Source of the DNA: an uncultured Eubacterium sp.
GTDB lineage: Bacteria > Bacillota > Clostridia > Lachnospirales > Lachnospiraceae
Reading direction: 5' to 3'
DNA length: 64,000 nt
NCBI GenBank assembly: GCA_947089855.1
Contig: CAMUML010000001.1
Span: 157,844-221,843 of the forward strand
Both the position numbers and the translations under genes were made by a program. How positions within the stretch are numbered: position 1 is the stretch's first letter; each line of letters opens with the position of its first letter. The notes under the pieces are model-generated. The model saw nothing but the letters and a program-made list of their open reading frames with translations. It had not been told where the DNA came from and did not search any database. Below are positions 1 to 64,000 of the stretch, one piece after another.

Positions 1-886
1 TTGTCCACATGATTGTTGCTGTTTTTGCTTTTAATATATTTCTAAAATAATTATTTAGATTTTTTTTCATTTGCTGTATTTCAGGGATGTTTACTTTCTT
101 ATCAAACCACGATGACGATAATCCTGTCCGTTTTTGCTTTATATTTGAATTTAAATTCCCATCGTAAATGTTCATCAGATTTAAATATACCTTTGTGTCT
201 GGTATGTAAAAATCTGATATATGATATTTGCCATTCTCAGCGCATATGCTTTTCTTTTCATATTCGATTTTATACAAGTCAAAATAATTTTTTAATATAC
301 TGGATTCAAACAAATATGTAAGGATATATATTTGTTTGAATAGCGTAAAAACATTCGGGGGATAATGCCATAATAAAAGTGTTTGGTTGATGCAAACAAG
401 GCTTCTGCTCCCTGCTAATATTTTTATTTCATTATATTTAGTGTCATAATTCGCCTTATCTTTATTCCAAACAACAAATCCATCTTCATCAATAGTAATG
501 CAGACGCTATCCATTAATAATGGTACATCATCCTTCTGTACATTATATGGTTCTATCACATTAAGTACCTCATCCAAAATCAATGTATAATGCCCGTTTT
601 TTATATTTTGCCTGCTTTCTTCATCAAACTTTTTGAACAGTGAATGCGTTGACGCTATATCATATTGGCAAGCCAATAATTCATTTATTGAACCTAATTT
701 CCCTTCACCCTTGTTAGTAGGCTGTTTAAAATCCCTGCCGGTATTATCTGCAATTCTTTTTACTTCACTTAAAAATGGTGTTATGTATAAAAAATTCCCA
801 AATGGGTTTCTATTTATATGTTGTATGCTCCAGCTTGTTTTTCCTGATCCCATAATGGAATCAACTACCGTAATTTTGCTAATAAT
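1..886 (-). CDS. P-loop replication ATPase/helicase-like protein, C-terminus beyond window
   Basis: The minus-strand frame is open from about 886 to base 1, giving about 295 visible residues. A Walker A motif (GSGKTSW) lies about 12 residues in, followed by a YITPF segment and a Walker B-like LILDEV. This layout resembles phage and plasmid replication helicases of the DEAD-like type; that assignment is from memory of the family. No ATG lies between the in-frame upstream stop and the Walker A motif. A strong AGGAGG precedes two ATT codons (884-886 and 881-883), so initiation probably uses ATT, coupled to the preceding small ORF whose TAG overlaps it. A frameshift is the alternative. It is the last visible gene of the minus-strand replication/partition operon. 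Confidence 0.7.
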   Translation of the reverse strand, partial: MISKITVVDSIMGSGKTSWSIQHINRNPFGNFLYITPFLSEVKRIADNTGRDFKQPTNKGEGKLGSINELLACQYDIASTHSLFKKFDEESRQNIKNGHYTLILDEVLNVIEPYNVQKDDVPLLMDSVCITIDEDGFVVWNKDKANYDTKYNEIKILAGSRSLVCINQTLLLWHYPPNVFTLFKQIYILTYLFESSILKNYFDLYKIEYEKKSICAENGKYHISDFYIPDTKVYLNLMNIYDGNLNSNIKQKRTGLSSSWFDKKVNIPEIQQMKKNLNNYFRNILKAKTATIMWT

Positions 887-971
887 GCATTCCTCCTACC
901 GCCCTTCTGGCAAATAAATTGTAGTTACTGTATCCCCACATAAATGTAAGATTTTTGTGTCTGTTTGCCAT
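879..971 (-). CDS. small ORF, 30 residues, overlapping the helicase start
   Basis: The ORF begins ATG GCA after a short AAGGA and ends in TAG, one base into an ATT codon that is the likely start of the helicase gene. The product is basic and aromatic (starts MANRHKNLTF, ends GGMHY). It overlaps the 35-residue ORF at 925-1032 in another frame, so at most one of them may be translated. Its main interest is that its stop is positioned for translational coupling to the helicase. No family is recognised. Confidence 0.35.
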   Translation of the reverse strand: MANRHKNLTFMWGYSNYNLFARRAVGGMHY

Positions 972-1032
972 CGTTCCTTGCACCGGCCTTACCAGCGTCA
1001 TTGTTGTAATCAAATTTAAAACCATTTTTCAT
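925..1032 (-). CDS. small ORF, 35 residues
   Basis: ATG follows AAGGGG by nine bases and lies four bases after the stop of the 112-residue gene upstream. The product (starts MKNGFKFDYN) is polar and lysine-rich. The spacing and Shine-Dalgarno sequence favour real translation, but the out-of-frame 30-residue ORF overlaps its 3' half and no family is recognised. Confidence 0.35.
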   Translation of the reverse strand: MKNGFKFDYNNDAGKAGARNDGKQTQKSYIYVGIQ

Positions 1033-1036
1033 GGAT

Positions 1037-1375
1037 CTAATCCCCTTCTTTCATTAATAGTATCTTTTCAATATCTTCTACATTTGCATTGTTATTCACA
1101 CGCAAAATTGCAGTAACAATATCCTCCGAATCCCCGTCCATACGCCCCGTTTCAATTATGTATTGGTTATCCTTATAATCCCGTTCATAATGCCACCCGA
1201 CACAATCCGTAAAGCATCCAGATTCACAAAAAAATTCAAAATTCTCAAGAAATGTATCTGCATCTATGAGACCTATTTTGCATAAATCTTTATGATATAC
1301 TTCTGCTTTTGTGACTGTTAATAGATTGGTTGTGAGTGCTTCATTTATTTGTGCCGTTGTTGTCCTTCGTTCCAT
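1037..1375 (-). CDS. hypothetical protein, 112 residues
   Basis: An intact acidic ORF of 112 residues starting MERRTTTAQI and ending LLMKEGD. It contains four cysteines in its middle third (DLCKIGL, FFCESGCFTDC) but no regularly spaced metal site that I recognise. It lies in a minus-strand run between the partition genes and the replication ATPase, with short spacings on both sides, so it is probably part of the same transcript. Its start has only a weak AGG four bases upstream. The function is unknown. Confidence 0.6.
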   Translation of the reverse strand: MERRTTTAQINEALTTNLLTVTKAEVYHKDLCKIGLIDADTFLENFEFFCESGCFTDCVGWHYERDYKDNQYIIETGRMDGDSEDIVTAILRVNNNANVEDIEKILLMKEGD

Positions 1376-1404
1376 AATCCTATATTCTACCTTCCGTTTT
1401 ATCT

Positions 1405-1602
1405 TTAATCATACATTTGCTTCTCATGAAACATATAATCCGCTAAACCAGCCAATAAAAATCCAAATGCAGAGAAATACTCCGTGTTATTCATAAGATT
1501 GCTGTCTGGTTCTTGGGTTGTGTTTTGTTGTTGATTATTATGTGTGTTGCTTTTGGTTGTGTTTGTCTTATTTGTCTTATCTGTTGAATCTTTATGTGTC
1601 AT
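1405..1602 (-). CDS. hypothetical protein with Thr/Asn/Gln-rich N-terminal half
   Basis: About 65 residues from the ATG at 1602, which follows AAGGAG at a rather long distance of 12 bases. An in-frame GTG at 1659 would add 19 residues but lies inside a 31-bp palindrome, so I prefer the shorter form. The first half is a low-complexity stretch of Thr, Asn, Lys and Gln, probably disordered. The second half (EYFSAFGFLLAGLADYMF) is hydrophobic and may be an amphipathic or membrane helix. It sits in the minus-strand partition/replication run. The family is unknown. Confidence 0.45.
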   Translation of the reverse strand: MTHKDSTDKTNKTNTTKSNTHNNQQQNTTQEPDSNLMNNTEYFSAFGFLLAGLADYMFHEKQMYD

Positions 1603-1636
1603 ATCTAACAATTTCTCCTTTTGTATTTCTGCTGCT

Positions 1637-1667
1637 ATCCATAGGCGGTATATCGCCACCTATGGAT
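1637..1667. repeat. 31-bp near-perfect palindrome
   Basis: ATCCATAGG (1637-1645) is repeated inverted as CCTATGGAT (1659-1667), with a second nested pair GGCG/CGCC inside. No T-run follows on either strand, so it does not look like an intrinsic terminator. It lies directly upstream of the 65-residue ORF and could be a protein-binding site or an mRNA structure that controls its translation. Confidence 0.65.
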
Positions 1668-1971
1668 CCCCTTTATAAATATTTCTTTCTTACATCCTCA
1701 CTGGCCACATTCAAACCTCATGGGCAATATTCTCTTTGAAATTTCTATTATCATTTTAATTCTTCTGCTAATAGTGTTGGTTGTTTTTGACTGCTTCTAT
1801 TGTTTCGTTGGCTGTTGCTTTGTTGTTCATTGTTTTGTTGTTCATGATCCTGTTCTCCTTCTGGTTGGTTATTTGTTTCAAGTAAGGGATAAGATATGCC
1901 CTACCTGTTGGTTGATGTATTTTTGTATTCTGATTTCCTGTTAAGAATCCAGTTCATTAAGCAAGTCTAGG
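1668..1971 (-). other. apparently decaying stretch with short minus-strand ORFs
   Basis: No convincing gene of normal length is present. The minus strand holds a 25-residue ORF at 1768-1845 with a good AAGGAG nine bases upstream (starts MNNKTMNNKA), an 18-residue ORF at 1901-1957, and a 21-residue ORF at 1941-2006. One frame continues past the 1901-1903 TAG as a long Gln/Asn-rich reading frame ending LLAEELK. This suggests an older hydrophilic protein gene now broken by an amber codon. A functional small protein at 1768-1845 cannot be excluded. Confidence 0.4.
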
Positions 1972-2223
1972 CTAACCTGACTGCGTTCTTTTTGGCTTTT
2001 CTTCATTTTGCCTATTTTTGCTCTCTAACAGGCGCTCCCTCAAAGTCATTTCCGATTTATTTCTACTTGCCAATAGCCGTTTTCTCGCTGTCATTGAACT
2101 TTCTTTAGTAATTGTTTTCCATTGTGGAATATGGACTTCATTCAAATATTCAGATAATATTTCTACATCTGACTGCTTTAAACATTCGATACCATTTCTG
2201 TTAACTCGATTGATTCTGACTAT
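1972..2223 (-). pseudogene. truncated duplicate of the HTH C-terminus of the neighbouring gene
   Basis: In a frame different from that of the intact gene ending at 2225, the minus strand reads NGIECLKQSDVEILSEYLN then EVHIPQW. This aligns with NGVDALKKSDMKLLADYLN and AVYIPRW near the C-terminus of the intact protein. The copy lacks the winged-helix N-terminal part and has no start codon. After the homologous stretch it runs on into a basic, arginine-rich tail ending at the TAG at 1972-1974. A tandem duplication followed by truncation is the simplest explanation. A frameshifted fusion that extends the intact protein is the alternative. Confidence 0.6.
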
Positions 2224-2224
2224 C

Positions 2225-2788
2225 TTATAAAAACAGTAAATCCCTTGTAGATTTTTTCTTCTCAGGTTTTAGTTTTTCTACATCATTCCATCGTGGAATG
2301 TAAACCGCATTCAAATAATCAGCTAATAGTTTCATATCCGATTTCTTTAACGCATCCACACCGTTTTTAAATCGTGACAGTTCACTTTCGCTGATTCCAG
2401 CATTGACAGCGACTGCTTTCAGCATCATGCCGCGATCCATAATATCAAGCAGTTTCGTTCTCACCGAGTTATTATCATGTAATATACTATTTCTCTTTAT
2501 GGCATTCTGGTTTATAGTGTCAGGTGCTCCTCCTTCAAGAATCTTCAGCGACTTATCTGCCAGAAAAAATGTATCGGCATGGTTATCAACAATTCCTTTT
2601 TTTATAAATCCCGCTTTGCTCAGTTTATTCAGTTTCCTGTATAACGTCATCCTTACCTCTGACAGATCTTCATTTTCCTCCATAAGTTCTGTAATGGTCA
2701 TGGAATGATACTGGTCTGTACATCCGCCTTTATGTAAACACTTTAAAATGTTATATTCCAGACGATTCAGTTTTAATGCACTGCTCAT
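2225..2788 (-). CDS. winged-helix plus HTH DNA-binding protein of the tubRZ region
   Basis: A 187-residue protein. Residues about 8-80 form a winged-helix-like domain (LNRLEYNILKCLHKGG, then TLYRKLNKLSKAGFI). Residues about 110-165 form a second, lambda-repressor-like HTH (LKAVAVNAGISESELSRF). It lies downstream of the TubZ-like gene on the same strand, 159 bases away. Some type III partition loci of Clostridium and Bacillus elements carry a third gene, tubY, encoding a winged-helix regulator, and the position fits. The sequence link to TubY is my inference, because TubY normally has a coiled coil rather than a second HTH. A role as operon or partition regulator is likely. Confidence 0.75.
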   Translation of the reverse strand: MSSALKLNRLEYNILKCLHKGGCTDQYHSMTITELMEENEDLSEVRMTLYRKLNKLSKAGFIKKGIVDNHADTFFLADKSLKILEGGAPDTINQNAIKRNSILHDNNSVRTKLLDIMDRGMMLKAVAVNAGISESELSRFKNGVDALKKSDMKLLADYLNAVYIPRWNDVEKLKPEKKKSTRDLLFL

Positions 2789-2947
2789 GCAATCTTCTCC
2801 CTAATCTCATTGAATATTAATAGAATCCTTTTAGTAATATCCTGTCATTTTCTTGTAAATTATATTGTATTTTATTTGCAATCAGCATGAACAGACATCC
2901 AGCTGCCTATCCATGTTGATATAATCGCCAAGAAAAGCTTATCATCA

Positions 2948-4129
2948 TCATTTACTGATACGTTTAGCCTTTAACTTTTCTAAAGCTGATATTCCCTTTG
3001 GCCTGTTATCCTGCTTTTTTATTGCTTCGGCAGATGCTTTCCCAAATACATCCGATTCTTTAGGGGTTCTGATTTCTGTGGTAGCTTTCACTGCATTCTG
3101 AATTATATCTGCTCCGCTATCAACACTTTCTGCCATGCTGTCAATCCTTACATACGGCATTGTAAGCCCGCTGAGTATAATTACATTTTCTTCAGATTCG
3201 GAAAGATAGCCATGAAATTCAGTAGGCGCAGTACCTGCTTCTTTCCTGAGATCTTTCATATCAATACCACTGTCTTTTGCAGAAGCAGCCTCCGAAATGC
3301 CAATCACCGATACCACCTTGTCATCGCGCCTTGCAAAGATATTTGTGCTGCTGTTTAGAATTCCAATGATATTTGCCGTATTTCCTTTTATCTTATTAGT
3401 TTTCGTAATGATTGAAAATGATGGTGTTGTCAGACATGCTTCAATTTCCGCCAGATCCATGTTCCCATCTTGGCTTTTATTATTGATACACAATACACCT
3501 GTAAACAGTGATGCAAATGTCTGGTTTATTTTTTGTTTAGTACCTGCATTGTTATCCAGTATGAAAATACTTCCTAACTGCGGCTTCATCTCTTCAATCT
3601 CATAAAATGTTTTCCTTGCATTATCTTTAATTTTTAATGATTCATTATCTGCTGGAAGGACAGCTGTCATGCCAACCCTGTACCCTGATTCTAGCAGTAT
3701 TGCTGCAAGGGGTGGGCTTATTGCCGATCCTGTCCCTCCGCCCAGAGATGTCACAATAAACACAATAGAATCTTCAATGATATATTCTTTTAACTCTTCA
3801 AGAATGCTGTCAATAGATTCTGCCAAATCCTGAACGCCGTTCTCACGGTCACACGCTGCCCCTTTTGAATTATTGATATGTATCTTATGTGGCAGGACTA
3901 CTGATTCCAGATCTTCTGTACTTGTATTTATTCCCACAAAAGAAATATTAGACTTGTCCCCTTCCAATGCCTGTACATCTGCTTGTATTTCTGATACAAT
4001 TCCATTTCCACAGGCACCACATCCAATCAAAGTAATCTTTAACCTTTCATTGATCTTCCTTTTAACAGCCCTTTTAAGTGACTTCTTATCCATTACATCT
4101 CTACTGTCCATTACATTATTCCCATCCAT
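2948..4129 (-). CDS. tubZ: tubulin/FtsZ-family partition GTPase, TubZ-like
   Basis: A 393-residue GTPase. It shows the nucleotide loop GCGACGNG (about residue 37), the tubulin signature GGGTGSA (T4 loop, about residue 130, with Ala where Gly is usual), and a T7-like NMDLAEIE that would complete the active site of the next subunit. It ends in a basic tail (LEKLKAKRISK), as TubZ proteins do where they contact TubR. In known type III partition systems TubZ forms treadmilling filaments that move plasmid or phage DNA. The start overlaps the stop of the TubR-like gene by one base, the usual tubR-tubZ arrangement. Chromosomal FtsZ is unlikely given the divergent signature, the neighbours and the AT-rich mobile context. 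Confidence 0.85.
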   Translation of the reverse strand: MDGNNVMDSRDVMDKKSLKRAVKRKINERLKITLIGCGACGNGIVSEIQADVQALEGDKSNISFVGINTSTEDLESVVLPHKIHINNSKGAACDRENGVQDLAESIDSILEELKEYIIEDSIVFIVTSLGGGTGSAISPPLAAILLESGYRVGMTAVLPADNESLKIKDNARKTFYEIEEMKPQLGSIFILDNNAGTKQKINQTFASLFTGVLCINNKSQDGNMDLAEIEACLTTPSFSIITKTNKIKGNTANIIGILNSSTNIFARRDDKVVSVIGISEAASAKDSGIDMKDLRKEAGTAPTEFHGYLSESEENVIILSGLTMPYVRIDSMAESVDSGADIIQNAVKATTEIRTPKESDVFGKASAEAIKKQDNRPKGISALEKLKAKRISK

Positions 4130-4392
4130 TACTCACTTACCTCCTCTTCCATTTCACGCATCCACGAAATACCCTCTGTAGTGATATAATAACTTTTGGC
4201 ATTTCCATGTAGCAGCCCTTCTGCAATAAACCCTTTTTCAGCCAGCTTCCTGATATTGTTATAAACAGTCCTGCCACACAGCTTGTTACCATTCTGTTCA
4301 AGCGTCTCTTGGATCTGCTTTTGTGTTGCTGCTACAAGCCTGCTTTTTGCACCGCTGGCATATAATAAATTCAAAATGTCATACATATGCAT
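4129..4392 (-). CDS. tubR: TubR-like winged-helix centromere-binding protein
   Basis: An 87-residue protein. A helical N-terminus (QKQIQETLEQNGNKLCGRTVYNNIRKLAEKGFIAEGLL) forms a winged-helix recognition unit, followed by a wing (GNAKSYYITTEG) and an acidic tail. ATG at 4392 follows GGAGGGG by nine bases. It precedes and overlaps the TubZ-like gene. TubR proteins bind repeated sites (tubC) near their own promoter and link the DNA to TubZ filaments. The assignment rests on fold-like pattern, size and gene order, because TubR sequences are poorly conserved. Confidence 0.72.
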   Translation of the reverse strand: MHMYDILNLLYASGAKSRLVAATQKQIQETLEQNGNKLCGRTVYNNIRKLAEKGFIAEGLLHGNAKSYYITTEGISWMREMEEEVSE

Positions 4393-4471
4393 CAATATAT
4401 ACCCCTCCTGTTTCGATGAACAAAATACAAAACATCTTCTGTATTTTGCTGCTGTACTTCTTCTCTTTCAT
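4379..4471 (-). CDS. possible 30-residue leader ORF upstream of tubR
   Basis: ATG at 4471 follows GGAGG by ten bases. The ORF (starts MKEKKYSSKI) ends in TGA at 4379-4381, overlapping the first codons of tubR in another frame. Its 5' half contains the inverted repeat CAAAATACA/TGTATTTTG (4421-4429 and 4440-4448). It may serve translational coupling or attenuation rather than encode a working protein. Confidence 0.3.
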   Translation of the reverse strand: MKEKKYSSKIQKMFCILFIETGGVYIDAYV

Positions 4472-4542
4472 GCTGTGTTATCCTCCATATTAAATTGTCA
4501 TTGTTTGCAGGCAGACTTTCAGCCTGCCATTTGCCAGTTTAT

Positions 4543-4572
4543 TTTATAAATATAATGTGTAAGGAATCTCAA
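4543..4572 (-). promoter_or_regulatory. candidate promoter of tubR-tubZ
   Basis: On the minus strand TTGAGA (4572-4567) and TATAAA (4548-4543) are separated by 18 bases. The region downstream carries GCAGGC/GCCTGC and CAAAATACA/TGTATTTTG inverted repeats before tubR. These could be binding sites for TubR or the neighbouring regulator. The match to consensus is moderate. Confidence 0.4.
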
Positions 4573-4587
4573 TGGCTGAATCGCCAA

Positions 4588-4616
4588 TTGACAAAAAAGA
4601 ATCTCTATGATAAGAT
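4588..4616 (+). promoter_or_regulatory. consensus-like promoter with no downstream gene
   Basis: TTGACA (4588-4593), a 17-base spacer and TAAGAT (4611-4616) form a near-ideal vegetative promoter. It points away from tubR towards a region with no ORF of quality and ends at a hairpin with a T-run about 100 bases later. It is divergent from, and close to, the tubR promoter. Confidence 0.65.
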
Positions 4617-4622
4617 TTGCTT

Positions 4623-4730
4623 GCATATTTATTACAGATGCTGGTTTACCAGACCAGTATCATACATACCATAGAGCCTCCGGTTTTAAGTGTTACCAGC
4701 ACTTTCATTCTCGGAGGTTTCTTTTTATTC
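4623..4730 (+). ncRNA. candidate structured small RNA between tubR and the C1-type regulator
   Basis: A transcript starting about 4623 would contain the hairpin CTGGT-TT-ACCAG. It would then have a nested structure in which AAGTG/CACTT sits inside CCTCCG (4677-4682)/CGGAGG (4712-4717), followed at once by TTTCTTTTT, an intrinsic terminator. No start codon with a ribosome-binding site lies inside. Phage and plasmid control regions commonly encode such short RNAs (replication or immunity control), but no family match is claimed. Confidence 0.5.
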
Positions 4731-4745
4731 TTATACACATATATA

Positions 4746-4774
4746 TTCTGTTTTGCAAACAGAACATTTGTTCT
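4746..4774. promoter_or_regulatory. overlapping palindromes, possible operator
   Basis: TTCTGTTT-TGC-AAACAGAA (4746-4764) overlaps AGAACA-TT-TGTTCT (4761-4774). The two interlocked dyads are typical in size for HTH-repressor operators. They lie in the intergenic region upstream of the C1-type regulator. A further palindrome AAAGTACTTT lies near 4925-4934. Which protein binds is unknown. Confidence 0.35.
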
Positions 4775-4993
4775 ATTAATTATAGTACACTGTATTACTC
4801 CTGCTGTCAAGTATGTAAAACGGATGAAATATCTGACTAATTTTTTGCAAATGTTTTTATATCATATTGTTATTCTGTTTAAATTATCTTTTTATTATTT
4901 ATACATTTCATTTCTTTCTCATGAAAGTACTTTAACATACTAATTTTTACATGTCAAGTATTTTTTAGAATATATAAGTATTTTTTTTACTTG

Positions 4994-5022
4994 TTGACTT
5001 CATATACCGATTTATATATAAT
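4994..5022 (+). promoter_or_regulatory. promoter of the C1-type regulator
   Basis: TTGACT (4994-4999), 17 bases, then TATAAT (5017-5022), about 30 bases before the GTG start at 5053. Two copies of AAGTATTTTTT lie just upstream and the arms AAGTA/TACTT flank the -35 box, possible sites of autoregulation. Confidence 0.65.
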
Positions 5023-5052
5023 TTTAAGCAGAAATTATAATGAGGTGATTAA

Positions 5053-6072
5053 GTGGCTGCTGAAAAAATTATTATAACAGACAGACTTCGGTTAGATATT
5101 ATTGAAAAGCGCAAAAACAGAGGAATTTCATCTTACGAGTTATCGGAACGGGCTGGAAACGGCCATTCAAAATTCTGGTTGCAGAATATAGAAAGCGGAA
5201 AAACAAAAAAAATATCAAAAGATGACCTAATCGCCTTATATATGGCTATGGATGGGGGTTCCGATGAAGAAAGCGTTACTTACGAACTGGAAAATGTTTT
5301 AAATCAAAGCGTAGGGAATACAAGCAGGCAATGGTATGAACTCGTAAACATATCTAATAAGTATTCTGAAATATACGATGAAGATGAATTAATGGACACG
5401 CTGGATGAACTTTTAGAAGAAAATATCATTTATGAAATCCGCAATTCGGTTTTTGGAATGTCTACCAACCAAAAACAGGCTGCTTTGACCGCTTTACAAA
5501 ATTTTTATTACTCATTATATAAAAATTCTGATCTTGCCTTTGCCCTCATAAATATCCCTATCTATGGAGTCAAAGAAATGGATAAAGAGGAACATGATAC
5601 TGCATTAAATGATCTGCTTGCTATCAGTGCGAAATATAATGACCTGGTAATTAAAAATAACAGTCTAGAAACTATAGAGACATGGTTCCAGCGTGATAAA
5701 TATTATGAGGAGATAAATAAACATACAATACAAACTGCTCTTGTCAATTTCAAAAATATCCTTAATGAAATATTAGAGGCCAGCAAAACAGACAACCCGG
5801 ATTTATATGAATTAACATTTAAATTCAATACGGATGTTACGTTTATGATTGAACGCGGACAGCCAAATGTAACTAAACATTACTTAAAATCATTCCGTAT
5901 ATATGATGGTAAAGGTTTTGCCAAACACATTGATGAATGCTATACATGGTTTAGTGGTTTTGATTCTGAATATGGGATAAAAAACCTATACTCTGTAATC
6001 ACGAAAGACCTCCTTAATTCAGTATATGCTTATTTGAATACAGTAGGTGAAATAATGCCTATTTTGAAATAA
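5053..6072 (+). CDS. Cro/C1-type HTH regulator with long C-terminal domain
   Basis: A 339-residue protein. The first about 70 residues are an XRE-type helix-turn-helix (RLRLDIIEKRKNRGISSYEL, then IESGKTKKISKDDLIALY). The remaining about 270 residues are an unrecognised, mostly helical, acidic domain. GTG start at 5053 follows GAGGTG by five bases, and a good promoter lies upstream. It is divergent from the tubRZ operon, as an immunity or lysogeny regulator of a phage-like element would be. No peptidase or metallopeptidase motif of classical CI or ImmA proteins is visible, so the mode of induction is unknown. Confidence 0.82.
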   Translation: MAAEKIIITDRLRLDIIEKRKNRGISSYELSERAGNGHSKFWLQNIESGKTKKISKDDLIALYMAMDGGSDEESVTYELENVLNQSVGNTSRQWYELVNISNKYSEIYDEDELMDTLDELLEENIIYEIRNSVFGMSTNQKQAALTALQNFYYSLYKNSDLAFALINIPIYGVKEMDKEEHDTALNDLLAISAKYNDLVIKNNSLETIETWFQRDKYYEEINKHTIQTALVNFKNILNEILEASKTDNPDLYELTFKFNTDVTFMIERGQPNVTKHYLKSFRIYDGKGFAKHIDECYTWFSGFDSEYGIKNLYSVITKDLLNSVYAYLNTVGEIMPILK

Positions 6073-6153
6073 AAGAGCATCCAATGAAATCGTAGTTTCA
6101 ATTAGTATGTCAAATAGACGGTAAATGCTTCACAAATAAAATAGTTTGCGGGG

Positions 6154-6249
6154 ATGGAATTATTTACTGCAACAGGTGAAGAACAATTTGAAGAATACCA
6201 GGAACTTACAAAGAAATACGAAACAATGTGTAATGAGGACAAAAATTAA
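6154..6249 (+). CDS. small acidic ORF, 31 residues
   Basis: ATG at 6154 directly follows GGGG and encodes a short, highly charged peptide (starts MELFTATGEE, ends ETMCNEDKN). It lies 81 bases after the regulator gene. It could be a small phage-type protein or the remnant of a larger gene. No family is recognised. Confidence 0.35.
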   Translation: MELFTATGEEQFEEYQELTKKYETMCNEDKN

Positions 6250-6554
6250 ATATGTTTTACAAGAGGGTATCAGTAAAATGGTATCCTATTTTAGAAAATA
6301 ATATCAGGGCTTGCTCATTTTTAAAGTTTTGTGGAACAAAACAAAAAGTGTAAAACATATTGGCAATCAAATGTATGACTCATAATCCACCAATTAAAAT
6401 GAAATAGAAAATAAATAGGATGAAATGGATATGAAATATATTATAACGATAATAAAAAAAGGATAAAAGAATTGAGAAAAATATGTTATTCCAAGCCATA
6501 AAAGTGGCTCTGATATTAAAGGTAGCTTCTTATATGCTGTAATCTTCGTGAATC
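6250..6554. other. non-coding AT-rich stretch
   Basis: I see no supported gene. The sequence is very AT-rich, has no ORF with a ribosome-binding site, and ends in the GC-rich hairpin at 6555-6578. It probably holds the untranslated 3' region of the regulator transcript. Confidence 0.5.
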
Positions 6555-6583
6555 GGGCGGCTTATGTGTCTGCCGCCCTTTTC
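6555..6583 (+). terminator. intrinsic terminator of the regulator transcript
   Basis: GGGCGGC (6555-6561), a ten-base loop and GCCGCCC (6572-6578) are followed by TTTTCT on the plus strand. It separates the plus-strand regulator from the minus-strand small gene at 6601. Confidence 0.6.
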
Positions 6584-6600
6584 TGTTGTGTCGGGGCTGT

Positions 6601-6771
6601 TTATTCAGCCCCTTTGTTCTGCTCTGCCAGTTCATCAATCAGTCCGTCAGAGTGTTTGCGGATTTCCTTGTTTAACTCCCTTACTTCCTCGATTGTCTGG
6701 CATTTGTCTGTTGCGGTTGTTATCAGCCATGTGATAAATTGTAACTGCTTGTTTGTTGCCATATCGTCCAT
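6601..6771 (-). CDS. small conserved-looking protein, 56 residues
   Basis: ATG at 6771 follows AAGGAG by five bases, an ideal site. The product (starts MDDMATNKQL, ends AEQNKGAE) is a helical, charged protein with a single Cys. Its promoter (6826-6854) carries a copy of the 12-bp iteron between -35 and -10, so it is very likely controlled by the neighbouring RHH protein. The stop codon lies in a perfect GGGGCTG/CAGCCCC hairpin. The function is unknown. Confidence 0.72.
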   Translation of the reverse strand: MDDMATNKQLQFITWLITTATDKCQTIEEVRELNKEIRKHSDGLIDELAEQNKGAE

Positions 6772-6825
6772 CTGTTCTCCTTTCTCCCTTTCGGGTTATT
6801 GTCCTTTATCTCTTGGACTAATTAT

Positions 6826-6854
6826 ATTATAGTATATGTGCGTAATATTGTCAA
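6826..6854 (-). promoter_or_regulatory. promoter with operator repeat in its spacer
   Basis: On the minus strand TTGACA (6854-6849) and TATAAT (6831-6826) are exactly 17 bases apart. The iteron ATATGTGCGTAA (6834-6845, plus-strand sense) fills the spacer, so a bound protein would block RNA polymerase. Confidence 0.72.
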
Positions 6855-6877
6855 GCGCTTTTTATAAAATATGTGCG

Positions 6878-7084
6878 TTATTTCAAAATTTTTTCTAACT
6901 CGTCCAATTTAGATAAAACCGTATCACGCACAAACGCACTAGCCGTTTTGTTAAGCCCTAAACTTTCTATGCGTTCTTTCGTCCCATTTGGAAAAACAAT
7001 ATTCAGCCTATAGTTGCGGTTTTCATATTCTCTAACCGCCTTTTGTCTTGCGGCTCTTTGTTCTGGTGTATATTCTTTCGCCAT
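6878..7084 (-). CDS. ribbon-helix-helix (Arc/MetJ-type) DNA-binding protein
   Basis: 68 residues from ATG 7084, which follows GGAGG at a normal distance. An upstream in-frame start at 7138 would place coding sequence across the promoter and is rejected. The N-terminal 20 residues are basic and flexible (KEYTPEQRAARQKAVREYEN). They are followed by an RHH unit: strand YRLNIVFP, helix NGTKERIESLG, turn LNKT, helix ASAFVRDTVLSKLDELEKIL. Its own promoter has an iteron in the spacer, indicating autorepression. It probably represses the 56-residue gene and the plus-strand operon as well. A centromere-binding role cannot be told apart from sequence. Confidence 0.8.
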   Translation of the reverse strand: MAKEYTPEQRAARQKAVREYENRNYRLNIVFPNGTKERIESLGLNKTASAFVRDTVLSKLDELEKILK

Positions 7085-7109
7085 GTGCCACACCTCCATA
7101 TTTTTATTT

Positions 7110-7138
7110 ATTATATCATATGTGCGTAAACTTTTCAA
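7110..7138 (-). promoter_or_regulatory. RHH gene promoter with iteron in spacer
   Basis: On the minus strand TTGAAA (7138-7133) and TATAAT (7115-7110) are 17 bases apart, with the iteron 7118-7129 between them. The geometry matches that of the 6826-6854 promoter. Confidence 0.75.
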
Positions 7139-7210
7139 GTTATATGTGCGTTATATAAATTGCACAAATTCTTCACTTATATGTGCGTAATAATCGTGCA
7201 TTATTCCATC

Positions 7211-7242
7211 TTGTATATGTGCGTAATATATGGTACTATAAT
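7211..7242 (+). promoter_or_regulatory. candidate promoter of the plus-strand three-gene operon
   Basis: TATAAT at 7237-7242 lies 45 bases before the gene at 7288. The best -35 (TTGTAT, 7211-7216) has a long 20-base spacer and overlaps iteron six (7215-7226). A repressor- or activator-dependent promoter is plausible. Confidence 0.4.
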
Positions 7243-7287
7243 ATCAACAAGAAACAAGAAAACAACCACCAAACAGGAGGGGCGGAT

Positions 7288-7641
7288 ATGACAAAATTAT
7301 ATGAGCATGAAATACAGAGAAGTAACATCACTCCAAAGCAGTTCTTTACATATTGCAAAAATCAACTTAGCAAGAAGGGTATTGACATAGAAACATGGGT
7401 TGAATTTGAAAATTGGGAAAACCCAACCACTCCTTGCAATAGTACATCAAAACACGAAGATTGGGAAGAACCGCAAACAGAAGTGTGCAAATTACAGCCT
7501 TATGACTGGCAATTGTTTTTACAAAACGCTTACAACCTTATCATCGAATTTGACTTTTGGGATGATAAGAAAGGGTTTGGATACCTGTATATAAAAGAAT
7601 ATGAAGATAAAGCCGTTGCGGTAGCTTTAAATAACCATTAA
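7288..7641 (+). CDS. hypothetical protein, 117 residues
   Basis: ATG 7288 follows GGAGG within a longer open frame; the upstream part lies across the iterons and is not used. The product is acidic and rich in Trp and Phe (ETWVEFENWENP, FDFWDDKKGFGYLY). It begins a plus-strand run of three small genes. A CCGGCA-GGAA-TGCCGG hairpin (7653-7668) lies between it and the next gene. I do not recognise the family. The operon is probably controlled by the RHH protein. Confidence 0.72.
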   Translation: MTKLYEHEIQRSNITPKQFFTYCKNQLSKKGIDIETWVEFENWENPTTPCNSTSKHEDWEEPQTEVCKLQPYDWQLFLQNAYNLIIEFDFWDDKKGFGYLYIKEYEDKAVAVALNNH

Positions 7642-7707
7642 GCCGCAAGTGTCCGGCAGGAATGCCGGGGTTGGAAAATATAAAAGAAAGGTTAAAAGGC
7701 GGAGAAT

Positions 7708-8142
7708 ATGAAGAATTTATATTGGTTTACAAATAAAGATGGAGAAAATATTTTAGACGATTTCCGCGGAACAGAAAAACAAGCCGTTAAATATGCAGAA
7801 AAACAGGCTAAGGTATTAAATGAAAATATTTATATAAATTGCGATGAAGATATTGTTGATGTTGCATTCGCATGGTCGGATCAGCAAAGCGAGGGCGCAG
7901 GATCCTTGGATTCTGCCGAAATAAAATTTAAGGAGGATGCAAAAACGAACAGTAGATTATGGGAAACATTTGAAAGCGCATATTTTGAAGCCACAAGGAT
8001 TCCGTGGAGAATCTATGGCAACCATTCGCATAGGCTTTTGTGCCGCGATTACGGCGAATTAAAGAAAAGCGGATTGGATGATATGGAAGTCATCAAATGC
8101 ACCAAGAAAAACGGATATTGGAGAATTGTTGTTGCAGATTAA
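7708..8142 (+). CDS. hypothetical protein, 144 residues
   Basis: An intact ORF starting MKNLYWFTNKDGENILDD, with a GGCGGAG ribosome-binding site. It is a mixed alpha/beta acidic protein ending in GYWRIVVAD, where a basic stretch (ECTKKN-like CTKKNGYW) precedes the tail. There is no signal peptide or membrane segment. It is the middle gene of a three-gene run of mobile-element genes. The function is unknown. Confidence 0.72.
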   Translation: MKNLYWFTNKDGENILDDFRGTEKQAVKYAEKQAKVLNENIYINCDEDIVDVAFAWSDQQSEGAGSLDSAEIKFKEDAKTNSRLWETFESAYFEATRIPWRIYGNHSHRLLCRDYGELKKSGLDDMEVIKCTKKNGYWRIVVAD

Positions 8143-8188
8143 AAACAAAATTCCCAGCCCCCAGGGATAAGGGGAGGAAGAAAAGGAT

Positions 8189-8422
8189 ATGAAAGAATAC
8201 GCATTTGAAGAATTGGGATATTTTCAGGAAAGAGAGTGCCAAGCAATAAAGGAAGAAATGCAAGGAAAAACTTACATGAATTTTGATATTACATGGTGTA
8301 ATTATGCGGGAAATTGCACGTTAGTTGTTAAAACTGACTATGAGGACAAACCGCAAAACATAAAGAATTTTTTCTTGAATTGTTCTTTAGGGCAGATTTT
8401 TCAAATCAAAAGAAATTTATAG
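8189..8422 (+). CDS. hypothetical protein, 77 residues
   Basis: ATG follows a GGGGAGG-rich stretch (about 8171-8178). The product (starts MKEYAFEELGYFQE) has a central WCNYAGNCTLVV strand with two cysteines. It looks like a small soluble beta-rich protein. It closes the plus-strand operon, and a GC-rich imperfect hairpin (AGGGCGG/CCACCCT) follows directly. The function is unknown. Confidence 0.7.
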   Translation: MKEYAFEELGYFQERECQAIKEEMQGKTYMNFDITWCNYAGNCTLVVKTDYEDKPQNIKNFFLNCSLGQIFQIKRNL

Positions 8423-8464
8423 GGCGGCATAACCACCCTTTCCACCTTGGCACGCACCCGCAGC

Positions 8465-8501
8465 GGAATTATAATTTTTGAATTTGGTGAATTATAATTC
8501 C
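8465..8501. repeat. perfect 12-bp inverted repeat
   Basis: GGAATTATAATT (8465-8476) and AATTATAATTCC (8490-8501) are separated by 13 bases. Each arm is itself nearly palindromic, so the site could be a dyad for a dimeric protein or a cruciform. The short T5 run lies inside the loop, so terminator function is doubtful. Confidence 0.65.
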
Positions 8502-8603
8502 AGTTTTATGCAGTCTGGGAAGGTTTTGAGAGTGTATCCATTAATGAATATAAATCACTATTGCAATAGTCTATTTGAAAAATATTATCATATTCGGTCA
8601 GAC

Positions 8604-8660
8604 ATGCTATACTATCCCTACGCTGTTCTAATCTGACTATAGACAGTATAGCATATTTTT
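8604..8660 (+). terminator. possible terminator of the plus-strand operon
   Basis: ATGCTATACT (8604-8613) pairs perfectly with AGTATAGCAT (8645-8654), closely followed by TTTTTT on the plus strand. The 31-base loop is long for a terminator, so a recombination or protein site is also possible. Confidence 0.4.
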
Positions 8661-8745
8661 TGAGAAGTTGTATATTATTTTAAATAATAATTTCCTTAAA
8701 TAATACCCCTAAACCGCTAAATCCATCCAAGGGTATTTTCATTAT

Positions 8746-9846
8746 CTATAATTCATCTTTTATTAGTATTTCCATTTCATCCATAACATTATTATCCGCA
8801 ATAACCTGTAATACAAATGTACTTCCTATAACTTTTTCATTATCAACGCATAGCATAATCTGATTTTCGCTTGTAATCTGTTCAACCTCAAAACCAGCAA
8901 GGACATTCCATGTAAAAGCCACGTTATCAGCTTCATTGCCAGCATTATCCGTGATTTTAAGTGTATATTTCCTCCGTATGCCGCATGCCAGTTCCGGTTT
9001 CCCTATGATTTCATATGTATAGGATACATCTGGATTGCCAGCTACTACAATACCGCTTGCCCCAGAAATATCTTTTTCTACCCAGTATGCTTTGAACGAC
9101 ACTGATCCATCTGAAAGGAATCTAACATTTCCTGTGCCGTCAATAGAAGCAACGCTTGTATCCGTACTTTCCCATGTTACCGTACCATTTGTAATTACGT
9201 TGTTAATATAAAGTGTTGCTGATAATTGTGCTGTATCACCAACCATATAGGCCTCTTCTAGCAATCCATCAATGGCAACCTTCAAATGACCTGCTGGGTT
9301 TTCATTTGTAGTAACTTCTGTTATAATATGCAGGATCCCGTCTTTGTAATAGATATTATTTACTTTATATGTCCGCCCAAACTCATTGAACGTATCATCA
9401 ATCTTTATCTGTCTGCTAAGTGAATTTGATTCTGTGATAAATTCCATTGTACCGCTAATGAGCGATAACACATTATTTCTTTCTGCTAATCCGTCCTTCA
9501 TTGCAGATGCATAACAAGGTATCCCTACCACATCCCTGTTGTTCAGTGTAATCATCCCATTACAGGCTAAAGCACTGGATTTGTAGTAACAATGGTTCTC
9601 TTCTGTCTCACGGTTGACAAGGATATATACCTTGTTTCCATATGAAATTAAACTGCCCTGGACAACTGGCGCATCCGTATAGTAGTAGAGTGTAATCCTG
9701 TCTTCATAATTATTGCCATCGTCATTGCGCCGCATAAACGCCTGGAATCCGCTTCCAGACGTATATGCCGTTATATTCCTGCCCTCGCGCTCCATTGTAG
9801 CGTCAAATATTGTTTCAAGCGGCGTATACATCAGGTTTATGCCCAT
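8746..9846 (-). CDS. phage-type structural or surface protein with BIG2 Ig-like domain
   Basis: 366 residues from ATG 9846, which follows GGGGGAGGGG. The upstream extension to 9900 overlaps the neighbouring gene and is rejected. The N-terminal about 95 residues (starts MGINLMYTPL; ITLYYYTDAPVVQGSLISYG) resemble small phage virion-assembly proteins. About residues 195-260 form a bacterial Ig-like BIG2 domain (TVTWESTDTSVASIDGTGNV). A further beta-rich domain follows (about 265-366). No signal peptide is present, as expected for a virion protein. It is the last of three minus-strand genes. A virion decoration, tail or adsorption role is inference. Confidence 0.7.
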   Translation of the reverse strand: MGINLMYTPLETIFDATMEREGRNITAYTSGSGFQAFMRRNDDGNNYEDRITLYYYTDAPVVQGSLISYGNKVYILVNRETEENHCYYKSSALACNGMITLNNRDVVGIPCYASAMKDGLAERNNVLSLISGTMEFITESNSLSRQIKIDDTFNEFGRTYKVNNIYYKDGILHIITEVTTNENPAGHLKVAIDGLLEEAYMVGDTAQLSATLYINNVITNGTVTWESTDTSVASIDGTGNVRFLSDGSVSFKAYWVEKDISGASGIVVAGNPDVSYTYEIIGKPELACGIRRKYTLKITDNAGNEADNVAFTWNVLAGFEVEQITSENQIMLCVDNEKVIGSTFVLQVIADNNVMDEMEILIKDEL

Positions 9847-9859
9847 AATACCCCTCCCC

Positions 9860-10276
9860 CTAACGTGTGTAAAACATAAATGTAAAGTCTGAATCAGCAT
9901 AATGCATTTCTGCTTTGATCCGGTTGATTTCTGCCCGGAGGTCTTTTAACCTGTTCCACAATGATGTGGCAGCTTCGCCGGATGTAACAAATTCAGTTTC
10001 AATTTTCCGGTACATGTCAATATTAGATAACAGCGTTTGCAGGATGCTGTATACTGTTTCTAATAATTTTGCATGGTCTGTATTCTTGTCGAATGTTTCA
10101 TATGCATCCAGGCCGTTTTCATTTAAGAATTTTTCATATACTTCTTTTGGGTAATACTGTCTGTTGTTCAGTTCCACCATTAACCTGTCATAGTTTGAAA
10201 ATCCTGACCCTAATTCATGGTCGGGTATCCTGCTGTACTGGTTGTCTGTGTACTGTCTGGATCTATTTTCTGTCAT
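9860..10276 (-). CDS. probable phage protein, helical, 138 residues
   Basis: An intact ORF starting MTENRSRQYTDNQYSR. After a polar N-terminus it is mostly helical (KLLETVYSILQTLLSNIDMY, SLWNRLKDLRAEINRIKAEM), consistent with a coiled-coil virion or assembly protein. It ends 13 bases before the BIG2-domain gene and is surely cotranscribed with it. No family is recognised. Confidence 0.68.
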   Translation of the reverse strand: MTENRSRQYTDNQYSRIPDHELGSGFSNYDRLMVELNNRQYYPKEVYEKFLNENGLDAYETFDKNTDHAKLLETVYSILQTLLSNIDMYRKIETEFVTSGEAATSLWNRLKDLRAEINRIKAEMHYADSDFTFMFYTR

Positions 10277-10316
10277 AAATGTTATTCCTCACTTTCTTAT
10301 GAATATCTTTAGTTGA

Positions 10317-10703
10317 TTAACTCAGATAAATATCTACGTGTCTTGAACCAAAAAGGTCAACTGTATATTCTATTTTTTCAATGTCATATTCTTTACCGCC
10401 TATGTCGATGGTTCCAAGGCTGTCTATGAGTGAAATTTCCTGTAAACTGAAAAAGTTTATGCCCGGTATGCCTTCTACGTCTAATACTTCTCCATTGAAA
10501 TTGAACCTTGCCATGATTATATCCGGGTCTTCCTCAAAATAAAGTATTGCATGGTTCCTGTCTATCAGATGGAAATTTTTCAGTTTAAGGCATTTTGAAT
10601 ATTCCTCATTAAAATAAATATTCAGGTCATTTTCCATTTGGGAATAGAGGCCATTTTCTGATTCAAATTCTACTATGCGTACTACATTATCGATTTTTGC
10701 CAT
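10317..10703 (-). CDS. hypothetical mobile-element protein, 128 residues
   Basis: ATG 10703 follows AAAGGA. A longer frame to 10748 lacks a better site. The acidic product starts MAKIDNVVRIVEFESEN and contains alternating beta strands (HAILYFEEDPDIIMARF, KEYDIEKIEYTVDLFG). It is the first of three minus-strand genes at the right end of the element. The function is unknown. Confidence 0.65.
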   Translation of the reverse strand: MAKIDNVVRIVEFESENGLYSQMENDLNIYFNEEYSKCLKLKNFHLIDRNHAILYFEEDPDIIMARFNFNGEVLDVEGIPGINFFSLQEISLIDSLGTIDIGGKEYDIEKIEYTVDLFGSRHVDIYLS

Positions 10704-10790
10704 CTGGTTTGTTCCTTTCTGGTTTGAGTATATTTTTACGTTCGTCAATTTTGGCGGGTGATATTTGATATTCTATTTTTAAGCACTAAA

Positions 10791-10836
10791 ATAAAGGCAC
10801 TACCAACTGTATTTCTACAATTAGTAATGCCTTTAT
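10791..10836 (-). terminator. long stem-loop at the element end, likely minus-strand terminator
   Basis: ATAAAGGCA (10791-10799) pairs with TGCCTTTAT (10828-10836), and the inner TACTAA/TTGGTA and TGTA/TACA pairs close a four-base loop. On the minus strand it is followed by a TTTATTTTAG tract. It would stop read-through from the rlmI side into the element. Confidence 0.5.
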
Positions 10837-10885
10837 GCTAATGTTTAAAATACAAGTGTATTAACGCTTTTCCTCAATGATTTAC

Positions 10886-10930
10886 TACGCCATTTTATAC
10901 GCCAATTTTATAAAAAATTACGCCATTTTG
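10886..10930 (+). repeat. three short direct repeats, candidate integrase arm-binding sites
   Basis: TACGCCATTTT (10886-10896), TACGCCAATTTT (10898-10909) and TACGCCATTTTG (10919-10930) are tandem direct repeats. They lie 70 to 115 bases from the 3' end of the rlmI-type gene, at the point where composition changes. Tyrosine integrases bind such arm-type repeats beside their crossover site. The crossover itself is probably between 10940 and 11000, but the other att copy is outside the window. Confidence 0.5.
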
Positions 10931-11000
10931 CGATAAGATACGATAACTTTTCACACGCTTAAAACGCCTGAAACCCTTGGAAAATCAACATTTCACAGCA

Positions 11001-12200
11001 TTATTTGTCCACGCACACCTGAAAAATATAAAACTTTAAATAATACGATTCCTCTGCCGCCCACAAAATCGGATGGTCAGGTGCCTGCGTGCGGAATTCT
11101 ATTTGCCGGAGCCGTTTATGAACCTGCTTTGCTGCCTGTTGAAGCGTTTTCATAAACAGTTCGTTGGACATAAAATGGGAGCATGAGCAGGTAGCTAAAA
11201 TCCCGCCATCCTGCAGCAGTTTCATCCCGCGCAGATTGATCTCGCGGTAGCCTTTTACCGCGTTTTTTATTGAATTTCTGGATTTTGTAAATGCCGGTGG
11301 GTCTAAAATGACAACGTCAAACCGGTTTCCTTCCCGTTCCAATTTGGGCAGCAGTTCAAATACATCCCCACAGGTAAATTGCACACAGCCGGAAAGGCCG
11401 TTTAACGTTGCATTGATACGTGCCTGTGCAATACCGGTTTCAGAGGCGTCAATACCGAGGACGCTTGCTGCACCGGCTTGAGCGGCATTTAGGGCAAAGG
11501 AACCAGTATGGGTAAAACAGTCTAAAACAGCGGCATTTTTGCAAAACCTACGGATAGCCAGACGGTTATATTTTTGGTCTAGGAAATATCCTGTTTTTTG
11601 CCCATTCTCCACATCGACCATATATTTAACTCCATTTTCTTCGATTGGTATATTTGGGTCAAATGCCGCGCCGAGGAACCCTTTATAACGTTCCATACCT
11701 TCTAGTTCCCGCACTTTAGCGTCACTGCGTTCGTAAATGCCTCGGATTGCTATGCCATCGGCGGCCAGGGTATCCGTTAATGCATGCAGGATTTTTCCTT
11801 TTAACCGGTCGATGCCAAGGGCCAGGGATTCTACGACTAGCACATCCGAGAATTTATCTACAACAAGTCCCGGTAGGAAATCGGCTTCGCCAAAAATCAG
11901 CCTACAGCAATCCGTGTCAATTGCCTTTTTGCGGTAGTCCCATGCAGTTTGCACACGCATCCGGAGGAAGGCATCATCTATTTCTTGCGACGCATTGCGT
12001 GTCATCAAGCGGATCCTGATTTTAGAATGAAGGTTGATAAAGCCTTTTCCTAACGGGTATCCGTCAAAATCATGTATGGTTACGATGCCGCCGTTTTCAA
12101 AAGCCCCTTGGACATTGGCGATTTCATTGTCATAAATCCATAGGCCTCCCGCTTTTAGGGAACGGCCTTCCCCTTTTTTTAAAGTTGCAACTGCGCTCAT
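11001..12200 (-). CDS. rlmI: 23S rRNA cytosine methyltransferase, RlmI family
   Basis: 399 residues from ATG 12200, which follows AAAGGA. The N-terminal about 75 residues form a PUA-type domain (GGLWIYDNEIANVQG). A SAM-dependent Rossmann fold follows with NGQKTGYFLDQKYNR, VLDCFTHTGSFALNAA (SAM loop), GIDASE, and the catalytic-region motif LDPPAF. RlmI/YccW enzymes make m5C in 23S rRNA; the exact target here is not provable from sequence. The 3' end lies at the presumed integration point of the mobile element, and the last residues (CVDK) may have been supplied by the element. Confidence 0.88.
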   Translation of the reverse strand: MSAVATLKKGEGRSLKAGGLWIYDNEIANVQGAFENGGIVTIHDFDGYPLGKGFINLHSKIRIRLMTRNASQEIDDAFLRMRVQTAWDYRKKAIDTDCCRLIFGEADFLPGLVVDKFSDVLVVESLALGIDRLKGKILHALTDTLAADGIAIRGIYERSDAKVRELEGMERYKGFLGAAFDPNIPIEENGVKYMVDVENGQKTGYFLDQKYNRLAIRRFCKNAAVLDCFTHTGSFALNAAQAGAASVLGIDASETGIAQARINATLNGLSGCVQFTCGDVFELLPKLEREGNRFDVVILDPPAFTKSRNSIKNAVKGYREINLRGMKLLQDGGILATCSCSHFMSNELFMKTLQQAAKQVHKRLRQIEFRTQAPDHPILWAAEESYYLKFYIFQVCVDK

Positions 12201-12455
12201 AATGTGTATCCTTTCGATTTTATCCAAAATTTATTATATCATAAAAAATTTTAGAAATAAATGAAACTTTTGGGAGTATATAAATTTTCTCCAATCTTTG
12301 CAAAGACAACGCCTAATTTTTGTTGTATAATAGAATATCAATATAAAATGGCAAGCAATAAAATTTGCCAATAACGCCGACTCACGTGCGTCAAAATCGA
12401 AATCTATATGGAAAATTTTTCGCTCGTGAGTATGGACACGACAAGGAGGGGGCTC

Positions 12456-13547
12456 ATGGCGACGATAAGCTTATGTATGATTGTGAAAAATGAAGAAGCT
12501 GTTTTGGAACGCTGCCTTGCATCGATTGCAGATTTGATGGATGAAATCATCATTATAGATACCGGGTCGACGGACCGGACGAAGGAAATTGCAGCCCGTT
12601 ATACGGACAAGATTTATGATTATGTTTGGATCAATGATTTTAGCGATGCACGCAATTTTTCTTTTTCAAAAGCAACAATGGACTATATCTATACAGCTGA
12701 TGCGGATGAAGTGCTGGATGCTGAAAACCACAGGCGTTTTGCATTTTTGAAACAGTCTTTGATGCCAGAAATCGAGATTGTACAAATGAAGTATATTACA
12801 CCGGATGAATATAATACAGTAATGAATATCAGCAATGAATACCGGCCCAAATTGTACAGGCGCTTGCGTCAGTTTTGCTGGATTGATCCAGTCCATGAGA
12901 CGGTACGGACGAAGCCGCTTGTATTTGACAGTGATATTGAAATACTGCATTTGCCCCAATCGCAGCATAGCGGGCGTGATTTTGAGCTGTTTTTGCATAT
13001 CTTTGGCAATGGGCAGCCGTTGTCTGATAAATTGCATACGATGTACGCAAGGGAATTATTTATATCTGGTACCGACAGCGATTTTAGAAAGGCCCAACCG
13101 GTATTTGAACAGACGCTGTTAGAGGCATCTGGGGCTATGGGGCAGCGGCCGGCTGGTGCGGGGAGTGCTGGCCGGCTGGCGGAAGCGGTCTGTGTCTTAT
13201 GCCGCTGTATGCGGATGCAAAAGAAACGGGAAGAATTTTTTAAATATGCGCTTCGGTCGATAGCATATCATCCGTGCGCGGAGATTTCTTGTGAGCTAGG
13301 CGATTATTATAGCCAGGCTGGGGATTTTGAAGAGGCTGCCCGCTGGTATTATTGTGCTGCGTATGAGACAGACAGTATTTTGGATGTGCATACCGGTGGG
13401 GATATTCCGTTACGGAAACTGGCGCAGTGCTATAGCTGCTTGGCAGAAACGGATACGGCTATGCAGATACCGTACCTGACGATGGCAGAGGGCTGCCGTA
13501 AGGAGGCCGACGAATGGGAAATGCCGCAGGAAATGGCAAATAGTTAA
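12456..13547 (+). CDS. family 2 glycosyltransferase with C-terminal helical repeats
   Basis: 363 residues from ATG 12456 after AAGGAGG. The N-terminal GT-A fold has ISLCMIVKNEEAVLERCL, IIIDTGSTDRTKEIA and the metal-binding DADEVLD at about residue 85. A second half with several short helical pairs (SCELGDYYSQAGDFEEAARWYYCAAYE) resembles TPR-like repeats. This architecture is known for SunS-like peptide glycosyltransferases and for other cytoplasmic GT2 enzymes. No lantibiotic or peptide precursor gene is nearby, so the acceptor is unknown. Confidence 0.85.
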   Translation: MATISLCMIVKNEEAVLERCLASIADLMDEIIIIDTGSTDRTKEIAARYTDKIYDYVWINDFSDARNFSFSKATMDYIYTADADEVLDAENHRRFAFLKQSLMPEIEIVQMKYITPDEYNTVMNISNEYRPKLYRRLRQFCWIDPVHETVRTKPLVFDSDIEILHLPQSQHSGRDFELFLHIFGNGQPLSDKLHTMYARELFISGTDSDFRKAQPVFEQTLLEASGAMGQRPAGAGSAGRLAEAVCVLCRCMRMQKKREEFFKYALRSIAYHPCAEISCELGDYYSQAGDFEEAARWYYCAAYETDSILDVHTGGDIPLRKLAQCYSCLAETDTAMQIPYLTMAEGCRKEADEWEMPQEMANS

Positions 13548-13729
13548 AAAGAATCGCAAAAACTTTCAAAAAAGGGGCGGAATCGTCGAAAACAGGAGAT
13601 TTCTATTTATTTCTATTAAGAAATTGAAAATACTGCTGTTAAAAAGTTGTTTTCGTGGTATACTGTAACATGGTTTTAACATGATCTTATCATGGGCAGC
13701 AGTAGTTGTTATGATACCAAGGAGAACTT

Positions 13730-14434
13730 ATGTTTTTTAATATGGGGAAAGAGGCACTTGCAGCAGCCGGAGATGAGCATAAGCGGGACGCCTTTATTCA
13801 TAAGAATGAGAACTTTATATTAAACTGTGCAAGCAAATTTTCGAAGCATTACATCAGTAAAAGTGACGATGAATGGTCGATTGCGCTGATTGCGTTTTCT
13901 AATGCGATTGACACTTACAATGAGTCAAAGGGTGCATTTCCGTCCTATGCGAAGCTTTTGATTGAACATCGGCTGACGGATTATTTCCGTTCGCAGGCAC
14001 GCTTTTCTTCCGAAATGCAAACGGAGCCGTATTTGTTTACGGGGGAAGTTGATGAAGATGCGGAAAATATGGGTTATCAGATCAATGTTATGAAACAGGC
14101 ATCCGTGTCGGACGATAATCCGCTGTTAGATGAGATTGTAGCTATCTCTGAACATTTGGATGTTTATGGAATTACATTCTTAGAGTTGACTGAATGTTCA
14201 CCGAAAGCTGGTAAGACAAAAGATTCTTGTGCCAATGCAATCCGCTATTTGAAAGAACATCCGCTTCTGATTTCAAATATGAAGACAACGAAACAGCTTC
14301 CGATAAAACTTATTTCAGAAAATGCCAAAGTACCCCGAAAAATTCTGGAGCGCCATCGTAAATACATAATAACCGCAGCAGAAATACTTTCCGGTGATTA
14401 TCCAAAACTTGCTGAATATCTAAAACATATTTAG
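13730..14434 (+). CDS. sigI: RNA polymerase sigma factor SigI
   Basis: 234 residues. Region 2 is visible (SKSDDEWSIALIAFSNAIDT, then GAFPSYAKLLIEHRLTDYFR), followed by the SigI-specific C-terminal domain (ISENAKVPRKILERHRKYIITAAEIL). ATG follows AAGGAG by five bases. A CATGAT-CTT-ATCATG palindrome (13680-13694) lies 36 bases upstream and might be a control site. The cognate membrane anti-sigma factor follows on the same strand. In other Clostridia such pairs sense the cell surface or polysaccharides. Confidence 0.9.
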   Translation: MFFNMGKEALAAAGDEHKRDAFIHKNENFILNCASKFSKHYISKSDDEWSIALIAFSNAIDTYNESKGAFPSYAKLLIEHRLTDYFRSQARFSSEMQTEPYLFTGEVDEDAENMGYQINVMKQASVSDDNPLLDEIVAISEHLDVYGITFLELTECSPKAGKTKDSCANAIRYLKEHPLLISNMKTTKQLPIKLISENAKVPRKILERHRKYIITAAEILSGDYPKLAEYLKHI

Positions 14435-14513
14435 CAGGTGCCAACCAACCCAGCAAAAGTCGCCGCGTTTGTATTTCTGTGACAGTTATTATGAAAGAAA
14501 GGAGCCATCTACT

Positions 14514-16157
14514 TTGAAAGCCGTCATAGTAGAGTGCAGTAATGGCGCTGCGGTAGCGTTATGTGATGATGGATCGTTTCGAAAACTCAAAAACAAAGGG
14601 TATTCCATCGGGCAGGAGCTTCTGCTGCAGCAGAAAGCATCTGCAAACCACATAATGCAGAAGCTTTCTATTTGTGCTTCACTGGCATTGGTTCTGTTAT
14701 CTTTCGCTGGCATTGGTTCCTATAGCTATGCAAAACCATATTCTTTTGTGAGCTTGGATATCAATCCTTCCATTGAATATGCTTTGAACCGGTATGACAA
14801 GGTTATATCAGTTTCAGGCATCAATGATGAAGGGCAGCATGTTGTTTCATCCATAGAATCTGATGTAAAAAATCAGAATATCACCACTGCATTGGGCGTT
14901 ACTATCAGGCAATTGGAAAAAGAGAACTATATTGTAGAGCAGGAATATAACCATATCATTGTCAGTATCTGTTCTGCCAATGATACAAAAGCAAAGTCCA
15001 TTGCTTCGCGTGTAGATACTTTTTCCGTTGAGGAAACCAAGGTATGTTCCATTGATACCATGACGGTTTCCAAGGAAGTAAAGGATAATGCAGATTCACT
15101 TGGCATTACGCCTGGCAAACTTGCATTGATCCATGCGGTTGCGGAAACGACGGCGGATTCCAATTTTAATGTAGCTGAATGGACAGATAAGTCTGTCAGT
15201 GAATTGGAAACAACGATCCAACAGGCAAGTAGCCAACCGTCCAGCCCGGTGACAGGCCCGGCGGCAGTAACCGTGATCAATAGTGAATACCTAAGCAGTG
15301 TTTTGGATGAAGACATTACGCAGAAGGTAGAGGCATTGCCGTCTGCAGAAGAAGCTGATACAGAAACGGGCAGCACACTTACTGACCAACAAACAAATTC
15401 AGACAATCAAACAACAGCCGGTTTGGATACCAATAAGGATATAGCGCAAGATACAGGCGCATCTACTTCAAAACCGGATAATGCAGGCAGTACAGCAGAC
15501 AACAGCCCTGCAAAAAATGAAAATACAAGTAGTACAGACAATACGAATCTGGCTGGAAGCGGCAATGCAGCAAACCATGTTACAGGCGGCAGCAATACAA
15601 CAGCAGATAATAACGCGTCAAGCAATAGCAGCGTGCCGGAAAGCAGCGGCAGTACGTCCAATAGCAGCAATGCAGCCGGAACAGGCAACAGTACAACAAG
15701 CAATAGCAGTACAGGTGCAGGTAATACCGGAAACGGTGTAGCTAACCCGGGTACAACTGCACAACCTTCGGATAAGGACAGCGGGGCAGATACAGAAGGG
15801 AATAACGACTCCTTGACAGAAGACAGCTCCAGCAAAAAGGATCCTTATCAGCCTTCGGATACAAATGAAGTGGAAGATTCTTCAATTCCGGCGCAGGAGC
15901 CTCCTACGGAAGGGGCAGCCGATGAAGAACCTACAAATACGGATGAATCTGTAAATCATGGGGAGGCACAGGGGTTTGACCGGCCAGCATTTGTTGAAAA
16001 TGCAGTAACCGGGCTGTTGGAGGAATTATCTAACCAGGCGCCAGGCCAAAGTTTAACGGACGGGCCATTAAGCCAGGCAGATAACCAGGCATCCTCCCAG
16101 GCACCGCAGGATAACAGCGGCATACCGGAAGGTACGGTAGAAGATATAAGGTACTAA
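14514..16157 (+). CDS. rsgI: membrane anti-sigma-I factor RsgI with long low-complexity exterior
   Basis: 547 residues. I choose the TTG start at 14514 because it follows AAGGAG and gives the canonical N-terminus (KAVIVECSNGAAVALCDDGS), the SigI-binding domain. A single membrane helix (ICASLALVLLSFAGIGSY) lies at about residues 52-70. Next is the conserved extracellular domain with DINPSIEYALNRYDKV, where RsgI proteins are reported to self-cleave at Asn-Pro. From about residue 240 on, the protein is a Ser/Thr/Asn/Gly/Gln-rich disordered tail of some 300 residues, without a recognisable carbohydrate-binding module. The tail may act as a surface stalk or a sensor of cell-wall state. Confidence 0.88.
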   Translation: MKAVIVECSNGAAVALCDDGSFRKLKNKGYSIGQELLLQQKASANHIMQKLSICASLALVLLSFAGIGSYSYAKPYSFVSLDINPSIEYALNRYDKVISVSGINDEGQHVVSSIESDVKNQNITTALGVTIRQLEKENYIVEQEYNHIIVSICSANDTKAKSIASRVDTFSVEETKVCSIDTMTVSKEVKDNADSLGITPGKLALIHAVAETTADSNFNVAEWTDKSVSELETTIQQASSQPSSPVTGPAAVTVINSEYLSSVLDEDITQKVEALPSAEEADTETGSTLTDQQTNSDNQTTAGLDTNKDIAQDTGASTSKPDNAGSTADNSPAKNENTSSTDNTNLAGSGNAANHVTGGSNTTADNNASSNSSVPESSGSTSNSSNAAGTGNSTTSNSSTGAGNTGNGVANPGTTAQPSDKDSGADTEGNNDSLTEDSSSKKDPYQPSDTNEVEDSSIPAQEPPTEGAADEEPTNTDESVNHGEAQGFDRPAFVENAVTGLLEELSNQAPGQSLTDGPLSQADNQASSQAPQDNSGIPEGTVEDIRY

Positions 16158-16201
16158 GGAATGCTGTTACAGCAGGAAAATGGATTTGATAGGATGATAG
16201 G

Positions 16202-16250
16202 AAAAACCTGTATGGGAACTGTAAATTGCAGTTCCTATACAGGTTTTTTT
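16202..16250. terminator. bidirectional intrinsic terminator
   Basis: AACCTGTAT and GGAACTG pair with CAGTTCC and ATACAGGTT around a short loop, followed by TTTTTTT on the plus strand. It lies between rsgI and the convergent inositol phosphatase gene, whose stop codon begins right after it. Confidence 0.88.
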
Positions 16251-17045
16251 CTACCTGCTAAATACTTCGTTATGGATCTTTGGTGCAGCAGCCAGGATGG
16301 AACAAGGCTGGCCGATAGGAAATGCGTCTCCATCCGCAGTCGTTACAATACCGCCTGCTTCTTCCACGATCAGCGAGCCTGCTGCAAAATCCCATGGCTG
16401 CAGCTTTAGTTCAAAAAACAGCTCGGCCCGGCCGGCAGCAACGCTGCACAGGTCGAGGGCAGAGGAACCGCTGCGGCGGACATCGGCGGCTTTTTGGTAA
16501 AATTCATATGCCATACGAAATGACTTTTCAGCAAGCGTTATGTCATAAGGTGCAGTCCCAAACAAGATAAGCGCACGCTCCATCGGTGCCTGCGAGACAT
16601 GTAGGGGGGTTTTATTTACAAAGGCGCCTTTCCCTTTTTCTGCGCTAAACATCTCATTTAAATATGGGTTATATACAATGCCAAGTATGCGTTCCCCATT
16701 TTTGGCAAGGCAGACTGAAATAGCGCTCATTTTATAATCTTTTATAAAATTTGTGGTGCCATCAATAGGGTCTACGATAAAAACGTAACCTTGCATAATG
16801 GTTTTGGCAAGTTCGCCGGTAGTACGGCCGTTATCTTCTTCTTCACCGATAAATTTTGCGTCCGGCAAGATGGCAAGAAGCCGTAGTTTCAGCTGTTCTT
16901 GTACTTTCTTATCATAAGTAGTAACAAAATTGGCATGGCCGTCTTTTTCCGTTACCATATCTGCAGTACGTGACGCATGCAGGATGATCTGGCCACAGTC
17001 CCGGACAGCCTGCTGTATTTGTTCCGTTAATTCTGAAAAATCCAT
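16251..17045 (-). CDS. suhB: inositol-1-monophosphatase family protein
   Basis: 264 residues with all metal-site motifs of the FIG superfamily: GEEEDNG (about 68-74), DPIDGTTNF (about 92-100) and WDFAAGSLIVEEAGG (about 215-229). It hydrolyses inositol monophosphate or a related sugar or nucleotide phosphate; the substrate is not certain, since the family also includes 3',5'-bisphosphate nucleotidases. It lies 78 bases downstream of the CoA-transferase gene, separated by a perfect ten-base GC-rich hairpin (17087-17110), so it may be partly cotranscribed. Confidence 0.88.
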   Translation of the reverse strand: MDFSELTEQIQQAVRDCGQIILHASRTADMVTEKDGHANFVTTYDKKVQEQLKLRLLAILPDAKFIGEEEDNGRTTGELAKTIMQGYVFIVDPIDGTTNFIKDYKMSAISVCLAKNGERILGIVYNPYLNEMFSAEKGKGAFVNKTPLHVSQAPMERALILFGTAPYDITLAEKSFRMAYEFYQKAADVRRSGSSALDLCSVAAGRAELFFELKLQPWDFAAGSLIVEEAGGIVTTADGDAFPIGQPCSILAAAPKIHNEVFSR

Positions 17046-17123
17046 TTGTATTGTCTCCTGCTGGCAAATTTCGATAGGTATTGGATGCCTGCCCGGATAG
17101 CCGGGCAGGCGGATAGCGTCCTG

Positions 17124-18464
17124 CTAACGGTTGCTTCTTGTCCAGATGTGCATTTTTTCTGCTTCTTTAATAAGGCTGTCCCTAAAGTCTGGATGGGCGA
17201 TGGATATAATTGCTTCTGCTTTTTGCCAAGCCGATAAACCTTTTATATTTACGATGCCGTACTCGGTTACCAGATAATGGGTGTTGGCACGTGTATCGGT
17301 TACTATCGAGCCTGGATGCAGTGTAGGCAGGATGCGGGATTTTATTTCCCCGTCTTTGGTCTTGTAGGTAGAAGAGCAGCAGATAAAGCTTTTGCCGCCA
17401 TTCGATAGATAAGCGCCCAAAACAAAGTCAAGCTGCCCACCTGCACCGCTGATTTGCTTGATACCGGATGATTCGGAGCTAACCTGCCCGAACAGGTCTA
17501 TATCCACTGCATTATTAATGGACATAAAGTTGTCTAATGCGGAAATAGAGCGTATATCATTGGTATAGCTAACCGGGGCACTTAAAATTTCAGGGTTTTC
17601 ATCCAGATAGTCGTACATTTTTTTTGTGCCAGCCCCAAAAGCGAAAGCCTGGCGGAAACGGTCGATGTTTTTCTTGGAACCATTAATTTTGCCTGCTTTT
17701 GCAATGTCTACAAATGCATCCACATACATTTCCGTATGTACGCCCAGGTCTTTTAGATCGGATTCTGCGATCAATGAGCCAACAGCATTTGGCATTCCGC
17801 CGATACCAAGCTGCAAGCAGGCGCCGTTTGGAATTTCATCTACGATCAACTTTGCAACGGCCTTATCGACGTCCGTAGCAGGGCCTCCTGCACCCAATTC
17901 ACCAATCGGAGGGTTGCTGCCTTCTACGATAAAATCGACATCAGAAATATGTACGTTGTTTTCGGTGCCGCCTAGGCAGCGTGGCATATTTTCATTTACC
18001 TCTACAATAACGGTTTTTGAAGTTTCTACAATAGCAGCCAAATGGGATGCATTCGGGCCGAAATTGAAAAAGCCATGTTTATCCATCGGTGCTACCTGGA
18101 ACATAGCTACTGCGTTCCTGGTTTTTAATTCCCGGTAATAACGCGGAAGCTCTGAATAGCGGATCGGGGCATAGTAAGCACACCCGCGGTTGATCAATTT
18201 ACGTTCAATGCCTGACATATGCCAGGAGTTCCATGTAAAATGCTCCCCGGCATCTTCACGTTCAAAGATAGCAAGCGGTTTTAATAAAATACCGCCGCGC
18301 ATGTTGACATTTGTTAATTCGTCTGTGCGTTTTGCCAATGCTGCGTCCAATGCATCCGGAGTTCCGTTGCACCAGCCAAAATCCACCCAGTCTCCAGAAT
18401 GTACCGATTTTACAGCTTCATCTGCGGTTACAAGTTTCTTTTGATATTCTTCTGAGTATCCCAT
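17124..18464 (-). CDS. but: butyryl-CoA:acetate CoA-transferase
   Basis: 446 residues, the normal size for the But/Cat family. Recognisable motifs are the glycine loop [31 protein letters not shown], and the active-site region [21 protein letters not shown], which holds the catalytic Glu that forms the glutamyl-CoA thioester. The enzyme makes butyrate and acetyl-CoA from butyryl-CoA and acetate, the final step of butyrate formation in many gut Clostridia. The close relative 4-hydroxybutyrate CoA-transferase is the alternative. A dyad ACTATT-GTT-AATAGT (18494-18508) upstream may be an operator. Confidence 0.87.
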
Positions 18465-18617
18465 GCTGACCTCCTAAATATTATAATAGATTGACTATTG
18501 TTAATAGTTTAACGATAAATCTATACTATCACGTTTACAACCGTTCCGCAAGGTTTCTTGGCCAGAAGGGGGTATTTTTTTATAAAAATTGTTAATGAAT
18601 ACAAAAAATGGCAAAAA

Positions 18618-18646
18618 GAAACGGCATAGCATTGCTATACCGTTTC
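18618..18646 (-). terminator. terminator of the 205-residue gene
   Basis: GAAACGG and ATAGC pair with GCTAT and CCGTTTC in a near-perfect hairpin. On the minus strand it is followed by TTTTT, about 40 bases beyond the stop codon. Confidence 0.75.
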
Positions 18647-18685
18647 CGATTTTGCAAAACGTAATGTTCGCTGTTATTTGCCTGC

Positions 18686-19303
18686 TTATTCTACAAAAGT
18701 ATTTTTAGAATTGTAGTAATCGTCAAACATCTGGTTAACAGCGTCTTTTGTCTGGCCGGAGATACCAGGAAGGTCTCCGCCCCAAGCTTTTTCTGCCTGC
18801 CCGTAGCCTTTTTCAAAGGCCGCCTGCATCTTTTTCATTTTCTCAACATCATCGCCAGCCAATGCGCTTGCAAAATCGAAGATTCTTTGCGCGGTCTTGT
18901 TTACGCCATAATAGCCGTCTTCTCCAATATCTTTTTGCGCCTGCAGTTTTGTTTCTGCGTCAACGGTGAAGTCGCCTTTTGCAAGGAATTTCCAAAGGTC
19001 GTCATTCGCCTGGGTAAATTTCTTTGCCTGGCCGGTAATCGTCTGGTTTACGATGTCAATTAACTGGCTCTGGCGTTTTGCCTGGTCGGCTTTTAACTGG
19101 TCGATCATGGCCTTTCGGTCGGATGCGCTTGCCTTATTTACAGAATAGGCGTTTTTCGTATTGGAAGATGATTTCTGGTATACGGCACCTTCCGAAGTTT
19201 CCGTATTCTTTTTGGATTCTTCCGCCTTTTTTTCTACGGCAGTCATAGCATTAGTGTTGTAATTGCTATAAGGTGTTACTCCATTTACTCCTGCTACACT
19301 CAT
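18686..19303 (-). CDS. conserved hypothetical protein of Clostridia
   Basis: 205 residues from ATG 19303, placed after GGAGGG. The first about 60 residues are polar and disordered. The rest is helical, ending in an Asp/Gly/Trp-containing segment (AAFEKGYGQAEKAWGGDLP) that I have seen in uncharacterised proteins of Lachnospiraceae. There is no signal peptide, so it is probably cytoplasmic or secreted by a non-classical or flagellar route; that is speculation. It is monocistronic, with its own terminator. The function is unknown. Confidence 0.75.
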   Translation of the reverse strand: MSVAGVNGVTPYSNYNTNAMTAVEKKAEESKKNTETSEGAVYQKSSSNTKNAYSVNKASASDRKAMIDQLKADQAKRQSQLIDIVNQTITGQAKKFTQANDDLWKFLAKGDFTVDAETKLQAQKDIGEDGYYGVNKTAQRIFDFASALAGDDVEKMKKMQAAFEKGYGQAEKAWGGDLPGISGQTKDAVNQMFDDYYNSKNTFVE

Positions 19304-19426
19304 TCTTTTTCCCTCCATGTTCGTTGAGAAACCTGTTGGTTTCATGTACCGATGTTCTTTCATGGCATTTTGCCTGCCATGATATGCAATTCCGTTTGCA
19401 TGTCAGGTATGGGTATATGGCCTGTA

Positions 19427-20881
19427 TTACATGGTATGCTGCTGGGTAGCTGGTTTATTCAGGCATATACCAGGTATTTCCTGATTATTAGTTATATCGG
19501 CTGAAAGGGTTATTTTCTTAAGGGCACAGTTGCTTTCTTTTTTCCGTTCCAGCTTTTTCATTACAAAGAGGAAAGCAGGGATTAGGAATAAATCCGCAGC
19601 AACCCATGCAAGCGGGCTGGCAAGGCATGCACCCAGATAGCCAATGGCTGGTACCAGGAACGAACCGACCAACGTGCGTGCCGCCATTTCACAGACACCC
19701 GCTAAAATAGCAAGTTTACTGAATCCTAGCCCCTGTATAGCAAACCGCAGGATGTCGACAAGCGCTAAAGGAAAATAGAAGGCACTGTTAATTGCCAACA
19801 TTAGTTTTACGTTGCTCAATATATGGGTCTCATCTGCGTTTAAAAACAGCAGCGCGATATTCGAACCGAACAAAAACAGCACGACAAATGCAAATGCTGA
19901 ATAAACCAGCCCGATAATACAACAAGACAGTACGCCTTTTGTAATGCGCTTTAAATTGCCTGCGCCCAGGTTTTGCCCGGAATAGGTGGACATAGTGGAA
20001 CCCATTGCATCAAATGCACAACAGAAAAACATGCTGACTTTTGTCGCTGCTGTAACAGAGGCAACGGCAGTAGAACCAAGTGTGTTAACAGCTGTTTGCA
20101 GGATAACGCTGCCGACTGCTGTAATTGAGTACTGGAGCCCCATTGGGATGCCCATGTTGCACAGCTGTGCCATGCAGTGCCGGTCTAATTTCCACTCATC
20201 TTTGGAAATTTTCAAAATTTCGTATTTCTTCCTTATATAGAATAGGCACAAAATGCCTGAAATACCTTGGGAGATGACAGTAGCCCAAGCTGCGCCTGCA
20301 ACGCCCATATGGAAAATTAAAATAAATGCCAAGTCCAGCAGGATATTTAATACGGATGAAATAATCAGGAAAATAAGCGGGCTTTTGCTGTCTCCAAGTG
20401 AACGGATAATGCCGGAAAGCAAGTTGTACAAATAGATGACAGGGATGCCAAGGAATATTACAAAAATATAGTCATAAGCACCCTGTATAATATCTGATGG
20501 TGTGTTCATCCAGCGTAAAATGTCCGCACACAACAGGCATACGCCCGCTGTCATAACCACTGCAAACACAATGGAAAGCCAGCAGCTGTTTGCTACATAT
20601 TTTCTAAGATAATGTTCATCTTTAGCGCCGAAGCATTGTGCAACTGGAATTGCAAACCCGCTGCAGATACCCATGCAGAATCCAATGACCATAAAATTGA
20701 CTGACCCGGTGGAGCCGACCGCCGCCAATGCCTTGACGCCTAAAAATTTACCAACAATAATGGTATCCATCATACTGTAAAACTGCTGGAACAGCATTCC
20801 AAACAGAAGCGGTATGAAAAATGAGAGGATCAGCTTGATTGGAGATCCTTGTGTCATGTCTTTAACTGCACTCTTAGCCAT
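19427..20881 (-). CDS. MATE family multidrug/Na+ antiporter
   Basis: 484 residues with about twelve membrane helices and the MATE hallmarks SFFIPLLFGMLFQQFYSMMDTIIVG at the N-terminus, GICSGFAIPVAQCFGAKD, and a pseudo-repeat beginning at about residue 240 (MGIPMGLQYSITAVGSVILQ). It exports organic cations or drugs using Na+ or H+. ATG follows GAGGG. It lies 36 bases downstream of pfs and may be cotranscribed. The hydrophilic C-terminal 45 residues are longer than usual. Confidence 0.88.
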   Translation of the reverse strand: MAKSAVKDMTQGSPIKLILSFFIPLLFGMLFQQFYSMMDTIIVGKFLGVKALAAVGSTGSVNFMVIGFCMGICSGFAIPVAQCFGAKDEHYLRKYVANSCWLSIVFAVVMTAGVCLLCADILRWMNTPSDIIQGAYDYIFVIFLGIPVIYLYNLLSGIIRSLGDSKSPLIFLIISSVLNILLDLAFILIFHMGVAGAAWATVISQGISGILCLFYIRKKYEILKISKDEWKLDRHCMAQLCNMGIPMGLQYSITAVGSVILQTAVNTLGSTAVASVTAATKVSMFFCCAFDAMGSTMSTYSGQNLGAGNLKRITKGVLSCCIIGLVYSAFAFVVLFLFGSNIALLFLNADETHILSNVKLMLAINSAFYFPLALVDILRFAIQGLGFSKLAILAGVCEMAARTLVGSFLVPAIGYLGACLASPLAWVAADLFLIPAFLFVMKKLERKKESNCALKKITLSADITNNQEIPGICLNKPATQQHTM

Positions 20882-20917
20882 AATTATCCCTCATATTTGA
20901 AAATATAGTAATTATAA

Positions 20918-21619
20918 TTACAATTTGAAGTTTTTCACAAATTCAATCACCATGCCGGCGCAGTGTTCCGCCGCTTTTTGCTCAAATGTTGGGTAATCCA
21001 TTTCAGCAGAGCCGTCTGCTTTGTCGGAAATGGCGCGGATGATTACAAAGGCCAGCCCATTGAGCATCGCAGCCTGCGCGATTGCAGCGCCTTCCATTTC
21101 TGTACAGTCGCCGTGGAATTCCTGGATTAAATATTCCTTTCTTTTTGCATCAGAAATAAACTGGTCGCCACTGACCACGCAGCCTTTTACGACTGTGACA
21201 TCTGGATTGGCCTGCCTGCACGCAGCAACTGCCGTATCCGCCATCGCCTGGTCGGCGGGAAATTCCCTGCTGTCCAGTTTTGGCACCTGCCCTAAAGCAT
21301 AGCCGAAGATAGTAGCGTCCATATCATGCTGGATGGCTTTTTCAGAGACTAAAATATCACCGATATTAAGTGCGGCATTTAAAGAGCCGGCAACCCCCGT
21401 GTTTAAAACATGGGTTACCTGGAATAAATCAGCAAGGACCTGCACACACATCGCAGCATTGACTTTGCCAATCCCACACTGCACTACAACAACAGGTGTG
21501 CCCTCCAGCGTGCCCTCATAAAAATCCATGCGTGCTTTTGTGGTGACTTTTTCCACTTCCATCTCCTGTTTTAATACAGATACTTCAGATTCCATAGCAC
21601 CGATAATACCGATTTTCAT
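20918..21619 (-). CDS. mtnN: 5'-methylthioadenosine/S-adenosylhomocysteine nucleosidase
   Basis: 233 residues starting MKIGIIGAMESEVSVLKQEM, with catalytic-region motifs GTGVAG-like LNTGVAGSL and MEGAAIAQAA (substrate ribose-binding Glu), and the base-specific Asp in RAISDKADGSA. It cleaves SAH to S-ribosylhomocysteine and adenine. The next step is carried out by the luxS product encoded upstream on the same strand, so the two form the SAM-recycling/AI-2 route. A GGAGG site precedes the ATG. Confidence 0.93.
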   Translation of the reverse strand: MKIGIIGAMESEVSVLKQEMEVEKVTTKARMDFYEGTLEGTPVVVVQCGIGKVNAAMCVQVLADLFQVTHVLNTGVAGSLNAALNIGDILVSEKAIQHDMDATIFGYALGQVPKLDSREFPADQAMADTAVAACRQANPDVTVVKGCVVSGDQFISDAKRKEYLIQEFHGDCTEMEGAAIAQAAMLNGLAFVIIRAISDKADGSAEMDYPTFEQKAAEHCAGMVIEFVKNFKL

Positions 21620-21621
21620 AA

Positions 21622-22046
21622 TTACGTTTTCCTCCTTGACATTTCGTTAGCGTTCCACTGGTTATTTTTCTGCTGCATAGGCATAAAAAACCGCCATGTT
21701 TTCCAACTTCCAGATATTTGGATAGATACTGTCCAAATGGGGAAGCAAATCTTACATTTTATGGAAAGCATTTTCCATACACAACTTGGCACCACATCCA
21801 GTGCGGCAATCCATAAGCATACAATACTGCCGCTAGGAAAAGCACAGATTGGCCCGCATGTTCCAAAATACAAGGCCCCATATGGGCCGCTGGCAGTAGA
21901 TGCCTATTATTGAGTTGTCGAATTATACGGTTTTATAGGGTGGGTTTCAAACATAGCCTGATTCGGCAACGGCCTACAGTACAGCGGCCTAGACGGACGG
22001 CAGTTTGCTGATGATTTCAAACATAGCCTGAGTGGAAGCAGCCCGC
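21622..22046 (-). other. luxS-pfs intergenic region with a repeated 17-mer
   Basis: The 17-base sequence TTTCAAACATAGCCTGA occurs at 21945-21961 and again at 22015-22031, with GC-rich complementary stretches between. An 83-codon frame (21622-21873, minus strand) is open but has biased composition, no ribosome-binding site and no recognisable family, so I do not call it. The region could be an untranslated regulatory segment of the luxS-pfs transcript. Confidence 0.4.
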
Positions 22047-22526
22047 TTATTGTGGATATACCAGATGTGATTCGTCAATGTTAGTAAGCACATTGTCCAG
22101 ATACTTTTTGGCAAGGTAATTTGCCATGCCCAGGTTCATATCCAGATAGTTTCCACAATCTTTTGGACTTGCGCCCGGAATTTCGCCGTTGTAATCACGG
22201 ATAAACTCAAACATATTTGTAATCAAATTTACAATATCACCCGATTCGTAGTCGCCTGCCAACAGGAGATAAAAGCCTGTGCGGCAGCCCATTGGCCCAA
22301 AATAGATAACGCTGTCTTTATACTGCGGGTCATTGCGCAGATAGGTGGCCGCAAGGTGTTCAATGGTATGTACTTCCGCTGTATTCATGACCGGCTCATC
22401 GTTTGGGGATGTCATACGCAGGTCAAACGTTGTAATTGTACTGCCGCCGACGTGGTCTTTGCGCGATACATAAATGCCTGGCTGTAATTTAATGTGGTCA
22501 ATCGTAAAGCTTGCTATTTTTTCCAT
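22047..22526 (-). CDS. luxS: S-ribosylhomocysteine lyase LuxS
   Basis: 159 residues, full length. The Fe/Zn site HTIEHL (about 54-59) and the later Cys and Gly-rich PMGCRTGFYLL and CGNYLDMNL motifs are present. It converts S-ribosylhomocysteine to homocysteine and DPD, the AI-2 precursor. A promoter on the minus strand (TTGACT 22614-22609, 17 bases, TACTGT 22591-22586) precedes it. pfs follows on the same strand after about 430 bases. Confidence 0.95.
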   Translation of the reverse strand: MEKIASFTIDHIKLQPGIYVSRKDHVGGSTITTFDLRMTSPNDEPVMNTAEVHTIEHLAATYLRNDPQYKDSVIYFGPMGCRTGFYLLLAGDYESGDIVNLITNMFEFIRDYNGEIPGASPKDCGNYLDMNLGMANYLAKKYLDNVLTNIDESHLVYPQ

Positions 22527-22585
22527 GAAACATACTCCTTTCCGTGAATCTATGTTGGGTGTTGGTTTTTAAGTGGCTATGCACT

Positions 22586-22614
22586 ACAGTAGCGAAATAT
22601 TTGCAAAAAGTCAA
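22586..22614 (-). promoter_or_regulatory. luxS promoter
   Basis: TTGACT and TACTGT on the minus strand are exactly 17 bases apart, about 60 bases upstream of the luxS ATG. Confidence 0.55.
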
Positions 22615-22659
22615 GGGGGTATTTGAAAATATTTTTTATTTTTTTTCGGTAGCAAAAAA

Positions 22660-23499
22660 CTACCCTAATGCACGGATGGCATCTTTCATTTCTTTTACAT
22701 ATGCAGCAATATGCGGTACGCATTTGTCTCCATATGACCCGCACATAGCGACAATGGCAGACCCTACAATGACGCCGTCAGAACATGCAGCCATTTCAGC
22801 AGCCTGTTTAGGCGTAGAAATCCCAAAGCCGACAGCACATGGAATATCAGCTGCACTTTTTGCGGCAGCAACCATGGCGCTTATATCCGTTGTAATTGTG
22901 CTTCGGCTGCCGGTTACGCCGAGGGATGATACACAGTATAGGAATCCAGCTGCGTTACTTGCAATCATGCGGATACGGTCTTGGGAAGTAGGTGCGATCA
23001 TGGAGATCAGTGACAGCCCATGTTGGCTGCAGATTTCTTCAAAATCGCCTTTTTCTTCAAATGGGATGTCGGGCAGGATCAGCCCATCCATTCCCAGCTG
23101 GGCAGCTTTTTCTACAAAGCGTTCCATTCCGTAGGAAAAAACGACATTTGCATAAGTCATATAAACCATTGGGATCTGCGTGTGGGAGCGGATGTCCGCA
23201 GTCATATCAAAAATTTTGTCGGTTGTAGTACCACTGCCCAGCGCCCGGATACTGGCTTGTTGGATGACTGGGCCTTCTGCTGTCGGGTCGGAAAAAGGGA
23301 TGCCAAGTTCAATTAAGTCTGCGCCGGCATCTTCCATAGCATAGGTTAGCTGTTTTGTGATGTCTAAACATGGGTCTCCGCAGGTAATAAATGGGATAAA
23401 TGCCTTGCCGTTTTCAAATGCATGCGGTATTTTATTGACAGGTTTTTGCGATGTAGAAGTATTTTTGGTAAAACTTTTTTTAATAGAAATGTTATTCAT
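22660..23499 (-). CDS. trpA: tryptophan synthase alpha subunit
   Basis: 279 residues from ATG 23499, which follows GAGGAG. The N-terminus is extended by about 25 residues before [12 protein letters not shown]. Catalytic Glu and Asp lie in [19 protein letters not shown], and loop GVTGSR and VGFGIS are present. It splits indole-3-glycerol phosphate to indole, which passes to TrpB. The start overlaps the trpB stop by eight bases. It is the last gene of the trp operon. Confidence 0.95.
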
Positions 23500-24682
23500 A
23501 AATGTTTTCTCCTCTATAGCGGGCGATTGCCGCACAGTCTTTGTCACCTCGGCCTGATATGTTGATAACAATGGTTTGGTCTTTGCGCATGGATGGCGCT
23601 AATTTGATTGCGTGTGCAATAGCATGTGCGCTTTCAATAGCAGGGATAATCCCTTCGGTCCGGGACAGGTATTCAAAAGCGGCAACGGCTTCGTCGTCGG
23701 TTATGGGAACATATTCTGCACGGCCAGTATCATATAAGTTGGCATGTTCCGGCCCAATGCCCGGATAATCCAGGCCGGCGGAAATGGAATAAACCGGTGC
23801 GATCTGTCCATAAGAATCCTGGCAGAAATAAGATTTCATGCCGTGGAAAATGCCTGGTTTCCCGGTAGCGATGGTGGCGGCAGTTTCTGCGGTATGGACG
23901 CCACGGCCGGCAGCTTCGCATCCGATCAAGCGGACGGATGTATCTTCTATAAAGTGGTAAAATGCGCCGATGGCATTGGAACCGCCTCCGACACAGGCAA
24001 TTACCATATCAGGCAGGCGCCCTTCCAGCTCCAGCATTTGCTGTTTGATCTCCCTGGAAATCACAGACTGAAAATCTCTTACAATCGTAGGGAATGGATG
24101 CGGGCCCATGACAGAACCCAATAAATAGTGGGTGTCGTCTATGCGTTTTGTCCATTCGCGCAGCGCTTCGGAGACAGCATCTTTCAGTGTGCCGGTGCCA
24201 GTGCAAACGGGATGTACTTTGGCACCAAGCAGGCGCATCCGGTATACATTTAATGCTTGGCGCCTGGTATCTTCTTCGCCCATAAAAACTTCACATTCCA
24301 TGTCCATAAAAGCCGCTGCGGTCGCAGCAGCAACGCCATGCTGGCCTGCCCCGGTTTCGGCGATAATACGGGTTTTGCCCATTTTTTTCGCCAGCAGGCT
24401 CTGGCCAAGGACATTATTGATTTTATGCGAACCGGTATGGTTTAAGTCCTCACGTTTTAAATAGATTTTAGCACCGCCCAGGCGGCGGGTCATCCGGGCG
24501 GCATAGTACAGCCTGGATGGACGGCCTGCGTAGTTGTTGTATAAATCCGCCAGTTCGCGGTTGAATTCTGGGTCGTCCTTGTAGTGGAGGTAAGCTTCTT
24601 CCAGCTCAATAACGGCATTCATAAGTGTTTCCGGGATGTATTGGCCACCATGTTTTCCGAATCTTCCATTTGGGTTTGACAT
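23492..24682 (-). CDS. trpB: tryptophan synthase beta subunit
   Basis: 396 residues starting [20 protein letters not shown]. The PLP lysine is in [13 protein letters not shown], with the glycine loop [10 protein letters not shown] and the DTGR Na+/substrate region present. The longer open frame to 24907 only runs through trpF and is not used. It makes L-tryptophan from indole and serine with TrpA. Confidence 0.96.
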
Positions 24683-24708
24683 TTTTACTTCCTTTCTTAA
24701 ATCTATAT

Positions 24709-25341
24709 TTATTGGTTGGTAAACGGGTGTGCCCCTGTTTTTGTGCGTACAATGCGTATCGCTTCTTCTATTTTTGCAGGGTCTTTTTTGCCGTCTGTTT
24801 CCACGCCGCTGGACAGGTCCAGGGCATAAGCGCCAGTAGACAGTGCAGCCACCAGGTTGCCGCTGTGGATACCGCCTGCCAAAAAATAAGGTTTTGTGCA
24901 ATGGCATTTATGGATAAGGTTCCAGTCAAAGGTGCGTCCGGTGCCGCCAGTGCCATTGTCAAATAGCATGTAGTCGGCAGTGCTGCCGGCCCAGCGTAGG
25001 ATGTCAGCATCGCATTTGATGGATACGGCTTTGATTATGGGCTTGCCGGTATGTTGCTTTAGCCATTGTATGTCGGATTCTGTTTCAGTGCCATGCAGCT
25101 GTATGATGTCGATGATTTTTTTTGTACATAGGCTGGCAATGGCCTCTTTGGGTTCATTGACAAATACGCCTACAGCTAAAATTTTAGATAATAATTGCTG
25201 TTTTAAATTTTCTGCTTGGCTGGGGGTAATATAGCGTCGGCTTTTTGGGGCAAAAACAAAACCGATATAATCTGGTTGATAGTTGTTTGCAGCTTGTATA
25301 TCCTGTAGGGTGGAAAGGCCGCATATTTTTATTTTAGCCAT
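24709..25341 (-). CDS. trpF: phosphoribosylanthranilate isomerase
   Basis: 210 residues, a TIM-barrel with KICGLS (catalytic Cys), [18 protein letters not shown] and LAGGIHSGN. It performs the Amadori step between TrpD and TrpC. It is a separate protein here, not fused to TrpC. It starts 97 bases after trpC, the largest gap inside the operon, and that gap holds a strong mRNA structure. Confidence 0.94.
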
Positions 25342-25384
25342 TCTATATGCCTTTCATTTTGCATTTTATACTGCACGCCGGTTA

Positions 25385-25464
25385 AATTTACAGCATGCTC
25401 CGACTGCAGGCCGCAAGCCATATACTTTCCTGTCTGCGTCACTGTAAATTCTTGCGGCCTGCAG
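25385..25464 (-). other. interleaved inverted repeats at the trpC-trpF junction (pseudoknot-capable)
   Basis: CTGCAGGCCGCAAG (25404-25417) is a perfect inverted copy of 25451-25464, and AATTTACAG (25385-25393) is a perfect inverted copy of 25442-25450. The pairs interleave rather than nest, so the mRNA could form an H-type pseudoknot spanning the trpC stop codon. No T-run follows, so simple termination is unlikely. Confidence 0.65.
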
Positions 25465-26269
25465 TATAGTTCGGCATTGCCTGGTTTATGCTGGAGTGTA
25501 ATTCTTCCAGCATTTGTTTTTTGTTTGGAGCCAGCATCAGTGTTTCGCCGATTAAGACGGCGTCGGTACCGTTTTGATAGAGCTGTGCTATATCGTCGGA
25601 ATTGCGGATGCCGCTTTCGGACACATAAACGATATGGCCTGGTACCATGCTGCGCAGGCGGAGGCTGGTTGTAATATCCACTTGAAAAGTGTTGAGGTCA
25701 CGGTTGTTTACACCGATGATCCGGGCGCCGCAGTTTATGGCACGTGTAACTTCTTGGGCAGTGTGGGCTTCTACTAGCGCGGATAAACCAAGGTTTTCTG
25801 ATATTTTTAAATATTCTTTTAATTCGTCGTCTGTTAAAATGGCACAAATCAGAAGGATAGCAGCTGCGCCTAGTACCTTGGCTTCGTAAATCATATAGGG
25901 GTCGATCGTAAAATCTTTACGCAGTACTGGAATGGACAGTCCGGCGGCGATTTCTTGAAGGTATTGGTTTTGCCCTTGGAAATAATAGGGTTCCGTCAGA
26001 CAGGAAACGGCTGCGGCACCGGCCTGTTCGTAGGCTTTTGCAATCTCAAGGTACGGGAAATTAGGGGCAATAAGCCCTTTGGATGGAGACGCTTTTTTTA
26101 CCTCGCAGATAAAAGAAATTCCTGGGTTTTTTAATGCAGATTCAAATGGAAAATGGGTATCCGCTGGTATTGCTTCCGCCTGCGCACGCATTGCAGCCAA
26201 AGGCAGCTGTGCTTTTTGGCCGGCTACCCGCTGCCTTGTTTTTGATGCGATCTCGCTTAATATCGACAT
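25439..26269 (-). CDS. trpC: indole-3-glycerol-phosphate synthase
   Basis: 276 residues with FICEVKKASPSKG, AVSCLTEPYYFQG, VLRKDFTIDPYMIYEA, ALVEAH, IIGVNNRDLNTF and VYVSESGI, the full set of TIM-barrel active-site motifs. It closes the indole ring. The last codons form one arm of the trpC-trpF pseudoknot-like structure, which explains the unusual tail AGRKNLQ. Confidence 0.95.
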   Translation of the reverse strand: MSILSEIASKTRQRVAGQKAQLPLAAMRAQAEAIPADTHFPFESALKNPGISFICEVKKASPSKGLIAPNFPYLEIAKAYEQAGAAAVSCLTEPYYFQGQNQYLQEIAAGLSIPVLRKDFTIDPYMIYEAKVLGAAAILLICAILTDDELKEYLKISENLGLSALVEAHTAQEVTRAINCGARIIGVNNRDLNTFQVDITTSLRLRSMVPGHIVYVSESGIRNSDDIAQLYQNGTDAVLIGETLMLAPNKKQMLEELHSSINQAMPNYTAGRKNLQ

Positions 26270-26305
26270 ATCCGTTTATCCTTTCTTTTATTAGTAAATG
26301 GTCCA

Positions 26306-27313
26306 TTATTGATTCGATAGTTTCACAAATGCTTCTAAGCGTGCGGCTGCGGCACCGGTGTCGATCAGCTGTTGGGCCATATGGACGCCTTGTTCTAGGG
26401 ATTCTGCTTTGCCGGCTACATATAGCCCTGCGCCGGCGTTTAGGGTAACGGCATTCCTTTTGGGGCCTTTTTGGCCGTTTAGGATGCTGCGGGTGATCGC
26501 TGCATTTTCTTCGGGGGTTCCGCCGCGCAGTTCTGTTTTTGGGCAGGTTTCGTAGCCGAACTGTTCCGGTGTTATGGTATAGGAATGGAAGCTGCCGTTT
26601 TTGACCTCACACACGGTTGTTGGGGCGCTTATGGATATTTCATCTAATACGTCCTGGCCGTATACAACCATTGCATTTTTTACACCTAGATTTGACAAAA
26701 CTTTTGCAAGCGGCTCTACCAACAATTCGTCATAGACACCCATAACCTGCATATTGGCGCCGGCTGGGTTTGTCAGTGGGCCAAGGATATTGAAGACCGT
26801 GCGGATGCCCAATTCTTTCCGTACAGGCGCTACGTATTTCATAGCTAAATGGTAGTTCTGGGCGAAAAGGAAGCAGATGTGGATCTGGTTCAGCAATTCT
26901 GTGCTTTTTTCCGGCGGGATGGAAATATTGACACCGAGCGCTTCTAATACGTCGGCCGCACCACACTGGCTGGATGCTGCGCGGTTGCCGTGTTTGGCGA
27001 CGGGTACGCCACCTGCGGAAATGACGATTGCTGCGGTTGTCGAGATGTTAAAGGAATTGGACCTATCCCCGCCGGTGCCTACGATTTCCAGTACATCCAT
27101 ATCATGCAAAAGGCGGATACAATGGGCGCGCATCCCTTCTGCAGAGCCTGTGATTTCTTCGATCGTTTCTCCTTTCATGGCAAGTGCGGTTAGGTAGGCA
27201 CTCATTTGTATTTGGCTTGTTTTTCCGTCCATAATTTCATCCATTACGGTACGGGCAGTTTCGTGGCTTAGGTTTTCTTTGTTTCCCAATGCTATAATTG
27301 CTTCTTTAATCAT
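26306..27313 (-). CDS. trpD: anthranilate phosphoribosyltransferase
   Basis: 335 residues with the PRPP-binding [36 protein letters not shown] and [11 protein letters not shown] motifs. The start overlaps the trpG stop by four bases (ATGA), showing translational coupling. It is a separate protein and is not fused to TrpG. Confidence 0.95.
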
Positions 27314-27885
27314 TTTTTTATTTCCTCCAAAAAATTGTTGATGATTGTATAGCCGTCTGGCGTTAATATGGACTCTGGATGGAACTGGAGCCCGTAGACT
27401 GGAAGGCTTTTGTGTTCGATGGCCATAATTTCCCCTTGCCCGCTGACCGCTGTTATTTTCAGGCAGCTAGGCAGCTTGCTTTTTACGGCGGCCAATGAGT
27501 GGTACCTGGCTACGGGTATGCGTCCCTCCATGCCAGAAAAAATCCGGCTGCTTGTATCCAGCTGTATGATAGATGTTTTTCCATGCATCAACTGGGTAGC
27601 ATAAGATACTTCGCCGCCGAAAGCTTCGTAGATGGCCTGGTGGCCGAGGCAGACGCCGAAAATAGGGATTTCGCCGGACAGGCTGCGTACAGCTTCTACA
27701 CAAATGCCTGCGTCGGCCGGCCTGCCAGGGCCGGGGGAAAGGAAGATGGCGTCTGGCTTTTGGGCACGTATTTCATGGATTGAAAGCGCATCGTTTCTGG
27801 CAACTGAAATATCTGGGCGGATACTTCCAATTAGCTGGTATAGGTTATAGGAAAAACTGTCATAGTTGTCAATTAATAAAATCAT
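27310..27885 (-). CDS. trpG: anthranilate synthase glutamine amidotransferase subunit
   Basis: 191 residues. The triad region is visible: GVCLGHQAI (Cys nucleophile), the oxyanion loop [12 protein letters not shown], and the His/Glu in [11 protein letters not shown]. It supplies ammonia to TrpE. The start overlaps the trpE stop by four bases. In some bacteria the same subunit also serves PabB; no pab gene is nearby. Confidence 0.95.
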
Positions 27886-29360
27886 AGGTCAATTCCTCCT
27901 TCGGCCTGCTGTAAGGCATGCAGGACGGCTTTAGCCTTATTGGCGCATTCGTTATATTCTGTTTCCGGCACACTGTCTGCTACAATGCCTGCGCCGGAAC
28001 GGACAAAGACTTTTCCGTTTTTGGCAAATGCAATGCGGATAGCAATGCAGGTATCCAGGTTGCCGGTGAAATCGATATATCCGATAGCGCCTCCGTAAAT
28101 GCCCCGCTTGTTGTTTTCCAGTTCATTGATGATTTCACAGGCACGCAGTTTTGGTGCACCGGAAAGCGTCCCGGCTGGCAGGATAGCATCTATGGCATCC
28201 AAGGCATCTTTTCCTGCTTGTAGGGTACCCTTTACCGTAGAACCGATATGCATTACATGGGAAAAGCGTTCGATGCACAGGTAGTTTTCTACCTCGACGG
28301 AACCAAGCTCACTGATTTTGCCAATATCATTCCGGCCAAGGTCAACCAGCATATTGTGTTCGGCCAGTTCCTTTTCATCCGAAAGCAGGCTCTTTTCCAG
28401 CGCCAAATCTTCTGCTTTATCAGCACCCCTTGGCCTTGTACCAGCCAGCGGGAAGGTATGCAGGGTGCCTTCCTCTAGCTTTACCAGTGTTTCCGGCGAT
28501 GCACCCGCAATTTCAATATCATCGCTGGAAAAATAAAACATATATGGCGATGGGTTGCCAGCCCGCAGGATGCGGTAAGTATCTAACAGGCTTCCCTCGA
28601 TGTCGGCTTCTGCGCGGTTGGACAGCACAACTTGGAAAATATCGCCTTCCCGGATATAATGTTTGCATTTTTCCACAAGCCTGCAATAGGTTTCTTTGTC
28701 AAATAGGTAACGGAAGCTGCTTTTGAACCTTAATGGAGGGTTGACAGCCGGTACGCCATGCAACAGCAGATCCGCCATTTCCTGCAATGCAAGCGTGCCT
28801 TCCTGATAGGATGCTTTTAGGTTGTCAGTTTTTATATTTACAATTAATAAAACTTTCTGGTGGTAGTTGTCAAAAGCGATTATTTTGTCGAAAAGCATCA
28901 GGTCTACGTCCTGGAAAGACTCCTCATCTTTGGCGTCCAGCTGCAGCTTTGGTTCGCTGTATTTCATGTAGTCGTAGGAAAAATATCCTACCAGGCCGCC
29001 GCAAAAGGGAGGCATCCCTTTGAGCTTTGGCGCTTTATTTGCTTTCAGGATCTTGCGGATCAGCTGGCTTGGATGTGCAGCCTGTTTTGTTTGGGTTGTA
29101 GTAGGGCCTGTTATTTTTACGGTGCTATCTTTGCCGGTGATTTCGAGCGTCGGGTCATAGCCTAAGAAAGAATACCGTCCCCATTGTTTCGATGGCTCGG
29201 CGCTTTCCAGCAAAAAACAGTGGCGGCTGGCTTGCTTTAAGCGGCGGATTGCCATAACTGGGGTAATGGAATCCGAATAAAGTTCCAGTTTTAAGGGTAA
29301 GCGGTAGTAGTGGCCCTGTTCCAATACCTGTTCTGCCTCAGTTAGAGATGGATAAATCAT
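27882..29360 (-). CDS. trpE: anthranilate synthase component I
   Basis: 492 residues from ATG 29360 after AAGGAGG. The chorismate-binding C-terminal half shows IFQVVLSNRAEAD, GASPETLVKLE, PLAGTRPRGADKAED, ELAEHNMLVDLGRNDIG, and IYGGAIGYIDFTGN. The N-terminal domain carries the LLESAE motif for tryptophan feedback. It is the first gene of the operon and is preceded by a T-box leader. Confidence 0.95.
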   Translation of the reverse strand: MIYPSLTEAEQVLEQGHYYRLPLKLELYSDSITPVMAIRRLKQASRHCFLLESAEPSKQWGRYSFLGYDPTLEITGKDSTVKITGPTTTQTKQAAHPSQLIRKILKANKAPKLKGMPPFCGGLVGYFSYDYMKYSEPKLQLDAKDEESFQDVDLMLFDKIIAFDNYHQKVLLIVNIKTDNLKASYQEGTLALQEMADLLLHGVPAVNPPLRFKSSFRYLFDKETYCRLVEKCKHYIREGDIFQVVLSNRAEADIEGSLLDTYRILRAGNPSPYMFYFSSDDIEIAGASPETLVKLEEGTLHTFPLAGTRPRGADKAEDLALEKSLLSDEKELAEHNMLVDLGRNDIGKISELGSVEVENYLCIERFSHVMHIGSTVKGTLQAGKDALDAIDAILPAGTLSGAPKLRACEIINELENNKRGIYGGAIGYIDFTGNLDTCIAIRIAFAKNGKVFVRSGAGIVADSVPETEYNECANKAKAVLHALQQAEGGIDL

Positions 29361-29526
29361 AGGTGCCTCCTTATGTTTTTTATAATTAGGAAATCTTTGC
29401 AGCTGTAGCATAAAACAGCAAGCTAAACAAGCAAGTACTCGCATGCGTCTGCCGGCACAAAATATAGAACCCAGCAAGATTTTTTAAAAGATGGTTATGG
29501 TTTGATGGTATTGGGATAAAAAAGGG

Positions 29527-29595
29527 GTGAAACAATAAAAAAACACCCAATCCATGACAATAGTCTAAAAACATCATCAAGGACGGGTGTATTAG
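29527..29595 (-). terminator. leader terminator before trpE
   Basis: On the minus strand ACACCC and TCC pair with GGA and GGGTGT around a loop that can itself fold, followed by TTTTTTT. It lies about 170 bases before trpE and some 235 bases after the T-box motif. The CGTCC segment at its base resembles the one that usually follows a T-box directly. Confidence 0.7.
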
Positions 29596-29828
29596 GATCA
29601 TCAATCATCAGAATTGGGATAAAAATACAATATTTTGATAAAATCTTTCCTAATTATGGACGCATCAAAATACAGTACCCTCTTTTAAAATAAAAATCTG
29701 ATTCTTCCGATCTATCTGATAAACCTTCTGCCTATTATTGAGATAAAATATAGAAGGATATATTTATGAAAGGTTTCCTCTATGGATTGATCCCTCTACC
29801 TACTATCCATTGGTTTATCATGATTCAT

Positions 29829-30085
29829 CCGCGGTGCCACCTTGTTTTACAGGGATCCCCTGTACACTTTGGCGAGATACCATCATATCTCTGGCCCCTT
29901 ACGCGTGCCTCACGTCGCAGAATACTCAGCAGGCAAGCCTGCTTTTGACTGCGCCCTCCGTGGTCCATTTAATAACCTGCGTTTAATCCGGCTCCCACCT
30001 ACCCGGACTCTCTGGATATGCACAATTATTTTTATCTCCACATCAACGGTTTGCGAATATTTGATTGTCGGTTTTATTTTTAACT
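29829..30085 (-). promoter_or_regulatory. T-box riboswitch, tryptophan (UGG) specifier
   Basis: The minus strand holds the T-box motif AAGGTGGCACCGCGG (29843-29829) that pairs with the uncharged tRNA acceptor end. Upstream is a typical Stem I apical segment (AGAGAGTCCGGGTAGGTGGG region, about 30010). Between them ATGGACCAC places a UGG codon at 29967-29965 followed by A, the usual specifier layout. tRNA-Trp lacking tryptophan would allow read-through into trpE. Confidence 0.88.
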
Positions 30086-30114
30086 ATTAAAACACAGGAT
30101 GTGCCGTTTGTCAA
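30086..30114 (-). promoter_or_regulatory. trp operon promoter
   Basis: TTGACA (30114-30109) and TTTAAT (30091-30086) on the minus strand are 17 bases apart. The -35 box overlaps the stop codon of the SNF2 helicase gene, and the T-box leader begins directly downstream. Confidence 0.65.
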
Positions 30115-33100
30115 TCCTTTTTTTCTTCCAGTACACAGATAAGCTGTTCTTTGTCAAGCCCGGTAATCGATATGCCGTCTTCGGAAATGATAGAATCGGC
30201 CAGGTTTTGCTTGTCTTCCTGCATTTTTAGGATCCGTTCTTCAATGGTACCTTTCATGATCAGCCGCAAAACAGTTACCTTATTGTCCTGGCCAATGCGG
30301 TATGCGCGGTCTGTGGCCTGATTTTGGGCGGCGAGGTTCCACCATGGGTCGTAGTGGATCACCATATCGGCGGCGGTCAGGTTCAGTCCGGTTCCGCCGG
30401 CTTTTAAGGAAATTAGAAACACATCTGCATTTCCGCTTTGGAATTCGCCAACCAGCCGCCTGCGTTCTTCTTTGCTCGTTTTACCCGTTAAGAGGAACGT
30501 GCGCAGCCCTTGCTCACACAATAAGCCATGCAGCCGTTCCAGCATGGAGGCAAATTGGGAAAAAAGCAGTATTTTGTGGCCAGCGCTGGCCGCGTGCCCT
30601 ACCACTTCCAGGCAGGTATTTGTTTTGGCAGAGCCGTGGCTATAATTTTCGTATACGAGCGCAGGGTCGCAGCAGATTTGGCGCAGTGCGGTCAGTTCCG
30701 CCAATATCTGGAGCTTTTGCGTTTTAAACTCTGCTTCGGTTTGATGGGAAATGGTCATAATAAGCTGTTTTTCCCGTGCCTGGTAAATATTGTTTTGTTC
30801 AGTGTCCATTTTGGCATAGACGACTTCTTCGATTTTATCCGGCAGTTCTTTTAATACATCTTTTTTTAGCCTGCGAAGGATAAAAGGGCGGACAAAGCGG
30901 GCAAGGCGCAGCCGGGCGGCATCGTCTTTGCATTCCGTAATGGGGCTTTCCAGTTCTTCTTTAAACCGTTTATAACTAAATAGGTATCCAGGCATCAAAA
31001 ATTCAAAAATACTCCATAGTTCGCTCAGGCGGTTTTCGATCGGAGTCCCAGTCAGTGCAAACCGGCAGCTACAGGAAATGGATTTGACAGATTTGGCCGC
31101 CTGTGTGGAAGTATTTTTGATATATTGAGCCTCATCGATAATCATATAATCAAATTGCTTGTTTTCATAATAATCTATATCGCGTTTTAATAAATCATAA
31201 GAAGTAATCAATATGTCTTGATCTTGCCAGCCTTCAATCTGTATTTGCCTGGCTGGGGCAGGCCCGGCAACCGCTATGGCCTTTGCGGACGGGTAAAAAC
31301 GGCGGCATTCTTCTTCCCAGTTGTATACGAGGGAAGAAGGGCAGACAACAAGCGCATGGCAGCCCGGATGGCTGGCTAATAAGGCCAGTACCTGCAGCGT
31401 TTTTCCAAGCCCCATGTCGTCGGCCAGGATACCGCCAAATCCATATTTTGCAAGGGTGCATAGCCATTGGAAACCGATTTCCTGGTAGGGCCGCATTATA
31501 GCAGTAATCTGTGCAGGAACTTCGTTTTCGCCGTCTTCCATGGAACGCATGGCACGGATAATTGTCTTGAAATCTTTGTCACGGTCCAGCCGGATGGATT
31601 CGGCATTGTCTTTCATTAATGCATCCAGATATAAAGAACGGTACAGCGGGATTTCGGCTTTGCGTTCTTTGAGCTGTTCTTTGGAAAGGTGCAGGCCGTC
31701 CGTTAATTCTACTAATACTGCCAGTGAGTTTTCGTCCATCCGGAGAAATTCTCCGGTGTTTAGTTTATGATATTTCTTTTTTTTACGGTAATCCGAAAGG
31801 ATGTCCATAATTTCTTGTGCATTCATGCCTTCTACATTCCAGCTGACATCCAGCAGGCGCCCCTTGACGGAAATACCGGCGGTAACGGGCGGCATAGAAA
31901 CCACACGCATGTTTTTGAAACGGTCGGTGGCATAAACTTCCGATACCGCTTCCAGTTGGTGCAGGCCGGTTTCCAAGAATTCCAGCATCGCATCTTCCTG
32001 TTTGCTGTAGTAGGTTTTCTGGTCGGAAGCGATGGCAAAATAATTTTCCAAAATAGTACGTACCTGGAATTCGCTGCGGATGTCGCGTGCAGCCTCTTCT
32101 TTTGCTGGGATTTTTGCCACATCGTATGCTTGCGTGCCATACAGCACCTGGGCACGGCATTCGATATGGTCGCCGATCTTATCCAGATAGCAGCGGAATA
32201 CAGCCTCTTCTGGTTCATAGGAGGCAAAATCGACCTGTTCGATGCTGACGCCCAGGGTGTCTTTGACCATTGGAAGTACATTTTTGGAAAAGGCGCCAAA
32301 GTCCTGTTCGCTTAGGTAAAATGTTGGGTTTTTTAGTTTTTCTTCCCCCAAGTAGCTACGGTAGCGCCCATAATAGCTGTGGTTTTTCATTTTTTCCCGT
32401 TCTTGGGACATTAGCTTTAAAAACCCTTTTACTTGTTCGTAATAGTCCTTTGTGCAGATATAAAAGCATCCGTTCCATAAAATATACCATTGCCTGCGGC
32501 CTTCAGTTAAAAAAACGGGTTCCAGTTCGACCTGCGCACCTTTGTACCTCGTACCGGAAATGCGCAGAGGAAGGCGTGGGTTTTGGCGGATAACTGGGAC
32601 GTCTGCATCCTGGCTGGTTAATTGGTCGTCTACATGCAGCGTTTTCCCTTCGTACAATTCCATTAACAGGTCGAGCATAGCTGGAGAGAGCGTGCAGGAA
32701 CGGCGCATTTGTGTATTTCCATAGCCATAGCCCTGGTAGCGGTAAGAATATTCGTTTTCGTTATCCAATTCTAATAACAGATTAACAATACCGGTGGATT
32801 CCCTGGTAAATGCACTTTGGCTATGGGTAAATGCCAGTTTTTTGCCGTAGGAAACATAGCGCATCTGTTTGATGTTTTCAATAAGTTCTGGAATGTCCTT
32901 TACGACATAGAGCTGGGTAATGCCAATCTTAAGTTCTAATGATTCCCGTCCAGCTTCCAGGTGCAGGATCGGTATTAGCCGCACATCCCCATTGCCGTAT
33001 TCCTGGCAGAACTGGTTGCGGTCTTGGAGGACATAGTAGTCCAGCAGTTTTTTTAAGGCATTATCGCTTGGGATGTCATTGCCATCTTCTGCTTTGCCCG

Positions 33101-33440
33101 TATCTTGGACGGTGCTTTTGGAATCTTCATATTGGTAATTGTATTCCATCATGGCAGCTACGAGATGTTTGCATGCGCCTGGATAGGATGCGTATGCTTT
33201 GCAAGTGCAGCGCATTTCTAAAATCTTAATTTTGGAATTGGAAGGCTGGGCGGTAATGCTAGTATGGTAAAATGGGCCGTGGCTGCTTTCTACATCCGCA
33301 TAAATCGTAAAGCTACCGTTTGGGCCTGGATCCAGTTTTAACCGGTGTACGCCATCTGCAGTAAAAATAGAATCTCCGCGGCAATATACATCATAGCTGG
33401 TGGCAGCTGCTAGAATGACGTCGTTACCTATTGCATCCAT
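30111..33440 (-). CDS. SNF2-family helicase with SWIM zinc finger
   Basis: 1109 residues. The N-terminal SWIM finger (MRCTCKAYASYPGACKHLVAA, CxC...CxH) lies at about residues 77-95. A middle region of about 500 residues matches the Firmicutes SNF2-associated domain. The C-terminal helicase has Walker A DDMGLGKTLQVLAL, DEAQ box IIDEAQYIKN, and later motifs LLTGKTSKEERR, LKAGGTGLNLT and ATDRAYRIGQ. It is a DNA-translocating ATPase probably involved in transcription or repair; a specific role is not known. It is not RapA, which lacks the SWIM finger. Confidence 0.92.
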   Translation of the reverse strand: MDAIGNDVILAAATSYDVYCRGDSIFTADGVHRLKLDPGPNGSFTIYADVESSHGPFYHTSITAQPSNSKIKILEMRCTCKAYASYPGACKHLVAAMMEYNYQYEDSKSTVQDTGKAEDGNDIPSDNALKKLLDYYVLQDRNQFCQEYGNGDVRLIPILHLEAGRESLELKIGITQLYVVKDIPELIENIKQMRYVSYGKKLAFTHSQSAFTRESTGIVNLLLELDNENEYSYRYQGYGYGNTQMRRSCTLSPAMLDLLMELYEGKTLHVDDQLTSQDADVPVIRQNPRLPLRISGTRYKGAQVELEPVFLTEGRRQWYILWNGCFYICTKDYYEQVKGFLKLMSQEREKMKNHSYYGRYRSYLGEEKLKNPTFYLSEQDFGAFSKNVLPMVKDTLGVSIEQVDFASYEPEEAVFRCYLDKIGDHIECRAQVLYGTQAYDVAKIPAKEEAARDIRSEFQVRTILENYFAIASDQKTYYSKQEDAMLEFLETGLHQLEAVSEVYATDRFKNMRVVSMPPVTAGISVKGRLLDVSWNVEGMNAQEIMDILSDYRKKKKYHKLNTGEFLRMDENSLAVLVELTDGLHLSKEQLKERKAEIPLYRSLYLDALMKDNAESIRLDRDKDFKTIIRAMRSMEDGENEVPAQITAIMRPYQEIGFQWLCTLAKYGFGGILADDMGLGKTLQVLALLASHPGCHALVVCPSSLVYNWEEECRRFYPSAKAIAVAGPAPARQIQIEGWQDQDILITSYDLLKRDIDYYENKQFDYMIIDEAQYIKNTSTQAAKSVKSISCSCRFALTGTPIENRLSELWSIFEFLMPGYLFSYKRFKEELESPITECKDDAARLRLARFVRPFILRRLKKDVLKELPDKIEEVVYAKMDTEQNNIYQAREKQLIMTISHQTEAEFKTQKLQILAELTALRQICCDPALVYENYSHGSAKTNTCLEVVGHAASAGHKILLFSQFASMLERLHGLLCEQGLRTFLLTGKTSKEERRRLVGEFQSGNADVFLISLKAGGTGLNLTAADMVIHYDPWWNLAAQNQATDRAYRIGQDNKVTVLRLIMKGTIEERILKMQEDKQNLADSIISEDGISITGLDKEQLICVLEEKKD

Positions 33441-33648
33441 TGTATTAAATCTCCATATTATTTGTTGGCCTACAGCTCTAAACGTTAGTGCACAGATAGT
33501 TGTTATGCCCTAAATGAAAAGTAATTGATAGCGGGTATATAAAAAAGCTGTAAACGGGTGTATTGAATAGTTGCTGTAAGTTGCGCTTTTTGCAGGCAAC
33601 TCTTTCATTATAACATGGATTGTATGGAAACACACTTTTTTCATAATT

Positions 33649-34479
33649 TTAAAACCACTTTTTTTTCTTGAAAAAATACAGCAAGGCGCCGCACACCAGC
33701 ACACTTGCACTAATAAATACTGGATAAGCATATTCCCAGTCAATCTCCGGCATATAGGAAAAATTCATTCCGTACCAGCCGACCATCAGCGTTAACGGCT
33801 GGAAGACGGTTGTAATTACTGTAAACAGGCGCATAAGGTTATTTTGATCGATGTCAATCTGGGCCTGGTAGGCTTCCCGCATCTGGGTCACATAATCGCG
33901 CAGGTTTAACACATTTTCCAAATAACGTGTTGTGCGGCTGGCCAATATCCGGAAATGCAGCACGCCTTCTTCGCTTAACAGGCCGTTTTCATTTAAGATT
34001 AAGCCGTCAATAATCGCATCAAGCTGTTCGTAATAACGCTTCAAGCGCAGCAGTTCTTTGCGGTATGAAATAATTTTTTGAATATAATTGTGGTTAAACC
34101 GTACCATTGCTGCCATCTCTGCATCAGCGACTTCGCACTCCAGGTCTTCCAAATTGTCCATATCATTTTTAAGCAGGTTGCGGAAAAACGTCCAAAGTGC
34201 GCGTTCATTTGTTTCTTCGGTGTGGAACAGGCTGCTTACCCGCCCATAGCCGCGTTGCCCTTCACATAAAAGGAACAGGTCTTCGTGGTCTAAATAAACG
34301 ATGACACGGCTGGCAGACAGCCCGGGTTGGCGGATGTCATACATAGGAAAAACAAATACGGTAAAATTTTTATAGCTTTCAAACGTTTCTGGATGTCCAC
34401 CGCAAATATAGTTTGCTACTTTAGGATCCATATAATGGGTATAGTTTTCGGCTTCGTCTGTATTAAGGATTTTTTGCAT
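33649..34479 (-). CDS. CorA-family divalent cation transporter
   Basis: 276 residues from ATG 34479, which follows GGAGG. A long cytoplasmic helical domain is followed by two C-terminal membrane helices. The selectivity motif YGMNF lies between TAFQPLTLMVGW-type helix one and the final helix ending in basic KKKKWF. It forms a pentameric Mg2+ (or Co2+/Ni2+) channel. The protein is slightly shorter than E. coli CorA. It is divergent from the aminotransferase gene. Confidence 0.9.
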   Translation of the reverse strand: MQKILNTDEAENYTHYMDPKVANYICGGHPETFESYKNFTVFVFPMYDIRQPGLSASRVIVYLDHEDLFLLCEGQRGYGRVSSLFHTEETNERALWTFFRNLLKNDMDNLEDLECEVADAEMAAMVRFNHNYIQKIISYRKELLRLKRYYEQLDAIIDGLILNENGLLSEEGVLHFRILASRTTRYLENVLNLRDYVTQMREAYQAQIDIDQNNLMRLFTVITTVFQPLTLMVGWYGMNFSYMPEIDWEYAYPVFISASVLVCGALLYFFKKKKWF

Positions 34480-34682
34480 GGAAGCTGCCTCCATTTAAAA
34501 TAAGGATCATAGTTCCCCAAATCAGACCTGTTTATACGGATAGCGGTTAAATTTTTGCTCAGAGGATTGGCATGGGGATTCTTTTTCAAATTGGCGTTTT
34601 ACAATCAGCTACAAGTTCACGATAATAAAAAACACTAGAGCGTGTTTAAAAAATGATTATTGTATAGTTGGAGGGATGGATT

Positions 34683-35828
34683 GTGTATAAAATTATGACG
34701 CCGGGGCCTACGCAGGTCCTGGAAAATGTACGGATGGCAAGGAGCCTGGAGTGTACAAACCCGGATTTAGATGGGGCGTTTACACAGTTTTACAAGGATA
34801 CCTGTGAATTAATCAGTTCCCTTTTGCATACGAAAAATGAAACCTTGATTTTAGGTGGGGAAGGGATACTGGGATTGGAAGCAGCGTGTGCTTCCCTAAC
34901 GGAGCCAGGAGACCATGTGCTTGTGCTGGACAATGGTGTGTTCGGCAAAGGCTTTGCCGATTTCGTCAGCATTTACGGCGGTATTGCTGATATATATCAT
35001 GCAGATTATAGAAATACCCTAGATGTGGATGCACTTGCTGAGTATTTAAAAGGGAATCATCATTATAAATATGCTACGGTAGTACACTGTGATACGCCAA
35101 GCGGCATGCTCAATGATATAAGCCGCATTTGCCCTTTGTTAAAACAATATGGGATTTTAACAGTTGTAGACTCGGTTTCGGCTATGTTTGGAGAACCGGT
35201 CAATGTGGATGCGTTCCAGATAGATTTGCTATGCGGAGGGTCGCAAAAAGCAGTTTCAGCGCCTCCAGGCCTGGCCTTTGTTACGATCAGCGATGAGGCT
35301 AAAACTGCGGTCAAAAGCCGTAAAACGCCGATTGCTTCTTTTTATGCAAACCTGGCGTTGTTTGAAAATTACTACGAAAAAAAGTGGTTTCCATATACAA
35401 TGCCAATCAGCGATATAAATGGCTTGCGGGCAGCATTTGAAAACATTGCATCAGACCCTGGAATGTTGGACCGCCATAAAATGATTGCCCATGCAACTAG
35501 GGAATCATTAAAAGCAGCAGGCATTGCATTCTACCAAAATAGCGGGTTTTCCAATACAGTAACGGTATTTGAATGCCCGGCAGGGATCCGTGTCGAACAG
35601 GTTTTGGAGGAGATAAAAACAAGGTACGGGATCATGCTGGCAGGTTCTTTTGACGAATTTTCTGGAAAAGTAATCCGAATCGGCCATATGGGTGTAAATG
35701 CAACCATCAGCAATATGGTAGAAACCCTGAGGGCGCTTGATATGGTACTGCGTGTACTTGGGGCAAACCTGCCCGTTCACTTAGACACGCATTTTATGCA
35801 GGAAATCCATGCATATGCAGCGGATTAA
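34683..35828 (+). CDS. class V aminotransferase (alanine-glyoxylate/serine-pyruvate type)
   Basis: 381 residues from GTG 34683, placed after GGAGG. The N-terminus (KIMTPGPTQVLENV) and the PLP lysine site LLCGGSQKAVSAPPGLAF, together with VDSVSAMFGEP, identify the small-subunit-type class V transaminases acting on serine, alanine or (S)-ureidoglycine with glyoxylate or pyruvate as acceptor. The substrate cannot be fixed from sequence. It stands alone, with lactate dehydrogenase 200 bases downstream. Confidence 0.87.
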   Translation: MYKIMTPGPTQVLENVRMARSLECTNPDLDGAFTQFYKDTCELISSLLHTKNETLILGGEGILGLEAACASLTEPGDHVLVLDNGVFGKGFADFVSIYGGIADIYHADYRNTLDVDALAEYLKGNHHYKYATVVHCDTPSGMLNDISRICPLLKQYGILTVVDSVSAMFGEPVNVDAFQIDLLCGGSQKAVSAPPGLAFVTISDEAKTAVKSRKTPIASFYANLALFENYYEKKWFPYTMPISDINGLRAAFENIASDPGMLDRHKMIAHATRESLKAAGIAFYQNSGFSNTVTVFECPAGIRVEQVLEEIKTRYGIMLAGSFDEFSGKVIRIGHMGVNATISNMVETLRALDMVLRVLGANLPVHLDTHFMQEIHAYAAD

Positions 35829-36028
35829 GTATTTATTATAAAATGGAAAATTAAAAAAGCAGGCGAGTTTGTCTCTTGCCACAGTAAAAGGCAGTTGCGT
35901 ATCATTATATTATAATGGACGTAAACGGCCTTTTTGTGTATGGCGCGCAACAAATGCTGCCAAACGGTACGGATGTATAGATTTGCCTGATTTGGAAAAT
36001 ACTAAGAAAAAAATTGAGAGGTAAATAG

Positions 36029-36994
36029 ATGGAATATGTAGAATGTTTAAAAGTGAATTTAAGGAAAGCAGCAGTTATAGGCTGCGGCCTTGTAGGCTCC
36101 TCAAGTGCATTTGCATTGATGCAGAGCGGGCTGTTTTCGGAACTGGTTTTGATCGACGCAGATGAAAACCGTGCAGATGGCGAAGCACTGGATATTAGCC
36201 ACGGGACGCCGTTTGCAAGGCCCATGAAAATATATGCGGGTGGGTACCAGGATATTACAGACGCAGCTGTAGTCGTTATTACAGCAGGCGCAAACCAAAA
36301 GCCAGATGAAACAAGGCTGGATCTGGTCAGCAAAAATACAGCAATTATGCGTTCAATCATAGGGGAGATTATGCGTTATGGCTGCGAAGGGATTCTTTTG
36401 ATAGTGTCAAACCCAGTTGATATTCTGACCTATGAAGCGCTTAAAATGTCCGGGCTGCCGAAAAACCGTGTGATTGGGTCCGGGACGGTCCTTGATACCG
36501 GGCGGCTGAAAAGCGAACTGGGGGAACATCTTGGAATAGACAGCCGCAGTATCCATGCATTTATCATAGGGGAGCATGGGGACAGCGAGATCGCGGCATT
36601 CAGCAGCGCCAATGTGTCAGGCGTCCCCCTAAGCGATGTATGTGAGATGCGTGGATATTATGACCATGAAGAGTCGATGCGGGAGATTGCGGAGACAGTA
36701 AAAAACAGCGCATATGAGATTATTGAAAAGAAAAAGGCTACTTATTACGGCATTGCCATGGCAGTCCGCCGTATTTGTGAAGCAATCGTCCGGGACGAAA
36801 AGTCGATTCTGCCAGTGTCCGTCTTTTTGGAAGATGAAATGGCCTATGGACTAACAGATATAGTATTAAGCATGCCAACGATTGTCGGTGCAAAAGGCGC
36901 CGAGGGACAAGTACCGATTTCGTTAAACCAGGAGGAACAGGCACAACTGCAAAAATCAGCAGAGCTTTTAAAAGAAATCATACAAAAAATTTGA
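36029..36994 (+). CDS. ldh: L-lactate dehydrogenase
   Basis: 321 residues with the NAD-binding GCGLVGSSSAFAL, NPVDILTYEALK, GSGTVLDTGRLK and the catalytic His loop IIGEHGDSEIAAF. The substrate-specificity loop has Gln (GANQKPDETR), favouring lactate over malate. It reduces pyruvate to L-lactate with NADH. There is a GAGAGG site ahead of the ATG, though spaced closely. A loose GCTGCC/GGCAGC hairpin follows the gene. Confidence 0.92.
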   Translation: MEYVECLKVNLRKAAVIGCGLVGSSSAFALMQSGLFSELVLIDADENRADGEALDISHGTPFARPMKIYAGGYQDITDAAVVVITAGANQKPDETRLDLVSKNTAIMRSIIGEIMRYGCEGILLIVSNPVDILTYEALKMSGLPKNRVIGSGTVLDTGRLKSELGEHLGIDSRSIHAFIIGEHGDSEIAAFSSANVSGVPLSDVCEMRGYYDHEESMREIAETVKNSAYEIIEKKKATYYGIAMAVRRICEAIVRDEKSILPVSVFLEDEMAYGLTDIVLSMPTIVGAKGAEGQVPISLNQEEQAQLQKSAELLKEIIQKI

Positions 36995-37326
36995 TGCCGT
37001 TTTGATAATTTGGCTAGCTATAATAAAGTTGCCATGTTATGGATGCTGCCTTTCATATCCAGTCATGGTAAAAAGGGGCAGCGTTAAAAATATACAGTCA
37101 GTTAAAAATATATTTTAAACTCAATGAAATGAAAAGACAGCATATACTTGGCGCTCTTGGAGAAGTGTGCTATATTGTAAAGTGCACAGCCTTAGAAAAG
37201 GGAGCGGTTGTAAGAAATTAGAAAGGAAATTTAAGATATTTTGTGATATAATATCATAATTACGGAAAAAAACATCTATGCAGGCATGTTATACTAGGAA
37301 CAAAGCATTGGAGGAGGAGTATAGGA
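36995..37326. other. intergenic region between ldh and the peptidase gene
   Basis: No gene is seen. A possible terminator hairpin (GCTGCC about 37046, GGCAGC about 37078) follows ldh. The rest is AT-rich. The segment near 37240-37260 contains TATAAT-like sequences that may serve the C39-like gene. Confidence 0.4.
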
Positions 37327-38262
37327 ATGGCAAAAGCAATGACAATTGGTATGAAAAAGAAACTGCGCAAAAAAAGGCGGCGGGCAATCCGCCGGGTGGT
37401 ATTCCTGTCTGCCCTTATGGTAGGGATTGTGCTGGTGCTGCGTATGGCGACTGACCGTCTACTTGTAGGGAACGCCCCAGAACCAGAACAGCCCCACCAT
37501 GTAAAAGCAGCAGCGTCGGGAGCCGTTACGGAAGCACCAACTATAAATATAGAACAGCCAATAGAACGACATGAATCGGAAATAATAGAAGATTTGGAAA
37601 AATATGCAAAAACAAGTAAGGCTGCTGCGCAAATCTATGAGGACCGCAACCGTTATCCGCAAGATCTGCTTGCCGCATATTTGAATAACCCAGAAATGGA
37701 GCAATTTGTAATTGGATATTTAAATCAAGATTTTATAGAAAAGGGTGGCGGGCTAAATGATGAGGAAAAGAACCAAGAATTTCCATTGCTGCTACAGTGG
37801 GACAGCCGGTGGGGATATGTGCCTTATGGGGGCAGTGTGATAGGGCTTTCTGGCTGTGGACCGACTTGTTTATCTATGGTGTTAATTTCGCTGACTGGAA
37901 AAACGGAGCAGACACCAGACCAAATAGCACAGTTTAGCCAGGAAAACGGATACTATGTCGAAGGCAGCGGGACAGCCTGGGCTTTGATGGTAGAAGGGGC
38001 ATCGCGCCTTGGGCTTTCTGCCAGGGAGTTGTCTTTAGATGAAACTATAATGAAGGCAGCATTGGATGCGGGCCGTCCAATTATATGTTCCATGGGGGTT
38101 GGTGATTTTACGACACAGGGGCATTTTGTGCTGATCTATGGGTACGATGAGGAAGGATTTTTGATTAATGACCCTAATTGTATTGCACGCAGCGGGCAGG
38201 CGTGGACGTTTGAGCGGCTGCGGGGGCAGATCAAAAATATGTGGGCGTATTCTGTGCTTTGA
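37327..38262 (+). CDS. membrane-anchored C39-like cysteine peptidase
   Basis: 311 residues with a basic N-terminus (KKKLRKKRRRAIRR) and one membrane helix (about 23-40), so type II anchored and extracellular. The papain-like C39_2 domain covers about 155-311, with catalytic Cys in LSGCGPTCLSMV, His in GHFVLIYGY and Asp/Asn in LINDPN. GGAGG precedes the ATG. Such proteins process cell-wall or surface peptides; unlike bacteriocin C39 peptidases there is no ABC transporter fused or adjacent. Confidence 0.85.
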   Translation: MAKAMTIGMKKKLRKKRRRAIRRVVFLSALMVGIVLVLRMATDRLLVGNAPEPEQPHHVKAAASGAVTEAPTINIEQPIERHESEIIEDLEKYAKTSKAAAQIYEDRNRYPQDLLAAYLNNPEMEQFVIGYLNQDFIEKGGGLNDEEKNQEFPLLLQWDSRWGYVPYGGSVIGLSGCGPTCLSMVLISLTGKTEQTPDQIAQFSQENGYYVEGSGTAWALMVEGASRLGLSARELSLDETIMKAALDAGRPIICSMGVGDFTTQGHFVLIYGYDEEGFLINDPNCIARSGQAWTFERLRGQIKNMWAYSVL

Positions 38263-38334
38263 GGGTTGATTATTAAAGTGTGCGTAAGGTAAGAAGTGGA
38301 TGGGGGGGGGGAAGACGCCGGATGGCGGGGCGGT

Positions 38335-38540
38335 GGGCTGGCTTCCTGCTCCAGAATGTTAAGAAATCCCTAAGTATTCTGCATCTACACAGTGGTACCG
38401 GACGGGCGCGGCACCTTGTCCGCCCTGGCTGAATGCCAGCAGCTACCGATGCCGCTTCGGCTTCGCCGCTTGGTTGCCTAGCAGAATGCTAAGGGTTTCT
38501 AAACATTTTTCCAACGTTGCCGGAAGCCAGGGCAGCCCCA
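38335..38540. repeat. long fold-back intergenic element
   Basis: The left end (GGCTTCC, then ATGTTAAGAAATCCCTAAG and TATTCTGC to about 38383) recurs inverted at the right end (about 38482-38535) with some mismatches. Between the arms are several GC-rich hairpins, such as GGACGGGCG/TTGTCCGCCC and GCCGCTTCGGC. The whole unit would form a roughly 200-base imperfect hairpin. It might be a miniature transposable element or a degenerate terminator. I found no clear target duplication. Confidence 0.5.
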
Positions 38541-38579
38541 GCTTTTATATACAGTATCCGCCGATCCGCTTGCAGGCCC

Positions 38580-39581
38580 CTACCAGTTATTTACCGCATG
38601 CTCTGCAAAAGATACAATATCTTTCACTTCTAGCGCAACCCCGTCATCAAGTACAGCCTTTCCAGAAAACACCCCAAACATCTGGTGGCAGCAATTATCC
38701 ACCCACAGCATTTTAGCTTCTGTCGTCCTGTCATACACTGGCTCCAGCGTCAGGTCCAGACGGCCTTCCCGGTCTGTGATCCGCCAAGGCTGCATATAAT
38801 CATCTCCCAGCGTAAAATCTACCTTTCCCAGCTTATGGCTTTTTCCTTGGTAAAAAAGCATATTTTCGCTGGCTGTATCTGTATTGCCGAATCCGCATCC
38901 CAAATTAAACCCAAACATTCCGCCGTCCAGGTAGCCTGTCCCATTGCTCCAGTACCATTCATTGTGAAATGGCCAAACACCACGCCCCCAGTCCAGCAGG
39001 CCGAACGCATCCTTCCTGTCAAACCGCCATTCTCCTGTGCCACTGCGCACAAAGCCTTCCGCTATCATGCAGTTAATTTTGTGATTGTAGTAAAAAGCAT
39101 GTGAAGACTCGTCAAACGGCAGGCTTATTACAAGTGAATCAGGGTTGCAGCGTTTTAAATAAACCTCTGCATCCACATCGCCCCAATGGCAGGTGAGCCT
39201 GCGTATACCGCCCCTTGCTTCAAATTTCATACATACACCGTCTTTTTGATAAGACAGCACATGGCTGCTTTCAGCATCAGCTGGCATATGCAGGGAACCG
39301 AATGGGAGCGCCAGTATCTTATTTAGATCCAGCAGCTTTTCACCTTTTACAAAATCAAACAGCATTAGGCTTACCTGTCCCGCATAAGCTGCATGTCCAA
39401 TGGTGAACTGCAGGCACAGCCTGTCATTCGACACCTGGTAAAAATCCCATTCTTTTATCCTCCAAGGCGGTGCCTGGATTGCCCTCCTGTCATACTTGCG
39501 TATACTTTTCCTGGAAAACCCGGGGATTGGGCGGCCTTTCTTATCCAGCACCGGCCCTTTTTCCAAAAGTTCTTTTTCCAT
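38580..39581 (-). CDS. DUF2804 domain protein
   Basis: 333 residues of beta-rich protein. The N-terminal basic segment (KGRPIPGFSRKSIRKYDR) and the conserved FDRKDAFGLLDWGRGVWPFHNEWYW and GFNLGCGFGNT motifs match DUF2804 proteins. These resemble sugar- or lipid-binding beta-barrels and have no proven activity. It is divergent from the FGGY kinase, with a miniature transposable element in the shared upstream region. No signal peptide is present. Confidence 0.85.
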   Translation of the reverse strand: MEKELLEKGPVLDKKGRPIPGFSRKSIRKYDRRAIQAPPWRIKEWDFYQVSNDRLCLQFTIGHAAYAGQVSLMLFDFVKGEKLLDLNKILALPFGSLHMPADAESSHVLSYQKDGVCMKFEARGGIRRLTCHWGDVDAEVYLKRCNPDSLVISLPFDESSHAFYYNHKINCMIAEGFVRSGTGEWRFDRKDAFGLLDWGRGVWPFHNEWYWSNGTGYLDGGMFGFNLGCGFGNTDTASENMLFYQGKSHKLGKVDFTLGDDYMQPWRITDREGRLDLTLEPVYDRTTEAKMLWVDNCCHQMFGVFSGKAVLDDGVALEVKDIVSFAEHAVNNW

Positions 39582-39694
39582 TGCAAAAACCTCCTTTTGC
39601 CATTGCGCCTATTTTCTTATTTGCCCAGTATAACAGCCATTGCAAAAATTTTCAATACAGCCCGCTGCTTTCGCGGTTAAGTAGGTTATATAGG

Positions 39695-39837
39695 GTTACT
39701 ATTCACGGGCCAGGAATGCGCATAAACTGCGCATTCCGTGAGAACATGATTCAGGAGTGAGGGGCGGTTTTGCGAAGCAAACTTCTAATATCGCCCCGAA
39801 TGTTACTATGAGCGGCCCCCAGGCCGTGAATAGTAAC
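39695..39837. mobile_element. miniature inverted-repeat transposable element, copy A (143 bp)
   Basis: GTTACTATTCACGG at 39695-39708 is a perfect inverted copy of 39824-39837. The element is flanked by TATATAGG on both sides (39687-39694 and 39838-39845), an 8-bp target-site duplication. Inside are two hairpins (39713-39737; 39761-39797 with a nested TTTGC-GAA-GCAAA) separated by TGATTCAGGAGTGAG (39747-39761), and an inner GTTACTAT at 39802. No coding capacity. It must depend on a transposase elsewhere. Confidence 0.9.
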
Positions 39838-39929
39838 TATATAGGGTGTAAAACAGCAGTGATTCGTTTTGACAATTATTACCAATAAGAGTAAAATATA
39901 GCTATACTTTAATTTAGGAGGGGATGTAA

Positions 39930-41525
39930 ATGAACAATGTAAAAGATTTTATTGCTGCTGGCAAAGCCATCCTTGGTATTGAACTTGGTTCCACAAGGAT
40001 TAAGGCTGTATTGATTGGAGAAGGCAATGAGCCGGTTGCATCTGGTGCCCATAACTGGGAAAACCGTCTGGAAAACGGGATCTGGACATATACGCTGGAC
40101 GACATCTGGACTGGCCTTCAGGATAGTTATGCGAAAATGGCAGCTGATGTCAAGGAACAATACGGCGTAGAGCTGACAAGCCTTGCAGCCATCGGCCTAT
40201 CTGCTATGATGCATGGATATATGGTATTTGATTCTGCTGGGGAACTGCTGGTTCCTTTCCGCACCTGGCGTAACACAATTACAGAACAATCCAGCGGGCA
40301 GCTCACCGAATTATTCCAATACAATATCCCGCAAAGGTGGAGCATCGCGCATTTAGACCAGGCCATTTTAAATAACGAACCTCATGTCGGGCGCATTGAT
40401 TATCTGGTTACGCTGGCAGGCTATATCCACTGGCAGCTAACAGGGCAGAAAGTGCTTGGTGTCGGCGAAGCTTCTGGTATGTTCCCAATTGATACCAATA
40501 CAAAAGATTTTAACCAGCATATGGTCGAACAATTTGACCAACGCCATGCTCAAAAAGGTTTCGCCTGGAAATTACGGGATATTTTGCCAAAAGTATTGTC
40601 TGCCGGAGACCCTGCAGGTAACTTAACCGAAGAAGGTGCGAAAAAACTAGACCCATCTGGCCGCCTGGCGCCGGGGATCCCGCTCTGCCCGCCGGAAGGG
40701 GATGCCGGAACTGGCATGGCTGCCACAAACAGCGTGGCGGTACGTACCGGCAATGTATCTGCTGGCACTTCTGTATTCGGCATGGTTGTTATGGAAAAAG
40801 AACTATCCAAAGTATACCCGGAAATCGACCTGGTTACTACGCCATCGGGCGACCTTGTAGGTATGATACACTGCAATAACTGCACCTCCGATTTAAATGC
40901 ATGGGTCAACCTGTTTAAAGAATTTGCAGAAAGTTTTGGTATCAAACCGGATATGGAGCAGTTATTCTCCACATTGTATAATAAAGCACTGGAAGGCGAC
41001 AAAGACTGCGGTGGGCTGCTTGCCTACAATTATTTCTCTGGCGAACCAGTAACCGGTTTTGAAGCCGGGCGCCCATTATTTGTACGCACACCAGACAGCC
41101 GTTTTACACTTGCCAACTTTATGCGTGTACACTTAATGGCTTCCCTTAGCGTATTAAAAACCGGTTTTAACCTGATGTTAAAGGAAGAAGGCGTAAAAGT
41201 AGACAAAATGCTTGGCCACGGGGGCCTGTTTAAAACAAAAGGCGTTGGCCAGCGTATCTTGGCAGCCGCTATCAATGCCCCAGTGTTTGTAATGGAAACG
41301 GCTGGCGAAGGGGGCGCATGGGGTATCGCATTGCTTGCTTCTTATATGGTAAATAAAGGTGCAAACGAAACATTAGCAGACTACTTAGAACAGCGTGTCT
41401 TTGCCGGACAGGCCGGTGAAAAAATGGAGCCGGATGCCGAAGATGTCAAAGGATTTGACCGGTTCCTTGAGGTATACACATCTGGCCTTCCGATTGAACG
41501 TGCAGCTGTTGAATGCTTTCAGTAA
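39930..41525 (+). CDS. FGGY-family carbohydrate kinase (ribulokinase/xylulokinase-like)
   Basis: 531 residues starting after GGAGGGG. The N-terminal ATPase domain begins [17 protein letters not shown], with the substrate-region [14 protein letters not shown]. The C-terminal domain has [23 protein letters not shown] and [15 protein letters not shown], the ATP-binding Gly-rich loop. It phosphorylates a pentulose or related sugar using ATP. The long form and sequence recall the araB-like kinases of Firmicutes, but no arabinose or xylose genes are adjacent, so the substrate is open. Confidence 0.86.
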
Positions 41526-41996
41526 AAATTATAGAGGCATTTAATATATTGGAAAAACAAGATGCTTAGGCTGGGAGGACAGCGTGGCAGTGGGTTGGCT
41601 TCCAACGCCGCAGGAAGCCGACACGCCGCCCTTTCATCTGGTGTCCGCGTAGCCACCAAAATACGGCAATTCCAAAACATTCCATTTATGGCGGAGCTAA
41701 GGAACTGTCCCAAAATAACTTACCGTATTCCTTGTCTTTTTCTCCGATAGCACCACTTAAAAATCAGTTACATAGCCCGCTATGCGCCTGATTTTTAAGT
41801 GGCACTCTCGAAGAAAAATCCTGCGGACTATCGACTACACCTATCTTTTTCCAGATTTTCAAAACACTGTATTTTTCATTGAATTTACCCCAAAAATTTG
41901 ATAAAATAGTCCCAGCCCACAAGGGCAGGACAAAACTACCCAAACAGGCCCAAACAAAACAGCTATATTTTCGTTTAAAAGGAGGCATATTATATT
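41526..41996. other. structured intergenic region after the kinase
   Basis: No gene is seen. A GC-rich foldback (GGACA...TGTCC and GGCTTCC...GGAAGCC, about 41579-41653) is followed by a perfect 15-bp inverted repeat, CCACTTAAAAATCAG at 41753-41767 and its complement at 41788-41802, with an inner CATAG/CTATG pair. These may be terminators or relics of small repeats. The promoter of the secreted fibronectin protein lies toward the right end. Confidence 0.55.
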
Positions 41997-42998
41997 ATGA
42001 ATAAACAGACACTACAAAAAATATGGCACCGCCATATCCCTAAAATGCTTTGTGCCCTCGCTTTGCCAGTTGTTGCCGCAGCCGCTGGCAAAACGGTTTC
42101 GATACACGCTGCCGCCCAGCCTTCCGGTATCCTAGATAACCTGATTGTAAAGGCGCCTGACCAGAAAGCAACCGATTTTAAGATCAGTGCTACTACCGTC
42201 GATTCTGTTACACTTACCTGGACAAAAGCATCCGACGCGGCCACCTACTATATCAGCTTTTGGGAGTCTGGAAAGCCAAGTACTGCGGTAACCAAAGAGG
42301 ATATTGGAGATGTATCGGAATACAAACTGACTAATTTAAACCAGGCCAAATATATGTTCCAAATACAGCCTGCAAACAAGCTGCATACTGGCATCCCGCT
42401 TAAAGGGCCTATTACTTCGATAGAAGGGGCGCCAGATTCCAAGGCGCCGTCAAAGATTACGTTTAATAATATAAAGAACGGATACTGCTCCCTCTATATT
42501 GAAGGGGTAAAAGATATATACCAGTCGCAAGTCCAGTTGTTTGATGCTTCGGATAACTTGCTTGGTACATACCGGGGGGATTTTTCCGGTGCATCGATAA
42601 AGGATGCCTGTATCAAAGACAATGGTTTTTATACGGTTAAGGTACGCGGCGTTTATGACCAGGCAGGCGGCTACCGCAGCAGCGGCGACTGGTCGGAACC
42701 TTATTATTTTTCCACAGCCGTTAAACCGCTGAAAGTAAGCCAGAAAAATGGTAAAGCAGTTTTAAAATGGAGCCAAGTACAGGGGGCTGCCAACTACACG
42801 GTATTTATTTCCAAAAGTGCCGCCAGCGGTTTTAAAAAATCGGTTGTTGTAAAAAGCCCTTCCGCAACCATTGCGAAATTTGGCAGCAACAAGCTGAAAT
42901 CGAAAAAGACCTATTATTTCAAGGTAGCCGCCAGCATGTCCAGAAACGGGGATGTATATACTGCTGAAAGTGTACCGGTAAAAATAAAAATGAAATAA
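41997..42998 (+). CDS. secreted fibronectin type III domain protein
   Basis: 333 residues. A signal peptide (basic KIWHRHIPK, hydrophobic MLCALALPVVAAAAG, cleavage near SIHAAA) is clear. Fn3-like domain one covers about 55-145 (ATTVDSVTLTWTKASDAATYYISF), a beta-rich middle domain follows, and a second Fn3-like domain covers about 240-333 (GKAVLKWSQVQGAANYTVFISK). There is no anchor motif, so the protein is secreted or loosely wall-bound. A GGAGG site precedes the ATG. It is followed closely by the YhgE/Pip genes and may belong to the same surface-related transcript. Confidence 0.85.
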   Translation: MNKQTLQKIWHRHIPKMLCALALPVVAAAAGKTVSIHAAAQPSGILDNLIVKAPDQKATDFKISATTVDSVTLTWTKASDAATYYISFWESGKPSTAVTKEDIGDVSEYKLTNLNQAKYMFQIQPANKLHTGIPLKGPITSIEGAPDSKAPSKITFNNIKNGYCSLYIEGVKDIYQSQVQLFDASDNLLGTYRGDFSGASIKDACIKDNGFYTVKVRGVYDQAGGYRSSGDWSEPYYFSTAVKPLKVSQKNGKAVLKWSQVQGAANYTVFISKSAASGFKKSVVVKSPSATIAKFGSNKLKSKKTYYFKVAASMSRNGDVYTAESVPVKIKMK

Positions 42999-43018
42999 CA
43001 AAAAGCAGGGTTGATTAT

Positions 43019-45118
43019 ATGCGAAATATCAAAAAAATTTTTTCTAGGGATGTCGTCGCGCTTTTAAAAAATCCATTTGCATTAATCATTGCCGGAGGGC
43101 TGTGTGTCCTTCCGGCATTATATGCATGGTTTAATATCTACTCCAACTGGGACCCCTATGGGAATACCGGAAATATCAAAATAGCCGCGGCTACGGAAGA
43201 TAAAGGTTTTACCGACTCTTCGGGAATCTATGTAAATGCTTCGGATGCCGTTATTGAATCATTAAAAGAAAATGAAAGCATAGACTGGATTCTTGCGGAC
43301 AGCAAAGAGGCCGCTGTAAACGGTGTTTATAACGGCAGGTATTATGCTGCCGTCGTTTTTTCGGAAGATTTCACAGAGTGTATGTACCAAGGGTTTTTGG
43401 ACGGTTTAAAACGTCCAACTGCAACGTATTATGAAAATGAGAAAAAGAATGCTGTCGCAACGAAAATTACCGATACGGCTATTTCTACGCTGGAAACCAG
43501 TATTAATAAACAATATATATCGCTTGTCGTATCGACGTTATTCGACAAGCAACAGGCTGCGGCAAGCAATATCGACGCTACAGATATTACGGAAACGATA
43601 TTAGCCAAAATAGAACGTGCCAAAAAGACCATCCGCAATTTTTCCATAGCTGTCCAGTCGCTGATAAAAGCCAACGACAAGCTGACAGCCTCGTTGGACG
43701 GTGCCAGCAGTGATCTGGGCACGATCCGCAGCAACCTAGACGGCGTACAGGCTGGGGCCTCCGATGTCCCGGATATGCAGGCGCTTGCAGACAAACTAAA
43801 CGCTGCAAACAGCCAGGCAGCCCAATCCGTCAGCGAAGCGCTATCCCAGCTAAAACAGGCGCAAAAAACGGACATCAAAGAACAAAAAGATGCGCTTTAC
43901 GGGCAGCTTGCTTCCCGTATTTCCAGTGCCAAAAGTTCGCTGGACGGCTTGATTGATTCCCTCCAGTCGCTCAATGCGGCTACGGTCAATATATCCAAAG
44001 GCATTGTGCTGACACAGTTGGAAAACCAGTCACAGTCGCTTGGTAACTTGTCCGACCGGGTGGCCAATGCCAGCCATTCGGAAAATGATTCTATCCTTGC
44101 GGAAACTGAACAGCAAATCGAACAACAGCTGCGTTCCATTGAACAGGCCCTCCAGACATCGGTCAGCCAATCCCTGTCCATGCTGGGAAACGGGCTGCAG
44201 CAGGTAAGTACCGAAATAACGCAGACTGCAGAAAATATCAAAGGGGATATTGACATAATCAGCTCGATCATGGAAAGCAGTACAACAGCGATTGACCTGA
44301 CAAACCAAAGCTTTTCTGGCATGGAAAAAAACCTTACGTATGTCGGCCTGAAACTGGATAAAATTTCCGAAGCCATAAACGCAGTTGACCAGGCACAGAT
44401 GGTGCAGGGGGTCCTTCATTTTATGCAGGGCAGCTCCGATGATTATGGTTCTTTTTTTGCACAGCCGGTTTCCATAGATACCGAAATTATATACCCAGTT
44501 GACAATTACGGCTCAGGCGTTACGCCATTTTATACAACACTTGCCTTGTGGGTTGGCGGTGTTGTGCTTGTATCGCTGATCAAAGTAAATGCCGATACGG
44601 AAGGTCTGGAAAACCCAAAACCGTATGAATTATTTTTGGGCAGGTATTTATTATTTTTCGTGCTGGCGCTGATCCAGGCTTGCATTACGGTATGGGGCAA
44701 TTTTTATTTGCTGCACGTCCAATGCATGTATCCGCGCCGGTTCCTATTGGCAGCATTTATAACCAGCTTTACATTTTCGCTGTTGATTTATGCACTTACG
44801 ATTTCATTTGGGGACATTGGAAAAGCGGCGGTTGTCGTGTTGATGGTCCTTCAGATCGCAGGCTCCAGCGGCACTTACCCGATCGAGATCCTGCCCCAAT
44901 TTTACCAGAAACTATATATATTTTTTCCGTTCCCATATGCCATCAATGCCATGCGGGAAGCAGTCGCCGGTGTATATGAACATGACTTTACGCTGTACCT
45001 GATGCGCTTGCTGCTGTTTGCTGCGGCTGCGCTTGTACTGGGGCTGGCCATACGGCTTCCGTTCCGAGGGATTTACCATTTTATCGAACGGCGTATGAAA
45101 GATACAGAAATGATGTAG
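43019..45118 (+). CDS. YhgE/Pip-family membrane protein, long form
   Basis: 699 residues. One N-terminal membrane helix (PFALIIAGGLCVLPALYAWFNI, followed by the family hallmark SNWDPYGNTGNI) leads to a roughly 450-residue extracellular part with long coiled coils. Five or six membrane helices at the C-terminus resemble ABC-2 permeases. Relatives include phage infection protein Pip, YhgE and EsaA of type VII secretion. There is no LXG toxin or EssC gene in the window, so the role is unknown. A shorter paralogue lies 630 bases downstream. Confidence 0.87.
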   Translation: MRNIKKIFSRDVVALLKNPFALIIAGGLCVLPALYAWFNIYSNWDPYGNTGNIKIAAATEDKGFTDSSGIYVNASDAVIESLKENESIDWILADSKEAAVNGVYNGRYYAAVVFSEDFTECMYQGFLDGLKRPTATYYENEKKNAVATKITDTAISTLETSINKQYISLVVSTLFDKQQAAASNIDATDITETILAKIERAKKTIRNFSIAVQSLIKANDKLTASLDGASSDLGTIRSNLDGVQAGASDVPDMQALADKLNAANSQAAQSVSEALSQLKQAQKTDIKEQKDALYGQLASRISSAKSSLDGLIDSLQSLNAATVNISKGIVLTQLENQSQSLGNLSDRVANASHSENDSILAETEQQIEQQLRSIEQALQTSVSQSLSMLGNGLQQVSTEITQTAENIKGDIDIISSIMESSTTAIDLTNQSFSGMEKNLTYVGLKLDKISEAINAVDQAQMVQGVLHFMQGSSDDYGSFFAQPVSIDTEIIYPVDNYGSGVTPFYTTLALWVGGVVLVSLIKVNADTEGLENPKPYELFLGRYLLFFVLALIQACITVWGNFYLLHVQCMYPRRFLLAAFITSFTFSLLIYALTISFGDIGKAAVVVLMVLQIAGSSGTYPIEILPQFYQKLYIFFPFPYAINAMREAVAGVYEHDFTLYLMRLLLFAAAALVLGLAIRLPFRGIYHFIERRMKDTEMM

Positions 45119-45131
45119 GAGGTGGTACACA

Positions 45132-45692
45132 ATGAACCAAGGCGGCCAGCCAGGCTTCCAAAGCCTGCAGCCGGAACCGGATAGGGAACAGGCCCATTCC
45201 GGTACAGGCAATGACAGTACACCAGCGGGCAGCGCTGTTTCCCAATCCGAACAATTATATATGGAAAATACACGTTACCAGCAGTTATTCCAAAAATTGG
45301 CCCGTGAGGAAGAGCAGCTTCATGCCTTAAACCAAAAACGGATCAAGGTAGGGATCCAGTGCCTGATCTGGATTCCCATGCTATTCCTTATCCTGCTGCT
45401 TTTAACGGAAAGCGAAAAAGCCATTTTCCTTGTATTATGGATTATCTCGCTGTTTATAACGGCTTCCTGCCTGATCTATATCGAATATATGGATTTCCAG
45501 TCACAGGAACGCCTACGCAGCTATACCGATCAAGAAGGGATGGCCTACAGCCATTTAATAGGTGGGGATATGGAAGCTTTTGAAGAAACCGTAACCGAGC
45601 TTTTGCGCCAGATTGATGCCAAAAAGGCTTCTAACCGTGAGAAAATGCTGCGTATGCTTGGGCATCCTACTCAAACGGACGGCCACCAGTAG
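45132..45692 (+). CDS. small membrane protein between two YhgE genes
   Basis: 186 residues from ATG after GGAGG. A disordered N-terminus and a short coiled segment (EEEQLHALNQKRIKVG) precede two membrane helices (about 75-95 and 98-120). A cytoplasmic, acidic C-terminus follows (GGDMEAFEETVTELLRQIDA). It starts 13 bases after the first YhgE gene and must be cotranslated with it; perhaps it is an accessory subunit of the two YhgE-type proteins. No family is recognised. Confidence 0.72.
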   Translation: MNQGGQPGFQSLQPEPDREQAHSGTGNDSTPAGSAVSQSEQLYMENTRYQQLFQKLAREEEQLHALNQKRIKVGIQCLIWIPMLFLILLLLTESEKAIFLVLWIISLFITASCLIYIEYMDFQSQERLRSYTDQEGMAYSHLIGGDMEAFEETVTELLRQIDAKKASNREKMLRMLGHPTQTDGHQ

Positions 45693-45749
45693 CCACATCC
45701 GGCCAGCTGGTATGATACCTCTAAACAATACTGTGAAAGGACATCGATC

Positions 45750-47399
45750 ATGGGCAATATAATAAAAATAATGGTGAGGGACTTAAAAAGCATACGTACT
45801 AATGTAGTCGCTATGGTGATCCTGATGGGGTTAAGCGTGATCCCTTCTTTATACGCATGGTTTAACATCCATTCCAACTGGGATCCATACAGTGAATCTG
45901 CGACATCCAACTTACAGATCGCGGTATGTTCCGAAGACCAGGGCATCCAGCTGGGGAACCTAACACTGGCAGTCGGCGATTCTGTCATAAATGCATTGCA
46001 TGAAAATACTACGATTGGATGGGTCTTTCCGGAAGATGAACGGACAGCATTAAACGGCGTATATAGCGGCAAATTTTATGCGGCCCTGGTTATTCCGGAA
46101 GATTTTACCAAAAGTATTGCCGGTATTATAGACGGTAAATTGGAAGGCGGCAGGATCGTATACTATGAAAACGACAAGAAGAATGCCATTGCTACCAAGA
46201 TTACCGGCAAAGCAAGAACAGCAGTGGAAACCCAGGTAAACCGCACTGTATTCAGCACAATTACGGAAATTGCAGCAAAGCTGGGCAGTATACTGGAACA
46301 TACGGATACCGATTCTGCGGTCAGCCAGATCATTACGCGCCTGGAAGAGCTAAAAATAGACATCAAAGGGTTCCAGCAGTCCCTTTCGACACTGGAAAAA
46401 ACAACCAATGCGGCCAAACAGTCAATGGCTGGGATCAGCGAACTAAACAGCAAGATCATTGCCGACCTCCATAATGACTTACGCTTAATTTCCACAGCAT
46501 CGGCTGCTTTTAGTACCTCAGGCATTGAAACTGCAAATATCCGCCTGCAGGACTATATCGCGCTCCTGGATGATGGCAAAGCTGACTTGCAAAAACTCCG
46601 CAGGCTGTTAAAACAGCTGCAGGAACAGGCAGATCTGCTCCAGGCCGAGCTTTCTGGTATCGGAAACAGCGAAATGCTCCATCAGGTGGTTGACATCCTG
46701 CAAAATGAACCAGAAAAAATCGGTACCTTTTTTTCTGCTCCAGTAAACCTGCAGACCGAACGCGTATTTGCTATTAAAAACTATGGTTCACAGATGGCCC
46801 CTTTTTATACCGTACTGTCCATCTGGGTCGGCGCGCTAATTATAGCTGCGATTATCCATACAAAAGTGCACCCATGTACCCATATTGAGCATATGCGGCC
46901 TTATCAGGAATACTTTGGCAGATATGCCATATTCTTTCTGACCGGGCAGATCCAGACGCTGATCTGCGTGCTTGGAAACCTGTTCTTTTTGGAAATCCAA
47001 TGCAGGCACCTGTTCCTGTTTTGGGGCAGCGCAGCGCTGGCAAGCTTTGTATTTACGCTGCTGATTTATTCACTGACCTTTGCGTTTGGAAACGTTGGGG
47101 AAGCGTTGGCTGTTGTTATTATGGTTATCCAGGTCGCCGGTGCAGGCGGCACGTTCCCAAAAGAAGTATTGCCTGCCATTTACCAGCAGATTTACCGTTT
47201 CCTGCCGTTCCCATATGCAATGGACGCTTTAAAAGAAGCGGTCGGCGGCATTTATCAGCATGCTTGGCAAGGGTATTTGCTGCGCCTGGCGGCATTTTTG
47301 CCTGCTGCGTTGTTTATCGGGCTGGTACTTAGTATCCCGTTCCGCAGGCTGAATAAAAGGATTGAAGAAAGCAAAGAACGCACGAAATTAATGATATAA
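45750..47399 (+). CDS. YhgE/Pip-family membrane protein, short form
   Basis: 549 residues, homologous to the 699-residue protein in the N-terminal helix and hallmark (LYAWFNIHSNWDPYSESATSN) and in the C-terminal permease-like half (PFYTVLSIWVGALIIAAI...GGTFPKEVLPAIYQQIYRFLPFPYAMDALKEAV). The extracellular coiled coil is shorter by about 150 residues. Adjacent long and short paralogues suggest a heteromeric complex. A weak AAAGGA precedes the ATG. Confidence 0.87.
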   Translation: MGNIIKIMVRDLKSIRTNVVAMVILMGLSVIPSLYAWFNIHSNWDPYSESATSNLQIAVCSEDQGIQLGNLTLAVGDSVINALHENTTIGWVFPEDERTALNGVYSGKFYAALVIPEDFTKSIAGIIDGKLEGGRIVYYENDKKNAIATKITGKARTAVETQVNRTVFSTITEIAAKLGSILEHTDTDSAVSQIITRLEELKIDIKGFQQSLSTLEKTTNAAKQSMAGISELNSKIIADLHNDLRLISTASAAFSTSGIETANIRLQDYIALLDDGKADLQKLRRLLKQLQEQADLLQAELSGIGNSEMLHQVVDILQNEPEKIGTFFSAPVNLQTERVFAIKNYGSQMAPFYTVLSIWVGALIIAAIIHTKVHPCTHIEHMRPYQEYFGRYAIFFLTGQIQTLICVLGNLFFLEIQCRHLFLFWGSAALASFVFTLLIYSLTFAFGNVGEALAVVIMVIQVAGAGGTFPKEVLPAIYQQIYRFLPFPYAMDALKEAVGGIYQHAWQGYLLRLAAFLPAALFIGLVLSIPFRRLNKRIEESKERTKLMI

Positions 47400-47455
47400 C
47401 ACCGATAGGGCACCGCCGGGCTTCACCGGCGTCAAAAAAGAAATGGAGATTTAAA

Positions 47456-48556
47456 ATGTCAGAGAATAAAAAGATTATACTTACCGGAGACCGGCCAACT
47501 GGGAAGCTGCATGTCGGCCATTTTGCCGGCTCCCTAAAACAGCGGGTTGCACTGCAGGATTCTGGGGAATTTGACCAGATATTTATTATGATCGCAGATG
47601 CGCAGGCGCTGACTGATAACGCGGATAACCCATCCAAAATACGTGACAGTATTATGGAAGTCGCACTGGATTATCTGTCGATTGGGATCCATCCGGAGAA
47701 AACAACGATTTTTATCCAGTCGTATATTACCGAATTGACCGAATTGTCCTTTTATTATATGAACCTGGTGACCGTATCCAGGCTGCAGCGCAATCCAACA
47801 GTAAAAGCTGAAATCCAGCTGCGCAATTTTGAAACCAGCATCCCTGTCGGCTTCTATACTTACCCAATTAGCCAGGCGGCAGATATTACCGCGTTTCAGG
47901 CTACTACCGTACCTGTTGGCGAAGACCAGGCGCCTATGATCGAACAGGCAAGGGAAATCGTGCACAAATTTAATTCTGTATATGGGCCTACACTTGTCGA
48001 GCCACAAATCTTACTCCCGGACAACAAGGCATGCCTGCGGCTTCCAGGTACAGATGGAAAAGCTAAAATGAGCAAATCACTTGGCAATTGCATTTATTTA
48101 TCCGATACGGAAGAAGATGTCCGTAAAAAAATCATGTCCATGTTTACTGACCCTGACCATATCCGCGTACAGGATCCGGGCAAACTGGAAGGCAACACCG
48201 TATTTACTTACCTGGATGCTTTCAGCAATACAGGGCATTTTGCAGAATACCTGCCAGAATATGCAAACCTGGACGAATTAAAAGAACATTACAAACGCGG
48301 TGGCCTGGGGGACGTCAAAGTCAAAAAATTCCTAAACAATGTGATGCAGGAAACATTATCCCCGATCCGTACCCGCAGGGCAGCCTACGAAAAAGACATG
48401 GAACAAGTATACGAAATCCTGCGAAACGGCTGCGTGACAGCCAAAAAAGCGGCTGCAGCAACGTTGGGGAAAGTAAAGCATGCTATGAAAATTGATTATT
48501 TTGAAGATGTGTCTTTTTTGCAGGAACAGAAAAAACGGTTTAGCCAAGAAAGCTAG
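47456..48556 (+). CDS. trpS: tryptophan-tRNA ligase
   Basis: 366 residues with the class I signatures: HIGH-type GDRPTGKLHVGHFAGSL and KMSKS (GTDGKAKMSKSLGNC), plus the Trp-specific MIADAQALTDN. It charges tRNA-Trp. Unlike many Clostridial trpS genes it has no T-box in the 56-base upstream space, only a GCCGG/CCGGC hairpin, so it is probably expressed from the upstream genes' promoter or constitutively. The sequence is of the divergent type that some Firmicutes carry as a second TrpRS. Confidence 0.92.
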   Translation: MSENKKIILTGDRPTGKLHVGHFAGSLKQRVALQDSGEFDQIFIMIADAQALTDNADNPSKIRDSIMEVALDYLSIGIHPEKTTIFIQSYITELTELSFYYMNLVTVSRLQRNPTVKAEIQLRNFETSIPVGFYTYPISQAADITAFQATTVPVGEDQAPMIEQAREIVHKFNSVYGPTLVEPQILLPDNKACLRLPGTDGKAKMSKSLGNCIYLSDTEEDVRKKIMSMFTDPDHIRVQDPGKLEGNTVFTYLDAFSNTGHFAEYLPEYANLDELKEHYKRGGLGDVKVKKFLNNVMQETLSPIRTRRAAYEKDMEQVYEILRNGCVTAKKAAAATLGKVKHAMKIDYFEDVSFLQEQKKRFSQES

Positions 48557-48564
48557 ACGAAAGG

Positions 48565-48610
48565 CATGGCAAAACGAAAACTGGATGTATCCAGTTTCCG
48601 TTTTGCCATG
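48565..48610. terminator. bidirectional terminator between trpS and the anti-sigma gene
   Basis: CATGGCAAAACG and AAACTGGAT pair with ATCCAGTTT and CGTTTTGCCATG, a near-perfect 21-bp stem with a two-base loop. It lies between convergent genes. Confidence 0.75.
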
Positions 48611-48623
48611 TACTGCGCTTATG

Positions 48624-49823
48624 CTATTCGATACGTGTTAAGGTTATTTCTCCATACCGTTTCTTTTCGCTAATGCTGTTCAGTTCTAACTGGCATTGCT
48701 GCGGCAGTTCTTTGTTTTCAAAAACGAGGCGGGTATGGAACGTTCCGTCTGCTAATGGTTCTATGCCAAGCCCGCCTTCTAATTGCCAGTAGCTGCCGGT
48801 TTGGCTGTCTTTGACCTGGAAGGACAAGTCATAGGCTTCGTTTTGTGCGTTTGCGTCTGTGTAGGTAAGGTCTATATACGTGTGCAGCTGCGTTTGTTCC
48901 ATTGATACGTTTGTAATTGTGGCACTTGCGCCTTCCACCGTGCCCTGGGCTTGGTAAGATGCTTTTTTGCTGGAGCTTTTATCTTCCAGCGAAAAGGTAG
49001 TGGAAGTTTTTATCAGGCCTGTGTCGGCCTGGTTTTCCGATGGCAGCCTTATGATATGGGACATGGTGATATTTAGGCTAGTATCAGACGCTGCCCGGTC
49101 AGCGGAGAGGAACATTCTGAGCGTGCCGTCTGGAAGGGTAATGCAAGCGTAACTACAGTTAGTAGGAGAATATGGGCTGTCTGGCGAAAAGCCGGTGTTG
49201 ACGAAAAGGATTTCCTGGTTTTTTGTCTGGGCATATTTCGCTATGGGCATATCTTCTTGGCTGTTCCCCTGGATGTTTAAGTCCTGTACACTGTCTATTT
49301 CCGGATCAACGCACCAGTCCGGCACTAAGAGGTAGCGTCCGCTTTCGGCAGCTTTTGCGTCAACAACAATATTTACTTGGCCGCTGTCACATAATGCTTC
49401 CTGCACTTGAAAGGTAACGGGCAGCGATTGCATATGGCCTGCTTGGCCTGCCTGCGGTTGCTGTGGTGTTTGTTCGATATTGGTTTCTATTAGTTGGCCA
49501 GCGTCTTTTGACAGGCCATGGCTGTATTGCGAAAAAAATTCGGAAATCCCAAAGTAGTGTCCTGCGGCATATACGCCTGTTGGTACGGCAGCTAGGATAA
49601 CCGCCGCAGCTGCAGCTGCCTTCCAGGTTAGGCGACGCCATTTTTTACCTGTGGCAGCAGTGGATGACATAGTGTTTTGCTTTTGTGCAAATAAAATTTT
49701 GCTTTGATTTTCCATATTTAATAGCCTTTCTTTCAATTCTTCCGATGCATGGATCTGGTTGTATATATGCTGGTAAGTTTCCTGGTTGCTGTTTTTTTGT
49801 CTGTTATTGGGTTCCGTCCTCAT
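48624..49823 (-). CDS. membrane anti-sigma factor partner of the ECF sigma factor
   Basis: 399 residues. The N-terminal about 70 residues are cytoplasmic and helical (HIYNQIHASEELKERLLNM), followed by one membrane helix (KAAAAAAVILAAVPTGVYAAG) and a roughly 300-residue outside domain of beta-rich character, like DUF4179-type anti-sigma proteins. The start overlaps the sigma gene by 20 bases, so the pair is translationally coupled. No zinc-binding ZAS motif (HxxxCxxC) is visible. The signal sensed is unknown. Confidence 0.82.
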   Translation of the reverse strand: MRTEPNNRQKNSNQETYQHIYNQIHASEELKERLLNMENQSKILFAQKQNTMSSTAATGKKWRRLTWKAAAAAAVILAAVPTGVYAAGHYFGISEFFSQYSHGLSKDAGQLIETNIEQTPQQPQAGQAGHMQSLPVTFQVQEALCDSGQVNIVVDAKAAESGRYLLVPDWCVDPEIDSVQDLNIQGNSQEDMPIAKYAQTKNQEILFVNTGFSPDSPYSPTNCSYACITLPDGTLRMFLSADRAASDTSLNITMSHIIRLPSENQADTGLIKTSTTFSLEDKSSSKKASYQAQGTVEGASATITNVSMEQTQLHTYIDLTYTDANAQNEAYDLSFQVKDSQTGSYWQLEGGLGIEPLADGTFHTRLVFENKELPQQCQLELNSISEKKRYGEITLTRIE

Positions 49824-50340
49824 CTTGCCACACTCCTTTCAACTGCTGTTTCAGCATTTTTCTTGCCCGCATCAGCCTTGTTTGGATCGTAGTTTCTTTT
49901 TTCTGCAAAATCTGTGCGATCTCTTTCGTAGAATACGACTCATAGTAGTATAAATGTACTACACTGCGGTATTTTTCCGGAAGGGATGTGACTGCTAGGA
50001 ATAATGCGGAAGATTCTTTGCTGTATGCCGAAATCCATGATGGGTTGGCATAGCTGCCAAAATCCTGTGCCAATTGCAGTTCTTGAAAGCCCATCGGCTG
50101 CATCCGGCGTTTCCAGGCTGAAGACAGATAGTTTTTACATGCATTGATGGTTACCCGTATCAGCCAGCGTTTTACGTGTTCATCATCGCTAAATTCCGTA
50201 CCGGTTTCATAGAGCTTTAAAAATGCCTCCTGTACGATGTCTTCCGCGTCAGCTAGTTCCCGGCAGTAATTGATTGCGATACGGAGCATTGTGTCTGCGT
50301 AGAGCTGGACATAGCCGGTATATTTTTCTTCGGGTGCCAC
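49804..50340 (-). CDS. ECF-type RNA polymerase sigma factor
   Basis: 178 residues from GTG 50340, chosen because AGGAGG lies seven bases upstream; a GTG at 50388 would extend it by 16 residues. Sigma region 2 shows YADTMLRIAINYCRELADAEDIVQEAFLKLY and VKRWLIRVTINACKNYL. Region 4 shows LPEKYRSVVHLYYYESYSTKEIAQILQKKETTIQTRLMRARKML. The coupled membrane anti-sigma factor follows. Target promoters are not evident. Confidence 0.9.
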   Translation of the reverse strand: MAPEEKYTGYVQLYADTMLRIAINYCRELADAEDIVQEAFLKLYETGTEFSDDEHVKRWLIRVTINACKNYLSSAWKRRMQPMGFQELQLAQDFGSYANPSWISAYSKESSALFLAVTSLPEKYRSVVHLYYYESYSTKEIAQILQKKETTIQTRLMRARKMLKQQLKGVWQDEDGTQ

Positions 50341-50469
50341 CACCTCACCTCCTGCATTCGCGAATGGTTTATTTGAAAGGCCTTTCACTGTAAAAACAAA
50401 ATAGGGCAGTGGAATATCACAGTTTTCTTCTTTTTTTCAAATTTTATTTTCAGTTAGAGGAAAGATTGC

Positions 50470-51027
50470 TCAATGGAGTGGCTGCAGCGTTTTCACAATT
50501 GTTTCAATAACGTGCAAAAGCGTCTCAGCGCTTGCGTCCTGGTTGTTCACATAGGCATGGTAAGCGCCCTGGATGCAGTAAGAGAGCAGGATGTTTTTTT
50601 CTACATTATTTTTATAGGAAGGGCATTTTTCGTAAATGGCTTTTTTTATTTCCAGTTCCAATGTATCTGCCAGGCAATTTTGTTCTTTGCCGGCAAACAG
50701 GATATTAATCAAGGATGAGTGGGATATAAAAGATAGGCAGAGCTCCCTTGTAAATACTTCCGGATGTTTTGGCGAATATCCCTGTGCATGGGAAAGGCTG
50801 TTCATGACGGAAGCAATGGTTTCTGATTCGAGCTTTTCCGAAAGTGCATAGATGTCTTCATAATGGGAATAAAAGGTAGATTTATTAATGCATGCGAGGC
50901 CGCATAATTCTTTTACGGTTATTTTTTCTAATGGTTTTTTTGCGCGCAGTTCAATAAAGGCGTTTTTGATGGCTTTTTCCGTTTTTTCAATCCTTTTATC
51001 CGTCCGGTTATCCATTTTGTTATCCAT
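50470..51027 (-). CDS. TetR-family regulator
   Basis: 185 residues from ATG 51027 after AGGAG; the upstream start at 51060 is less well placed. The N-terminal HTH (AFIELRAKKPLEKITVKELCGLACINKSTFYSHYEDIYALSEKL) is typical. The C-terminal domain resembles the DhaS/QacR-like TetR_C_8 group. It lies divergent from the glycogen branching enzyme. The regulated gene could be that gene or itself. Confidence 0.87.
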   Translation of the reverse strand: MDNKMDNRTDKRIEKTEKAIKNAFIELRAKKPLEKITVKELCGLACINKSTFYSHYEDIYALSEKLESETIASVMNSLSHAQGYSPKHPEVFTRELCLSFISHSSLINILFAGKEQNCLADTLELEIKKAIYEKCPSYKNNVEKNILLSYCIQGAYHAYVNNQDASAETLLHVIETIVKTLQPLH

Positions 51028-51187
51028 TGCCGTTTCTCCTAAAAAGTAAAAAATAGACATTTTTTGACAAAAGTTGTTTACCCGCCAAATTTAACTGGAT
51101 TGTCGGTAGACATGTCCAGGTTTATTTCATATGATTATTTTACCAAAAGAAATAAAGATTGTCTATGAGGGAGGTAGTAAGGTTTTC

Positions 51188-53122
51188 ATGGATTCTTATG
51201 GATTTTATACAGGCAAGGTGTTTGATGCATATGAGTTTTTAGGGGCGCATGTATCCAAAGACGGCGTTACATTCCGGACCTTTGCACCGGGGGCCGCCAA
51301 AATTGCATTAATCGGGGAGTTTAATGGATGGCAGGAATATATGATGCATAAGGCATATGACGGCAATTTTTGGGAATGCCACATAGATGGTGCATCTGCT
51401 GGAATGATGTATAAATACCGTATTTATGACAGGGGCGGAAATTGCGTAGACCATTGCGACCCCTATGGGTTTGGGATGGAGCTGCGCCCAAATGCAGCGT
51501 CGATTGTCCGGGACCGGAGTGTATATCAATTTGGGGATGGGCAGTGGATGGCGTCACGGAGCGACTGCAAAACCGCCCCGCTAAATATTTATGAAATACA
51601 TTTTGGCTCTTTCCGCAAACCTTCGGAAAGGGCAGACGATTGGTATAATTATGAACAGATGGCGGATATATTAATTCCTTATTTAAAAGAAAATGGATAT
51701 AATTACCTGGAAGTAATGCCGTTAAACGAATATCCATGCGATGAATCCTGGGGATACCAGGGGACTGGGTTTTTCAGCCCTACATCTAGGTATGGGACGG
51801 CAGACCAGTTAAAAGCGTTTGTGGACGCCTGCCACCAAAACCAGATAGGCGTCATTATGGATTTTGTCCCGGTGCATTTTGCGGTTGATGGTTATGCGCT
51901 GATCCATTATGACGGCACGGCGTTATATGAATATCCGCATAATGCGGTTGGGGTGAGCGAGTGGGGAAGCTGTAATTTTATGCATTCACGTGGCGAAGTG
52001 CGCAGTTTCCTACAGTCATCGGCTAATTACTGGCTGGAAGAATTTCATATGGATGGTCTGCGCATGGACGCGATTAGCCGCGCCATTTACTGGCAGGGCG
52101 ATCCAGGCAGAGGTGTGAACGGGAATGCCGTCGACTTTTTGAAATATATGAACGAAGGCTTAAAGCAGCGGCATCCTACTGTTATTTTAGCAGCGGAAGA
52201 TTCTACGTCGTTTCCAGGTGTTACCAAACCGGTTTCCGAAGGCGGGCTGGGCTTTGACTATAAGTGGGATATGGGCTGGATGAACGATACGCTGGATTAT
52301 TTTCGGACAGCTCCGCAGTACCGTAGTGAACACTACCATAAACTGACCTTTTCCATGATGTATTATTACGACGACCGTTTCCTTTTGCCGTTGTCGCATG
52401 ATGAAGTCGTACATGGGAAGGCGACGATCCTTCAAAAGATGAGCGGCGGATATGATGATAAGTTTCCGCAGGCCAGGGCATTTTACATGTATATGTATGC
52501 GCATCCAGGCAAAAAATTAAATTTTATGGGAAATGAAATTGGCCAGTTCCGGGAATGGGATGAAAAACGACAGCAGGACTGGGATCTTTTACAGTATCCT
52601 GCCCACGATGGCTTCTATCATTTTATGAAAGATTTAAATAAGATTTATCTAAACCACCCAGCGCTTTATGAACTTGATTATGAACAGGATGGCTTCCAAT
52701 GGCTGGATTGCCATCAGGAAGAAAAGTGTATTTATGCATTTGAACGGGCTGGCAGGAAAGAACGCATTGTGGCGGTCTTTAATTTTTCGGATAAGGCATT
52801 TACAGACTATCAACTGAAAGCCCCGAATGCAAAAGGGCTGGAGCTTTTATTTTCCAGCAATTGGGAAGTATATGGCGGTGAGGAAAAAAAGGCAGCTGAA
52901 ATGGACACGGGCGCTGGTAAGGAAGCTGGCTGGCCAGGGAAGGACAGCCAATGTGGAAACGGGCAGTGTACTGCAAGCCAGGAGAATGCTGGGCGGCAGA
53001 ATATAGATCAAAACCAAAAGGCAGCAGCGCAGGCGTATGGCAGCAAGGTGGCTATTGCCAATGGGGTGGTTTCCTTGGCACTGCGGCCGTATTCGGCGGC
53101 CTACTATCTGGAAATATGTTAA
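51188..53122 (+). CDS. glgB: 1,4-alpha-glucan branching enzyme with C-terminal insertion
   Basis: 644 residues from ATG 51188 (starts MDSYGFYTGKVFDAYEFLGA); an ATG at 51131 would add 19 residues. A CBM48 domain (about 20-100) is followed by a GH13 barrel with MDFVPVHFAVD, GLRMDAIS (nucleophile Asp), AAEDSTS (acid/base Glu) and LSHDEVVHG. The C-terminal beta-domain is interrupted at about residues 575-625 by a charged Gly/Gln/Asn-rich stretch (MDTGAGKEAGWPGKD onward) not seen in standard enzymes. No other glg genes are adjacent. Confidence 0.92.
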   Translation: MDSYGFYTGKVFDAYEFLGAHVSKDGVTFRTFAPGAAKIALIGEFNGWQEYMMHKAYDGNFWECHIDGASAGMMYKYRIYDRGGNCVDHCDPYGFGMELRPNAASIVRDRSVYQFGDGQWMASRSDCKTAPLNIYEIHFGSFRKPSERADDWYNYEQMADILIPYLKENGYNYLEVMPLNEYPCDESWGYQGTGFFSPTSRYGTADQLKAFVDACHQNQIGVIMDFVPVHFAVDGYALIHYDGTALYEYPHNAVGVSEWGSCNFMHSRGEVRSFLQSSANYWLEEFHMDGLRMDAISRAIYWQGDPGRGVNGNAVDFLKYMNEGLKQRHPTVILAAEDSTSFPGVTKPVSEGGLGFDYKWDMGWMNDTLDYFRTAPQYRSEHYHKLTFSMMYYYDDRFLLPLSHDEVVHGKATILQKMSGGYDDKFPQARAFYMYMYAHPGKKLNFMGNEIGQFREWDEKRQQDWDLLQYPAHDGFYHFMKDLNKIYLNHPALYELDYEQDGFQWLDCHQEEKCIYAFERAGRKERIVAVFNFSDKAFTDYQLKAPNAKGLELLFSSNWEVYGGEEKKAAEMDTGAGKEAGWPGKDSQCGNGQCTASQENAGRQNIDQNQKAAAQAYGSKVAIANGVVSLALRPYSAAYYLEIC

Positions 53123-53167
53123 ATATAAAATTGACTTTATGAAATGTGTGGCAGTTGTTGGATTTGT

Positions 53168-53207
53168 GGACGCTGGGTGATGGGGGCTGCCCCCTCATCC
53201 GGCGTCC
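53168..53207. terminator. GC-rich hairpin between glgB and the convergent flavoprotein gene
   Basis: GGACGC and TGATGGGGG pair with CCCCCTCA and GGCGTCC, leaving a very short loop. No long T-run follows, so it may act as a transcript-stabilising end rather than a classical terminator. Confidence 0.5.
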
Positions 53208-53222
53208 TCCCCCACACAACTC

Positions 53223-53714
53223 TTAAGCACCCCCAAGCTCAACCGCTGCTTTTCCTGTTATATGATCTGCCTGCATTTCCAACATGCACAGCCTATTAAA
53301 ATCTTTTTCAATATATTCCTGCCGCCTGGCCTCCGAATCTTTCGGGTTATATTTTCGTGCCAGTTTTTCAATGGCAGCACGCATTTCTGCTTCTTGCCGC
53401 AGAATACGTATCGTTCCAAATACGATTACACTTTTAAAATGTGTAGTATATTTTTCTGGCACAACCTCGTCTTTTGCAATGATGCAGAAAGATACTTTTG
53501 GATTTTTTGTTACCGCATCCAGTTTGTGGCCGCTGGTAGCGCAGTGGAAATAAAGTTTTTTTGTGTTTTTATCGTATACAAAGCTTAGTGGAACCGCATA
53601 AGGGTAATCCTGGCCATCGGCAACGGCTAAAACGCCGGATGACGCCTGTTCTAAAATAGATGTGCATACTTCATCCGGCAGGGCTTGTTTTTTGCGGCGC
53701 ATTTCTCGAAACAT
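53223..53714 (-). CDS. NimA-like FMN-binding split-barrel protein
   Basis: 163 residues of the pyridoxamine-phosphate-oxidase-like fold, with MRRKKQALPDE, LAVADGQDYPYAVPLSFVY, LYFHCATSGHKLDAV and VSFCIIAKDEVVPEKYTTHFKSV. Members of this group bind FMN and include nitroimidazole reductases. Real nitroimidazole resistance cannot be predicted from sequence. It ends 14 bases before the NUDIX gene on the same strand in reverse order, that is, downstream of it, so the two are cotranscribed. Confidence 0.85.
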   Translation of the reverse strand: MFREMRRKKQALPDEVCTSILEQASSGVLAVADGQDYPYAVPLSFVYDKNTKKLYFHCATSGHKLDAVTKNPKVSFCIIAKDEVVPEKYTTHFKSVIVFGTIRILRQEAEMRAAIEKLARKYNPKDSEARRQEYIEKDFNRLCMLEMQADHITGKAAVELGGA

Positions 53715-53728
53715 AGTATCTTCTCCTT

Positions 53729-54337
53729 TTAGATATTTAAGAAATCAAATGGTTTTTCGGACTGTAAAAAAAGCATCATTAAATAGGCACCGCGCATAGA
53801 AACACGTTCCTGGGACAAAATCTGGCGTATTTTTGTTTTATCGGCAAGGATAACTTGGATGTCTTCGGTGTCTTCGTTTTGTGCGCTGGAAATTTGTCCG
53901 TTTACGGTTCCATAAACGGTAGCGTCTGTTTCGTCTGTAAAGCCGGGGCCCATGAAAAATGGCCTGCGGCAGCAGGCGTTGCCATCGGTATATTCTGTAA
54001 AATGAAGCCCGGTTTCTTCTGCCATTTCCCTTGCAGCGGCCATTCCTGGCGTTTCTTTGCCGTCAATCAGCCCGGCAGGAAGCTCGTACATATAGGCGTC
54101 AATTGGGTAACGGTATTGCCGGATAACAGCCAGTTTTGGTTCCGGTTCCTGTGTAACGGCATAAATGACAATGCCTTCTGGGGCGGTAGACTTGGTTTGG
54201 ATTTTTATATGTTCAGCATCGTTTCTGGATGCAAAATAATAATGAAAGTTTTTTCCTTTTGTATCGATGGCATCCATTTGGTACAGGTTTAAAAATGGAT
54301 TGTCAGTCAATTTTTGTATCTTGCGGTATTTGTCCAT
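53729..54337 (-). CDS. NUDIX hydrolase, probable ADP-ribose pyrophosphatase
   Basis: 202 residues with a perfect Nudix box (GLIDGKETPGMAAAREMAEETGL at about residues 98-120) and the ADP-ribose-type preceding VIRQYRYPIDAYMYELPAG. It likely hydrolyses ADP-ribose or a related nucleoside diphosphate sugar. It lies upstream of and next to the NimA-like gene. Confidence 0.88.
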   Translation of the reverse strand: MDKYRKIQKLTDNPFLNLYQMDAIDTKGKNFHYYFASRNDAEHIKIQTKSTAPEGIVIYAVTQEPEPKLAVIRQYRYPIDAYMYELPAGLIDGKETPGMAAAREMAEETGLHFTEYTDGNACCRRPFFMGPGFTDETDATVYGTVNGQISSAQNEDTEDIQVILADKTKIRQILSQERVSMRGAYLMMLFLQSEKPFDFLNI

Positions 54338-54901
54338 GATTGGTGTGCTCCTTTCCCATATGTGCTGGCGCGCGGCTGCTATAGATGTAGCCTGCGTTTG
54401 GTTTTGCTAAAATGTTTTTATTTATCATATCATAGTATGAAAAATTTTCCTATCTTTTATTTGGCTTGCGCCCACAATGTCATTTACTTAAGAAATCCCT
54501 GCAAATTACTGTTGCCGCACAGCCTTTTTGCAGTGTTTAAGGTTTTGAATGGATCAATTGTTACTATTCACAGCCACCTGGACACCCCGCTGTTCAGGTG
54601 GCTGCCAAGCTGATTCAGGAGTGAGCAGGCTCCAATTTGCAAGGCAAATTCTTTAAATGAGCCTGCGAATGTTACTATTTACAGCTTCATAACTTAGAGT
54701 GTTTGTCAAGAGAAAATTAGCTGTGAATAGTAACGATCAATTTGCTTTGCTGTATTGCAGTTGGAAGCATATATTGCAGCTTAACGGCTCAAAATGACCG
54801 CTTACTGCCGATAGCATTGTTTTCTTTTGATTTTCTGCTATGGTAAATATAAAGGCAGGGTAAACAGCTAGCCTTTGGAAAATAAAGAAAGGATATAAGA
54901 A
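54338..54901. other. intergenic region holding a miniature transposable element
   Basis: There is no gene between the NUDIX gene and the ABC transporter. The region carries the mobile element at 54560-54734 and, near its right end, AAGAAAGGATATAAGAAATG, a ribosome-binding site for the ABC ATPase. Confidence 0.6.
54560..54734. mobile_element. miniature inverted-repeat transposable element, copy B (175 bp)
   Basis: GTTACTATTCACAG at 54560-54573 is a perfect inverted copy of 54721-54734. GATCAATT flanks both ends (54552-54559 and 54735-54742), an 8-bp target duplication. Inside are hairpin one (CAGCCACCTG/CAGGTGGCTG, 54571-54604), the conserved TGATTCAGGAGTGAG (54611-54625), hairpin two (GCAGGCTC/GAGCCTGC, 54625-54666, with nested ATTTGC-AAG-GCAAAT) and an inner GTTACTATTTACAGCT that pairs with the right end. 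The layout matches copy A at 39695. No coding capacity. Confidence 0.9.
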
Positions 54902-55861
54902 ATGAGTGTAACGGAAACAGTAATCAAAGTAGACGGGCTTACCAAAGTTTATGGAAGTGTTAGAGCGGTTGACCATATTTCCTTTACGGTAGGGCGGGGT
55001 ACGATGCTGGGGTTTTTGGGGATCAATGGGGCAGGAAAGACGACGGCTATCCATATGCTGTCTACATTGTTAAGGCCTGACAGCGGCAGTGCAACTTTGT
55101 GCGGGTATGTGGTTGGACGGGAAGACAAGGAGATACGGCGCAGGATTGGGATTGTATACCAGCAGAACTGCTTGGACGATATTTTAACGGTAAAAGAAAA
55201 CCTGCTTTGCAGGGGGATTTTGCATGGTGCGTCGAAAAGGGAAACAACAAAGCAGATTGCACGGCTAAGTGAGATTTTAAATTTGGGTGATATTTTAAAG
55301 AAAAAATACCAGGTACTTTCCGGCGGCCAGAAGCGGCGGTGTGAAATTGCAGCGGCGCTAATCCATACACCGGAAATATTGTTTCTGGATGAGCCGACAA
55401 CCGGGCTTGACCCAGCCACGCGCCGGGATGTCTGGGCGACGGTAGAGGGGCTGCGTAAGGATGAAAAAATAACGGTGTTTTTAACAACGCACTATATGGA
55501 AGAGGCAGCAGGGGCTGACAATATTATTATTTTAGACCGTGGGAAGATTGTAACGGCAGGTACGCCGTTTGCCTTAAAGGAGCGCTTTGCGTCAGATAAA
55601 TTAAAATTATATTTTCGGGAAGATAAACGGGAAGAAATAGCTAACTTTTTGCGGACAAAAAATTATAAAACCACACTGGATGCAAACCGGGCGGAGGTAT
55701 GGCTGGGTTCAACGAAAGAAGCGATCGGCTTGCTTCCAGCAGTGCGGGATCTGATCGAAGGATTTGAAGTTGTCCAGGGGAATATGGACGATGTGTTTTT
55801 GAATGCTGCCGGATATGAACTAAACGGCGGCAGCGGCGATGAAGGAGGGTATCGGCGATGA
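54902..55861 (+). CDS. ABC transporter ATP-binding protein (antibiotic/daunorubicin exporter type)
   Basis: 319 residues with Walker A GINGAGKTT, Q-loop VYQQNCLDDILT, signature LSGGQKRRCEIAAAL, Walker B EILFLDEPTTGLDP and H-loop TTHYMEEA. The roughly 100-residue C-terminal extension is typical of DrrA-type subunits. The stop overlaps the permease ATG (ATGA), so the two are coupled. Together with the LytTR regulator it looks like a drug or peptide export unit. Confidence 0.92.
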   Translation: MSVTETVIKVDGLTKVYGSVRAVDHISFTVGRGTMLGFLGINGAGKTTAIHMLSTLLRPDSGSATLCGYVVGREDKEIRRRIGIVYQQNCLDDILTVKENLLCRGILHGASKRETTKQIARLSEILNLGDILKKKYQVLSGGQKRRCEIAAALIHTPEILFLDEPTTGLDPATRRDVWATVEGLRKDEKITVFLTTHYMEEAAGADNIIILDRGKIVTAGTPFALKERFASDKLKLYFREDKREEIANFLRTKNYKTTLDANRAEVWLGSTKEAIGLLPAVRDLIEGFEVVQGNMDDVFLNAAGYELNGGSGDEGGYRR

Positions 55862-56772
55862 TAGGCCAATTAGGTGCAATTACTGGGCGGAATATAAAGC
55901 TTTATTTACGTGACCGTGGGGCGGTGTTTTTTTCCTTGCTGTCCATGTTTATTGTGATCGGGCTAATGGTATTTTTTCTGGGGGATATGAATGTCGATAG
56001 TATCACAGGCTTATTGGGGCAGTTCCCGGGCAGGGATGCGCAGCAGGATAAAGAGAATGCGCAGCTGCTTGTTTTATCCTGGACTTGTGCGGGCATCCTT
56101 TCGATTAATGCGGTGACGGTTACGCTGTCTGCACTGGCGCCGATGATCAAGGACAAAACCAGCGGCAGGCTGAATGCGGTTTATACAGCGCCTGTGGGCA
56201 GGGGGGTCCTTGCGGCTGGATATGTGCTTGCTGCGTGGGTGGCATCGGTGTTTATTTGTACCGTCACATTGCTGGTTACGGAAATCTATGGGGTATCCCG
56301 TGGGATGGAATGGTTTTCCCTGTTTACGCATTGCAAGCTATGCGGTATGATTATGGTAAATTCTTTTGCTTATGCGTCGTTTATGTATACGGTAGCTGCG
56401 CTAGTGAAATCGGAAAGCGCATGGAGCGGGCTGGGGACGGTAATTGGGACGCTGGTAGGCTTTTTGGGCGGCATCTACCTTCCGATTGGGACGCTGTCCG
56501 ATACGGTTGGGGCGGTGATGAAAGGGACGCCTATTATTTATGGGGCAGCGATGTTCCGCGGGCTTATGACAAAAGATATTTTGGATACTACATTCCTGGG
56601 GGCTCCGGAGGATATGGCAGCGGCATACCGTGAAACAATGGGCATTGACTTGTATGTTTTTGACAGGCAGGTTTCTTTGGAAATGGCACTTTTACTGCTA
56701 TTGATTTTTGGCGCAGCTTTTCTTATGATAGGGGCAGTGATTGTGCAGCGGGGAAAAAGGTCAGACCGGTAA
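55858..56772 (+). CDS. ABC-2 type permease
   Basis: 304 residues with about six membrane helices. The N-terminal RNIKLYLRDRGAVFFSLLSMFIVI is typical of ABC-2 permeases, and GFLGGIYLPIGTLSDTVGAVMKGTPI lies near helix five. It forms the membrane part of the exporter with the upstream ATPase. The substrate is unknown. Confidence 0.9.
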   Translation: MIGQLGAITGRNIKLYLRDRGAVFFSLLSMFIVIGLMVFFLGDMNVDSITGLLGQFPGRDAQQDKENAQLLVLSWTCAGILSINAVTVTLSALAPMIKDKTSGRLNAVYTAPVGRGVLAAGYVLAAWVASVFICTVTLLVTEIYGVSRGMEWFSLFTHCKLCGMIMVNSFAYASFMYTVAALVKSESAWSGLGTVIGTLVGFLGGIYLPIGTLSDTVGAVMKGTPIIYGAAMFRGLMTKDILDTTFLGAPEDMAAAYRETMGIDLYVFDRQVSLEMALLLLLIFGAAFLMIGAVIVQRGKRSDR

Positions 56773-56824
56773 AGGTCAGTTTATAAAATCAGGATGATAT
56801 TAGGAAGGCTGGCAGTTATAGTTA

Positions 56825-57274
56825 TTGGGGGCAATTATGAAGATTACAATAGAAACGCCGGGGCCAGGGGAAGAGGAAGAAATTATTATCCGTTGCGCAG
56901 CGTTGGATGAAGGGTTGTTAAACCTTATTTATGCATTAAAGGCGGGCCGGGATAAATTAACCGCATACGCTGGGCAAGAGATTGTAATGTTGTCGCCGAA
57001 ACAGGTTTACTATTTTGAGTCGGTTGACAATAAGGTGTTTGCTTATTGTGAAAAAGAAGTCTACGAGGTGCGCAGGAAGCTATATGAACTGGAGCGGGAT
57101 TATGCCGGAAATGATTTTCTGCGCATTTCGAAATCAACCATTGTAAACTTGTCGAAAATATCCCATATGGCCCCTATTTTTAACGGACGGTTTGAGGCAC
57201 GGCTGAAAAACGGGGAAAAGACGGTTATATCCCGCCAATATGTCGCAGCATTAAAGAAAAAACTCGGAATTTAA
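56825..57274 (+). CDS. LytTR DNA-binding regulator
   Basis: 149 residues without a receiver domain. The LytTR domain covers about residues 50-149 (VMLSPKQVYYFESVDNKVFAYCEKEVYEVRRKLYELE, then FLRISKSTIVNLSKISHMAPIFNGRFEARLKNGEKTVISRQY). It is paired with a DUF3021 membrane protein, an arrangement known in Firmicutes in which the membrane partner probably restrains the regulator. The 52-base gap after the permease suggests it belongs to the exporter operon and controls it. Confidence 0.9.
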   Translation: MGAIMKITIETPGPGEEEEIIIRCAALDEGLLNLIYALKAGRDKLTAYAGQEIVMLSPKQVYYFESVDNKVFAYCEKEVYEVRRKLYELERDYAGNDFLRISKSTIVNLSKISHMAPIFNGRFEARLKNGEKTVISRQYVAALKKKLGI

Positions 57275-57286
57275 GGGGGGGGGCAG

Positions 57287-57721
57287 ATGATGCGTATTAT
57301 GCAGGAATTTTTAAAATGGTTTGTGTATATTACAACGGGGGTTTTATTTGTCTGTGCCGTTATTTATACATTTTTTTCAAAGGAGGAGATGATTCCGTCA
57401 GAGACGTTGTGGCAGATATTGCTTGCCGGTGTATTGACGTCTTTGGTTACTACGGTTTTTGAAAAGTTTTTAATGGCTGCGGAGATGGTAAAGCATTTGT
57501 ATGTGGTGGGGGTGCTGCATTACGCCAGCTTGTGTGCCTGTATGGTAGCCTGCGGTTTGGTATTTGGATGGGTGGAGCTGCAGCCAGGCAGTATGGTGCA
57601 GATGTGCCTGTTTGTAGCGGTTGTTTACTTGTTTGTTGTGGCGGTGGATTATATTTTGGGCAGGCAGCTGGCGGAGAAGATTAACCGGAAACTGAAAGAG
57701 ACGTACCGTGGGAAGGAATAA
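57287..57721 (+). CDS. DUF3021 membrane protein
   Basis: 144 residues with four membrane helices (VYITTGVLFVCAVIYTFF; LLAGVLTSLVTTVF; LHYASLCACMVACGLVFGW; CLFVAVVYLFVVAVDYIL), matching DUF3021, the usual partner of single-domain LytTR proteins. It follows the LytTR gene by 12 bases with a GGGGGGG site. Confidence 0.88.
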   Translation: MMRIMQEFLKWFVYITTGVLFVCAVIYTFFSKEEMIPSETLWQILLAGVLTSLVTTVFEKFLMAAEMVKHLYVVGVLHYASLCACMVACGLVFGWVELQPGSMVQMCLFVAVVYLFVVAVDYILGRQLAEKINRKLKETYRGKE

Positions 57722-57756
57722 TGGGTATATATGGTTGTCAGCCTTCAAAAACATAA

Positions 57757-57966
57757 TGGGGATGAAGCGGTGAAAATATTTCTAAACGCAGACAGCTGAG
57801 GGCTTTTCTGGACTATGCTGACGGAAAGGATGTGGAAGATGATTTTGTTCAGGAACTGGAAAAGGCTGTAAAGCCGCTGTTATATATAGGATTGCCTGGC
57901 AGGGCATCTTACGGAAAAGGTTCATTGAGGCGGTATAGCGCCGGATGCTGGGTGTACCGTAAATAG
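57757..57966 (+). pseudogene. remnant resembling a PD-(D/E)XK nuclease family transposase end
   Basis: A plus-strand frame without a start codon reads SKRRQLRAFLDYADGKDVED then DFVQELEKAVK. From memory this resembles the C-terminal segment of Rpn-type recombination-promoting nucleases. It is bounded by an in-frame stop just upstream and by TAG at 57964, so only a fragment remains. The match is from short-motif recall and is uncertain. Confidence 0.35.
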
Positions 57967-58244
57967 TGGATATTATAGAAAACTGGAGCAAGCCTGTATG
58001 ATAGTAACAGATTTGCTCCAGTTTTTATTGCTTACCAGAACATTTTCAGATTTTTACACAAATATTATTGAGCTTTGAAAAAATACAATTTTAACTGAGT
58101 AAATTTAGAAATGAAAAGCGAAATCCCTCAAATCCGCCAAATTTCTTTGACATATGGCAGGGTAAGAAGCTATAATAGTAGGAACTGCCAAAAGCGGTGG
58201 CAATAAGGGGAAGGAACGGCAGTGCAAAGAAGAAAGGAGGCATT

Positions 58245-59273
58245 ATGCATACAGTTACGTTAGGCAGTACTGGGATTCGGGTCAATAAAAATGGGTTTGG
58301 CGCCCTGCCGATTCAGCGGATTTCGATGGAAGATGCGGCCAGGCTGGTACAAAAGGCCTATGATGCGGGGATTACGTATTTTGATACGGCAAGGTGGTAT
58401 ACGGACAGTGAGGAAAAGCTTGGGGCTGCATTTGAAGGTATGCGGGAAAAGGTGATTTTTGCAACGAAAACCGGGGCAGCTACACAGGATGGTTTTTGGA
58501 AGGACTTGGAAACATCCCTGCATTCCCTGCGCACGGATTATATTGATATATACCAGTTCCATAATCCGCCGTCCTGTCCGAAACCAGGCGATGGGAGCGG
58601 TTTATATGAGGCAATGCTGGAAGCAAAAAAACAGGGGAAGATCCGCCATATTGGGATTACCAACCATAGGCTTGCGGTCGCAAAGGAAGCTATTTTATCC
58701 GGGCTTTATGAAACACTGCAGTTTCCGTTTAGCTATTTAAGCGGTACACAGGAGTTCGAATTGGTCGAGGAATGCCAAAAAGCAGGCATGGGCTTTGTGG
58801 CCATGAAGGCATTGTCCGGTGGGCTGATCACCAATTCAGCAGCAGCCTACGCCTTTGCAGCGCAGTTTGAATATGTGCTGCCGATATGGGGGATCCAGCA
58901 TGAGTGGGAACTGGATGAATTTATATCTTACATTGGCCATCCACCGGTTATGGATGAAACGCTTCAGGAAGTGGTTGCACGTGATAAAGAGCAGTTAAGC
59001 GGGGAATTTTGCAGGGGATGCGGATATTGCCTGCCATGCCCGGCAGGGATAGAGATCAATATCTGCGCGCGCATGTCGCTGCTGATCCGCCGCTCCCCTT
59101 CTGAATCACATTTAACGGCGCAGGCGCAGGAGATGATGAAAAAGATAGAAGGCTGCCTGCACTGCTACAAATGTAGAGAAAAGTGCCCTTATGGCCTGGA
59201 TGCGCCAGCCCTGATGGAAAAGAATTATGAAGACTATAAGCGTATCCTGGCAGGCGAGGTACAGGTGGGTTAG
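58245..59273 (+). CDS. aldo/keto reductase with C-terminal [4Fe-4S] domain
   Basis: 342 residues from ATG 58245 after AAAGGAGG. The AKR barrel shows GFGALPIQR, YFDTARWYTDSEEKLG (Asp and Tyr of the tetrad), KTGAA, the IDIYQFH motif and IRHIGITNH. At the C-terminus CRGCGYCLPCPAG and CLHCYKCREKCPYG bind two iron-sulfur clusters, as in oxidoreductases fused to ferredoxin modules of anaerobes. The electron partner and substrate are unknown. Confidence 0.9.
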   Translation: MHTVTLGSTGIRVNKNGFGALPIQRISMEDAARLVQKAYDAGITYFDTARWYTDSEEKLGAAFEGMREKVIFATKTGAATQDGFWKDLETSLHSLRTDYIDIYQFHNPPSCPKPGDGSGLYEAMLEAKKQGKIRHIGITNHRLAVAKEAILSGLYETLQFPFSYLSGTQEFELVEECQKAGMGFVAMKALSGGLITNSAAAYAFAAQFEYVLPIWGIQHEWELDEFISYIGHPPVMDETLQEVVARDKEQLSGEFCRGCGYCLPCPAGIEINICARMSLLIRRSPSESHLTAQAQEMMKKIEGCLHCYKCREKCPYGLDAPALMEKNYEDYKRILAGEVQVG

Positions 59274-59361
59274 GTTCCCAGAAATTGGATAGTTGGATAG
59301 ATTATAAAATCAGGATAAGAAAAATTGGATATTACATGGAAAAAATAAGAGGAGTATTGTT

Positions 59362-60768
59362 ATGAAACAAGACAAAAGCAGGAATTCTTTTTCAGGGTCG
59401 CTTGGATTTGTGCTGGCCGCTGCGGGCAGTGCCGTTGGGCTTGGCAATATCTGGCGGTTCCCCTATTTGGCAGCCAAAGATGGCGGCGGGTTATTTTTGG
59501 TGATGTATTTACTATTGGCGCTGACCTTTGGGTTTACGCTTTTGACTACGGAAATTGCAATCGGCCGCAAAACAAAACAAAGCCCGCTCACTGCTTATGG
59601 GGTGATCCATAAAAAATGGAAACCACTGGGCGTGATCGCTTGTCTAGTACCCGTGATCATACTGCCGTATTACTGTGTGATCGGCGGGTGGGTGGTCAAG
59701 TATTTCCTAACTTACCTAACAGGCAGCGGGGATGCAGCGGCTCAGGATGGATATTTTAGCGAGTTTATATCAGGCGACGTACAGCCAATTTTGCTGCTGG
59801 TTGTTTTCTTATTTGCAGTAGCGTTTATCGTTTTCCGTGGAGTTAATAAAGGGATTGAGTCTTCTTCTAAAATTATAATGCCAGTGCTTTTGCTGCTGGT
59901 AATAGGGATTGCAGTATTTTCACTGACGATCCACCATACCGATGATGCCGGGGTAGCCCGTACCGGTATGGAAGGGTTAAAGATCTACGTGATCCCAGAC
60001 TTGGAGGGGTTAACGGTAAAAGGGTTTTTTACCGTGCTGCTGGATGCAATGAGCCAGTTGTTCTTCAGCTTAAGCGTTGCAATGGGGATTATGATCGCTT
60101 ATGGTTCCTATGTGCGTGACGATGCGAACCTTATGAAGTCGATCAACCAGATTGAATTTTTTGATACACTGGTTGCGTTTTTGGCCGGCGTTATGATTAT
60201 CCCAGCTGTATATGTATTTATGGGCAAGGAAGGGATGGCAGCTTCCGGGCCGAGTCTCATGTTTGTTTCCCTGCCAAAAGTATTTTCAGCAATGGGGGCA
60301 GTTGGCAATATTATCGGATGCCTGTTTTTTGCAATGGTGCTGTTTGCCGCACTAACCAGTGCCGTATCCGTTATGGAAGCCATTGTAGCAAGTTTTATGG
60401 ACCAATTCCATATGACACGTATCAAAGCGGCTGCAGTAGAAACGGCCATTGCGTTAATTGCAGGCATTATCGTTTGCTTAGGCTATAATGCACTTTTGTT
60501 TGATATAGTGCTGCCAAACGGTGCGCATGCGCAGATTTTGGATATTATGGATTATATCAGCAATAATGCTTTAATGCCAGTCGTAGCAATTGGCACATGT
60601 ATTTTGATCGGATGGGTTGTAAAACCTAAAGTGATTACTGACGAGGTTGAAAAAACAGGATGCAAATTTGGGAGGAAGGGGTTATATTATGTTATGATTA
60701 AATTTATAGCACCGGTATTGCTTGTGATCCTGCTTTTAAAATCTGTCGGTATCTTAAAGGCGATTTAA
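59362..60768 (+). CDS. sodium:neurotransmitter symporter (SNF/NSS) family protein
   Basis: 468 residues, twelve membrane helices, with helix one GSAVGLGNIWRFPYLAAKDGGGLFLVMYL, containing the Na+- and substrate-binding residues of the LeuT fold. Helix six and eight residues are also present (FFSLSVAMGIMIAYGSY; LFAALTSAVSVMEAI). It imports an amino acid or amine with Na+. It is monocistronic, with a GAGG site before the ATG. Confidence 0.9.
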   Translation: MKQDKSRNSFSGSLGFVLAAAGSAVGLGNIWRFPYLAAKDGGGLFLVMYLLLALTFGFTLLTTEIAIGRKTKQSPLTAYGVIHKKWKPLGVIACLVPVIILPYYCVIGGWVVKYFLTYLTGSGDAAAQDGYFSEFISGDVQPILLLVVFLFAVAFIVFRGVNKGIESSSKIIMPVLLLLVIGIAVFSLTIHHTDDAGVARTGMEGLKIYVIPDLEGLTVKGFFTVLLDAMSQLFFSLSVAMGIMIAYGSYVRDDANLMKSINQIEFFDTLVAFLAGVMIIPAVYVFMGKEGMAASGPSLMFVSLPKVFSAMGAVGNIIGCLFFAMVLFAALTSAVSVMEAIVASFMDQFHMTRIKAAAVETAIALIAGIIVCLGYNALLFDIVLPNGAHAQILDIMDYISNNALMPVVAIGTCILIGWVVKPKVITDEVEKTGCKFGRKGLYYVMIKFIAPVLLVILLLKSVGILKAI

Positions 60769-61074
60769 ACGGTTGCCGGATATATGGATAGGGGAAGGGC
60801 AGTAACGGCGGGATGTAGGCCGTGTATTGTTTCTGGCGGATGAGCCGCCCCCTCTATCCGCAAATCAGAAAAACTAGTGGTTGCAATTAGAATCTATTTT
60901 GGTTATAATAGATCCTATCAGACAGGCATGCAGCCTCACGAATCAAAATAAATCATAGGTCAACAAAATCAAATAAATAAGCCCAGAGAATAAGAGCAGG
61001 TTATAAATGGCAAAAACAGCCATTTTATAATTATGCTCTTTTTTGGATATAATACCGCAAAAAGAGGGGGGATT
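60769..61074. other. intergenic region between the symporter and glpP
   Basis: There is no gene. A GC-rich foldback with outer arms GGATAGGGG (about 60786) and CCCCTCTATCC (about 60849) may be the symporter terminator. The remainder is AT-rich and holds the glpP promoter and leader. Confidence 0.4.
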
Positions 61075-61647
61075 ATGAAACAGGAATTTTACAATGCAAT
61101 TATGGCGCATCCAATTATCGCAGCAGTAAAAGATGAAAAAGGCCTGGAAACCTGCATACAGATACCAGAAATCAAAGTAGTATTTGTATTATATGGCAAG
61201 ATCAGCAATATCGGAGATATTACGTACAAGCTAAAACAAGCCGGTAAAACGGTAATTGTACATATAGATTTTATTTTAGGGCTAAGTGCAAAAGAAGAAG
61301 CAGTCGCCTTTATTGCAAAATATACGCAGGCCGATGGGGTTATTTCCACGCGGATGGAGCTTATCCGGCGGGCAAGGGAGCTGTCTTTGTTTACCGTCTA
61401 CCGGATTTTTGCACTCGATTCACGTGTCATGGATAACGTCGCAGCAAACCGTTCTATTGGGGAGTATGCGGACGTAGTTGAGATTTTGCCGGGGCTGATG
61501 CCCAAAGTGATCCGGATGATGAAAAAAATGATTCCAATACCGTTGATTACCGGCGGGTTGATTTCTGAACGGGCAGATGTGATCGCAGCGCTGGATGCTG
61601 GAGCGGCTGCAATTTCTACTACAAACAAAGATGTATGGTTAATGTAG
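61075..61647 (+). CDS. glpP: glycerol-3-phosphate-responsive antiterminator GlpP
   Basis: 190 residues from ATG 61075 after GAGGGGGG. It matches the GlpP/GlpV family throughout: NAIMAHPIIAAVKDE, VFVLYGKISNIGDI, VIVHIDFILGLS, GVISTRMELIRRAR, DVVEILPGLMPKVIR and PLITGGLISERADV. In Bacillus GlpP binds glycerol-3-phosphate and nascent glp mRNA leaders. Its closeness to the glycerol-3-phosphate oxidation genes on the opposite strand supports the same role. Confidence 0.93.
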   Translation: MKQEFYNAIMAHPIIAAVKDEKGLETCIQIPEIKVVFVLYGKISNIGDITYKLKQAGKTVIVHIDFILGLSAKEEAVAFIAKYTQADGVISTRMELIRRARELSLFTVYRIFALDSRVMDNVAANRSIGEYADVVEILPGLMPKVIRMMKKMIPIPLITGGLISERADVIAALDAGAAAISTTNKDVWLM

Positions 61648-61666
61648 ATATGGAGGAGGGGATGGC

Positions 61667-62254
61667 ATGTGTTGCCTGACAAAGAGGAAAATTGCAGATT
61701 GTGTAAAGGGCCTTGTATGCCGGAAAGGGATCCGCAAAATTACGGTGCAGGATATTATGAATGGGACAAATATGAGTCGGCAGAGTTTTTATTATCATTT
61801 TCAGAATATTTACGATGTGCTGGAATGGATCGGCATCCATGATTTTGTAGAGCCTGGGGAAAGCAGCGGCAGTGGGACGGTGGAGGAGTGGATTTTGCAG
61901 TGCGTTTCCAAGCTGCAGGCAGATCCTATCTTTTATCGGCGGCTTGTGGAAGAAATCCATTGGCCGGTGCTGTTGGAGCGTATCAGGATGCCGATCGAGG
62001 ATAAAGTGGCACAGATCTTTCGCCAGCTGGACCAGGATGATGGGTATAGCAGATATTGTGGTGAGGAATGGCGGCTTGGGGTGGGATTTTTTACGACCAC
62101 GTATTCTTATTATCTTATGGATTATGTCTATAGGAGACGGGCGTTGTCCGATGGGCAGGTTTTAAAGGAACTTGCCCCTGCCATTGCCGTACTGGCTGGA
62201 TGCAGGCTGCAGACGGGGCCGTATATGGTTTTACAGGCAGGTTTGGCTGGATAG
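61667..62254 (+). CDS. TetR-family regulator
   Basis: 195 residues from ATG after GGAGGAGG, 19 bases downstream of glpP. N-terminal HTH: CVKGLVCRKGIRKITVQDIMNGTNMSRQSFYYHFQNIYDVLEW. The C-terminal domain resembles DhaS-type TetR proteins, which regulate glycerol or dihydroxyacetone genes in some Firmicutes. Together with GlpP it may provide a second layer of control on the glp operon; this is inference. Confidence 0.85.
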   Translation: MCCLTKRKIADCVKGLVCRKGIRKITVQDIMNGTNMSRQSFYYHFQNIYDVLEWIGIHDFVEPGESSGSGTVEEWILQCVSKLQADPIFYRRLVEEIHWPVLLERIRMPIEDKVAQIFRQLDQDDGYSRYCGEEWRLGVGFFTTTYSYYLMDYVYRRRALSDGQVLKELAPAIAVLAGCRLQTGPYMVLQAGLAG

Positions 62255-62260
62255 GGTATG

Positions 62261-62292
62261 AAAAAACAGGGCATATTGCCCTGCTTTTTTTG
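62261..62292. terminator. bidirectional terminator
   Basis: CAGGGCA-TAT-TGCCCTG (62267-62283) with CTTTTTTTG on the plus strand and TTTTTTC on the minus strand. It serves both the TetR gene and the convergent DUF1667 gene. Confidence 0.9.
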
Positions 62293-62306
62293 ATAGAAGC
62301 GTATTT

Positions 62307-62672
62307 TTAGATTGCGGCCACATCTTTGGTAGCTACCATATTTACGCCAGTCCCTGCGGCATTTTCCAGGATAATATCCCCAATATGGACAGGGGCTTTG
62401 ACCTGGATGCCTGCAATGCTTTTCATAATATCCATAATCTTTTCTTTTGGTATATCGTGTTCGGTTTTAACGGATACCATTGCAGTATCGCCACCGGACA
62501 CGCGTACGGTGCTGGTAACGATGCGGGTCGGGTGGGTGACTTCTTTTCTGGCATATACATCGCCGCGTTTGCAGGTATTGCCGGTAACACTTGTGATTTC
62601 GCCATTGTCCAGCGTTACCTGCATGGCGCAGCCTAATGGGCATCCAATGCAGGTTAGGTTTCTTGTTTCCAT
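62307..62672 (-). CDS. DUF1667 protein of the glycerol-3-phosphate oxidation cluster
   Basis: 121 residues starting METRNLTCIGCPLGCAMQVT. Cys-x2-Cys-x3-Cys and a fourth Cys (GNTCKRGDVYARKEV) form a metal or iron-sulfur site. DUF1667 proteins regularly follow two FAD oxidoreductases in the glp operons of Clostridia and are thought to function like the GlpC electron-transfer subunit. GGAGG and ATG follow the upstream stop by three bases. Confidence 0.9.
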   Translation of the reverse strand: METRNLTCIGCPLGCAMQVTLDNGEITSVTGNTCKRGDVYARKEVTHPTRIVTSTVRVSGGDTAMVSVKTEHDIPKEKIMDIMKSIAGIQVKAPVHIGDIILENAAGTGVNMVATKDVAAI

Positions 62673-62675
62673 GAT

Positions 62676-63944
62676 TTACGCCTCCTCTATTTTTACTGTG
62701 ATAGTTGCAAGGCCGCTGTAGTCTGCCAGTATTTTTTTGGAAAGGCGGATTTCTTCCATTTCCCCAGGGGCCAGAATTTGTTTCTTTTTGTGGAGGATAC
62801 GTGTGTCGTTTAAATAGACAGCCGTATAGCAGTTTTTATAAACGGCGCCGACGCGGAAACGGACGGTCAGTTCGTCGTCCATGCGGTTTACATGGATTGC
62901 TTTTGGCACGGTATAGCGGACGCCGCCTTCCGGAAGGATTGGTATTTCGGTTCCTGCCTCGCCTAAGCTGCCATTGTTTTTCACATAGTTTGCTGCATTT
63001 TTGCCTGCGGCGGCAGCTTCTTCCGATACAAAGTCTACCAAGTCATGTACGTGCAGGACGTTGCCGCAGGCAAATACGCCTGCAATGCTTGTTTCCAGGC
63101 ATTCGTTGACGGATGGGCCGTTTGTGGCTGCTTCCATAGCAATGCCCATTTCACGGGAAAGCTCGTTTTCCGGTATCAGGCCACAGGAAAGCAGCAAAGT
63201 ATCGCAGGTATAGTCTTCTTCGGTGCCTGGGATGGGTTTTCCGTGGCTGTCTACTTGTGCAAGCGTAATACCCTCTAGGCGCTTTTTCCCTTTGATATTT
63301 ACAACGGTGTGGCTTAGTTTTAATGGAATGCCAAAATCGTCCAGGCATTGTACGATATTACGCTTTAGCCCGCCGGAGAATGGCATTAATTCTGCAACAA
63401 CCTTTACCTTGGCGCCTTCCAGCGTCATACGCCTTGCCATAATTAAACCGATGTCGCCGGAGCCTAAGATCACGACTTCACGGCCAGGCAGGAAGCCCTC
63501 GATATTAACAAGACGCTGGGCCGTCCCGGCAGAATAGATGCCGGCCGGGCGGAACCCTGGAATATTGAGGGCGCCCCTGGCGCGTTCGCGGCAGCCCATT
63601 GCAAGGACCACTGCATTTGCTTTTATTTGGAACAGGCCGTCGGTGCGGTTCATCGCTGTAATGGTTTTGTCCGGGAGGATGTCCAAAGCCATAGTGTCCA
63701 ATTTGTAGGCAATGTCCAGGCCTTCTGCCTGGCGGATAAAACGGCTGGCGTATTCCGGGCCAGTAAGTTCTTCTTTAAATGTATGGAGGCCGAAGCCATT
63801 GTGGATGCATTGGTTTAAAATGCCGCCGAGCTGGCGGTCCCTTTCCAGGATTAAAATGCGTTCAACGCCGGCTTTTTTTGCAGAAATAGCGGCAGCCAGC
63901 CCGGCAGGGCCTCCGCCGATGATTACAATGTCATAGTTTGTCAT
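62676..63944 (-). CDS. NAD(P)/FAD-dependent oxidoreductase of the glycerol-3-phosphate operon
   Basis: 422 residues from ATG 63944 after AAGGTGG. The N-terminal FAD Rossmann motif (YDIVIIGGGPAGLAAAISAKKAG), a second dinucleotide fold (REVVILGSGDIGLIMARRMTLEG) and the late FAD contact IAGVFACGNVLHVHD are clear. This thioredoxin-reductase-like subunit accompanies GlpA-type dehydrogenases and DUF1667 proteins. It likely moves electrons from glycerol-3-phosphate oxidation to NAD(P) or a carrier. Confidence 0.9.
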   Translation of the reverse strand: MTNYDIVIIGGGPAGLAAAISAKKAGVERILILERDRQLGGILNQCIHNGFGLHTFKEELTGPEYASRFIRQAEGLDIAYKLDTMALDILPDKTITAMNRTDGLFQIKANAVVLAMGCRERARGALNIPGFRPAGIYSAGTAQRLVNIEGFLPGREVVILGSGDIGLIMARRMTLEGAKVKVVAELMPFSGGLKRNIVQCLDDFGIPLKLSHTVVNIKGKKRLEGITLAQVDSHGKPIPGTEEDYTCDTLLLSCGLIPENELSREMGIAMEAATNGPSVNECLETSIAGVFACGNVLHVHDLVDFVSEEAAAAGKNAANYVKNNGSLGEAGTEIPILPEGGVRYTVPKAIHVNRMDDELTVRFRVGAVYKNCYTAVYLNDTRILHKKKQILAPGEMEEIRLSKKILADYSGLATITVKIEEA

Positions 63945-63946
63945 AC

Positions 63947-64000
63947 TTATAATCCACCTTTCTGCGAAAGGCACCAATGCCTCATGAAACACTTTGGCTG
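63947..64000 (-). CDS. C-terminal end of an upstream glp-operon gene (partial)
   Basis: The minus-strand frame ends in CFMRHWCLSQKGGL and TAA at 63947-63949, two bases before the ATG of the oxidoreductase gene, and continues off the window edge. By position it is probably the GlpA-type glycerol-3-phosphate dehydrogenase. With only 17 residues visible this is a positional guess. Confidence 0.4.
   Translation of the reverse strand, partial: QPKCFMRHWCLSQKGGL

Follow-up and report, generated by a model that had tools for sequence, protein, structure and literature searches.

The middle of a small mobile element of Lachnospiraceae forms a fold of three hairpins (P1, P2 and P3) that is under selection, so that the element is more than a decaying MITE; we regard it, with high confidence, as a MITE with a selected fold. 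Two copies, A and B, lie in the window (the whole stretch of 64,000 nucleotides analysed, from an uncultured Eubacterium sp.). Each is an intact miniature transposon that ends in terminal inverted repeats and is flanked by an exact 8-bp duplication of its target. The pairing of P1, P2 and P3 is kept across genera although most of the stem letters have been replaced.

Two copies with one layout

Copy B (54560-54734, 175 bp) has exact 8-bp repeats GATCAATT on both flanks, and copy A (39695-39837, 143 bp) is bounded by 8-bp repeats TATATAGG. The order of parts is the same in each: left repeat (L), P1, a linker with the core, P2 enclosing P3, internal repeat (I) and right repeat (R). I is a third copy of the terminal repeat, starting at 54671 in B and at 39802 in A, and forms a palindrome of its own together with R; the earlier note does not mention it.

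Copy B
54552-54559, no strand: left target-site duplication GATCAATT, repeated exactly at 54735-54742 (sequence)
54560-54575, plus: left terminal inverted repeat GTTACTATTCACAGCC, inverted partner at 54720-54734 (sequence)
54571-54604, plus: hairpin P1, CAGCCACCTG (54571-54580) with CAGGTGGCTG (54595-54604) (sequence, folding; P1 covaries among relatives)
54611-54625, plus: core in the linker, TGATTCAGGAGTGAG, whose ATTC can pair with GAAT at 54667-54670 (pattern search)
54625-54666, plus: hairpin P2, GCAGGCTC (54625-54632) with GAGCCTGC (54659-54666), with an unpaired 3' segment (sequence, folding, covariation)
54634-54650, plus: nested hairpin P3, AATTTGC-AAG-GCAAATT, loop AAG; most relatives have a GNA loop (sequence)
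54671-54685, plus: internal third terminal repeat (I) GTTACTATTTACAGC (sequence)
54671-54734, no strand: right-hand 64-bp I-R unit, also found solo elsewhere in the genome, sometimes with its own 8-bp duplication
54720-54734, minus: right terminal inverted repeat (sequence)
54735-54742, no strand: right target-site duplication GATCAATT (sequence)

Copy A
39687-39694, no strand: left target-site duplication TATATAGG (sequence)
39695-39837, plus: complete 143-bp element (sequence)
39713-39737, plus: hairpin P1, GGAATGCGCA-TAAAC-TGCGCATTCC (sequence, folding)
39747-39761, plus: core TGATTCAGGAGTGAG (pattern search)
39761-39797, plus: hairpin P2, GGGGCG/CGCCCC, with nested P3 TTTGC-GAA-GCAAA at 39769-39781 (sequence, folding)
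39802-39837, no strand: repeat I (39802-39809) to right terminal repeat (39822-39837), hairpin-forming (sequence, folding)
39838-39845, no strand: right target-site duplication TATATAGG (sequence)

The 15-base core occurs exactly twice in the window, once in each copy, and there is no further match in the window at up to two mismatches (mean of 0.03 in 100 shuffles). Both copies are located between divergent genes: a DUF2804 gene and an FGGY-type kinase gene for A, a NUDIX gene and an ABC transporter ATPase gene for B.

Direct reading bears out the parts that the earlier note had named in copy B, namely its ends, its 8-bp duplication, the core shared with A and the stems; the nested TTTGC/GCAAA is retained as well, P3 being present with a GAA loop in A and an AAG loop in B. 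The claim of compensatory change between the two copies stands only in part. The stems are present and paired, but the outer stem of B overlaps the left terminal repeat and is shifted by about three columns relative to A, so these two copies by themselves cannot be compared column by column for compensation. Since two copies cannot show compensation, relatives were collected.

Copies in the source genome and relatives

In the source genome, which comprises 4.08 Mb in 101 contigs, the core is matched 153 times at up to two mismatches, versus twice for the same pattern read backwards as a control. After collapsing identical copies, 84 distinct exact-core sequences remained among the collected loci of this genome: 50 full-length A (29 with exact 8-bp duplications), 13 full-length B (9 with exact duplications) and 21 incomplete. 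Copies of one subfamily are nearly identical there, which is why the source genome alone cannot test A-versus-B compensation.

When named genome contigs were scanned with core and repeat, 48 loci turned up; they belong to 15 assemblies whose titles read Lachnospiraceae, Eubacterium, Hungatella or uncultured bacterium. The covariance model R1, built from 40 sequences, matched all 15 of these genomes, which had been picked for already containing matches, with 4 to 146 matches per genome at E≤0.1 and with at most 150 candidates scored. In an even sample of the family, R1 matches at E≤1e-7 were found in 12 of 120 genomes (11 of 119 genera), source genome included. An exact-pattern survey of 397 genomes of the family had the source genome as its sole match, and this reflects the limit of the pattern, because the covariance model matched 12 of 120. 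Further subfamilies differ in stems, linker and ends (e.g. GTTACTGTTCAC and GTAACAGTTCAG). The core is thus not universal: other subfamilies share the fold but carry a different linker, as does subfamily E, the third one of the source genome, a 160-bp element laid out like A and B with exact duplications in three loci (L044, L051, L068).

There was no exact match in viral contigs and no match to copy B in plasmids, and among phage sequences one faecal scaffold matches A. This unverified and unannotated scaffold (MT836555.1, locus L391), labelled as phage from human faeces, carries a copy of the element at positions 360-478 (90.6 bits) and may be bacterial DNA.

Covariation of the stems

Before the covariation test and the two counts described below (P3 loops; TGATTC with GAA), 37 of 136 distinct rows were dropped for lacking an internal-repeat match or having more than six gapped letters. 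The pair cells of the 99 intact rows comprise 2005 Watson-Crick, 59 G-U, 26 A-C, 43 other and 45 gapped; for all rows the respective numbers are 2499, 115, 56, 73 and 249. Covariation was scored by an R-scape-like G-test with average-product correction on 82 distinct rows, relative to 40 null alignments in which parsimony changes were moved along the tree. Fourteen of the 22 proposed pairs reached E<0.05 over 22 tests and nine did so over all 2145 column pairs, while no unproposed pair reached E<0.05 over the same 2145. The eight pairs that fail are in some cases nearly invariant and in others just short (two in P1 at 0.08-0.09).

Two other sets lead to the same picture. In alignment A4 (69 distinct rows) 96.9% of cells are paired, as against 21-61% for slid structures, and 19 of the 22 pairs change on both sides; there are 132 both-side cells versus 20.4 in shuffles, and none of 500 shuffles was as high on any of five measures. 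The second set takes the best match from each of 11 further genomes in 11 genera, each copy being the top scorer of its genome; none was used in training the model, and one genus is that of the source. Here 95.0% of stem cells are paired, and both-side change is seen in 17 of the 22 pairs, a level reached by 6 of 500 shuffles; both-side cells number 74 versus 23.7 in shuffles (0 of 500 as high). For the covariation test as well as for these sets, the structure model was used to align the rows, and such alignments lean to its own fold.

The earlier note's central claim, that structure is selected beyond what a decaying MITE would show, is thus borne out by the tree-based test, by A4 and by the eleven genera, and the check it had proposed on collected copies with a covariance model gave covariation above the phylogenetic background. 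An ordinary MITE, with hairpins as a by-product and folding unselected, would account for the ends, the duplications and the near-identical recent copies, all of which are usual for MITEs. It is contradicted by stems that stay paired through replacement of most of their letters across genera, unless the covariation is an alignment artefact, and we consider it very improbable.

Folded DNA or RNA

Covariation in excess of the phylogenetic background would be seen with RNA and with DNA alike. The P3 loop is GNA in 83 of the 99 intact rows (GAA 43, GCA 23, GTA 10, GGA 7). In 79 of the 83 a C-G pair closes it, and GAA alone sits on 12 different stems. CGAAG is found at P3 in all eleven new genera, the model itself having GAA-like loops. 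Portions of PMC4686876 describe DNA mini-hairpins with a GNA or GNNA loop as exceptionally stable when the loop sits on two or more G-C pairs. The opposite strand would carry TNC loops, which would favour the plus strand. The loop is not universal: AAG in copy B and AAA in subfamily E count against the DNA reading.

G-U pairs are 59 of 2064 standard pairs in intact rows (2.9%) and 4 of 228 in the eleven genera, compared to 16 of 193 (8.3%) in 12 tRNAs of the collected loci, a small set parsed by a simple rule. At the same time G-U exceeds A-C in the stems, both in cells (59 versus 26) and in terminal-branch events (24 versus 8), which is what RNA would give and speaks against DNA. A strand test based on G-U versus A-C events was set aside, as unpaired sites are equally skewed and singletons show no significant skew. 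There is also a hint of pairing outside the hairpins: GAA, GAAT or GAATC follows P2 in 65 of 66 rows with TGATTC and in 6 of 33 rows without it, so that the GATTC of the linker is mostly matched by GAAT(C) past P2, though only as a hint because the rows are related.

Among 143 elements with flanks, those between tandem genes are evenly oriented (39 in the same direction, 38 opposite), 42 are between divergent genes, 10 between convergent ones and 4 at edges. The divergent excess relative to intergenic length shares has p=0.002 (smaller locus set, rough ORF calls). No promoter-like site was found inside copy A; B has one weak site (9 of 12) at its right end, with 0.8 expected by chance in the stretch, and no terminator-like sites were seen around either copy. 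A role as leader or terminator tied to one orientation was rejected given the even tandem sites and the absence of a terminator-like site. According to rough ORF calls, ten of the 143 elements overlap an ORF of more than 150 codons, all antisense and none sense; possibly the element has an open frame on its minus strand. This asymmetry counts against the explanation that we prefer.

These observations bear on the possibility that the element carries a structured RNA riding on a MITE, transcribed from outside or via a missed promoter and acting in trans or altering the stability of host transcripts; passages of PMC2229807 propose effects of stem-loop RNA on mRNA for NEMIS and ERIC. The covarying helices, the excess of G-U over A-C and the strong RNA folding z-scores of the source-genome consensus sequences (-8.4 for A and -6.6 for B, the terminal repeats contributing part; -3.2 for B trimmed to P1-P2) agree with such a role. 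So does locus L278, where a related repeat with P1 and linker, read by eye, is an apparent 5' leader of a gene. It is opposed by the even orientation between tandem genes, by the absence of a promoter-like site in A and the chance level of the weak one in B, by the lack of a terminator-like site, by the scarcity of G-U pairs and by the absence of a related Rfam family. We consider a structured RNA somewhat doubtful. The evidence leans to pairing at the level of DNA, folded DNA being more likely than RNA, and on balance we think, with limited confidence, that the fold acts as DNA.

At L278 (3272-3500) an A copy is inserted in the related repeat with P1 and linker. The start of the gene downstream presumably resembles RpiR regulators.

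Mobility and proposed mechanism

The whole element and its I-R part have moved in the past. In the collected loci, an exact 8-bp duplication flanks 110 of 197 end pairs of 118-180 bp (63 of 106 in the source genome, 47 of 91 in others), and an exact 9-bp duplication 6 of 197. One A copy is nested in a B copy and carries its own duplication (L060/L065). The 64-bp I-R part of B is found solo at 12 collected source-genome loci (each palindrome counted once), with an exact duplication in four and one with a single mismatch in two; at least one of the remaining six, L226, looks like a truncated B. Since such solo units have duplications of their own, the P1-P2 module is not essential for transposition.

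Elements of 143 and 175 bp present in many copies are too short for a transposase gene. Two families, IS66 and IS256, were searched for a partner, and none was found in them. IS66 was rejected, as its remnants in the source genome lack the ends of the element; no IS256-type match was seen in the source genome, and two of six genomes have IS256-type fragments. No end pair longer than 407 bp with a duplication was found in the collected loci at up to one mismatch per end. At up to two mismatches there is a 1163-bp pair in L245, rejected since it encloses only ORFs of 98 and 99 aa (limit 80 aa), neither of transposase size.

Transposition as single-stranded DNA, of the IS200/IS605 or REPIN/RAYT type, in which a tyrosine transposase reads hairpins on one strand, would fit compensatory change in hairpins and loops that are stable on one strand; REPIN hairpins also show compensatory change, predicted in single-stranded DNA or mRNA (parts of PMC3116915). 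Terminal inverted repeats together with exact 8-bp duplications in more than half of the end pairs argue against it, and so does the balance of orientations between tandem genes, which stands in roughly for the replication strand. We know of no long inverted terminal repeats in IS200/IS605 or REPIN/RAYT elements, and to our knowledge IS200/IS605 elements make no target duplications. This route appears improbable.

The best explanation as a whole, which we hold with modest confidence, is a MITE whose selected fold is used as DNA. Both copies are non-autonomous members of a superfamily found in Lachnospiraceae, and a putative transposase, probably of the DDE type, would move them in trans. The pairing of P1, P2 and P3 would take place in DNA, as a single strand or an extruded cruciform, and the folded middle may kink or compact an element too short for easy bending, or be read by a protein. 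In this way the fold could help the transposase or host factors to engage the ends, and copy number would rise as a result, while the I-R unit alone could still move. Beyond this, we tentatively suggest that P1-linker-P2 represents an undescribed functional class of nucleic acid, possibly a folded DNA device around the C-GNA-G mini-hairpin, set on a MITE chassis and kept across genera of Lachnospiraceae for a role separate from the cutting and joining of ends.

Relation to known repeats

At Rfam 15 gathering scores no family covers copies A and B in the window. The only match there is elsewhere, a Pistol ribozyme on the plus strand at 7611-7675 (42.4 bits versus a gathering score of 34.5). For six loci scanned at E≤1, three sub-threshold matches to unrelated families were obtained, all in L345 beside the element. 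In the open-access literature, judged by titles and starts of abstracts, no paper describes the family; the core letters are in no paper, and papers with the end letters are unrelated by the same criterion. The earlier note had suggested an 'undescribed structured mobile RNA or element'. The absence of a related Rfam family agrees with this, but the RNA part is unsupported: the ends and duplications are those of a MITE and the evidence leans to DNA.

The structured bacterial MITE is already known as a kind, judging from portions of PMC2229807 and PMC3116915; what is new here is how the element is laid out, its loop motif and how far its stems have turned over. ERIC/IRU, NEMIS/Correia and RUP are similar in having about 100-160 bp, terminal inverted repeats and many copies (PMC2229807, in part), but they differ in hosts and ends, and the present element is set apart by 8-bp duplications, an internal third repeat, the linker motif, a nested mostly-GNA hairpin and stem turnover between genera. 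The CIR elements of Caulobacter also have two arms with a linker, and GANTC in the repeat where the core here has GATTC; the same excerpts call CIR only partly MITE-like, whereas ends and duplications are complete here. REPINs with RAYT differ, as terminal repeats of 12 bp and more with 8-bp target duplications are found here. Bcr1-type repeats of the Bacillus cereus group are mobile, structured chromosomal repeats, alike in these two respects by description only, and differ in host.

MITEs are usually treated as parasitic remnants. Here a fold has been kept while most of its stem letters were replaced, and it is present in roughly one in ten of the genera sampled from a gut family, which suggests that something probably reads it. 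With its many natural compensatory variants, the superfamily lends itself to the question of whether folded DNA or folded RNA is used by bacterial mobile elements, and of which host or transposase protein recognises the fold.

Composite and neighbouring repeats

In five A copies (L067, L072, L099, L101, L107) the left repeat is interrupted, always at one site, by a second small element whose ends resemble CAATGTCATTTACTTAAG. The resulting composites (four of 266 bp and one of 407 bp) each carry their own exact 8-bp duplications, so the pair seems to move as one unit. Letters similar to this second element are also present near position 54475 of the window. Yet another repeat family was noticed at L197, L198 and the flank of L089; its ends resemble GTTACATTCACAGCC / GTAACCGTTCAG, and it contains a long hairpin, GTGGCCTCCC...GGGAGGCCAC.
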